In this document: positions 1 through 33,639 of the stretch, one piece after another
How the letters are laid out: the number at the start of each line of letters is the position of its first letter
How positions within the stretch are numbered: position 1 is the stretch's first letter
Notes under the pieces: generated by a model
What the model saw: the letters and a program-made list of their open reading frames with translations, nothing else
Databases searched by the model: none
What the model was told of the DNA's origin: nothing
Translations under genes and position numbers: made by a program
Assembly (NCBI GenBank): GCA_017515595.1
Contig: JAFWFL010000081.1
Location: 1-33,639 of the forward strand
Direction of reading: 5' to 3'
Source of the DNA: Coriobacteriales bacterium
GTDB lineage: Bacteria > Actinomycetota > Coriobacteriia > Coriobacteriales > UMGS124
DNA: 33,639 bases

Positions 1-46
1 AGCTTCCTGATAAAAAGAACGCAGGAACCGACCCCTGTTCTAAACC

Positions 47-109
47 ACACAGATCCCCCGTCCCTCTGTGTTATTCAAATATTAAAGACGGGGGACGGTG
101 GTTTGACAT
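47..109. repeat. Intergenic hairpin repeat, GGGACGG family
   Basis: Two overlapping inverted repeats are visible: a 7-bp pair ACACAGA (47-53) with TCTGTGT (65-71), and an 8-bp pair CCCCCGTC (55-62) with GACGGGGG (88-95). The second arm runs into the 18-mer GGGACGGTGGTTTGACAT (92-109), which recurs exactly at 33597-33614 and in variant form near 3703 and 5464. No gene is visible in 1-160. It is best read as a member of a dispersed palindromic repeat family; no function is assigned. Confidence 0.6.
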
Positions 110-162
110 ATGGTCAAAAATGTGTACTTTGTAAGGATGCGCATATTTGTTAGGGTCTGTGC

Positions 163-191
163 TTGATATTGGGAGGGGAGATGGCTATTAT
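163..191 (+). promoter_or_regulatory. Promoter for tRNA-Leu
   Basis: A -35 box TTGATA (163-168) and a -10 box TATTAT (186-191) are separated by 17 nt. The predicted start lies about 10 nt before the tRNA. Spacing and position fit a housekeeping sigma-70 type promoter. Confidence 0.65.
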
Positions 192-208
192 TCTCTCTCG
201 CTTTGCAA

Positions 209-295
209 GTCGGAGTGGCGGAATTGGCAGACGCGCTAGCTTGAGGTGCTAGTGACCGAACGGTTATGCGGGTTCAAGTCCCGCCTCCGACACCA
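209..295 (+). tRNA. tRNA-Leu (anticodon GAG)
   Basis: The acceptor stem GTCGGAG (209-215) pairs with CTCCGAC (285-291), followed by discriminator A and an encoded CCA (293-295). The anticodon stem CTAGC/GCTAG encloses the loop TTGAGGT with anticodon GAG at 243-245. A long class II variable arm (around 253-268) and a GGTTCAAGTCC T-arm complete it. The anticodon, discriminator A and long variable arm all fit leucine. Confidence 0.97.
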
Positions 296-307
296 TTAAG
301 CATCCTG

Positions 308-330
308 AGAGCCCCGCAAGGGGCTCTTTT
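308..330 (+). terminator. Rho-independent terminator after tRNA-Leu
   Basis: AGAGCCCC (308-315), a GCAA loop and GGGGCTCT (320-327) form an 8-bp stem running into T residues. It separates the tRNA from the phosphatase gene that starts 27 nt downstream. Confidence 0.85.
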
Positions 331-356
331 CGTAAACGGACATCGGGAGGCGTGCT

Positions 357-2156
357 ATGGAGCGTGAGCAAAACAAAGAGCTTCTCCGTGAGAATCAGGC
401 TTTATGGTCAAGGCTTGACGGTGTTCTTTCAATTATCTCAAACCACTCGTATACTGATGAGGGTTTTGACGCATTTACCTCAGGTATCGTGAATATCCTC
501 GAGCAAGCGCTCGAAGCCCAGGCAACGGCCCTTTATACCGTCGAAGAATTTGGCTTCAGAGCTCACGGTACCTCTCAGGGTTGCAAAGACCTATGTCTTG
601 ACGCGGAGTTTATCTCGACCGGTTCAGGTATTCTCACGCAGGCTCTGCGAAGCCGTAAAACACTCCAGTTACAAAAAGTCGAAACAGAAAAAGACGGCTC
701 GGTTGTTTTGGTTGAAGCCGCATCGCAAATACGTGCACGTGTAAGGTCGCCGTTTGCTTTCCAGTTTGAGACCATATATTGTGCTCCGGTTTTCTCTTAT
801 GACCGTGTAGTGGCAATTATCTTGGTTGGCTGGGTGCAGGAGCACCATAATGATTATGATGATGTGCGTATACTTGAGACCCTGGCCGGATACCTCTCGG
901 TTGAACTCGTTGCTATGGTGACGCAGATTGAGCAAACAAGGTCACACAAGCTGTCAAAAGCCCGGAATGAGATTATTCAGACGCTTCAAGGCAGATCAAA
1001 CATAGATGAGCGTGCAGCATGCGATATCATTCGCGCCTCGGCTCAGGTGGTGCCGCTTCATGCACTTTTGCTTGAAGCTAAGGCTTTTGATTCAAACATG
1101 AACATTATCATGTTTGAAGAAAACCTTGAGCACGAGCACCTTATTGAATGTTCTTATTCTGCCAAAGAGATTATCCCTGAAGGTAAGAATATAGAAGAGC
1201 TCGACGAGAAGCATCCCTTTGCCCTCTGGCTTGGGCGCCATACAGACCTCTCTCGCGGTTTTGCAATTCTCCTTGACGATGGCGATGATACGCATCCCAT
1301 ACGTATATTTATCGCATACCGAGCCTTGGGTGAGCGTCCGTTTGACGAGAAGGAACGCAATTTCTTCTCGGCATTAGGGCTTTCTGTTAAGGAACATCTT
1401 ACGCAGGAGCGAGAGCATGCAAGCGATGCCAAGATCGCTCTTGCACTCCAGGCCGGTTTGCGTAACAACCTTCCTGATACTAAGAATATGACCTGCTCGT
1501 CGCTTTATATCTCGGCAACGGCTTCTGCGGTTGTAGGCGGAGACTTCTTTGACCTTTATGAGCTTGATGAGAACCATGTTGTCATTGTAATGGGCGACGT
1601 CTCGGGCAAAGGAGTAGAAGCTGCAGCTATGGCATCGCTCGTAAAAACGGCGGTGGCAGCGTATGCTTGGGAAAATCTTGATCCTGCCTCAATGATCACT
1701 TCTCTCAATAAGCTCTTCTTGAACTTCTCGAGGCTTGAGACTTTTGCGAGTATGGTGGTCGTTTCCTTTGATCTTATCCACCACCAGGCTATTTATTGCT
1801 CTGCGGGACATCCGCCGGCGATGATCATCCATAAGCACGGAGGCTCTCCGTCAACGCTCGAGCTTCTTACTGTGCAGTCGCCCATTGTGGGAGCGTTCGA
1901 AGACCTTGAGTATCATAATGGTGGCTTTACCTTCGCTAAAGATGACATAGTTTATCTTTATACCGACGGCACAACAGAAGCCAGATCTCGCGAAGGCGAC
2001 TTCTTTGGCGAGGACCTCCTGCGCGAGTCTCTCCTCAAAGCTTCATCAAAAGACGTAAAGATCATCCCCCAGATTATCCTCTCCGAGATCCAACAATTCT
2101 CCGGCTACGACCTCCACGACGACATAGCCATGGTAGCCGCCAGAATCAATGTTTAA
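357..2156 (+). CDS. GAF-containing PP2C/SpoIIE-type serine phosphatase (RsbU-like)
   Basis: This 599-residue protein probably dephosphorylates an anti-sigma-factor antagonist in a partner-switching pathway. A short N-terminal coiled stretch (1-25) precedes a GAF-like sensor region (about 35-190) and a second, poorly conserved sensor-like region (about 205-350). The SpoIIE/PP2C catalytic domain fills about 370-599. Metal-binding signatures are visible as GGDFFD (394-399) and GDVSGKG (413-419), with a late YLYTDGTTEA motif. The ATG is preceded by GGGAGG (345-350), which supports the start. The next gene on the same strand carries the STAS and kinase domains expected of its partners. The GAF ligand is unknown. 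There are no membrane segments, so it should be cytoplasmic. Confidence 0.88.
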   Translation: MEREQNKELLRENQALWSRLDGVLSIISNHSYTDEGFDAFTSGIVNILEQALEAQATALYTVEEFGFRAHGTSQGCKDLCLDAEFISTGSGILTQALRSRKTLQLQKVETEKDGSVVLVEAASQIRARVRSPFAFQFETIYCAPVFSYDRVVAIILVGWVQEHHNDYDDVRILETLAGYLSVELVAMVTQIEQTRSHKLSKARNEIIQTLQGRSNIDERAACDIIRASAQVVPLHALLLEAKAFDSNMNIIMFEENLEHEHLIECSYSAKEIIPEGKNIEELDEKHPFALWLGRHTDLSRGFAILLDDGDDTHPIRIFIAYRALGERPFDEKERNFFSALGLSVKEHLTQEREHASDAKIALALQAGLRNNLPDTKNMTCSSLYISATASAVVGGDFFDLYELDENHVVIVMGDVSGKGVEAAAMASLVKTAVAAYAWENLDPASMITSLNKLFLNFSRLETFASMVVVSFDLIHHQAIYCSAGHPPAMIIHKHGGSPSTLELLTVQSPIVGAFEDLEYHNGGFTFAKDDIVYLYTDGTTEARSREGDFFGEDLLRESLLKASSKDVKIIPQIILSEIQQFSGYDLHDDIAMVAARINV

Positions 2157-2584
2157 AAATAGGTACCTTCTACCAAAGGATTAGATAACCCAAGGTGCCG
2201 GATGGGGTGTGTTTTTAGCCTTCCTCTTTACTGTGACAGGAGATAGGTCGGTGTCTAATTTTTGGGTGTAACTGGTGCCTGTCCCCAGTTACACCAGGGC
2301 AGATGAAGCAGAAGTGTCGTAACTTGTTTTAGTATTCCCCTTAAGAAGGTGGCCCGCAGGGCCGGATTTGGTGTTAAAACGTCCCATACAGATACAACAA
2401 TCTTTTACACCTCATCAGTCGTCTCCGGTGATACTACCCCTTATGGCTGAGTCTTTGCTGCGCTTATGGCTAATAATTGCGCAGTTTATCTAAGAACAAA
2501 TTCTTTTGTGTTTGCGCCTCCAAAGAATGGGGAAAGAATAACCCTACAGTTATGCTCTATTGTCATTCAAAGGGGGTGGGGAGC
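2157..2584. other. Gap with a short hairpin, no convincing gene
   Basis: This 428-nt stretch separates the phosphatase from the anti-sigma gene. It holds a perfect 11-bp inverted repeat, GGTGTAACTGG (2265-2275) with CCAGTTACACC (2285-2295) around a 9-nt loop, and a small GGCCC-GCA-GGGCC hairpin (2351-2363). Neither has a T-run, so they are not ordinary terminators. An open frame reaches upstream to 2477, but that part is Cys-rich, lacks a Shine-Dalgarno site and matches no domain. Confidence 0.5.
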
Positions 2585-3346
2585 TTGTTTGGGGGAGAGA
2601 ATTCCAGAGTTATTTCTTTGGTGGGCGATATTACCTGGCAAACGGCTCCCCGCTTAAAAGAGCGCCTGACGCTGCTTATTAACCAAGGCAACACCTCATT
2701 GGTTCTCAACATGGCAAGCGTTGATTACGTAGATTCAAGCGGGCTTGCCCTTCTCATTAGCATTAAGCGCCTCATAAGCAAGCATGACGGCAGCATGCTT
2801 CTCATTAATGCGTCAGACTCACTCATTCGGTTACTTCATCAGGCTCGTCTTATTGAGCTTATACCTACGGTTGGGAAAAGCGCCCTTTGCAACAAGATCG
2901 CCTCAGTCCCTGCCCATGAATCTCCCTCAATCATTAGATCATCAACAGTTTCATACGGTCCGTCCGGCATGGCAAAAACTCGTGATGAGGTTGCCGAGCT
3001 TTTTGTTTCTCTCGGCCTGCCCAGAAATACTACCTATGACCTGGTGCTCGCATTAGGAGAAGCCCTCGGCAATGCCTTTGACCACGGCGGGGGAGACACG
3101 GTCCCCGAGAGCGTGACCGTAACCGTCTCGGTATACAGCGACCGCATTGTCATGGAGGTAAGCGACTGCGGCTGCGGCTGCAGCTACCACATGGGCGACG
3201 AGCTCCCCGAGCCCACCGAGACCCGAGGCCGCGGAATCCGCCTCATGCTCATGCTCACAGACTCCGTAGAAATAGAGCCCAAACAATCCGGCCAAGGCAC
3301 CTGCGTCCGTCTCGTAAAAATGCTCGACTGCAGACAAATAGTTTAG
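2585..3346 (+). CDS. Fused STAS anti-sigma antagonist and HATPase_c anti-sigma kinase
   Basis: The 254-residue protein joins two usually separate partners of a sigma-factor switch. The N-terminal half (about 5-105) is a STAS domain with the signature VDYVDSSGLA; one serine of D50-S51-S52-G53 is the expected phosphorylation site. The C-terminal half (about 120-250) is an RsbW/SpoIIAB-like GHKL kinase: N-box E159, N163 and H167, a G1-like VSDCGCG at about 192-198, and RGRGIRL at about 214-220. I chose the TTG at 2585 because AAGGGGGTG (2570-2578) gives correct Shine-Dalgarno spacing and the STAS fold starts right after it. An ATG at 2552 is possible but lacks such a site. The upstream phosphatase would supply dephosphorylation. 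No sigma factor is present in the window. Confidence 0.85.
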   Translation: MFGGENSRVISLVGDITWQTAPRLKERLTLLINQGNTSLVLNMASVDYVDSSGLALLISIKRLISKHDGSMLLINASDSLIRLLHQARLIELIPTVGKSALCNKIASVPAHESPSIIRSSTVSYGPSGMAKTRDEVAELFVSLGLPRNTTYDLVLALGEALGNAFDHGGGDTVPESVTVTVSVYSDRIVMEVSDCGCGCSYHMGDELPEPTETRGRGIRLMLMLTDSVEIEPKQSGQGTCVRLVKMLDCRQIV

Positions 3347-3376
3347 CAATCCAGGAAACCCCGCGATTAAAAAACC

Positions 3377-3607
3377 TTTGCGCAAAAGACAGGCCCTTTT
3401 TTGACCACAAATTTTGAATGTGTGACCACAAAAAGCTAAAACCAAGCATAAAACTCTATAGCCGAGAAACACTCAAAAAGCGTTAGGCTGTTTACCTGCG
3501 AGTTCTTCTCGGCAAAATGTTTACATTTCTCAATATTGCTTTGAGGAAGCGTCGATTGGCCACACATTCAAAATTTGTGGACAAAACTGAGCTCAGATTT
3601 TGCGCAA
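3377..3607. repeat. 231-bp imperfect palindromic element, copy 1
   Basis: The element is bounded by TTTGCGCAAA-type ends. The left arm GACCACAAATTTTGAATGTG (from 3403) is inverted at 3558-3580. A central 53-nt core (3461-3513) is closed by GCCGAGAA and TTCTCGGC. It aligns with copy 2 at 18165-18395 at a constant offset of 14788 with no gap, although the spacer 3514-3557 is unrelated in sequence. It lies between the end of the anti-sigma gene (plus) and tRNA-Gly (minus). No plausible protein is encoded. It could be a MITE-like element or a structured transcript. Confidence 0.75.
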
Positions 3608-3625
3608 CCATTTAAAAGTAACAGA

Positions 3626-3722
3626 GGGACCGTGGTTTTACATGGATTAACAGATGGAAGGTGGTTGACTGTTTACTGTGTGACTGGGCACATAGGAAAC
3701 AGTCAAACCACCGTCCATCTGT
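3626..3722. repeat. Hairpin repeat, GGGACGG family
   Basis: A near-perfect inverted repeat of about 25 bp has arms 3650-3674 and 3697-3722. The right arm read on the minus strand contains GGACGGTGGTTTGA. A related direct motif, GGGACCGTGGTTTTACATGG, lies just upstream (3626-3645). It sits between the 231-bp element and the terminator of tRNA-Gly. Confidence 0.7.
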
Positions 3723-3742
3723 CATAATTCGGTAGATAAAAA

Positions 3743-3767
3743 CAAAAAAAGCCGCTTGGAGGCGGCT
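3743..3767 (-). terminator. Terminator after minus-strand tRNA-Gly
   Basis: On the minus strand AGCCGC and GCGGCT form a 6-bp stem around CTCCAA, followed by a run of seven T. It lies 12 nt past the tRNA 3' end. Confidence 0.85.
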
Positions 3768-3778
3768 GAAAGATTCAA

Positions 3779-3854
3779 TGGAGCGGACAACGGGGCTCGA
3801 ACCCGCGACCCCAACCTTGGCAAGGTTGTGCTCTACCAACTGAGCCATGTCCGC
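3779..3854 (-). tRNA. tRNA-Gly (anticodon GCC), copy 1
   Basis: The minus strand begins GCGGACA and ends TGTCCGC-T-CCA. The anticodon stem CAACC/GGTTG encloses TTGCCAA, giving anticodon GCC. The T-arm GGTTCGAGCCC is standard and CCA is encoded. The 76 nt are identical to the plus-strand copy at 5748-5823. Confidence 0.97.
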
Positions 3855-3921
3855 GTTGCGATGTATAAATTTAGCTGAATCCAATTTTGTATGCAAGTCA
3901 AAATTTAAAATCATCAAAATC

Positions 3922-3957
3922 TGCACATGTGCAAAGGCCCTATGGAATAGCTATATT
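3922..3957 (+). promoter_or_regulatory. Putative promoter with overlapping palindromic operator
   Basis: A perfect 12-bp palindrome TGCACATGTGCA (3922-3933) overlaps a weak -35 (GTGCAA, 3929-3934). It is followed at 17 nt by the -10 TATATT (3952-3957). The start would lie about 65 nt before the membrane-protein gene at 4032. A dimeric regulator binding here is inference. Confidence 0.4.
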
Positions 3958-4031
3958 ATATTCATAGTTGTTCCACATGCACATAATAAGATATGCAGCC
4001 GTCAAATTACCGAGAGTGAGAAGGAGAAAGC

Positions 4032-5042
4032 ATGAGCGTTATTCTTATACTTCTCATTTTGGTAGTTGCGGTAGGCGTTGTCCTAGCAAAAGTAATCAGC
4101 TACTTCATTAACCGCTCTAAAAAGACCCATGAGGCTTACCGAGATCAGATTTCTCCCGACACCATAGAAGCCGAGAAATCCGCGTTAGCCCGTCTCAACG
4201 AATTCTCGGATGATCTCAAAGACCGTTCAAAAGACCTTTTTGGCCGTTTCTTTAAAACAAACACTGATGACACGTATCAATACATAGATGAGGCTTTAAG
4301 AACAGCAAAATCAGCCCAGCGCGCAGTTTATAAAGAAGAGCGCGCAGCCGAGAAAGCCGAGCATCGTGAAAAGCGCGATGCCTACCTTGACTCCTTAAAA
4401 CATGTTACCTTCTTCCAGATACTTATTATTTTTACCGTCTCAAGTATAGGCGGACTTATTATCGAGACATTTTGGGTCCGTTTTGATATGGGCATTTGGC
4501 AAAGCAGATACGGCATGGTTTGGGGCCCCTTCTCACCGCTTTACGGCCTTGGTTCAATATTCTTAACTCTCATCCTCTGGAAGATTCGCAAGCAACCGGC
4601 TTGGATCATATTCCTTTGCTCAATGGCAATAGGTACCCTGCTTGAGCAACTGACGGGTATGCTCATAGACGGTCTTATGAACGCAACCTCCTGGTCGTAT
4701 GCGAGCTACCCTGATGCCATTACCGAGTATGTGTCTGTTCGTATGAGTATTATATGGGGACTTTTGGGAACCGTATGGTGCTGCTATCTTATGCCGGAAA
4801 TTATTTACCGCATTGGAGATACGCCAAATAAGCCTGTATATACCTTGTTTATCGTGCTCTTTACCATATATTTAACACTTGATGGTGTAACAACCATTGC
4901 CGTGGGTATGCGCAAAGCAGCCCGTGATGCGGGGATACCTCCGCAAAATATAGTAGATGAATACTTTGATTATCGCTATAATGATGAGTTTATGGAAAAC
5001 CGTTTCCAGAACCTCCAGTACGAGGCATCGTCCGAAGAATAA
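4032..5042 (+). CDS. Putative ABC-transporter-type integral membrane protein (PF06541-like)
   Basis: The 336-residue protein has an N-terminal membrane helix (about 3-25), a charged Lys/Glu/Ala-rich cytoplasmic stretch (about 30-125) and five or so membrane helices from about 127 onward. The segment with FWVRFDMGIWQSRYG followed by VWGPFSPLYGLGS resembles the CmpB-like 'putative ABC-transporter type IV' family. That family name is historical and no ATPase partner is seen nearby. AGAAGGAGAAAG sits directly before the ATG. It is followed after 15 nt by an unknown gene and probably forms a two-gene operon with it. Substrate and function are unknown. Confidence 0.7.
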   Translation: MSVILILLILVVAVGVVLAKVISYFINRSKKTHEAYRDQISPDTIEAEKSALARLNEFSDDLKDRSKDLFGRFFKTNTDDTYQYIDEALRTAKSAQRAVYKEERAAEKAEHREKRDAYLDSLKHVTFFQILIIFTVSSIGGLIIETFWVRFDMGIWQSRYGMVWGPFSPLYGLGSIFLTLILWKIRKQPAWIIFLCSMAIGTLLEQLTGMLIDGLMNATSWSYASYPDAITEYVSVRMSIIWGLLGTVWCCYLMPEIIYRIGDTPNKPVYTLFIVLFTIYLTLDGVTTIAVGMRKAARDAGIPPQNIVDEYFDYRYNDEFMENRFQNLQYEASSEE

Positions 5043-5057
5043 AGGAGTTGCGTTTTT

Positions 5058-5453
5058 GTGTCGGAGCCGGATACTACCAACCTGTTTGAGCCACTCGATG
5101 CAGATGATGTTATTCAGATGCACGGGGCTGACTGGATTATCAGAAAGCGCTGCTCTGTTTGTATTGAAGCAATAACAGACCCCGCCGGAACAGACGTTAA
5201 TTCAGAGAATTGGCGCAGCAATTATGAAGGTGCGGTTGGAGATGCAATTTTTGCAAGCCGCATAGAAGCGCAAGGGGAGCGCTGGGTAGTACAGGTACGC
5301 CATCTCATGTACATAAACAGCACCGGCCAAACCGTAACCACAAACGATCTTCTCAGAACATCATCAGGTATTCTCGAACAAGACGGAGAAAACCTCATTT
5401 TCACAAGCCGCCGCACCCGCTACATCTTTAAAGAGCTCATCTCAGAAGATTAG
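5058..5453 (+). CDS. Uncharacterised acidic protein
   Basis: I do not recognise this 131-residue protein. It starts at GTG, 10 nt after GGAG (5044-5047) that overlaps the end of the membrane-protein gene, so the two are probably co-transcribed. It is soluble, acidic and rich in beta-type segments (for example RWVVQVRHLMYINSTGQ), with two cysteines in RKRCSVCIEA (about 29-38). There is no signal peptide or membrane segment. The 37-bp hairpin at 5454-5537 begins immediately after its stop codon. Confidence 0.65.
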   Translation: MSEPDTTNLFEPLDADDVIQMHGADWIIRKRCSVCIEAITDPAGTDVNSENWRSNYEGAVGDAIFASRIEAQGERWVVQVRHLMYINSTGQTVTTNDLLRTSSGILEQDGENLIFTSRRTRYIFKELISED

Positions 5454-5537
5454 TGTACCAATAGGGACGGAGGTTTTTGACACAGGGAGATAGGGTGGTG
5501 TCTCCCTGTGTCAAAAACCTCCGTCCCTATTGGCACA
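5454..5537. repeat. 37-bp-arm hairpin, GGGACGG family
   Basis: The left arm 5454-5490 and right arm 5501-5537 are complementary at 36 of 37 positions around a 10-nt loop TAGGGTGGTG. The arms contain GGGACGGAGGTTTTTGACAC. It starts right after the stop of the unknown gene and could act as a 3' barrier to RNA decay, but it lacks a terminator T-run. Confidence 0.8.
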
Positions 5538-5596
5538 TTCCTCCCTCCGTTCTCCAGATATAAGATGTGTGGGGTATATGAACTGAAGAATTGTCT

Positions 5597-5624
5597 TTGC
5601 AATATCGGAGAATTGAGTTATAGT
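5597..5624 (+). promoter_or_regulatory. Promoter of the Val-Gly-Cys tRNA operon
   Basis: A -35 TTGCAA (5597-5602) and a -10 TATAGT (5619-5624) are spaced by 16 nt, about 35 nt before tRNA-Val. No other promoter is evident between the three tRNAs. Confidence 0.55.
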
Positions 5625-5658
5625 TATCTACCGCTGATTGCAGCTTTGAAAAGTGAAT

Positions 5659-5733
5659 GGGCGTTTAGCTCAGGGGGAGAGCGCTTCCCTGACACGGAAG
5701 AGGTCACAAGTTCAAATCTTGTAACGCCCACCA
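5659..5733 (+). tRNA. tRNA-Val (anticodon GAC)
   Basis: The acceptor stem GGGCGTT (5659-5665) pairs with AACGCCC (5723-5729), followed by A and CCA. The anticodon arm CTTCC-CTGACAC-GGAAG gives anticodon GAC. It is first in a three-tRNA operon. Confidence 0.97.
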
Positions 5734-5747
5734 TTTTTTATTGTTGT

Positions 5748-5823
5748 GCGGACATGGCTCAGTTGGTAGAGCACAACCTTGCCAAGGTTGGGGTCGCGGG
5801 TTCGAGCCCCGTTGTCCGCTCCA
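5748..5823 (+). tRNA. tRNA-Gly (anticodon GCC), copy 2
   Basis: The 76 nt are identical to the minus-strand copy at 3779-3854: acceptor GCGGACA/TGTCCGC, discriminator T, encoded CCA, anticodon GCC in the loop TTGCCAA. It lies 14 nt after tRNA-Val. Confidence 0.97.
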
Positions 5824-5858
5824 TGCTTATCTTAGGCATAAAGATGCCTTGTAGATAA

Positions 5859-5932
5859 GGCGACGTGGCCAAGTGGTAAGGCAGAAGCCTGCAAAGCTTT
5901 TACCCCCAGTTCGAATCTGGGCGTCGCCTCCA
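5859..5932 (+). tRNA. tRNA-Cys (anticodon GCA)
   Basis: The acceptor stem GGCGACG (5859-5865) pairs with CGTCGCC (5922-5928), with discriminator U73 (a cysteine identity element) and encoded CCA (5930-5932). The anticodon loop TGCAAAG carries GCA. It is last in the tRNA operon. Confidence 0.96.
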
Positions 5933-5943
5933 TTTGTTTATAG

Positions 5944-5966
5944 CCGTCCGCAAGGGCGGTTTTTTT
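5944..5966 (+). terminator. Terminator of the tRNA operon
   Basis: CCGTCC (5944-5949), loop GCAA and GGGCGG (5954-5959) form a 6-bp stem including one G-T pair, followed by seven T. Confidence 0.85.
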
Positions 5967-6051
5967 GTTTTAAACAATTTGACCGTTTGCAGGTTTGTTC
6001 GTTTGGGTATCAAATCAGGATACTTTCTTTCTACAAGGAGTTTGAACAGGT

Positions 6052-8412
6052 ATGGATCAAACAAATTTACAAGGACTTACCCAAGCGCAGGTTCAGGAGC
6101 GAATCGACCGTGGCGAGGTTAACCTGAACGCCGGAGTAAAGACCAGATCCATAAAGCGTATCTTTTACGAGAATATCTTCACTCTTTTTAATGCCGTTAA
6201 CGTTATTCTCGCAATATTTGTTCTCATAACCGGTTCCTATAAAAACATGCTTTTTATGGGCGTTATTACCTGTAATGTCATCATTGGCATTGTGCAGGAA
6301 ATCCGTTCAAAGCAATCGACTGACCGTCTGAGCGTGCTTGCAAGTTCACACGCAACCGTTATTCGTGACGGAGAGCGCAAAGAAATTGCTCTCGACGAGA
6401 TTGTTCTTGATGATCTGATTGTGCTTGTACGTGGCGACCAGGTACCGGCAGATGCCATTGTGGTTGACGGAACCTGCGATTGCAATGAGAGCCTTCTAAC
6501 CGGAGAGTCTGATCTTATTCCAAAATCACAGGGCTCAGAGCTCATGAGCGGCTCGTTTATTAGCTCTGGTTCGTGCGTTGCCCAGGTTATTCGCGTTGGC
6601 GCTGAGAGCTATGCCGCAAAAATTACGGCAGAAGCAAAGAAGCACAAGAAGATCAATTCAGAGATCATGAACAGCGTGAACGGCATTATTAAGTTCGTGA
6701 GCTGCATTATCTTCCCCATTGGCGCTTTGTTGTTCGCAAGACAATATTTTATGCTCGGCGTTGAACTGAACGAGGCCATTCTTTCTACCGTCGCCGCCCT
6801 GGTAGGCATGATTCCTGAGGGACTGATTCTTCTTACTTCGACCGTTTTGGCGGTTTCGGTTGTGCGTCTGGCCCAGAGCAAGGTTTTGGTGCAGCAGCTC
6901 TACTGCATTGAGACGCTTGCCCGTGTAGACACGCTCTGTCTCGACAAAACAGGCACCATAACCACAGGCTCCATGATTGCCGAGAATGTCGTGCCCATCG
7001 CAGGCTCAAAAACGCCTGAAGAAGATATCAATGAATCGCTTCATGCCTTGTCTTCTATAGTTCATGCAGACGAGAACCCCAATGAAACCGCTCTCGCAAT
7101 TGCCACCTATTGTTTTGAGAGAAACATTGAGGTTGAATCGCCGGTAGTGAGCATTCCCTTCTCGTCCGAGAAAAAATGGAGCGGCGCTACGCTTTTGAAC
7201 GGCAAATCCTATGTCATGGGTGCGGCGCAGTTCATTATGCCTAAAGACAGGTATGAAGAAATCCGCGAGCAAACCGAGGAGCTTGCAAAAGGCGCGCGTG
7301 TTATCCTCTTGGCCCGGGTAGACGGTTTTGAGCAGGGTAACCTTTTGGGTACCCCTGAGCCTCTTGCCTTTATGCTTATTCAGGATGAGATTCGCTCTAC
7401 GGCTTCGCAAACCATTGGGTACTTTAAAGACCAGGGCGTTACCGTAAACGTCATCTCGGGCGATGACCCGCGCACCGTCTCGGGCATTGCCAAAAAAGTG
7501 GGCATTGACGGCGCCGAGGATTACGTAGATGCCACAACGCTGGTGTCTGAAGAAGATATAGAAGAAGCTGCTGCCAAGTACCATGTCTTTGGCCGCGTAA
7601 AGCCTGATCAAAAGAAAGCTCTTGTTATTGCGTTGCAAAAGCTCGGCCATACGGTGGCCATGACAGGTGACGGTGTGAACGACACCCTTGCTCTTAAGCA
7701 GGCAGACTGCAGCGTCGCCATGGCAAGCGGTTCTGATGCGGCGCGCAATGTAGCTCAGCTCGTTCTGGTTGACAATGATTTTGCCTCAATGCCCAAGGTT
7801 GTTGCCGAGGGCAGGCGCTCCATTAACAACCTCCAGCGCTCGGCTTCGCTCTTCCTGGTAAAGACTGTTTTGTCAATGGTTATGGCAGCCATCTTTGTAT
7901 TCCTGCCTTGGCAGTATCCGTTCCAGCCCATTCAGATGACGCTCGTCTCGATGTTTACCATTGGCCTGCCTTCATTTGTCCTGGCGCTGGAGCCCAACCA
8001 TGACCGCATTAAGGGTAAATTCCTCCACAATGTTATTGTGAAGTCGCTGCCCGCCTCAATTACCGACGTCATTACGGTTCTTGCGATAAACGTCATTGGA
8101 TATAAAGTTCTGGGTCTCAGCTATTACGAGATTTCCACGCTTTGTGTGCTTTTGCTCGCATGGATTGGTATTCATCTCATTGTGAGAATCTCGTTCCCGT
8201 TTACGCCTATACGTCTGGCTTTGATTGTTGTTGTGTCTGTGGGTACCGCGCTTGGAGCCTTCCTCCTGCCGAGTTTGTTTGGTATTGCTCCGTTTACCCC
8301 GGTCATGATTAAAACAATTGTGATTGCTTTTACTGCAAGCGCGATCATGTTCCATATTATCTATAATCTCTTTGATAATTGGCACACGCGCGAGTCGGCT
8401 GCGCTCGTATAA
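6052..8412 (+). CDS. Cation-transporting P-type ATPase, CtpE-like
   Basis: This 786-residue membrane pump would use ATP to move a cation across the inner membrane. A first pair of membrane helices (about 37-85) is followed by the actuator domain with TGES (150-153). Helix M4 carries PEGL (255-258). The phosphorylated aspartate is D298 in CLDKTGT, the hinge is TGDGVND (538-544), and six C-terminal helices follow (about 605-780). There is no CPC motif or N-terminal heavy-metal domain, which argues against a Cu/Zn/Cd pump. The PEGL motif and architecture resemble the actinobacterial CtpE group, linked to calcium uptake; the ion here is inference. AAGGAG lies 11 nt before the ATG. It appears monocistronic. 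Confidence 0.88.
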   Translation: MDQTNLQGLTQAQVQERIDRGEVNLNAGVKTRSIKRIFYENIFTLFNAVNVILAIFVLITGSYKNMLFMGVITCNVIIGIVQEIRSKQSTDRLSVLASSHATVIRDGERKEIALDEIVLDDLIVLVRGDQVPADAIVVDGTCDCNESLLTGESDLIPKSQGSELMSGSFISSGSCVAQVIRVGAESYAAKITAEAKKHKKINSEIMNSVNGIIKFVSCIIFPIGALLFARQYFMLGVELNEAILSTVAALVGMIPEGLILLTSTVLAVSVVRLAQSKVLVQQLYCIETLARVDTLCLDKTGTITTGSMIAENVVPIAGSKTPEEDINESLHALSSIVHADENPNETALAIATYCFERNIEVESPVVSIPFSSEKKWSGATLLNGKSYVMGAAQFIMPKDRYEEIREQTEELAKGARVILLARVDGFEQGNLLGTPEPLAFMLIQDEIRSTASQTIGYFKDQGVTVNVISGDDPRTVSGIAKKVGIDGAEDYVDATTLVSEEDIEEAAAKYHVFGRVKPDQKKALVIALQKLGHTVAMTGDGVNDTLALKQADCSVAMASGSDAARNVAQLVLVDNDFASMPKVVAEGRRSINNLQRSASLFLVKTVLSMVMAAIFVFLPWQYPFQPIQMTLVSMFTIGLPSFVLALEPNHDRIKGKFLHNVIVKSLPASITDVITVLAINVIGYKVLGLSYYEISTLCVLLLAWIGIHLIVRISFPFTPIRLALIVVVSVGTALGAFLLPSLFGIAPFTPVMIKTIVIAFTASAIMFHIIYNLFDNWHTRESAALV

Positions 8413-8586
8413 AATCAACCATGATAGTTCTATGCATGATGTAAGAACAGAATTTGAATCTCATGCGTAGATAACATGGAATATACGTAAATTCACAGCT
8501 ACTTTGATTTGCGGTTAAAAATAAGTATAGCAATTCAGACCAAAAAAGCGTAAAGTATACCGTTGCATGCGCATGGGGCGTATGCC

Positions 8587-8616
8587 TTGACAATATTGGC
8601 CCTCGATACATGTACT
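8587..8616 (+). promoter_or_regulatory. Putative rpsA promoter
   Basis: A consensus -35 TTGACA (8587-8592) is followed after 18 nt by TGTACT (8611-8616). The upstream part 8413-8586 contains no gene that I can see. The resulting leader would be about 85 nt. Confidence 0.5.
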
Positions 8617-8679
8617 CAAACGCGGCAAGTGCTCTACCATTATTCGCACGTTGTTTAGCTAACTTGTAAGCATGATTCG

Positions 8680-8702
8680 GGGCCCCGGTTTGAAAGGGGT
8701 CC
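8680..8702 (+). promoter_or_regulatory. Hairpin sequestering the rpsA Shine-Dalgarno site
   Basis: GGGCCCC (8680-8686) can pair with GGGGTCC (8696-8702) over 7 bp, with one G-T pair, across a 9-nt loop. The second arm holds the AAAGGGG Shine-Dalgarno site for the TTG start at 8707. A fold that hides the ribosome site would suit autoregulation of S1, but that is inference. Confidence 0.45.
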
Positions 8703-8706
8703 ACCC

Positions 8707-9936
8707 TTGAGTGAGTTGAAGAATCCTTCGATTTTCTCTCTCGATGATTTCGACATGTCCTTAATGGACAACCTCGTAGATCAAACAATCGTTGATTTTG
8801 ACGAGGGTGACATCGTCAACGGTACCATCGTTAAGATTGGTGCTGATGAAGTCTTGCTTGATATTGGCTATAAGTCAGAAGGCGTTATTCCTGTACGCGA
8901 GCTCTCAATCCGCAAGGATGCAGACCCGAGTTCAATTGTTGCTCTCGGCGATCCTGTTGAGGCTCTCGTTCTTCAGAAAGAAGACAAGGATGGCCGCCTT
9001 ATCCTTTCCAAGAAGCGTGCTGAGTACGAGCGTGCTTGGAACCGTGTTGAGGAAATGTTCAATTCAGGCGAGAACGTTGAAGGCGAGGTTATTGAGGTTG
9101 TTAAGGGCGGCCTTATCCTCGACATCGGTCTTCGCGGCTTCCTGCCCGCATCGCTTGTTGACCTTCGCCGCGTGAAGGATCTGAGCGCTTACATGGGCAC
9201 CCGCATTGAGGCTCGTGTTATTGAGATGGACCGCAACCGCAACAACGTTGTTCTTTCACGTCGCGTTGTTCTCGAAGAGGCCCGCAAAGAAGAGCGCTCC
9301 GAGATTCTCGGCAAGCTTAAGCCCGGTATGCGTCTTAAGGGCAACGTATCCTCCATCGTTGACTTTGGTGCCTTTGTTGACCTCGGCGGTATTGACGGTC
9401 TCGTTCACATCTCCGAGCTCTCCTGGAACCATGTTAACCATCCGCAAGAGGTCGTTAAGGTTGGCCAGGAGGTTGAGGTTGAGGTTCTCGACGTCGATAT
9501 GAATCGTGAGCGCATCTCCCTCGGTCTCAAGCAGACCACAGATGACCCGTGGCGTTCACTCGTACAGAAGTACCCGGTGGGCGGCGTAGTTAAGGGCAAG
9601 GTCACCAAGCTTGTTCCCTTTGGTGTATTTGTTGAGCTCGGCGACGGCATTGAGGGTCTTGTACACATCTCCGAGATGGCCAAGGCTCATGTTGACCAGC
9701 CTTCACAGGTAACCAAGGTTGGCGAGGTTGTTGACGTTAAGGTTATGGAGATCGATCTTGACCGTCGTCGCGTTTCCCTCTCCATGAAGGCCGCAGCCGA
9801 GACACTCGGTGTTGAGGTTGAGGTAACTCCGCTTGAGCCCAAAGAGGGCGAGAAGCCCGCTGAGCCGGTAGCCGAGGAAGCTGCCGAGGCTCCTGCAGAG
9901 GCTCCTGCAGCAGAAGAAGCTCCTGCTGCCGAGTAA
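8707..9936 (+). CDS. rpsA: 30S ribosomal protein S1
   Basis: The 409-residue protein binds mRNA on the small ribosomal subunit. Four S1 RNA-binding domains are visible at about 34-103, 121-187, 206-275 and 291-361. The last two are the most canonical, with DFGAFVDLGGIDGLVHISELSW and VPFGVFVELGDGIEGLVHIS in pieces. The C-terminal 40 residues are a Glu/Ala/Pro-rich acidic tail, a low-complexity extension. Four domains rather than the six of Escherichia coli are usual in Actinobacteria. The start is TTG, supported by AAAGGGG 7 nt upstream and no better start. The rpsA-coaE-uvrB order, with inserted genes here, is typical of Actinobacteria. A terminator follows. Confidence 0.96.
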   Translation: MSELKNPSIFSLDDFDMSLMDNLVDQTIVDFDEGDIVNGTIVKIGADEVLLDIGYKSEGVIPVRELSIRKDADPSSIVALGDPVEALVLQKEDKDGRLILSKKRAEYERAWNRVEEMFNSGENVEGEVIEVVKGGLILDIGLRGFLPASLVDLRRVKDLSAYMGTRIEARVIEMDRNRNNVVLSRRVVLEEARKEERSEILGKLKPGMRLKGNVSSIVDFGAFVDLGGIDGLVHISELSWNHVNHPQEVVKVGQEVEVEVLDVDMNRERISLGLKQTTDDPWRSLVQKYPVGGVVKGKVTKLVPFGVFVELGDGIEGLVHISEMAKAHVDQPSQVTKVGEVVDVKVMEIDLDRRRVSLSMKAAAETLGVEVEVTPLEPKEGEKPAEPVAEEAAEAPAEAPAAEEAPAAE

Positions 9937-9963
9937 GCGGTTCGCATAACAGTCTTGTAAAAC

Positions 9964-9998
9964 AAGGCGGGTCACTCAAAAGGTGGCCCGCCTTTTTT
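9964..9998 (+). terminator. Terminator after rpsA
   Basis: AAGGCGGG (9964-9971) pairs with CCCGCCTT (9987-9994), with inner CAC/GTG pairs, followed by a T-run. Confidence 0.88.
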
Positions 9999-10015
9999 AG
10001 AGGGATGAACAGGCT

Positions 10016-10891
10016 ATGGCTATTAACACCGTATTGGTAGACTCACTTCAAGATAAAGCGCTTGAGGCATATGCCCATCTTACCGAGGCTCAGCTGCGCA
10101 ACAAGCTCGAGCCTGAGCAGGGTATATTTATTGCCGAGTCGTTTAAAGTCATAGAGCGTGCCCTTGATGCCGGTTTTGTCCCTTTGTCACTTTTGGTTAT
10201 TCCTCATTGGCTTGATATGACCTATAAAACACTTAATGATTACGGTATTAAAGATACCACGGTATATGTAGGCGAGGCATCGGTTCTTGAAGGGTTGACC
10301 GGATACGAGCTTACGAGAGGAGCTCTCGCGGCTTTCAGACGCCCGGAGCTCCCTACGGTAGAAGAGCTTACCAAGAATGCTAAGAGCATTGCCGTTATTG
10401 ATGGTGTGGTAGATCACACCAATATTGGCGCGATCTTTAGAAGCGCTGCGGCTATTGGCGTAGACGCTGTTTTGGTAACGCCGGCCTCGTGCGACCCGCT
10501 TTACCGCCGAGCGGTTCGTGTGAGCATGGGAACCGTGTTCCAGGTGCCGTGGACGCGCATTTGTACAACCATTGATGACTGGCTTAAGAACGGCATCAAC
10601 GAGCTCAGGGATTTAGGATTTGCCACCATTTCTTGCGCGTTGTCAAAAACTGCGCGCGAACTTGACGACCCGGTATTTGACATCCTTGAGCGCATAGCTT
10701 TGGTATTTGGAACAGAAGGCGACGGGCTTTCGCCCAAAGTTATTGAGGCGTGCGATTACGTAGCCCGCATTCCCATGATGAACAATGTGGATTCGCTCAA
10801 TGTTGCCGCAGCATCTGCTGTCTTCTTTTGGCACCTTTGCCGCAAGAACTCCAAGCGTCTTCTTATGACCAATGCCGAGACAACCTTGTAA
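10016..10891 (+). CDS. SpoU/TrmH-family RNA 2'-O-methyltransferase
   Basis: This 291-residue enzyme should transfer a methyl group from S-adenosylmethionine to a ribose 2'-OH in rRNA or tRNA. The N-terminal part (about 15-110) resembles the substrate-binding domain seen before SpoU domains. The catalytic SPOUT domain occupies about 122-280. Motif 1 is HTNIGAIFRSAAAIG (134-148), motif 2 is ALVFGTEGDGLS and motif 3 is IPMMNNVDSLNVAAASAV. These form the trefoil knot and hold the catalytic Arg and Asn. The exact RNA target cannot be read from sequence. Its last 29 nt overlap the 3' end of the convergent pxpBC-type gene. Confidence 0.88.
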   Translation: MAINTVLVDSLQDKALEAYAHLTEAQLRNKLEPEQGIFIAESFKVIERALDAGFVPLSLLVIPHWLDMTYKTLNDYGIKDTTVYVGEASVLEGLTGYELTRGALAAFRRPELPTVEELTKNAKSIAVIDGVVDHTNIGAIFRSAAAIGVDAVLVTPASCDPLYRRAVRVSMGTVFQVPWTRICTTIDDWLKNGINELRDLGFATISCALSKTARELDDPVFDILERIALVFGTEGDGLSPKVIEACDYVARIPMMNNVDSLNVAAASAVFFWHLCRKNSKRLLMTNAETTL

Positions 10892-12566
10892 GGTACGCGG
10901 CATCAACAGCAAGGCATTTTTGCGCTTCTTCGAGCGAAACAGGCTCAAATTTAACCTTATCTCCGGCATTGAGCTGTACAAAACGGGGGAGGTCAACCGT
11001 TGCTATGGTTCCCGCTTTGGGATATCCTCCGCAAGTTTGATGATCAGCCGTTACCACAATAGGCATACCGTTTGACGGTATTTGGATGGTTCCGCAAGCA
11101 ATGCCTTCGCTGATAATGCCTTTAAGATTGATGCCGAGTGGTTTTTGCGCAGTAAGACAAACACCCATGCGGTCTGCGCGTGAGGTTATCTCAAAAACAG
11201 TATCAAAAAATGTTGATAATTCCTGGCTGCCAAGACTCTGAGAATGGTTGGCGCACACCACTCGAATGCGGGTAACGTTGCTCTTATTCCAGGTAAAATA
11301 AGCATCTTTAGAAAGAAGCCTGTTATTGGAAAGGCGCTTGAACAGGACATCAATATTTTCTTGAGAATCAGGATCATAAAAGCGTAGTTCTGTGCCGGTA
11401 TTTTTGATGCGGCTTGTACAACCGTTTGCTTCACGCGGTATGCTGCCGGCAAAAGTGATTCCGCCATGTATAGCTAAATATCCGTAATGGCCTCTCTGTG
11501 CCGAGCGTATGCTCAAAATTGATTGAGCGGGTGCATAAATAGCTTCATAAGGCTCAACGGGCTTGTTGTTGAGAAAGACCTCAAAAGGAGCTCCGGTTAC
11601 CGCAAACACACACGGCTCGGACAATAAGAGTTCAGGTCCTTTATATACAAACTCAAGAACAGGTGCGGTAAAGCCGTTCCCTACAAGAGCGTTTGCGAGA
11701 GCAAACGAGCGCATATCCATGGGGCCTTGGGGCCTGATTCCCTGCGCCTGCCATCCGTAGGCCGGTGCATATTGAACGGTGGTGTAAACACCGGGAGAAA
11801 TAATACTTGCACACGCGGGTTTCTCGGCATCTTGGTTTGATGAAGCTTGGGCAGATGCCTGTATAAGCTCCTCATGGGCTTGAGTTCGGTCAAACTCCCG
11901 GGAGTTTATGGGCGTAAAGGTTACGGTATCTCCCGGAGCATATAAAAGCTGGGGCGGCCAGCCGTTGCCAACAAGGTTCAGGGGAGTGCGGCCAATAATG
12001 CGCCAGCCGCCGGGCGAAGTTACGCTGTAAATTCCGGTTTGCGAGCCGCCAATGCCAATTGAGCCTGCCGGGACATGAGCGCGGGGCTCCGCAAGACGAG
12101 GCATCTCAAGCACGGGGTCGAGGCCCGAGAGATACGCAAACCCCGGGAGAAAGCCAAGCATATCAATATGATACGTGCTGCCGGAGTGGCGCTTTATGAC
12201 ATCCTGCGTACCGAGCCCGCTCGACCGGGCAAGCTCTTCGAGGTCAGGCGCAAACTCAGGTTCATAGCACACGGGTATCTCGACATGCTTTGAATTATTG
12301 ATAAAACCGTTTTCATCACGGTAAAACTCGGCAAGCAAAGCAAAAAGCCGGGCTTCGAGTTCGCCAAAGGTACATTCGAGCGCGTTATAGCAGACCATGA
12401 CCGTGCAGTATGCCGGGATAATATCAAGGATAAAAGAATAATTCCGGAGCGACAAAAAGTGTGCAAATTGGAGGGCGTCTGTATTAGATTTTGAGTTTAT
12501 GTGATCATCAAACCGTATATGGACTGCCGAGTCACCCTCGGGTGTAATGAGCGGAAAACGTGCCAT
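10863..12566 (-). CDS. pxpBC: Fused 5-oxoprolinase subunits PxpB-PxpC (KipI-KipA)
   Basis: The 567-residue protein joins the two subunits that, with PxpA, hydrolyse 5-oxoproline to glutamate using ATP. The N-terminal KipI/PxpB part (about 1-225) contains HIDMLGFLPGFAYLSGLD and VPAGSIGIGGSQTGIYS-type motifs. The KipA/PxpC part (about 250-555) contains GWQAQGIRPQGPMDMRS, YLAIHGGI and a late DHQTCGGYPKAGTIATVDL. These are family hallmarks formerly annotated as allophanate hydrolase subunits 1 and 2. The start ATG has TGAGG 8 nt upstream. No PxpA (LamB/YcsF) gene lies in the window. It is transcribed away from coaE and against the methyltransferase, with a 29-nt tail overlap. Confidence 0.88.
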   Translation of the reverse strand: MARFPLITPEGDSAVHIRFDDHINSKSNTDALQFAHFLSLRNYSFILDIIPAYCTVMVCYNALECTFGELEARLFALLAEFYRDENGFINNSKHVEIPVCYEPEFAPDLEELARSSGLGTQDVIKRHSGSTYHIDMLGFLPGFAYLSGLDPVLEMPRLAEPRAHVPAGSIGIGGSQTGIYSVTSPGGWRIIGRTPLNLVGNGWPPQLLYAPGDTVTFTPINSREFDRTQAHEELIQASAQASSNQDAEKPACASIISPGVYTTVQYAPAYGWQAQGIRPQGPMDMRSFALANALVGNGFTAPVLEFVYKGPELLLSEPCVFAVTGAPFEVFLNNKPVEPYEAIYAPAQSILSIRSAQRGHYGYLAIHGGITFAGSIPREANGCTSRIKNTGTELRFYDPDSQENIDVLFKRLSNNRLLSKDAYFTWNKSNVTRIRVVCANHSQSLGSQELSTFFDTVFEITSRADRMGVCLTAQKPLGINLKGIISEGIACGTIQIPSNGMPIVVTADHQTCGGYPKAGTIATVDLPRFVQLNAGDKVKFEPVSLEEAQKCLAVDAAYLTRLSRHWS

Positions 12567-12662
12567 AATATGCCTCAGACATTAAGAGTCGTAAAATCTT
12601 ACGGAGCCAAGATTATCTCAAGTGAAAGCGCCTGTAGTTATAGATTTTACAGGGGAGGTAAA

Positions 12663-13271
12663 ATGTACATAGTTTTTGTGACGGGCGGCATAGGCTCGGG
12701 CAAAACAAGCGTATGTGAGCTTTTGGGCAAAAAAGGTGCACATCTTTACTCGCTCGATGAAGTCTCACACAATGTTTTGCAAGACGAAGAAGTCAAAAAC
12801 GAGCTCGTCCGGGCATTTGGAGACCAGGTTGTGAGTTTGGGTACTGTCAACCGCAAGGCTCTCGCACAGGCCGCATTTGCCAACCCCAGCGCGACGCAGA
12901 CGCTTAATGATATTATGCATCCGAGAATTCGCGCCCGCTTGCTTGGTATCATTGAACATGAGAACAAGATGTGGAAAGATGAATTTCCGCAGGTTCTGGT
13001 CATAGAAGTTCCTCTCATAGAGGCTACGGGGCCAAATAATGATTTTGCAGACGAGATTATTGCCGTGAGCTGTCCGGTAGATAAACGGCGCGAGCGTGCA
13101 GTGATGCGCGGTATGAACGAGCAGGACTTTGATGCGCGCGTTCTGGCCCAGATTACAGATACCGAGCGTTCACGCTATGCGCGGACTCTGTTTGACAACT
13201 CGCAGGATGAAGCGCATCTTCAGAGTCAGATAGATGCCTGGTGGGAAACCCGTTTTGGAAACAACAGTTAA
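12663..13271 (+). CDS. coaE: Dephospho-CoA kinase
   Basis: The 202-residue cytoplasmic enzyme phosphorylates the 3'-OH of dephospho-CoA, the last step of coenzyme A synthesis. The P-loop GGIGSGKT is at 8-15. The acceptor-side SLDEVSHNVL, a conserved MHPRIRA stretch and EVPLIEATG follow in the expected order. The ATG at 12663 is chosen because GGGGAGG (12652-12658) sits 4-5 nt upstream and the P-loop strand begins at residue 2; the open frame extends upstream to 12501 without support. It follows rpsA and precedes uvrB, the usual actinobacterial order. Confidence 0.93.
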   Translation: MYIVFVTGGIGSGKTSVCELLGKKGAHLYSLDEVSHNVLQDEEVKNELVRAFGDQVVSLGTVNRKALAQAAFANPSATQTLNDIMHPRIRARLLGIIEHENKMWKDEFPQVLVIEVPLIEATGPNNDFADEIIAVSCPVDKRRERAVMRGMNEQDFDARVLAQITDTERSRYARTLFDNSQDEAHLQSQIDAWWETRFGNNS

Positions 13272-13292
13272 AACACTGAGGAGTCATAAAAA

Positions 13293-15551
13293 ATGCCTCA
13301 AACAAATCAAGATGTTTCTGCACAGAGTGGTTTTACGCTGGTGCCGCACTTTGGCGGAGAGCTCAAGAGATTTGGCCAGCAGGGCGGAGACGCCGAGTTC
13401 AAAGTAGTAAGCGACTACGAGCCCTGCGGAGACCAGCCCAAAGCAATTGAGCAATTGTGCAAAGGTGTGCGCGATGGCTTGCGCTATCAAACGCTTTTGG
13501 GCGTAACCGGCTCGGGCAAAACATATACCATGGCAAAGACCATTGAGGCTTTGGGCAAGCCCACGCTCATTATGGAGCCCAATAAGACGCTCGCAGCACA
13601 AGTCGCAAGCGAGATGCGCGATCTCTTTCCCAATAACGCTGTTGTCTATTTTGTGAGCTACTACGACTACTATCAGCCAGAGGCCTACATTCCTTCGACC
13701 GATACCTATATAGAAAAAGACGCGACCATTAACGAGGATATCGAGAAGCTCAGGCACCAGGCTACGGCCTATTTGCTGAGCCGACGCGATGTGATTGTGG
13801 TGGCCTCGGTCAGCTGCATTTACGGCATTGGCAGTCCTGATGATTATGCAGGTCTTGCTGCGAACGTATCTAAAGAATTACCGCTTGACCGGGATGACTT
13901 TATTCATGCGCTTATTGATATGCTCTATGACCGCGATGATTATGACTTCCATCGCGGTACCTTCAGAGTGCATGGTGACCGCGTAGATGTGTTCCCGCCC
14001 TACGGAGAGCATCCGCTGAGCATAGAATTCTGGGGCGATGAGGTTGAGGATATTCACGAGATAGACGAGGTAACCGGCGAGTTTCTCAAATCTTATGATG
14101 CAATCCCCATATGGCCGGCATCCCACTATGTAACCGCAAGACCAAAAGTAGAAAGCGCTCTTAAAACCATAGATGCCGAGAAGTGCGCGCGTGTAGAGGA
14201 ATTTAAGAAGGCCGGCAAACTGCTCGAAGCCCAGCGCCTTGAGCAGCGCGTATCTTATGATCTCGAGATGCTTGAGACGGTAGGTTTTTGTACCGGAATC
14301 GAGAACTATTCTCGCCATCTTGACGGCCGTAAAGCAGGAGAGCCGCCTTATACCCTTATTGATTACTTCCCGGATGATATGCTTTGCATCATTGATGAAT
14401 CGCATGTAACCGTGCCGCAAATCAGAGGTATGCACGAAGGCGACCGTTCACGCAAGATCACCCTGGTAGAGCATGGCTTTAGGCTTCCGAGTGCACTTGA
14501 CAACCGCCCCTTGCGCTTTGACGAGTTCGAGATGCGCATACCGCAGTACATTTATGTCTCGGCCACGCCCGGTGATTACGAAGAACGGGTAAGCCAGAAT
14601 GTTGCCGAGCAAATCATCAGGCCCACCGGTCTTCTCGACCCGCAAATAGATGTACGCCCCATCAGAGGCCAGATAGATGACCTCATAGCCGAGTGCAAAG
14701 CATATGCCGCAAAAGGGGAGCGCGTCCTTGTTACAACACTTACAAAGCGCATGGCCGAGAATCTCACCGACCACCTGCTTGACGAGGGTCTCAAATGCGC
14801 CTATATGCACTCAGATACCGCGACGCTCGACCGCGTTGAGATCTTGCGCAAGCTCAGGCTTGGCACCATTGACGTGCTTGTGGGCATTAACCTTTTGCGC
14901 GAAGGTCTCGACATCCCCGAGGTTGCGCTTGTCGCAATTCTCGACGCAGATAAAGAAGGCTTTTTAAGAAACCGCCGCTCGCTCATTCAAACCATGGGCC
15001 GCGCCGCACGTAATGTAAGCGGTACGGTTATTATGTATGCAGATACCATTACAGATTCAATGCGCATAGCCATAGACGAGACCCGCCGCAGAAGGTCATT
15101 GCAGGAAGCATACAACAAAGAACACGGCATAGAGCCCAAGAGCGTGCGTAAAGCAATAAGTGACATCACGAGCTTTATTACCGAGGCTACAGCCACCCTT
15201 GATGGCTACGAGCGCTCACGCGGCGATTCAATGGGCCATGGCACCTTCTACAAACCGGGTACAGAAGGCGCCCTCACCGCAGAAGCCGTAGCCTCAGAGC
15301 TTGCGCAGCTCCCGCGCAACGAAGTAGACAACATCATGCAAGCTCTCGAGGATGATATGCGTGCCGCAAGCGCAAAACTCGACTTCGAAGAAGCCGCAAG
15401 ACTCCGCGACCAATTGGTACGCCTCCGCTCCTTAATAGAAGGAAGCGAAGAATCCTCAGTCATAGAGCTATTAAAAAAGAACGCCCGCAAAAGCACCGGC
15501 CCCGGCGCCCCCGGCCCCGCCAAACGCTTCAACAAACACGCCAAACACTAG
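13293..15551 (+). CDS. uvrB: UvrABC excinuclease subunit B
   Basis: The 752-residue helicase-like protein verifies DNA damage after loading by UvrA and recruits UvrC for incision. Walker A GVTGSGKT is at 70-77. The beta-hairpin that inserts between strands is marked by YYDYYQPEAY (123-132). The Walker B-type motif is CIIDESH. Helicase motifs V and VI appear as LLREGLDIPEVALV and IQTMGRAARN. The C-terminal UVR domain (about 685-720) has LEDDMRAASAKLDFEEAARL in its typical form. A Lys/Gly/Pro-rich tail ends the protein. GAGGAG lies 10 nt before the ATG, and coaE ends 21 nt upstream. Its last six bases begin a direct repeat that recurs 93 nt downstream. Confidence 0.97.
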   Translation: MPQTNQDVSAQSGFTLVPHFGGELKRFGQQGGDAEFKVVSDYEPCGDQPKAIEQLCKGVRDGLRYQTLLGVTGSGKTYTMAKTIEALGKPTLIMEPNKTLAAQVASEMRDLFPNNAVVYFVSYYDYYQPEAYIPSTDTYIEKDATINEDIEKLRHQATAYLLSRRDVIVVASVSCIYGIGSPDDYAGLAANVSKELPLDRDDFIHALIDMLYDRDDYDFHRGTFRVHGDRVDVFPPYGEHPLSIEFWGDEVEDIHEIDEVTGEFLKSYDAIPIWPASHYVTARPKVESALKTIDAEKCARVEEFKKAGKLLEAQRLEQRVSYDLEMLETVGFCTGIENYSRHLDGRKAGEPPYTLIDYFPDDMLCIIDESHVTVPQIRGMHEGDRSRKITLVEHGFRLPSALDNRPLRFDEFEMRIPQYIYVSATPGDYEERVSQNVAEQIIRPTGLLDPQIDVRPIRGQIDDLIAECKAYAAKGERVLVTTLTKRMAENLTDHLLDEGLKCAYMHSDTATLDRVEILRKLRLGTIDVLVGINLLREGLDIPEVALVAILDADKEGFLRNRRSLIQTMGRAARNVSGTVIMYADTITDSMRIAIDETRRRRSLQEAYNKEHGIEPKSVRKAISDITSFITEATATLDGYERSRGDSMGHGTFYKPGTEGALTAEAVASELAQLPRNEVDNIMQALEDDMRAASAKLDFEEAARLRDQLVRLRSLIEGSEESSVIELLKKNARKSTGPGAPGPAKRFNKHAKH

Positions 15552-15672
15552 AATACCTGTGAATTAGACGGTTCTTGTGGTAACAGGGGACATATCCCTG
15601 TTACCAATGGACAAAACCCCCGTCAAAGTGACTTACTAGCACTAGAATAACTGTATTTAGACGGTTCTTGTG
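15546..15672. repeat. Direct repeat of the uvrB end with an enclosed palindrome
   Basis: Copies 15546-15579 and 15640-15672 share CACTAGAATA and TAGACGGTTCTTGTG with few differences. The first copy contains the uvrB stop codon. Between them lies a 10-bp palindrome, GGTAACAGGG (15579-15588) with CCCTGTTACC (15596-15605). This looks like a local duplication that captured the gene end, or insertion of related repeat units. Confidence 0.65.
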
Positions 15673-15684
15673 ACAGGAGGAAAC

Positions 15685-15827
15685 CGGTTCTTTTGTCATC
15701 TTAATAGAAATATGAGAGAAGGGGCTGTTATACATTCCGTCCTGAGCGTTTTTATGAGGCGAAAGCGAAGGATGGTATGTATAACAGCCCCTTCTCTCAT
15801 ATTTCTATTAAGATGACAAAAGAACCG
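15685..15827. repeat. Long perfect hairpin with conserved 71-nt core, element A
   Basis: Arms 15685-15735 and 15777-15827 are complementary over 51 bp without mismatch. The stem continues past one T-T mismatch to 15743/15769. The inner 71 nt (15721-15791) match element B at 29090-29160 at 52 of 71 positions without gaps, and six differences are compensated base pairs. The 25-nt loop GAGCGTTTTTATGAGGCGAA plus AGCGA holds a GC-GAAA-GC mini-hairpin. The outer 36-bp arms have no counterpart in B. It could be a structured RNA or a single-strand DNA hairpin element. It is not a standard terminator. Confidence 0.8.
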
Positions 15828-15955
15828 TCCCAATGTCACCCGTTGGTGAGCAATGTGGCTGTTTCACATATGATTTGGTGCTTTTGGTTTTGGCGCTTAA
15901 AGACTCGGGTTTTGAGGTATGATAATATAACGTGATTTGAGTATTGAAAGACGGT

Positions 15956-15980
15956 AAAACCTATATATACCATAGGTTTT
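15956..15980 (+). promoter_or_regulatory. Inverted repeat in the mrp leader
   Basis: AAAACCTA (15956-15963) and TAGGTTTT (15973-15980) are a perfect 8-bp inverted repeat 25 nt before the ATG. A TATGATAAT sequence (15918-15926) upstream could be a -10. Whether this is an operator or an RNA hairpin is open. Confidence 0.35.
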
Positions 15981-16005
15981 CTGTAGAGGAGAGAAGGAGT
16001 TATTC

Positions 16006-16860
16006 ATGGATTCTCAGGAAGCACAAAACGCTGGACCAAAAAGAGCGGGCGATACCTCAAAGCTTGCACAGAATGATGCCAATACCGTTCGTCATGTTAT
16101 TGGCGTAGTTTCCGGCAAGGGCGGCGTTGGCAAGTCCCTCGTATCAGGCCTTATTGCTTGCAATGCCGCAAGACAGGGGCTTAAGGTTGGTATCATGGAT
16201 GCCGACATTACCGGTCCAACCATTCCTCATATGTTTGGTATTGAACACATGGGTCTGCGCGGTATCAACAACTTCATTCTTCCGGTTACCACAAAGACTG
16301 GTATTGAAGTTGTGTCCATCAACCTCATGCTCAAGAACCCAGATGATCCGGTTATCTGGCGTGGGCCTATGCTTGGTGGTGTTATTGAGCAGTTCTGGAA
16401 TGAAGTAATTTGGAGAGACCTCGACCTTCTCGTATGCGACATGCCTCCGGGAACCGGCGACGTAGCTCTGACCATGTTCCAAAGGCTCCCCATTGACGGC
16501 GTTGTTATTGTTTCGTCTCCTCAGGACCTTGTTGCAAACATTGTTGGCAAGGCAGTCAAGATGGCTCAGCAAATGAATATCCCGGTTCTAGGCATTGTTG
16601 AGAACATGTCATATGTTGAGTGCCCAGATTGCGGCAAGCGCATTGAGGTCTTTGGCAAGAGCAACATTGAGGAAGTTGCAGCACGCTATGGCCTTGATGT
16701 TCTGGCCCGCCTTCCCATGAATCCTGATTTTGCGAAACTCTGCGATGAAGGTCATGCAGAAGACATCCCCGAGCAGGGAATTGACGCTCAAAAGCTCATT
16801 GACAAAGCAGCCGAGAAAACCGCCTTTGCCGCAGTAGCCGGCGGCTGGTCTCTCGAGTAA
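16006..16860 (+). CDS. mrp: Mrp/NBP35-type P-loop ATPase, Fe-S carrier
   Basis: This 284-residue cytoplasmic protein is likely an iron-sulfur cluster carrier of the ApbC/Mrp group. The deviant Walker A motif SGKGGVGKS is at 36-44, DADITGP follows, and Walker B is in LLVCDMPPGTGD. A CPDC pair (C206 and C209) would bridge a cluster at the dimer interface. The N-terminal MIP18-like domain of some Mrp proteins is absent. AGAAGGAG lies just before the ATG. The flavoprotein gene starts 4 nt after its stop, which suggests translational coupling. Confidence 0.9.
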   Translation: MDSQEAQNAGPKRAGDTSKLAQNDANTVRHVIGVVSGKGGVGKSLVSGLIACNAARQGLKVGIMDADITGPTIPHMFGIEHMGLRGINNFILPVTTKTGIEVVSINLMLKNPDDPVIWRGPMLGGVIEQFWNEVIWRDLDLLVCDMPPGTGDVALTMFQRLPIDGVVIVSSPQDLVANIVGKAVKMAQQMNIPVLGIVENMSYVECPDCGKRIEVFGKSNIEEVAARYGLDVLARLPMNPDFAKLCDEGHAEDIPEQGIDAQKLIDKAAEKTAFAAVAGGWSLE

Positions 16861-16864
16861 TTTT

Positions 16865-18031
16865 ATGATTTATGACGTTATAGTGGTTGGCGCCGGAGCC
16901 TCAGGCCTCGTAGCAGCTATGTCTGCTGCCAAGAGGGGAGCCAGAGTTTGTATTCTGGAAGCAAAAAACTCCGCCGGAAAGTCAATCCTCACATCAGGAA
17001 ACGGCAGATGCAACTTTAGCAATGCAAATCTTGACGCCGGCCACTATAACGACCCAGAGTTTGTGACGACTGTTTTTGGCCCGAATCCAAAAGAAACAGT
17101 AACCAAGTTTTTTGAGAGCCTCGGTTTATGGTACATAACCGACGAAGAGGGAAGAATGTTTCCCCGCTCAAGAGCAGCGACCTCAGTTCTCAACGTAGTT
17201 ATGAACAGGGTTAAAGCCCTCGGGATAGAAATCCTTTATAACGCAAAAGTTCAGTACGCAGAACCGCCGCAAGACAAACAAGAATCCTGGAAAATCCATA
17301 CTGAAGAAGGCCAATGCTTCCAAGCCGGCAAAGTTATCTGGTGCGCCGGAGGAGGAAGCAGCAAATATCTCTCGAACCTAAAGCTCCCTGTAGTTCATGA
17401 GCAAAAAACTCTCTGCCCGTTAGCCGTAACTCCCAAGCCACCAAAATACCTTAACGGCGTTAGAGCATGGTGCCTCGTAACAGTTAGTGACAATCATAAA
17501 AAGATACTGTTCAAAGAAACAGGCGAAGTTCTCTGGCGTCCCTATGGCATCAGCGGAATAGTTATCTTTAACGCCTCACGCCTATCTCATCCGGGTGATA
17601 CCATAGAGCTCGATTTTGTTGAAGAAAAAAGCGAAGAAGAGCTCAAGAATGATCTCGACAAACGCCTTTTAACTTTTGATGATCGAAGCGACATCCAAAA
17701 AGACTTCCTGGAAGGTGTTCTACACCCCGCTCTGTCAGATTTCATAATGCACCTGCCCGGCGTCATCAAAGATAAGCACATCGACACGGCCTGTCTCGCA
17801 CACGCTCTCAAGCATTTAAACTACAAAATAGAGTCGCCCGCAGACACAGAGCACGCCCAAATCACCAAAGGCGGCTTAGACACCAAGTCCTTTGACGCCA
17901 ACACCATGTCTTCCTATGAATATCCCACCTTCTACGCCTGCGGAGAAGTCCTCAACATAGACGCCCCCTGCGGTGGCTACAACCTCTCCTGGGCCTGGCT
18001 CAGCGCTCTAAAAGCAGCGGACAGCATTTAA
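16865..18031 (+). CDS. HI0933/BaiN-type FAD-dependent oxidoreductase
   Basis: The 388-residue flavoprotein has an N-terminal Rossmann motif VVGAGASGLVAAMSAAKRG (about 7-25). The family signature SGNGRCNFSN follows at about 42-51, with a late CGEVLNIDAPCGGYNLSWAW that closes the FAD site. This matches the HI0933/YhiN group, which includes the bile-acid enzyme BaiN, but most members have no known substrate. It lacks its own Shine-Dalgarno site and follows mrp by 4 nt, so it is probably translated by coupling. The 231-bp element copy 2 starts 134 nt after its stop. Confidence 0.88.
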   Translation: MIYDVIVVGAGASGLVAAMSAAKRGARVCILEAKNSAGKSILTSGNGRCNFSNANLDAGHYNDPEFVTTVFGPNPKETVTKFFESLGLWYITDEEGRMFPRSRAATSVLNVVMNRVKALGIEILYNAKVQYAEPPQDKQESWKIHTEEGQCFQAGKVIWCAGGGSSKYLSNLKLPVVHEQKTLCPLAVTPKPPKYLNGVRAWCLVTVSDNHKKILFKETGEVLWRPYGISGIVIFNASRLSHPGDTIELDFVEEKSEEELKNDLDKRLLTFDDRSDIQKDFLEGVLHPALSDFIMHLPGVIKDKHIDTACLAHALKHLNYKIESPADTEHAQITKGGLDTKSFDANTMSSYEYPTFYACGEVLNIDAPCGGYNLSWAWLSALKAADSI

Positions 18032-18164
18032 CTTTCACTTTAAGGTGTGGTTGGCAAAGTACAGGCCAAACAGCCATCCTTAGGGAAAAGATCGCCTGCT
18101 GAACATTCAATTTAGCATTCCCTTGAGGGAAAGACAGTCTAAAGGGGCAAATGAGGTGTATATT

Positions 18165-18395
18165 TTTGCGCAAAAAACTAACCTAATTTTGACCACAAAT
18201 TTTGAATGTGTGACTAAAAAGAGCTAAATCAAAGCAAAAATCTCAATAGCCGAGAAACTCTCAAAAAGCGTTAGTCTTTTTACCTGCGAGTTCTTCTCGG
18301 CAGATATATTTGATTGTGGGAAAAAGCATGGATGAAGTGCAAAATGGTCACACATTCAAAATTTGTGGCAAAAATCAGGTTGTTTTTTTGCGCAA
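18165..18395. repeat. 231-bp imperfect palindromic element, copy 2
   Basis: It has the same length and layout as copy 1 at 3377-3607. Ends are TTTGCGCAAA and TTTTGCGCAA. Inverted arms run GACCACAAATTTTGAATGTG (from 18191) and 18346-18368, and the 53-nt core 18249-18301 is closed by GCCGAGAA/TTCTCGGC. Outside the arms, its two ends match each other (about 16 of 20 inner positions) better than they match copy 1. It lies between convergent genes, the flavoprotein (plus) and the barstar-DUF1846 gene (minus). The remainder of 18032-18487 shows no gene. Confidence 0.75.
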
Positions 18396-18487
18396 CAAAT
18401 ATAATAAGAACCTTCGCCCACAGTCCTATCCTGAGATTGGCCTTATCTTTGTACTTGGGTTGACAAGAAGACTCAAAGCAAGGTTTT

Positions 18488-20287
18488 TTACCTGTGATAA
18501 TAAGAGTGCCTCTCGAACTTGGGCTCGCAGCAAACGTTGATGCCCAAATTGCGGTAGGTCTTCTCGTCAGCGGAGCCTATGATGACCGAGAAATAGGCGT
18601 CGCAGCCTTTAAGCTGGTCGGCTACTTCGATTACTTTGGCAGCAAGTGGGTTCATAGCAGAGCTGATGGAGAGTGCTATGAGCGTTTCGTCAGAGTGAAG
18701 ACGGGGGTTAATACTGTTAAGATGCTCGGTCTTAAGCTTGCAGATAGGTGAGAGTGCGGTTTCGCTTACTACGAGTACGTCATCATCAACTCCCGCAAGA
18801 TGCTTAAGCGCGTTCAGCAAGAGGCTTGAGGCGGCTCCTAAGAGGTCGCTTGTCTTGCCGGTGATAACTGTACCGTCGGGGAGAAGCATGGCGCCTGCGG
18901 GAGCTCCCGTGGCTTCTTCTTTTGCAAGAGCGGCAGCGTGTGCGGGGTTGTAATTGACTGTGACGCCGGCCTGGTTCATAAGAAGTTCGATCTTGGTAAT
19001 GGCAGCTTCGCCCAAGCCGGTACGCTTAAAGTTAACAACTTCATGGAAGTAGCGGCGCACAATCTCGTTGCGTGCAGCTTCGCAAACAGCGTCATCATCT
19101 GTGATGCAGAAGCCAACCATGTTAACGCCCATATCAGTGGGCGATTGGTACGGACTCGTGCCCATGATGTGCTCCATCATGGCTTTAAGAACCGGGAACG
19201 TCTCGACATCGCGGTTGTAGTTAACGGTGACCTGGTTATAAGCATTCAGATGGAAGGGTTCAATAATATTGCGGTCATCAAGATCTGCGGTTGCGGCCTC
19301 ATAGGCAATGTTTACCGGGTGAAGCAGCGGGAGGTTCCAAACAGGGAACGTCTCGAACTTTGCATAGCCAGCAGCGATACCGCGCTTGTGCTCGTGATAC
19401 AGCTGAGACAAGCATGTTGCAAGCTTGCCTGAGCCGGGGCCGGGAGCGGTGACTACAACAAGCGGACGGGTTGTCTCGATATAATCGTTTTTACCAAAGC
19501 CTTCATCGCTTACAATGTGATCAACGTCGGCGGGGTATCCGTCAATGAGATAATGCTTAAAGCACTTGATGCCCAAAGCGGCCAAGCGGGTAACAAATGC
19601 TGCGGCGTGCGGTTGTCCGGTAAAGTGGGTAATGACAACGCTGCCCACATAAAAGCCCATACTCTGGAAAATATCAATAAGGCGGAGAAGATCTTCGTCA
19701 TAGGTGATGCCAATATCGCTCCTGCGCTTGCCGCGCTCAATGTCTTCTGCGCTGATAGCAACAACAATTTCGACAACGTCGCTCATGCTCTGAAGCATTC
19801 TGATTTTTGCGTCAGGCTCAAAACCGGGGAGAACGCGCGAGGCGTGGTTATCATCAAAGAGTTTGCCGCCAAATTCGAGATAAAGCTTGCCGCCAAACGT
19901 GTTAATGCGCTCGCGAATGTGCTCGGCCTGCATCTCGATGTATTTGGCATTGTCAAACCCTATGCGCATATGTCCTCCCTTATAAGGATTTGTATCTGAA
20001 GCTTCAGGAGCAGAATTGTCTGATTGAATGTTTACCGTCACTGCGTTGTTAAAGTGTGAGACTCGCGTTATGACTCTGCAGAATTTATCAAACCATACGG
20101 TATTACCGTCTCCTGAATGGGAGCGAATCACGTTTATGGTAACAGGATCAGAGATGTCTTCGAGACAATCAGCGAGAGCGGCAAAGTTTGCGCCGTAATA
20201 TGAGGGGAAATTGAGTTCCTTGGCGAGAAGCTCATGAATGGCAGAAGTATCTGTTGTCTCTTGTTCACGAATGGTTATGACATGCAT
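18488..20287 (-). CDS. Barstar domain fused in frame to a DUF1846 (UPF0371) protein
   Basis: Residues 1-89 of this 599-residue product are barstar-like: HELLAKELNFPSYYGANF then AALADCLEDI aligns with the barnase-binding helix and loop of barstar. Barstar Asp39 is kept as D40 and Tyr29 as Y30, but Asp35, Trp38 and Glu76 are A36, A39 and R75. A short linker (90-106) leads to M107, where a complete DUF1846 protein (493 residues) begins with MRIGFDNAKYIEMQAEHIRE. DUF1846 has known structures but no established function. No stop separates the parts, and a Shine-Dalgarno site inside the linker could also start DUF1846 alone. AAGGAAGG lies 9 nt before the first ATG. It follows the barnase gene by 38 nt on the same strand, so it should supply immunity. 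Confidence 0.85.
   Translation of the reverse strand: MHVITIREQETTDTSAIHELLAKELNFPSYYGANFAALADCLEDISDPVTINVIRSHSGDGNTVWFDKFCRVITRVSHFNNAVTVNIQSDNSAPEASDTNPYKGGHMRIGFDNAKYIEMQAEHIRERINTFGGKLYLEFGGKLFDDNHASRVLPGFEPDAKIRMLQSMSDVVEIVVAISAEDIERGKRRSDIGITYDEDLLRLIDIFQSMGFYVGSVVITHFTGQPHAAAFVTRLAALGIKCFKHYLIDGYPADVDHIVSDEGFGKNDYIETTRPLVVVTAPGPGSGKLATCLSQLYHEHKRGIAAGYAKFETFPVWNLPLLHPVNIAYEAATADLDDRNIIEPFHLNAYNQVTVNYNRDVETFPVLKAMMEHIMGTSPYQSPTDMGVNMVGFCITDDDAVCEAARNEIVRRYFHEVVNFKRTGLGEAAITKIELLMNQAGVTVNYNPAHAAALAKEEATGAPAGAMLLPDGTVITGKTSDLLGAASSLLLNALKHLAGVDDDVLVVSETALSPICKLKTEHLNSINPRLHSDETLIALSISSAMNPLAAKVIEVADQLKGCDAYFSVIIGSADEKTYRNLGINVCCEPKFERHSYYHR
19967..19979 (-). promoter_or_regulatory. Internal Shine-Dalgarno site and start for DUF1846
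   Basis: On the minus strand GGGAGG (19979-19974) lies 4 nt before an in-frame ATG (19969-19967). The site is itself translated as Lys-Gly-Gly-His in the fused frame. Initiation here would give a 493-residue protein of normal DUF1846 length. The gene may thus yield both a fusion and a free DUF1846 protein. Confidence 0.6.
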
Positions 20288-20325
20288 TATGGTGCGCCTT
20301 CCTTAGCAAAACGTCAGAGGTTTAC

Positions 20326-20943
20326 TTAGTAAAGCTGTTCAAAAGTTTTATAGTGGTCATTGGTATAGAAAATGAGGCCGTCGTTTGAATAGACAATGCG
20401 CTCAGAACCTCTGAATCCACCGTGATAGTTGATGTCGCATTCTTTCCATGTGCGTCCCGTCGCGCTTGGGAGAATTCCGTCGTCGTTATAAAAAGGCCCG
20501 CCGCCAATGCTTTTGCCCGGGCATACCTCGTCAAGATTCCCCTCTGATGCGACCCATCCGGCTTGCTTAGCCTTTGTTTTGGATATAAAGTTCGAAGGAA
20601 GCCTATTATAGGTATGAATATACAGGGCAACTTCTTCTTTTGAAGTATAGGTGCCGTTTTTCTTGACTTTAATTTGAGTCTGAGAAGAAGATGGCTGAGA
20701 GTTACTGCCAGAAGATGAAGAGCCTTTTGAAGCGCTTTCTTTTGACTTTTTGTCTGAGGAATTATCTGTTTGTGTAGTGGATTTGGTTTTTGCATTTACT
20801 TGAAGCGCAGAACTGTTTGCCGAGTCAGCTGCAGGTGAGCTTAAGCATCCCGTGAGAGCTAAACAGCCTGCAATAAGACCGCAAGCTAGAACAAAAGATA
20901 CCGCATAAGAAAAAAGCCTGAATGCTTTATCTAAGAAACTCAT
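20326..20943 (-). CDS. Lipoprotein-anchored barnase-family ribonuclease
   Basis: The C-terminal 105 residues of this 205-residue protein align without gaps to barnase at a constant offset of 95. Catalytic and substrate residues are all kept: K122 (Lys27), E168 (Glu73), R178 (Arg83), R182 (Arg87) and H197 (His102), with GWVASEGNL, PGKSIGG, GRTWKECDINY and DHYKTF. Barnase Arg59, which contacts barstar, is D154. The N-terminus has a hydrophobic helix (about 8-31) ending in the lipobox LTGC (C33), then a Ser/Thr/Lys-rich linker (about 38-95), so the nuclease should be held outside the membrane. ATG 20943 has AAGGAGG 5-6 nt upstream. Like barnase it would cleave RNA after guanosine; the target is unknown. 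Confidence 0.92.
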   Translation of the reverse strand: MSFLDKAFRLFSYAVSFVLACGLIAGCLALTGCLSSPAADSANSSALQVNAKTKSTTQTDNSSDKKSKESASKGSSSSGSNSQPSSSQTQIKVKKNGTYTSKEEVALYIHTYNRLPSNFISKTKAKQAGWVASEGNLDEVCPGKSIGGGPFYNDDGILPSATGRTWKECDINYHGGFRGSERIVYSNDGLIFYTNDHYKTFEQLY

Positions 20944-20967
20944 AATGCCTCCTTCTTTAATGTGTGC

Positions 20968-20973
20968 ATTATA
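20968..20973 (-). promoter_or_regulatory. Putative -10 box of the barnase-barstar operon
   Basis: The minus strand reads TATAAT (20973-20968) 25 nt before the barnase ATG and downstream of the cstA terminator. The -35 region at 17 nt (TACTCA) is poor, so it may need an activator or another sigma factor. Confidence 0.4.
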
Positions 20974-21027
20974 GCCGTAACAGATTCGCATGAGTAGCAC
21001 AAATCCAAAGGAAGCTCATACATAACA

Positions 21028-21060
21028 AAAGCCGGGCTTGCGTTTAGCAAACCCGGCTTT
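21028..21060 (-). terminator. Terminator after cstA
   Basis: On the minus strand AAAGCCGGG and CCCGGCTTT form a 9-bp stem with inner TGC/GCA pairs and a short T-rich tail. It separates cstA from the barnase gene. It is nearly symmetrical, but no plus-strand gene feeds into it. Confidence 0.8.
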
Positions 21061-21084
21061 AAAAAACGTTATGGTTAAACGTTA

Positions 21085-22881
21085 TTATGCAGAATGAGCA
21101 CCTGCAGCAGGCTTCTTGCCAAAGACAATCTTAGCACCCTTCATTGCAAGAACAATGGCGAGTACAAAGAGGAGAACGGCAATAATGAGCTGGAGCAGCG
21201 GAGCAACAACGTCTGCGGGACCTGCCATAAGGGCGGTAATCTTTTGCCAAATGGTGATGCAGAGAGATGTCAGGGTAACAATGAGCATGAAGACCATTGG
21301 TATATAGAACATCTTGTTGTTGCGGCCAATGTTGCCAAGCCAGGCGCAAACTGCAAGCAAAGCAAGGGCAGCAAGGAGCTGGTTAGCAGCACCAAAGAGC
21401 GGCCAAATGATGGTGTAACCGGTCATACCAAGCCAAATGCCAAGGACAACGGTAATAACGGTTGCAACATACTTGTTAGCAAAGAAAGCACGAACGCCGC
21501 TTACGTCCTTCTCGGACTGGCCGGCAGGAATAAAGAGTTCCTGGAACATATAACGGCCAAGACGGGTTGCGGTGTCGAGAGAAGTCAGGCAGAATGCAGA
21601 AACTGCAAGGATAAGCAGAGCGTAAGCAACGCTTACAAAGTCAGCATTCTCAAGACCGGGGATGGTGCCGAGCATCTGAGAAAGACCGGTTGCAAAGACG
21701 GCGGTTGGAGAAGCAATGTCGCCGGCCCTGTAGGTGGTCCATACAAAAGCAACTGCGCAAAGAGAAATAACAGCAAGAACGCACTCGATAAGCATGCCGC
21801 CGTAACCAATGGGCTGAGCGTGCTTCTCGTTGTCGATCTGCTTAGAGGTGGTGCCGGAAGATACCAGGCTGTGGAAACCGGAGATGGCGCCGCAGGCGAT
21901 GGTGATGAAGAGTGCGGGGAACAGGAAGCCGGAAGCTGCAGCCTTGTTAAGCTTGGCAACTCCGTCTACGAGAATAGCATTGCCTTCTGCGTCAACAGCG
22001 GCGTTGCTTGCGGTGAAGCCGGTGAATGCCGGGATGTCAAGGTTGCTTGCATTGCCGGTAAGGCTTGCACCAATGATGGCGATGATAGCAATAACAATCA
22101 TGCCATAAAGCAGGTAGCTGCTCAGGTAGTCACGAGGCTGGAGAAGTACCCAAACCGGTGCTACAGAAGCAATAAGGATGTAAACACCAAGGATGATCAT
22201 CCAGGTGGTGTAGTCAAGAGCAATGAACGGCATGTTGTAACCGGCAGCTACAACAACAATGATGATTGCAATGGCAATGCCTACATTGGCAGCAGTGGAG
22301 AGCTTTTTCCCACGAAGCGCAAGACCCCAGATAACTGCTACAACAATGAAGAGAATAGAAATCATTGCGGTGCGCTCATTGGCAAGATTGGTTGCATCAG
22401 ATGCAGTTGCGGAAACTGCAAATGTGTTGGCAACAATCGAGGCAAAAGCGGCAACAACAAGAACGAGTGTCAGATAAGCAAAGATGCAGAAGAGCTTCTT
22501 TGCGGTGTCGTCAATGTTCTGTGCAACAACGGTTGCAAGTGTTTGGCCCTTATGACGGATAGATGCAAAGAGAGCACCAAAGTCATGCATAGCGCCAAAG
22601 AAAACGCCACCAATAAGTACCCACAAAAGAACGGGGACCCAACCAAATACGGCAGCCTGGATAGGGCCGTTGATGGGGCCGGCGCCTGCGATGGATGAGA
22701 AGTGGTGACCCAAAACCACATAAGGCGGTGCGGGCACGTAGTCAATTCCATCTTCAAGCTCATGGGCAGGCGTAGGCCTACTGGGGTCGATACCCCATTG
22801 CTTCGCCAGCCAGCCGCCGTAGAGGAAATACCCTGCGACGAGGACAGCGATGGCAATGAGCAAGATGATCATCGCGTTCAT
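21085..22881 (-). CDS. cstA: Carbon starvation protein A, peptide/pyruvate transporter
   Basis: This 598-residue protein has about 15-16 membrane helices. The CstA signature is clear near the N-terminus: VPAPPYVVLGHHFSSIAGAGPINGP in pieces at about 50-75, then GGVFFGAMHDFGALFAS. Family members carry peptides or pyruvate into the cell by proton symport. GGAGG lies 11 nt before the ATG, slightly far. A gene of unknown function ends 75 nt upstream on the same strand and probably shares the transcript. The whole reading frame also leaves a long antisense open frame, which I treat as a shadow. Confidence 0.93.
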   Translation of the reverse strand: MNAMIILLIAIAVLVAGYFLYGGWLAKQWGIDPSRPTPAHELEDGIDYVPAPPYVVLGHHFSSIAGAGPINGPIQAAVFGWVPVLLWVLIGGVFFGAMHDFGALFASIRHKGQTLATVVAQNIDDTAKKLFCIFAYLTLVLVVAAFASIVANTFAVSATASDATNLANERTAMISILFIVVAVIWGLALRGKKLSTAANVGIAIAIIIVVVAAGYNMPFIALDYTTWMIILGVYILIASVAPVWVLLQPRDYLSSYLLYGMIVIAIIAIIGASLTGNASNLDIPAFTGFTASNAAVDAEGNAILVDGVAKLNKAAASGFLFPALFITIACGAISGFHSLVSSGTTSKQIDNEKHAQPIGYGGMLIECVLAVISLCAVAFVWTTYRAGDIASPTAVFATGLSQMLGTIPGLENADFVSVAYALLILAVSAFCLTSLDTATRLGRYMFQELFIPAGQSEKDVSGVRAFFANKYVATVITVVLGIWLGMTGYTIIWPLFGAANQLLAALALLAVCAWLGNIGRNNKMFYIPMVFMLIVTLTSLCITIWQKITALMAGPADVVAPLLQLIIAVLLFVLAIVLAMKGAKIVFGKKPAAGAHSA

Positions 22882-22956
22882 CGAAACCTAATCCTCCTAA
22901 ATCGAACGTTTAAACCTATTTTGCCGCAGAGGGCGCATACCCTTGCAGCTGACCCG

Positions 22957-23472
22957 TCAGTTAAACTTCGCGTTGCCTATAAGCGTAGTTTTCATATCGC
23001 GTGCCGCTGCGTTGGTGATAACGCGCTTATTCGATATGTCAATAGCCGCAAGGCGCAGGTCTGTCCAACCTTGGAGTCCAAACCTATAGTTCTTACGAAA
23101 CCGCGTTTTTTTGAGGAGCTTACATGCATCTTCGTCAAGAGAGCCTGCGATGAGTACAAGCGTAAGGTTGTTGGCCATCTGATCTGTCTGAGGACCTACT
23201 ATCGAGAGACCTTCGTGGGTAAGAAACTCGATATAGTCAGACAAAGCAGCTTCATCAAGCTTGTCGACAACATCAAAAAACATATGGTCATGCGAATTGA
23301 TTTCCCACAGTTTAGCTCGTTTTGAGAGCACATACTTTTCTCCGTACGAGTGAAAATCTGCACGCGCTCTGAACATACGTCCTTCGCAGGAGCTGTTCTC
23401 GGTAATGTCATACCAAGACTGATGCGCCAATAGCAAGCGTTTCAGAATTTGCTCCTGGATGCTGTCCTCCAC
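22957..23472 (-). CDS. Uncharacterised protein paired with cstA
   Basis: I cannot name this 171-residue soluble protein. It is alpha/beta in appearance, with the motif KTRFRKNYRFGLQGWTDLRL at about 130-149 and a hydrophobic strand LTLVLIAGSLDEDA before it. There is no signal peptide or membrane helix. GTG at 23472 is preferred because AAGGGAGG lies just before it; an in-frame TTG at 23487 would lie within or upstream of that site. It is directly upstream of cstA in the same direction, so a role linked to uptake or its control is plausible but inferred. Confidence 0.7.
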   Translation of the reverse strand: MEDSIQEQILKRLLLAHQSWYDITENSSCEGRMFRARADFHSYGEKYVLSKRAKLWEINSHDHMFFDVVDKLDEAALSDYIEFLTHEGLSIVGPQTDQMANNLTLVLIAGSLDEDACKLLKKTRFRKNYRFGLQGWTDLRLAAIDISNKRVITNAAARDMKTTLIGNAKFN

Positions 23473-23591
23473 CTTACCTCCCTTCAAAAAAACAGCTTTC
23501 GTAATAACAACGTAAAATAATCTATTCGCAACGCAATATCCGCGAAAAATTCAAAATTCCTAATTTCTACCCTAAACGTGCATGTTTGTGA

Positions 23592-26500
23592 TTATGCAAA
23601 ATAAGCCACGCCAGATTCAAAGATATATTGGTTGTGGTTGCCTGGAACATTCTTATAAAGGTGGTTGCTCAAACGTTCCGAGTGACCCATTTTACCGAGG
23701 ATTCGACCATCAGGGCTGGTAATACCCTCTATTGCCAAAACGCTGCCGTTGGGGTTAATGTCGAGATCCATGCTCGGAATGCCAATGAAGGGGTCAACAT
23801 ACTGGGTTGCAATCTGACCGTTGGCAATAAGCTGTGCAACAACTTCATCAGAAGCAACAAAACGGCCCTCACCGTGGCTGATAGCTATTGTGTGCATATC
23901 GTCGACATTGCAATTGGCAAGCCAGGGCGAAAGCGTAGAAGCAATTCTTGTGGTAACAAGGCGGCTCTGGTGCCTGCCGAGTGTGTTAAACGTAAGCGTA
24001 GGAGCAGAAGGCGAAGCTTCAATAATATCGCCGTAAGGAACAAGACCAAGCTTGATAAGCGCCTGGAAGCCGTTGCAAATACCAAGCATAAGCCCGTTGC
24101 GGTTGTTGAGAAGGTCGCGCACGGCCTCCGTTACCTCAGGAGCTCTGAAGAACGCAGTAATGAACTTGGCGCTTCCGTCAGGCTCGTCTCCGCCCGAAAA
24201 ACCGCCCGGAAGCATGATGATCTGGCTCTCTTTAATGAGGCGTGCAAAAGCGTGGGTACTCTCGGCAACGGAAGCCGGGTCAAGGTTATTAATAACAAAA
24301 ACCTGCGGGTTGGCGCCTGCGCGCTCAAATGAATGAGCGGTATCATATTCGCAGTTGGTGCCAGGGAAAACAGGAATCGCGACGCGAGGCTGAGCAAAAT
24401 GAGCCGCATCTTTGGGTAATACGGTGGGCGAGACAACAAAGCGCGGTTCCTCAAGGTTTTGTCCGCTGCCACGGTAGGGGAAGACATCCTCAAGCTTATG
24501 TGCCCAGGCTTCTTCAAGGTCATCAAGAGAAATACGCTCTTGAGGAGTGATGAAGTCATAGTTCTCAAGAGTTGTTCCGAGCTCGATGACTTGGTAATCA
24601 TCGCAAGATTGCGGAAGCTGTGCGTCATCAATGAACTCAATAATAAAGCTGCCGTAAGAAAGGTCAAAAAGACTATTAATATCTACTTGAAAGTTAAACT
24701 CAAAACCGATCCTGTTACCGAGGCACATCTTAAAGAGAGCCTCAGCCAAACCGCCAAAACCGGCAGTTGAGATGGCATATGCACTATCTTCGGTAATAAG
24801 AGATTCAATACAGTCGAGCGTAGCGGTAATAGCAGACGCCTTTGGCATGAGACCGTTGGCTTCGCGCTTTGGCATGATACAAATAACGCGAGAACCCGGA
24901 GCTTTAAACTCGGGAGATACTATTCGTTCGCAAGAACCTACCGCCGTAGCAAAGCTTACCAGAGTAGGAGGAACATCAAGATTCTCATAGCTGCCGCTCA
25001 TAGAGTCTTTGCCGCCAATAGAAGCAACACCAAGATCAAGTTGGGCTTTAAGAGCGCCTAAAACTGCACACATAGGCTTGCCCCAGCGCTCGGGAACATC
25101 GCGGAGCTTTTCGAAATACTCCTGGTAGGTAAAGTAAGACTGAGAACGCTTAAAGCCGGTGGCAATAAGTTTGGAGATACTCTCTATAACGGCAAGATAA
25201 GCGCCTGCAAAGGGGTCTGCAGAACTCAAGTAGGGGTTAAAGCCCCATGCCATACCGCTGCAGGTATTGGTTTCTCCGTCAACCGGGAATTTGGCAACCA
25301 TCGCAAGCGCCGGAGTGAGCTGGCGCTCGCCGCCAAACGGCATAAGCACGGTAGCGGCGCCAATGGTTGAGTCAAAGCGCTCAACAAGACCCTTGTTACC
25401 GCAGACATTAAGGTCAGAAACAAGGTTGGTAAAGCGCTCGGCAAACGTTGAACCTTCCCATAAGGGATGATAATCAGAACCCTTGGTTACATGGACATTC
25501 ATATGCTTGGGAGCGCCGTTGGAAGAGAGGAATTCACGCGTAAGGTTAACAACTTCATCTCCGCGCCAAACCATGCGTACACGGGAATCATCAGTAACGG
25601 TAGCAACAATGGTAGCCTCAAGGTTTTCTTCGCGGGCAAGGTCCAAAAATGCCTGAGCGTCGCGTGCATCAACGGCAACGGCCATGCGCTCCTGGCTTTC
25701 TGAGATTGCAAGCTCGCATCCGTCGAGGCCGTCATACTTCTTGGGGACTTTGTCAAGCTCAACAAAAATACCGTCGGCAAGTTCGCCAATAGCAACGGAG
25801 ACGCCACCCGCACCAAAGTCATTGCAGCGTTTAATGAGCGTACAGGCATCTTTACGTCTGAAGAGGCGCTGAATCTTACGTTCAACCGGAGGGTTACCCT
25901 TTTGAACTTCTGCACCGCAGGACTCAAGACTCATCGCATTATGAGCCTTCGAGGAGCCGGTAGCGCCGCCAATGCCGTCACGTCCTGTACGGCCGCCAAG
26001 CAAAATGATGACGTCGCCGGCCGCAGACTCTTCCCGGCGTACATGATCTTGAGGAGTAGCGCCAACTACCGCGCCAATCTCCATGCGCTTGGCAACATAG
26101 CCGGGATGATAAACCTCATTAACCTGACCGGTAGCAAGACCAATCTGGTTACCGTAAGAAGAATAGCCGGCGGCAGCAGTGGTTACCAGCTTGCGTTGCG
26201 GCAGCTTATGGGGAAGCGTCTCAGATACAGGGGTAAGCGGGTTGGCTGCGCCGGTAACACGCATAGCCTGGTATACATAGCTGCGGCCTGAGAGCGGGTC
26301 ACGAATGGCTCCGCCCACGCAGGTAGCCGCACCGCCAAACGGTTCAATCTCGGTAGGATGGTTGTGAGTCTCGTTCTTAAAGAGATAGAGCCAGTCTTCA
26401 TCCTTACCATTAACATCTACTTTAACTTTAACAGTGCAGGCATTGATCTCGTCAGACTCGTCAAGATTGGTCAATATACCTTGCTTTTTAAGCCAGCGGG

Positions 26501-27314
26501 CGCCAATGGTGGCCATGTCCATAAGACAGAGAGGCTTGCTGTCACGGTTAAGCTCATGCCTGATTGCGAGATATTGATTCCAGGTATCCTCAACAAGCGG
26601 ATCATCAATAACAACGTTCTCAAGATGCGTGCCAAAGGTAGTATGGCGGCAATGATCTGACCAATAGGTATCAATTACCTTGATTTCAGCAAGAGAAGGA
26701 TCGCGCCCTTCTGCAGAGAAATAAGCCTGGCAGCACTTTGCATCCGGCACGTCCATTGCAAGACCACGCTTTGCAATAAACTCTGCAAGACCGTTGTCAT
26801 CAAGTTTATTAAAACCGGTGAGTATCTCAACCGGGTCAGGCACAGGAAGCTGCATAGCAAGCGTAGCAGGCAAATCAAGAGATGCAATGCGGGCCTCAAC
26901 CGGGTTTACTACATAGTGCTTAATGGCATCAATATCTTCCTGAGTCAGATCGCCTTCTAAAAGATATATCTTTGCACTGCGAACCTCCGGACGTTCGCCC
27001 TGGCTAATAAGCTGAATACATTCACTGGCTGATGCGGCACGCTGGTCAAACTGTCCGGGCAAATACTCAACACCAAAGACCGCGCCGTCAGTCTGAGGAA
27101 GCTCGGCATAGACAATATCTACCTGAGGCTCGCTAAAGACCGTAGGAACACACTGGTCAAACAAGGCATCCTGAATACCCTCAACGTCATACCGGTTAAG
27201 AATCCTCACACCGGTCAGGCGCTCCATACCCAGAATATCTCTGAGTTCATGTGTAAGTTGACGCGCTTCAACGTCAAAACCCGGTTTTTTCTCGACATAT
27301 ACGCGCTTAACCAT
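23592..27314 (-). CDS. purL: Phosphoribosylformylglycinamidine synthase, single-chain
   Basis: The 1240-residue enzyme makes FGAM from FGAR, glutamine and ATP in purine synthesis. It is the large single-chain type: an N-terminal PurS-like region (about 1-150), two AIR-synthase-type halves in the middle (with KDEDWLYLFKNETHNHPTEI and GGRTGRDGIGGATGSS) and a C-terminal glutamine amidotransferase from about 965. The amidotransferase nucleophile is C1080 in LGICNGFQ, with FPGTNCEYD and MLPGGFSGGD upstream and AISHGEGRF downstream. Its length is close to that of clostridial-type single-chain PurL. It has a divergent promoter region with the rsm-like gene, and no other pur gene is nearby. Confidence 0.95.
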   Translation of the reverse strand: MVKRVYVEKKPGFDVEARQLTHELRDILGMERLTGVRILNRYDVEGIQDALFDQCVPTVFSEPQVDIVYAELPQTDGAVFGVEYLPGQFDQRAASASECIQLISQGERPEVRSAKIYLLEGDLTQEDIDAIKHYVVNPVEARIASLDLPATLAMQLPVPDPVEILTGFNKLDDNGLAEFIAKRGLAMDVPDAKCCQAYFSAEGRDPSLAEIKVIDTYWSDHCRHTTFGTHLENVVIDDPLVEDTWNQYLAIRHELNRDSKPLCLMDMATIGARWLKKQGILTNLDESDEINACTVKVKVDVNGKDEDWLYLFKNETHNHPTEIEPFGGAATCVGGAIRDPLSGRSYVYQAMRVTGAANPLTPVSETLPHKLPQRKLVTTAAAGYSSYGNQIGLATGQVNEVYHPGYVAKRMEIGAVVGATPQDHVRREESAAGDVIILLGGRTGRDGIGGATGSSKAHNAMSLESCGAEVQKGNPPVERKIQRLFRRKDACTLIKRCNDFGAGGVSVAIGELADGIFVELDKVPKKYDGLDGCELAISESQERMAVAVDARDAQAFLDLAREENLEATIVATVTDDSRVRMVWRGDEVVNLTREFLSSNGAPKHMNVHVTKGSDYHPLWEGSTFAERFTNLVSDLNVCGNKGLVERFDSTIGAATVLMPFGGERQLTPALAMVAKFPVDGETNTCSGMAWGFNPYLSSADPFAGAYLAVIESISKLIATGFKRSQSYFTYQEYFEKLRDVPERWGKPMCAVLGALKAQLDLGVASIGGKDSMSGSYENLDVPPTLVSFATAVGSCERIVSPEFKAPGSRVICIMPKREANGLMPKASAITATLDCIESLITEDSAYAISTAGFGGLAEALFKMCLGNRIGFEFNFQVDINSLFDLSYGSFIIEFIDDAQLPQSCDDYQVIELGTTLENYDFITPQERISLDDLEEAWAHKLEDVFPYRGSGQNLEEPRFVVSPTVLPKDAAHFAQPRVAIPVFPGTNCEYDTAHSFERAGANPQVFVINNLDPASVAESTHAFARLIKESQIIMLPGGFSGGDEPDGSAKFITAFFRAPEVTEAVRDLLNNRNGLMLGICNGFQALIKLGLVPYGDIIEASPSAPTLTFNTLGRHQSRLVTTRIASTLSPWLANCNVDDMHTIAISHGEGRFVASDEVVAQLIANGQIATQYVDPFIGIPSMDLDINPNGSVLAIEGITSPDGRILGKMGHSERLSNHLYKNVPGNHNQYIFESGVAYFA

Positions 27315-27357
27315 GTGCTCCGCCCTTCAAAGAGAATGTGTAAATACAGCCGCATTT

Positions 27358-27385
27358 TACAAGTGTTATGATAATACCACTTGTA
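27358..27385. promoter_or_regulatory. Inverted repeat in the divergent purL / methyltransferase region
   Basis: TACAAGTG (27358-27365) and CACTTGTA (27378-27385) form a perfect 8-bp inverted repeat around TTATGATAATAC. That loop contains a -10-like TATGATAAT on the plus strand. It sits 44 nt from the purL start and 73 nt from the methyltransferase start, a natural place for an operator. The regulator is unknown. Confidence 0.45.
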
Positions 27386-27457
27386 TCATCTAAATCTTTG
27401 AGAGTATTCTGATATCTGGTAGTATTCATGAGACATAACAACGCAGAGGGTTAAAAC

Positions 27458-28366
27458 GTGGAGAATATGATTCCAAGCTATGCCTATGAACAAATAAAAG
27501 CCGCATATTCAGAAGATGACGTAAGCCTCATTGAGAAGGGCTGGTCCGCAAAACGGCCGCAGACGCTGCGAGCCAACACCATAAAAACAACCGCAGAAGA
27601 TCTTGCCAAGCTTTTTGATGATGCAGGTTTAACATATCAGAGAGTACCATGGTATCAGGATGCCTTTATTATGGAGAAGGCAACACATGCAGAATTAGAA
27701 GGACTCGAGAGCTACCGTGAAGGTCTTTTTTATATGCAAAGCCTGTCTTCAATGATTCCGGCTCTGGTGGTAAACCCTAAACCCGGCAGCGATATTCTCG
27801 ACATGTGCGCAGCGCCCGGAGGCAAAACGACCCAGCTTGCAGCCTTAAGTTCCCAAAAAGCACACATAACAGCATGTGAAATGCATGTACCCCGTGCCGA
27901 GAAACTCCGTTTTAACCTTGAACGTCAGGGAGTAGGCTGCGTGAATATACTGCGTCAGGATTCGCGCAACCTTGATGATTTCTTCACCTTTGATACCGTA
28001 CTTATTGATGCTCCCTGTTCAGGTTCCGGAACACTATATGCACAGGATCCACGTGTAGCTGAACGTTTTACCGCACAGCTTGTACAAAAATCAGTCAAAG
28101 CACAAAGAGCTTTGCTCAAAAAGGCCTTTAAGCTTACGAGGCCTGGCAATAGCTTTGTCTATTCAACCTGTTCAATCCTCCCGCAAGAAAATGAGCAGCA
28201 AGTAGAATCTCTGCTCAAATCATGTGATGCAAAGATAGTTCCAATACATATAGAAAACAGTGAGGATATCCCGCTTTTGCCAACCACACTAACGGGCGCC
28301 CTGCTTGTTCGCCCCAGCGAGCTTTTTGAAGGCTTCTTTGTAGCACGCATTCAAAGGTGCTCTTAA
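27458..28366 (+). CDS. RsmB/RsmF-family RNA cytosine-5 methyltransferase
   Basis: The 302-residue enzyme should methylate C5 of cytosine in rRNA or tRNA using S-adenosylmethionine. Motif I is DMCAAPGGKTTQLA (about 110-123). The two conserved cysteines of the NOL1/NOP2/Sun family are C187 in DAPCSGSGT (motif IV) and C238 in YSTCSILPQENE (motif VI). It is short: the protein ends just after the catalytic core, without the PUA-like C-terminal domain of RsmF or the NusB domain of RsmB. The start is GTG, with a GAGGG site upstream; an ATG at 27467 is also possible. The exact RNA target is not readable. Confidence 0.87.
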   Translation: MENMIPSYAYEQIKAAYSEDDVSLIEKGWSAKRPQTLRANTIKTTAEDLAKLFDDAGLTYQRVPWYQDAFIMEKATHAELEGLESYREGLFYMQSLSSMIPALVVNPKPGSDILDMCAAPGGKTTQLAALSSQKAHITACEMHVPRAEKLRFNLERQGVGCVNILRQDSRNLDDFFTFDTVLIDAPCSGSGTLYAQDPRVAERFTAQLVQKSVKAQRALLKKAFKLTRPGNSFVYSTCSILPQENEQQVESLLKSCDAKIVPIHIENSEDIPLLPTTLTGALLVRPSELFEGFFVARIQRCS

Positions 28367-28396
28367 ATTCCTGAGGGATTTATTGAAATCTTGGGG

Positions 28397-28429
28397 TATA
28401 ATCCTATAAATCCTTAAGAGAGGTAGGAT
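28397..28429 (+). promoter_or_regulatory. Promoter and inverted repeat before the Rrf2 regulator
   Basis: A perfect -10 TATAAT (28397-28402) lies 31 nt before the ATG. The inverted pair ATCCTA (28401-28406) and TAGGAT (28424-28429) overlaps the -10 and the AGAGAGGTAGG Shine-Dalgarno region. This arrangement would suit autoregulation by the encoded Rrf2 protein. The -35 is not clear. Confidence 0.5.
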
Positions 28430-28433
28430 TAAA

Positions 28434-28877
28434 ATGTCTACTTTGATTTCTACAAGAGGGCGGTATGCACTGCGCGCGCTCACGGATATAGCAAAAAATC
28501 AAGCTGATGGGTTGGTGCCTCTCGCTGATGTTTCGCGCAGGCAGGGAATTTCTGAGAAATACCTTGAGAGTATAGCGACAGCTCTTTCCAAAGCCGGCTT
28601 TATTAGCGGTCAGCGAGGCAAAGGCGGCGGGTACTGTCTGGCCAAAGACCCTGAAGACTGCGCTCTGGGCGAAGTTCTTTCTGCAGTAGAAGGCAGCATT
28701 GTCCCGGTAGCCTGCCTGGAATGCGGCCCAAACGGCTGTGACAACCGAGAACTCTGCCCCACACTACCCATGTGGGAACAGCTCGACAACATTATCCATG
28801 ATTACCTCGATGGCAAAACTCTCGCAGACTTAATGAAAATTGATACCGGTGTCACATTGCCTTGTACTAAGAAATAG
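28434..28877 (+). CDS. Rrf2-family regulator with IscR-like cysteines
   Basis: The 147-residue protein has the Rrf2 winged helix: ISTRGRYALRALTDIA at 5-20, a recognition region ISEKYLESIATALSKAGF at 39-56 and the wing RGKGGGYCLA at 61-70. Four cysteines, C94, C97, C102 and C108, lie in the segment where IscR binds a [2Fe-2S] cluster (three cysteines with five residues between). Here the spacing is 2, 4 and 5, so a cluster is likely but its ligands are uncertain. It probably controls Fe-S, sulfur or cysteine genes. The upstream inverted repeat suggests autoregulation. A strong hairpin follows the gene. Confidence 0.88.
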   Translation: MSTLISTRGRYALRALTDIAKNQADGLVPLADVSRRQGISEKYLESIATALSKAGFISGQRGKGGGYCLAKDPEDCALGEVLSAVEGSIVPVACLECGPNGCDNRELCPTLPMWEQLDNIIHDYLDGKTLADLMKIDTGVTLPCTKK

Positions 28878-28913
28878 CAATAACGCTCGCAGAGGCTTTT
28901 GCATTAAAAATAC

Positions 28914-28952
28914 ATCCCCTCAAATGGTTTCTGGAAAACCAGTTGAGGGGAT
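28914..28952 (+). terminator. Hairpin after the Rrf2 gene
   Basis: ATCCCCTCAA (28914-28923) pairs with TTGAGGGGAT (28943-28952), with inner TGGTTT/AAACCA pairs. The T-tract after it is weak, so termination is likely but not certain. Confidence 0.55.
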
Positions 28953-29062
28953 AATTGTTGGGTTTTCATGTCTCATGTGATCATTTATAGAGCATAACGT
29001 AGTGTTCATCATTTCGAATCATTTTTAGTTAAAATATTCCGTTACCGACTTTTCGGTAAGAA

Positions 29063-29187
29063 CTTATTTTCTATAAACCTTTATAAAGAGGGGTGGTTAC
29101 ACATTTAGTTCAGAGCGTTTTTATAAGGTGAGAGCGATGAACTCAATGTGTAACCACCCCTCTTTATAAAGGTTTATAGAAAATAAG
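29063..29187. repeat. Long perfect hairpin with conserved 71-nt core, element B
   Basis: Arms 29063-29105 and 29145-29187 are complementary over 43 bp with no mismatch. The 71-nt core 29090-29160 matches element A, and its 25-nt loop differs at only 3 positions. The mini-hairpin is GT-GAGA-GC, again with a GNRA tetraloop. The outer 27-bp arms are unrelated to those of A. It lies 34 nt before gatC and 111 nt after the Rrf2 terminator hairpin. The rest of 28878-29220 holds only a TTACCGA/TCGGTAA mini-hairpin (about 29043-29059). Confidence 0.8.
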
Positions 29188-29220
29188 ATTATCCCGTACC
29201 ATCGATCATGAGGAAAGCAC

Positions 29221-29532
29221 ATGAGTCTTAGTTTAGATGATGTGCGCGGCATCGCAGAGTATGCACGTATTGCGCTTAACGCAGATGAGCTGACTGAGAT
29301 GACCTCGTATTTAAATGACGCGCTCGAACGTGTTTTGGAGCCTATCACGCATTTTGAGCTTGATGGGGTAGTTCCGGTGTTCCATCCCATTGGCGATCTT
29401 TCGAATGTTATGCGCGATGATGTTCCTTCAAATGAAAGTCTGCCTATAGATGTCGCGCTTCAGAATACTGCTTCGCAGGAAGACAGATTCTTTAGGATTC
29501 CGAGTATTCTCGGTAACGGAGGTGAGCGGTAA
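29221..29532 (+). CDS. gatC: Asp/Glu-tRNA amidotransferase subunit C
   Basis: This 103-residue subunit stabilises GatA and GatB in the complex that turns Glu-tRNA-Gln and Asp-tRNA-Asn into Gln-tRNA-Gln and Asn-tRNA-Asn. The N-terminal helices with VRGIAEYARIALNADEL and the later VMRDDVPSNESLP fit the family. GAGGAAAG lies before the ATG. Its stop TAA shares one base with the gatA ATG. Confidence 0.92.
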   Translation: MSLSLDDVRGIAEYARIALNADELTEMTSYLNDALERVLEPITHFELDGVVPVFHPIGDLSNVMRDDVPSNESLPIDVALQNTASQEDRFFRIPSILGNGGER

Positions 29533-31022
29533 TGAGTGCTTATATAGAAGATCTCGATGCCGCTTTAATTGCCAAGGCGGTTAAAGAGGGGAGCATCAGC
29601 GCTCTTGAAGTTGCTCAGGCTTCTCTCGATGCCATAGATAAACGCGACCCTCAAATTCATGCGTTTATTCAGGTGACTCCGGAGCTTGCCCTAAAGGCTG
29701 CACAGGATATTGACAATGCCCGGGCACAGGGTAAAGAACTGCCTCCGCTGGCCGGTGTGCCTATTGCCTTTAAAGACAACATGCATCTCATTGGGTCTCG
29801 TACTACCTGCGCTTCGCATATGCTTGAGAATTACGAGAGCGTGTTTACCGCTACGGCTGTACAGCGCATGCTCGATGCGGGCTGCGTTCCGGTGGGCAAG
29901 CTTAATATGGATGAGTTTGCGTTTGGCTCTTCTACCGAGTCAAGCTATTTTGGCCATACATGCAACCCTTATGACATTGAGCGTGTACCCGGTGGTTCAT
30001 CAGGCGGCTCGGCTGCAGCTGTTGCGAGCGGTATGGTTCCTTTGACGCTGGGTTCAGATACCGGAGGCTCAATCAGGCAGCCCGCTTCATTCTGCGGAGT
30101 TGTGGGCTTTAAGCCTACATATGGCATGGTGTCGCGCTATGGTATTGTTGCGTTTGGATCTTCACTTGACCAGGTGGGTCCTTTTGGCAGGAGCGTTCAT
30201 GATGTGGCTCTTGCGATGAATGCTCTTGCCGGCCGAGACGAGCGTGACTGCACTTCTCAGCCTTGGAACATTGACTTTACCGCGGATCTTAACAGCGGTG
30301 TTGAGGGCATGAAGATTGGTATTGTAAGCTCGCTCAACAATGCCGAGGGTGTAGAGGCTGAGGTAGTTGATGCCATTAATAAGGCAGCTCAAAACCTCAC
30401 TGCTGCCGGAGCAGAGCTTGTTGAAGTTGAGCTCCCGCATGCAGCGGCTGCGATTGCGGCTTATTATGTACTTGCTCCGTGCGAGGCCTTCTCGAACCTT
30501 GCACGTTTTGACGGAGTCCGCTATGGTCACCGGCCAAATGATGCACGTGACCTGGCAGATATGACTTCTCGTGCACGTGCCGAGGGCTTTGGACCTGAGG
30601 TAAAACGCCGCATCATGCTGGGAGCACATCTCCTGGCTTCAGGTGTTTATGATAAATACTATTACCCGGCACAGCAGGTACGTGCACTCATTACCGAGGA
30701 TTATAAAAAGGCATATGAGCAGGTAGATGCAATCTTGATGCCAACGAGCCCGCATACGGCATTTAAGTTTGGCGAGCTCAGCAACCCAACTCAGATGTAT
30801 CTCTCAGATATGTTCACTATTTCTTTGAACATTGCCGGTAACGCCGGTATTTCTGTTCCTGTTGGATTTGGATCAGCTTCAGGGTTACCCATTGGCGCTC
30901 AGCTTATTGGTCCTGCTTTCCAGGATCATAAGCTCTTGCGCATTGCAGCATCGCTCGAAGCTTCTTATGAGGCAACACAATGTGCCCCGGGATTTACTAA
31001 AAAGGGAGGTTTGCTCTCATGA
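29532..31022 (+). CDS. gatA: Asp/Glu-tRNA amidotransferase subunit A
   Basis: The 496-residue amidase releases ammonia from glutamine for transfer to the mischarged tRNA. The catalytic triad is K81 (IAFKDN), S156 (GGSSGGS) and nucleophile S180 (GSDTGGSIR). The amidase signature around 154-185 is complete. It is the middle gene of gatCAB, overlapping gatC by 1 nt and gatB by 4 nt (ATGA), so the three subunits are translationally coupled. Confidence 0.96.
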   Translation: MSAYIEDLDAALIAKAVKEGSISALEVAQASLDAIDKRDPQIHAFIQVTPELALKAAQDIDNARAQGKELPPLAGVPIAFKDNMHLIGSRTTCASHMLENYESVFTATAVQRMLDAGCVPVGKLNMDEFAFGSSTESSYFGHTCNPYDIERVPGGSSGGSAAAVASGMVPLTLGSDTGGSIRQPASFCGVVGFKPTYGMVSRYGIVAFGSSLDQVGPFGRSVHDVALAMNALAGRDERDCTSQPWNIDFTADLNSGVEGMKIGIVSSLNNAEGVEAEVVDAINKAAQNLTAAGAELVEVELPHAAAAIAAYYVLAPCEAFSNLARFDGVRYGHRPNDARDLADMTSRARAEGFGPEVKRRIMLGAHLLASGVYDKYYYPAQQVRALITEDYKKAYEQVDAILMPTSPHTAFKFGELSNPTQMYLSDMFTISLNIAGNAGISVPVGFGSASGLPIGAQLIGPAFQDHKLLRIAASLEASYEATQCAPGFTKKGGLLS

Positions 31023-32557
31023 AGGAACTCGAAGAAGTCTTAAAAGACTGGGAGCCGGTTATTGGCCTCGAGTGCCATACAGAACTTACAACGCTCCAGA
31101 CAAAGATGTTTTGCGGCTGCAGACTCTCCCATGACGATGAGCCAAACACCAATGTATGCCCTGTGTGCCTGGGTATGCCCGGCGCTTTGCCTGCGCCAAA
31201 CAAAGCGGCAATTCAGTCAATTGTTCTGGCCGGTTTGGCTACCAATTGCGAAATCATGAAGCGCTCAATGTTCTATCGCAAGAACTATTTTTATCCTGAT
31301 ATGGCTAAGAACTTCCAGACAACACAGGGCCCCATTGCATTCTGCATGGGCGGCTGGCTTGATCTCGAAGTAACAGGAGCCGCAGCTCGTGAGCGTTATG
31401 ATGACGGTACGCTCACGCCGGGGCCTGAGGGCGGCTACATTGCGCATGTGGGTATTACACGCATTCACATGGAAGAAGATGCCGCAAAGATGATTCATGT
31501 GGGCGGCATTGACGGCCGTATTGATGGCGCTGATCACTCGCTCATTGATTATAACCGCTGCGGAACTCCGCTCATTGAGCTTGTTACCGAGCCTGATTTG
31601 CGCAGTCCTGAAGAAGCGCGTCTCTTTATGGAGAAACTCAGGCAGATCTTCCTCACGCTTGGCATCTCGGACTGCTCGCTCGAAAGCGGCTCTATGCGCT
31701 GCGACGGCAACATAAGTTTGAGAAGGCGCGGTACCAAGAAGTTTGGTACCAAAACCGAGCTTAAGAACATCAACTCATTCAAGAGCCTTCACGATGGTCT
31801 CGAGTACGAAATTCGCCGTCAGGCCGAGGTTCTCGAAGAAGGCGGTATTGTTTACCAGGAGACTCGTCACTGGGAAACCTCAACAAAGCGCACGCTTGTT
31901 ATGCGTACAAAAGAGACGGCAGACGACTACCGCTTCTTCCCGGAGCCAGACCTTGCGCCGTATGATTTGTCTGAGGAATTCATAGAAGACGTTCGCAGCA
32001 GATTGCCCGAGCTTCCTGATGCGCGCAGAGACCGCTATGCACAAAGCTTTGGTATCAAGCGTTCTGATGCCGCACAGATTGCCGGTGACCCTGATGTTGC
32101 GAAGTTCTTTGAGGCGGCCATGGAGGGCAAAGATATAAAGCTTGCCCGTTCTGTCGCGAATGTTATTTTGAATGACCTCGCCGGTTACCTCAATGCTGAG
32201 GGCAAGACGGTTGCTACCATGTCTATAACGCCAGCCCAGGTTGCAAGCCTTGCTGATCTTCTGGCTACGGATGCCATCACATCGAGCCAGGGCAGAGAAG
32301 TATTCCAGGCTATGGCTGAGACAGGCAAAGACCCGGCTGCTATTGTGGACGAGCGCGGCATGAGGCAGGTAAGCGACTTGAGCGCTTTGGAACCTGTTGT
32401 CGAGAGTGTTCTCGAGGCATGTCCAGACCAGGTTGCTCAGTATAAGGGTGGTAATACCAAAGTAATAGGATATCTTGTTGGGCAGTGTATGAAGGCCAGC
32501 AAGGGCAACGGCAATCCCAAGCTGTTTAACCAATTACTTTCACAAAAGCTTGGATAG
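31019..32557 (+). CDS. gatB: Asp/Glu-tRNA amidotransferase subunit B
   Basis: The 512-residue subunit binds the misacylated tRNA and activates its side chain with ATP. WEPVIGLECHTEL at about 11-23 opens the catalytic cradle. Zinc ligands are visible as C32 and C34 (FCGC) and C47 and C50 (CPVC). The C-terminal helical and YqeY-like tail (about 400-512) ends with a conserved NPKLFNQLLSQKL. The gene overlaps gatA by 4 nt. With the upstream genes it implies that this organism lacks at least one of GlnRS or AsnRS; this is inference. Confidence 0.96.
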   Translation: MKELEEVLKDWEPVIGLECHTELTTLQTKMFCGCRLSHDDEPNTNVCPVCLGMPGALPAPNKAAIQSIVLAGLATNCEIMKRSMFYRKNYFYPDMAKNFQTTQGPIAFCMGGWLDLEVTGAAARERYDDGTLTPGPEGGYIAHVGITRIHMEEDAAKMIHVGGIDGRIDGADHSLIDYNRCGTPLIELVTEPDLRSPEEARLFMEKLRQIFLTLGISDCSLESGSMRCDGNISLRRRGTKKFGTKTELKNINSFKSLHDGLEYEIRRQAEVLEEGGIVYQETRHWETSTKRTLVMRTKETADDYRFFPEPDLAPYDLSEEFIEDVRSRLPELPDARRDRYAQSFGIKRSDAAQIAGDPDVAKFFEAAMEGKDIKLARSVANVILNDLAGYLNAEGKTVATMSITPAQVASLADLLATDAITSSQGREVFQAMAETGKDPAAIVDERGMRQVSDLSALEPVVESVLEACPDQVAQYKGGNTKVIGYLVGQCMKASKGNGNPKLFNQLLSQKLG

Positions 32558-32628
32558 ACAGTCTTTTAATGATATAAAGTATGTTACAGTATACAATGCA
32601 TCGGGTTGATGTTCGAAAGGAGTTCCCA

Positions 32629-32958
32629 ATGGCAGACCTTGATTCCGTATTGAATAACGATCAGGAATTTGAAGACGAGAATCTCGTGCTTACCAATGAC
32701 GAGGGTATCGATGAAGAATTTGAATACATTGATACCATTGATTACGAGGGCGAAGAATATGTAGTCTTCATCCCGGTAGAAGAGGACGAAGAAGGCATGG
32801 CCGAGGTATTGATTCTCAAAGTTGAGGAACTCGAAGCAGAAGACGGCCAGGAGCCCGAGGAGCAATATGTCACCATTGATGACGAAGATCTTCTCGACAA
32901 GCTCTTTGAGATCTTTAAGAAAGACCATATTGACGAGTTCGACTTTTTTGAGGAATAA
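32629..32958 (+). CDS. DUF1292-family acidic protein
   Basis: The 109-residue protein is very acidic, with the DUF1292 pattern: IDYEGEEYVVFIPVEEDEE and later EEQYVTIDDEDLLDKLFEIF. The family (YrzB-like) is common in Firmicutes and some Actinobacteria, with no known function. ATG 32629 is chosen since GAAAGGAG (32615-32622) is 6 nt upstream; earlier in-frame ATGs at 32581 and 32596 have no such site. It is 42 nt before the LeuA-domain gene and probably shares its transcript. Confidence 0.82.
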   Translation: MADLDSVLNNDQEFEDENLVLTNDEGIDEEFEYIDTIDYEGEEYVVFIPVEEDEEGMAEVLILKVEELEAEDGQEPEEQYVTIDDEDLLDKLFEIFKKDHIDEFDFFEE

Positions 32959-33000
32959 ACATAAGCATAGAATTTAGAATAAGAAAGTGAAGAAGACCTA

Positions 33001-33540
33001 ATGGAAGAAAAAGAATCCCTGCGCAGTAAACTTGTGAGCTTGGGTTATGAACTGAATGACCGCGACTTTGAAGCTTTTTACCGTGAATATCTTGACGTAG
33101 CCGAGAAAAAAGACGAAGTTTATGACGCTGATCTTGAGTCAATTGTAGAAGAATACAGGCGTAACATCAATGCTATTTATACCATTGATGCCGTTCAGAT
33201 TTCTTGCGGTTTCCCGCTCACACCAACGGCTACCGTTACGCTTACCAATAATGAAACCGGTCAGATTGATACCGCATGTGCATACGGAACCGGCCCCATT
33301 GATGCGGTTTGCCAGGCAATTGACCAGATTGTTCAAATTGAGAGCGATCTCACCGAGTTCTCGGTTAACGCTATTACCCGCGGTATTGACGCTCTCGGTG
33401 AGGTTACCATGCGTGTAACCGGTCCCGACGGCAAGATTCTCACAGGCCGCGGCAGCGACGGCGACATTGTTGTTGCATCAGCACGCGCCTATATTAACGC
33501 CCTTAACAAGCTCATTACCCATGAGCGTGTGAATTCATAA
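33001..33540 (+). CDS. Stand-alone LeuA regulatory-domain protein
   Basis: The 179 residues match only the C-terminal part of 2-isopropylmalate synthase. Residues 1-55 resemble its linker (LGYELNDRDFEAFYREY then KKDEVYDADLESIVEE). Residues 60-172 form the LeuA allosteric dimer domain, with GTGPIDAV at 96-103, a SVNAITRGIDALGEV stretch and GRGSDGDIVVASARAYINAL at 149-168. The catalytic TIM barrel is absent: an in-frame ATG starts the gene and the preceding DNA codes for DUF1292. In LeuA this domain binds leucine for feedback inhibition. Here it might be a free amino-acid sensor, a partner in trans or a remnant. It is intact, so decay is not obvious. Confidence 0.87.
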   Translation: MEEKESLRSKLVSLGYELNDRDFEAFYREYLDVAEKKDEVYDADLESIVEEYRRNINAIYTIDAVQISCGFPLTPTATVTLTNNETGQIDTACAYGTGPIDAVCQAIDQIVQIESDLTEFSVNAITRGIDALGEVTMRVTGPDGKILTGRGSDGDIVVASARAYINALNKLITHERVNS

Positions 33541-33548
33541 TGAATGTG

Positions 33549-33639
33549 GGCTGGTGACAGGGGGACAGTTCTAACACACAGTGGAAAATATGGCAGGGGA
33601 CGGTGGTTTGACATGTGGCAAGGGAAACATTTCCCTGGC
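33549..33639. repeat. Intergenic repeat, GGGACGG family, cut by window end
   Basis: The stretch carries CTGGTGACAGGGGGACAGTT, then the 18-mer GGGACGGTGGTTTGACAT (33597-33614) identical to 92-109, and a terminal AGGGAAAcaTTTCCCT palindrome. The element continues beyond the window. No gene is visible. Confidence 0.6.

Follow-up and report, generated by a model that had tools for sequence, protein, structure and literature searches.

The window, a 33,639-nt stretch of DNA from a Coriobacteriales genome, contains two members (elements A and B) of a family of long palindromes that we class as an extreme variant of REP/REPIN-like palindromic repeats with the anatomy of bidirectional terminators, undescribed in this order. 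We consider it probable that these are dispersed REP/REPIN/MITE-like palindromes, amplified in this species and with distant relatives in the order, whose arms have been perfected and lengthened by template switching. Each copy consists of a strand-specific tip (a 25-nt loop and ∼10 bp with fixed non-Watson-Crick pairs) atop a long stem. The features of the two elements in the window are the following.

15670..15699, + strand: REP-like unit GTGACAGGAGGAAACCGGTTCTTTTGTCAT left of A, resembling the REPs that flank the RAYT genes of this genome
15685..15743, + strand: left arm of element A, 59 bp, of which the outer 51 bp are perfectly paired
15744..15768, + strand: conserved 25-nt loop of element A, GAGCGTTTTTATGAGGCGAAAGCGA
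15769..15827, + strand: right arm of element A
15813..15839, - strand: mirror REP-like unit right of A, reading GTGACATTGGGACGGTTCTTTTGTCAT on this strand
29063..29112, + strand: left arm of element B, 50 bp with one mismatch
29113..29137, + strand: conserved loop of element B, GAGCGTTTTTATAAGGTGAGAGCGA
29138..29187, + strand: right arm of element B

The arms of element A at 15685-15735 and 15777-15827 form the 51 bp of perfect pairing that the sequence-only reading had described, a length that far exceeds anything expected from chance. Including the tip, the stem of A is 59 bp long with two non-Watson-Crick pairs. The left REP-like unit of A lies across the edge of the palindrome, with its inner half in it and its outer half outside. 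Based on the reading of translations, A sits between uvrB and a gene for an Mrp-type ATPase, and B sits between a gene for an Rrf2-type regulator and gatC. The 3′ end of uvrB is duplicated at positions 15546-15680 of the window, where CACTAGAATAMCTGT..TTAGACGGTTCTTGTG occurs twice, ∼93 bp apart, between uvrB and A. As reported from the sequence alone, the cores of A and B are both 71 nt long, align without gaps, and are identical at 52 of 71 positions; pairs 5-67, 6-66, 11-61, 18-54, 21-51, and 23-49 differ in their letters and are Watson-Crick in both elements. Three further pairs differ and are non-Watson-Crick in one copy (16-56, T.T in A; 17-55, T.C in B; 19-53, G.T in A), all three no more than 8 bp from the loop.

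A blastn search of the same genome with element A identified 42 places, and the loop pattern AGCGTTTTTATNNNGNNNNAGCG had 45 exact and 3 one-mismatch matches there, compared to 0 for the reversed control. After removal of duplicates, 47 distinct copies were found, all with a nearly invariant 25-nt loop (identity of ∼93% between copies) and with stems that differ from copy to copy. The near invariance of the loop noted between A and B therefore extends across the family, and the further copies that the earlier reading had suggested looking for exist both in this genome and, as relatives, in another genus of the order. The GNRA tetraloop that it saw capping a small stem within the loop is present in 25 of 38 copies; the rest have TAAA, AAAA, CAAA, TAGA, or AATA. 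Stem lengths ranged from 32 to at least 111 bp (the latter from one copy cut by a contig end), and full-length copies mostly had stems of 32 to 94 bp. A few copies are degenerate and lack an arm (such as L012) or most of the stem (such as L178). Element ends are not common to many copies. Across 822 kb that were surveyed, corresponding to a quarter of the genome, the family loop was present in most of the long, short-looped palindromes, and the others were mainly pairs of REP-like units. Two contigs of the genome, C94 and C95 (L029 and L033), both break off in a single shared element, which allows them to be set side by side.

In further scans, the matches listed were due to chance. This was the case for the matches listed from a loose loop-pattern scan of genome contigs, none of which carried the stem where checked by script, and for scans of viral contigs. 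There was no match in the plasmids and phages searched, and two genomes of the same taxonomic family had no such palindromes in 253 kb sampled and no match to the covariation-based models of the core described below. The window also holds other repeats. Members of a second repeat family at 3378-3607 and 18163-18398 have inverted arms of ∼51 nt that contain TTTTGACCACAAATTTTGAATGTGTGAC and lie ∼130 nt apart; this motif had 20 matches in the 822 kb, clustered in L186 (G000:C125). A hairpin of 37 bp at 5454-5537 (97% paired, 10-nt loop) has REP-like letters without the conserved tip and lies just before a tRNA cluster. The tRNA-Gly(GCC) genes at 3779-3854 (- strand) and 5748-5823 (+ strand) are identical and lie in opposite orientation, 2 kb apart.

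The covariation test proposed by the earlier reading gave a clear result, in that the covariation of 38 aligned cores (alignment A1) exceeded that of all shuffled and slid controls. The tip and the stem, examined separately, behave differently. Within 10 bp of the loop, non-Watson-Crick pairs occupy fixed positions (1, 5, 7, or 8), and there were 25 G.U pairs versus 0 A.C pairs. Within the loop, an inner six-pair helix (CGTTTT / ARAGCG), an alternative to the small GNRA-capped stem, can form in 36 of 38 copies on the loop strand and in 0 of 38 on the complement, and the mean folding energy of the tip was -12.9 kcal/mol on the loop strand versus -6.9 kcal/mol on the complement. Because G.U pairs occur here without A.C, the inner helix is restricted to one strand, and folding is stronger on the loop strand, the tip is best understood as a strand-specific structure of single-stranded DNA or RNA. 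The suggestion that the hairpin is recognized by a protein is a possible reading for the tip.

Beyond the first 10 bp, the stems comprise 1,805 pairs, of which 1,763 are Watson-Crick, 13 are G.U, 9 are A.C, and 20 are others. Selection for pairing at the RNA level predicts that G.U pairs are common and exceed A.C pairs, an excess that was confined to the 10 bp closest to the loop, and the counts in the stem therefore speak against such selection. Arm identity within a copy is 94 to 97% beyond the first 10 bp, and identity between copies drops with distance from the loop to 60%, 44%, and 30%; the two arms of a copy therefore change together. In several copies the outer arms are REP-like units of the type flanking the six RAYT genes of this genome, and in other copies the arms have no shared sequence. 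Template switching during replication yields the same covariation without RNA selection (PMC8794818, PMC3820800). It extends and perfects quasipalindromes (PMC3820800, PMC7202029, PMC8794818), identity extension between imperfect inverted repeats is one of its known products (PMC3820800), and perfect hairpins can be both created and maintained by it (PMC8794818). Taken together, these observations point to DNA template switching, rather than selection on RNA, as the process that keeps the arms paired. During replication, the tip would fold into a hairpin, and the growing strand would switch template onto its own other arm and copy that arm. Such a switch would correct mismatches beyond the first ∼10 bp and would extend the palindrome outward into flanking DNA. 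The tip itself may be the recognition site of a trans-acting factor, most likely a mobilizing enzyme that acts on single-stranded DNA, and such recognition would explain why the tip alone is nearly invariant.

One locus (L174) provides a direct case of an arm copied from a flank. The palindrome there lies between two convergent genes, one encoding a family-2 glycosyltransferase and the other maf, which share an 18-nt end, ATCTTTAAATTTAATTAG, in mirror orientation; this end forms the outer 18 nt of the palindrome. The glycosyltransferase ended in [VF]KFN* in 29 of 30 fetched homologue loci (its own locus included), and matches to this protein extended to the last residue in more than 100 genomes, so its 3′ end is ancestral. 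Homologues of Maf align only up to residue 210 of 218, and for this reason the IFKFN at the end of Maf is an addition. Thus, the arm on the maf side is a mirror copy of the glycosyltransferase side, and at this single locus the arm corresponds to mirrored flanking DNA, as expected of a template switch. A stretch of 14 to 16 nt between the inner stem and the outer matching part does not match, which indicates that the arm was not copied in a single uninterrupted step or that the sequence changed later.

The positions of the copies resemble those of known palindromic repeats. Among 31 copies with both neighbors available, 10 lay between convergent genes (compared to 38 of 258 in the background; P = 0.02), and 5 lay between divergent genes. 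In tandem settings, the loop was on the gene strand eight times and on the other strand eight times. On both strands, the arms have G/C at positions 19 to 23 from the loop, followed by ∼60% T at positions 24 to 29, which is the composition of a GC-rich stem and U-tract as in intrinsic terminators. Based on this composition, each insertion could act as a bidirectional terminator, and if so, insertions that follow a stop codon or separate convergent genes would be tolerable.

Elements of this kind are also found outside the genome of the window. A model of the core made from the copies of this genome (R1) was searched against 397 genomes of the order and matched only the genome itself and one place in genome G219. 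Starting from this place, a second family was identified in G219, G053, and G210, which belong to a genus (g18) that we suspect may be Collinsella. Each of its copies has an outer stem that varies, then GNAG in an internal loop, and then an inner stem and a conserved loop (TTTGTGRAGCGAAGCGNAACC); they often occur as inverted pairs. Four of the six inner-stem pairs change on both sides, and none of 108 cells is G.U. A second model (R2), built from 18 g18 copies only, found 19 places at an E value of ≤5 in 822 kb of the window genome, all of them family elements and including A and B; in the reverse search, R1 scored the g18 copies. The tips of the two groups aligned better than 2,000 of 2,000 shuffles, and the loops alone aligned better than all but 22 of 5,000. 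Since the only places that a model from another genus picks up in 822 kb are A, B, and further copies of the family, the two groups form one wider superfamily. Matches to R2 were found in 30 of the 397 genomes, across 8 genera, of which the weaker ones were judged by eye and may include ordinary hairpins. Rfam had no match to the window elements (in the window it matched only tRNAs) or to the nine g18 loci searched.

The gap between ffh and thyA, as named by reading, differs among these genomes: it is ∼265 bp in G219, with an inverted pair of hairpins, 6 bp in G229, and ∼8 bp in G053 and G218. This comparison supports insertion as a unit, with deletion in the other genomes as an alternative. 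In another genome (L357 in G214), the same gap holds a 19-bp hairpin of another kind, with a loop of its own, at the place of the inverted pair of G219. No mobilizing enzyme for the family was found among the candidates examined. The genome of the window has six Y1/RAYT genes with REP-like flanks, none of which is flanked by the tip, the flanking sequences being other REPs. In G053 and G210, two of the three g18 carriers, there was no Y1/RAYT match at an E value of ≤0.001, which suggests that such an enzyme is not needed now in these genomes. A role for RAYT as the mobilizer is therefore not supported, given its flanks and these two genomes. Another candidate, a large ATPase-like gene with copies on either side in G219 (L274), was dropped because it reads as an ordinary gene.

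Comparison with known systems shows both what the family shares and what sets it apart. Like GTAG and CGTC REPs and REPINs (PMC3733652, PMC3116915), the copies are dispersed intergenic palindromes, mostly downstream of genes, and in a broad sense they fit a REP/REPIN-like description, being located near gene 3′ ends and between convergent genes. Some g18 copies are inverted dimers, and several copies in the window genome have REP-like outer arms. GTAG REPs have stems of 5 to 13 bp and CGTC REPs have stems of 8 to 9 bp, with loops of 2 to 20 nt (PMC3733652), whereas the stems here are 32 to at least 111 bp long and the conserved loop is 25 nt, outside the size range of REPs. With respect to the unpaired GTAG or CGTC tag that such REPs have at one end of the palindrome, GNAG precedes the inner stem in most g18 relatives, and the window family reads CGTCC or AGTTC there, inside the stem. 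Further, the family conserves the tip and not the stem, the arms of many copies are dissimilar, and it has no RAYT gene flanked by the tip. As in quasipalindromes perfected by template switching (PMC3820800, PMC7202029, PMC8794818), arm identity would be corrected and extended in mirror image, but those cases involve single sites or occur across RNA genes, and here the process is proposed for a dispersed family with a conserved tip. Intrinsic bidirectional terminators likewise have a GC-rich stem with a T-tract after it on both strands, close to gene 3′ ends, but they do not have the 23-bp conserved stem, the 25-nt conserved loop, the arms reaching far past the T-tract, or the dispersal of this family.

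The sequence-only reading favored selected secondary structure, such as an unrecognized RNA family in which the hairpin acts as RNA and selection for pairing maintains the stem. The additional copies, the strong covariation, and the conservation of the tip on one strand, where G.U occurs and A.C does not, are consistent with this part of the reading; compensatory change in the stem as proof of RNA selection is not upheld. There, G.U pairs are almost absent and are not in excess over A.C (13 versus 9 of 1,805), the arm at L174 mirrors 18 nt of host protein-coding sequence, and the orientation of the loop relative to transcription is unbiased (8 versus 8 in tandem settings). Together with the lack of an Rfam match and with perfect pairing far beyond the usual need of structured RNAs, this makes an RNA family unlikely. 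We likewise give little weight to the idea that these are REPINs of the ordinary kind, mobilized by RAYT transposases and with an unremarkable tip. The six Y1/RAYT genes flanked by REP-like sequence, the REP-like outer arms of several copies, and locations 3′ of genes or between convergent ones, which are also those of REPs (PMC3733652), would suit it. However, conservation lies in the tip and not in the REP part, the tip flanks none of the six RAYT genes, many copies have no recognizable REP arms, and at the threshold used there is no Y1/RAYT match in two of the three g18 carriers.

Two other explanations concern where the arms came from. The mobile unit may be the tip only (the loop with 10 to 30 bp), inserted as single-stranded DNA, with the second arm copied from the flank at insertion or at the next replication; we regard this as a minor possibility. 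If it were true, every insertion would make its target into a new perfect palindrome, and the family would be a transposable element with arms of host DNA. It is quite improbable that the tip was inserted into preexisting terminator hairpins, so that the arms are host terminators. The GC-then-T anatomy and the sites just past stop codons fit this explanation, but the ffh-thyA gaps of other species are only 6 to 8 bp long with no hairpin, and palindromes of 30 to 110 bp that have no tip are rare in the genome. Finally, many copies lie at contig ends, and C94 and C95 break within one palindrome, as chimeric inverted repeats from assembly or amplification might. Yet such breaks are the usual behavior of assemblers at perfect palindromes, most copies are inside contigs with two different flanks, mismatch positions are fixed with a single conserved loop in all copies, and related elements occur in other assemblies; the chance of an artifact is negligible. 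Dispersed REP/REPIN/MITE-like palindromes whose arms are perfected by template switching are thus the reading that we prefer.

Covariation in a stem is commonly taken as proof of a functional RNA. Here, DNA template switching is the better explanation for strong covariation that exceeds every shuffle across a large natural family, and the family provides a clear natural case in which strong covariation alone is not evidence of RNA selection. Counts of G-U versus A-C pairs and arm identity within copies versus between copies are simple tests that discriminate between the two. The strand-specific tip, in turn, makes the mobilizing factor searchable.
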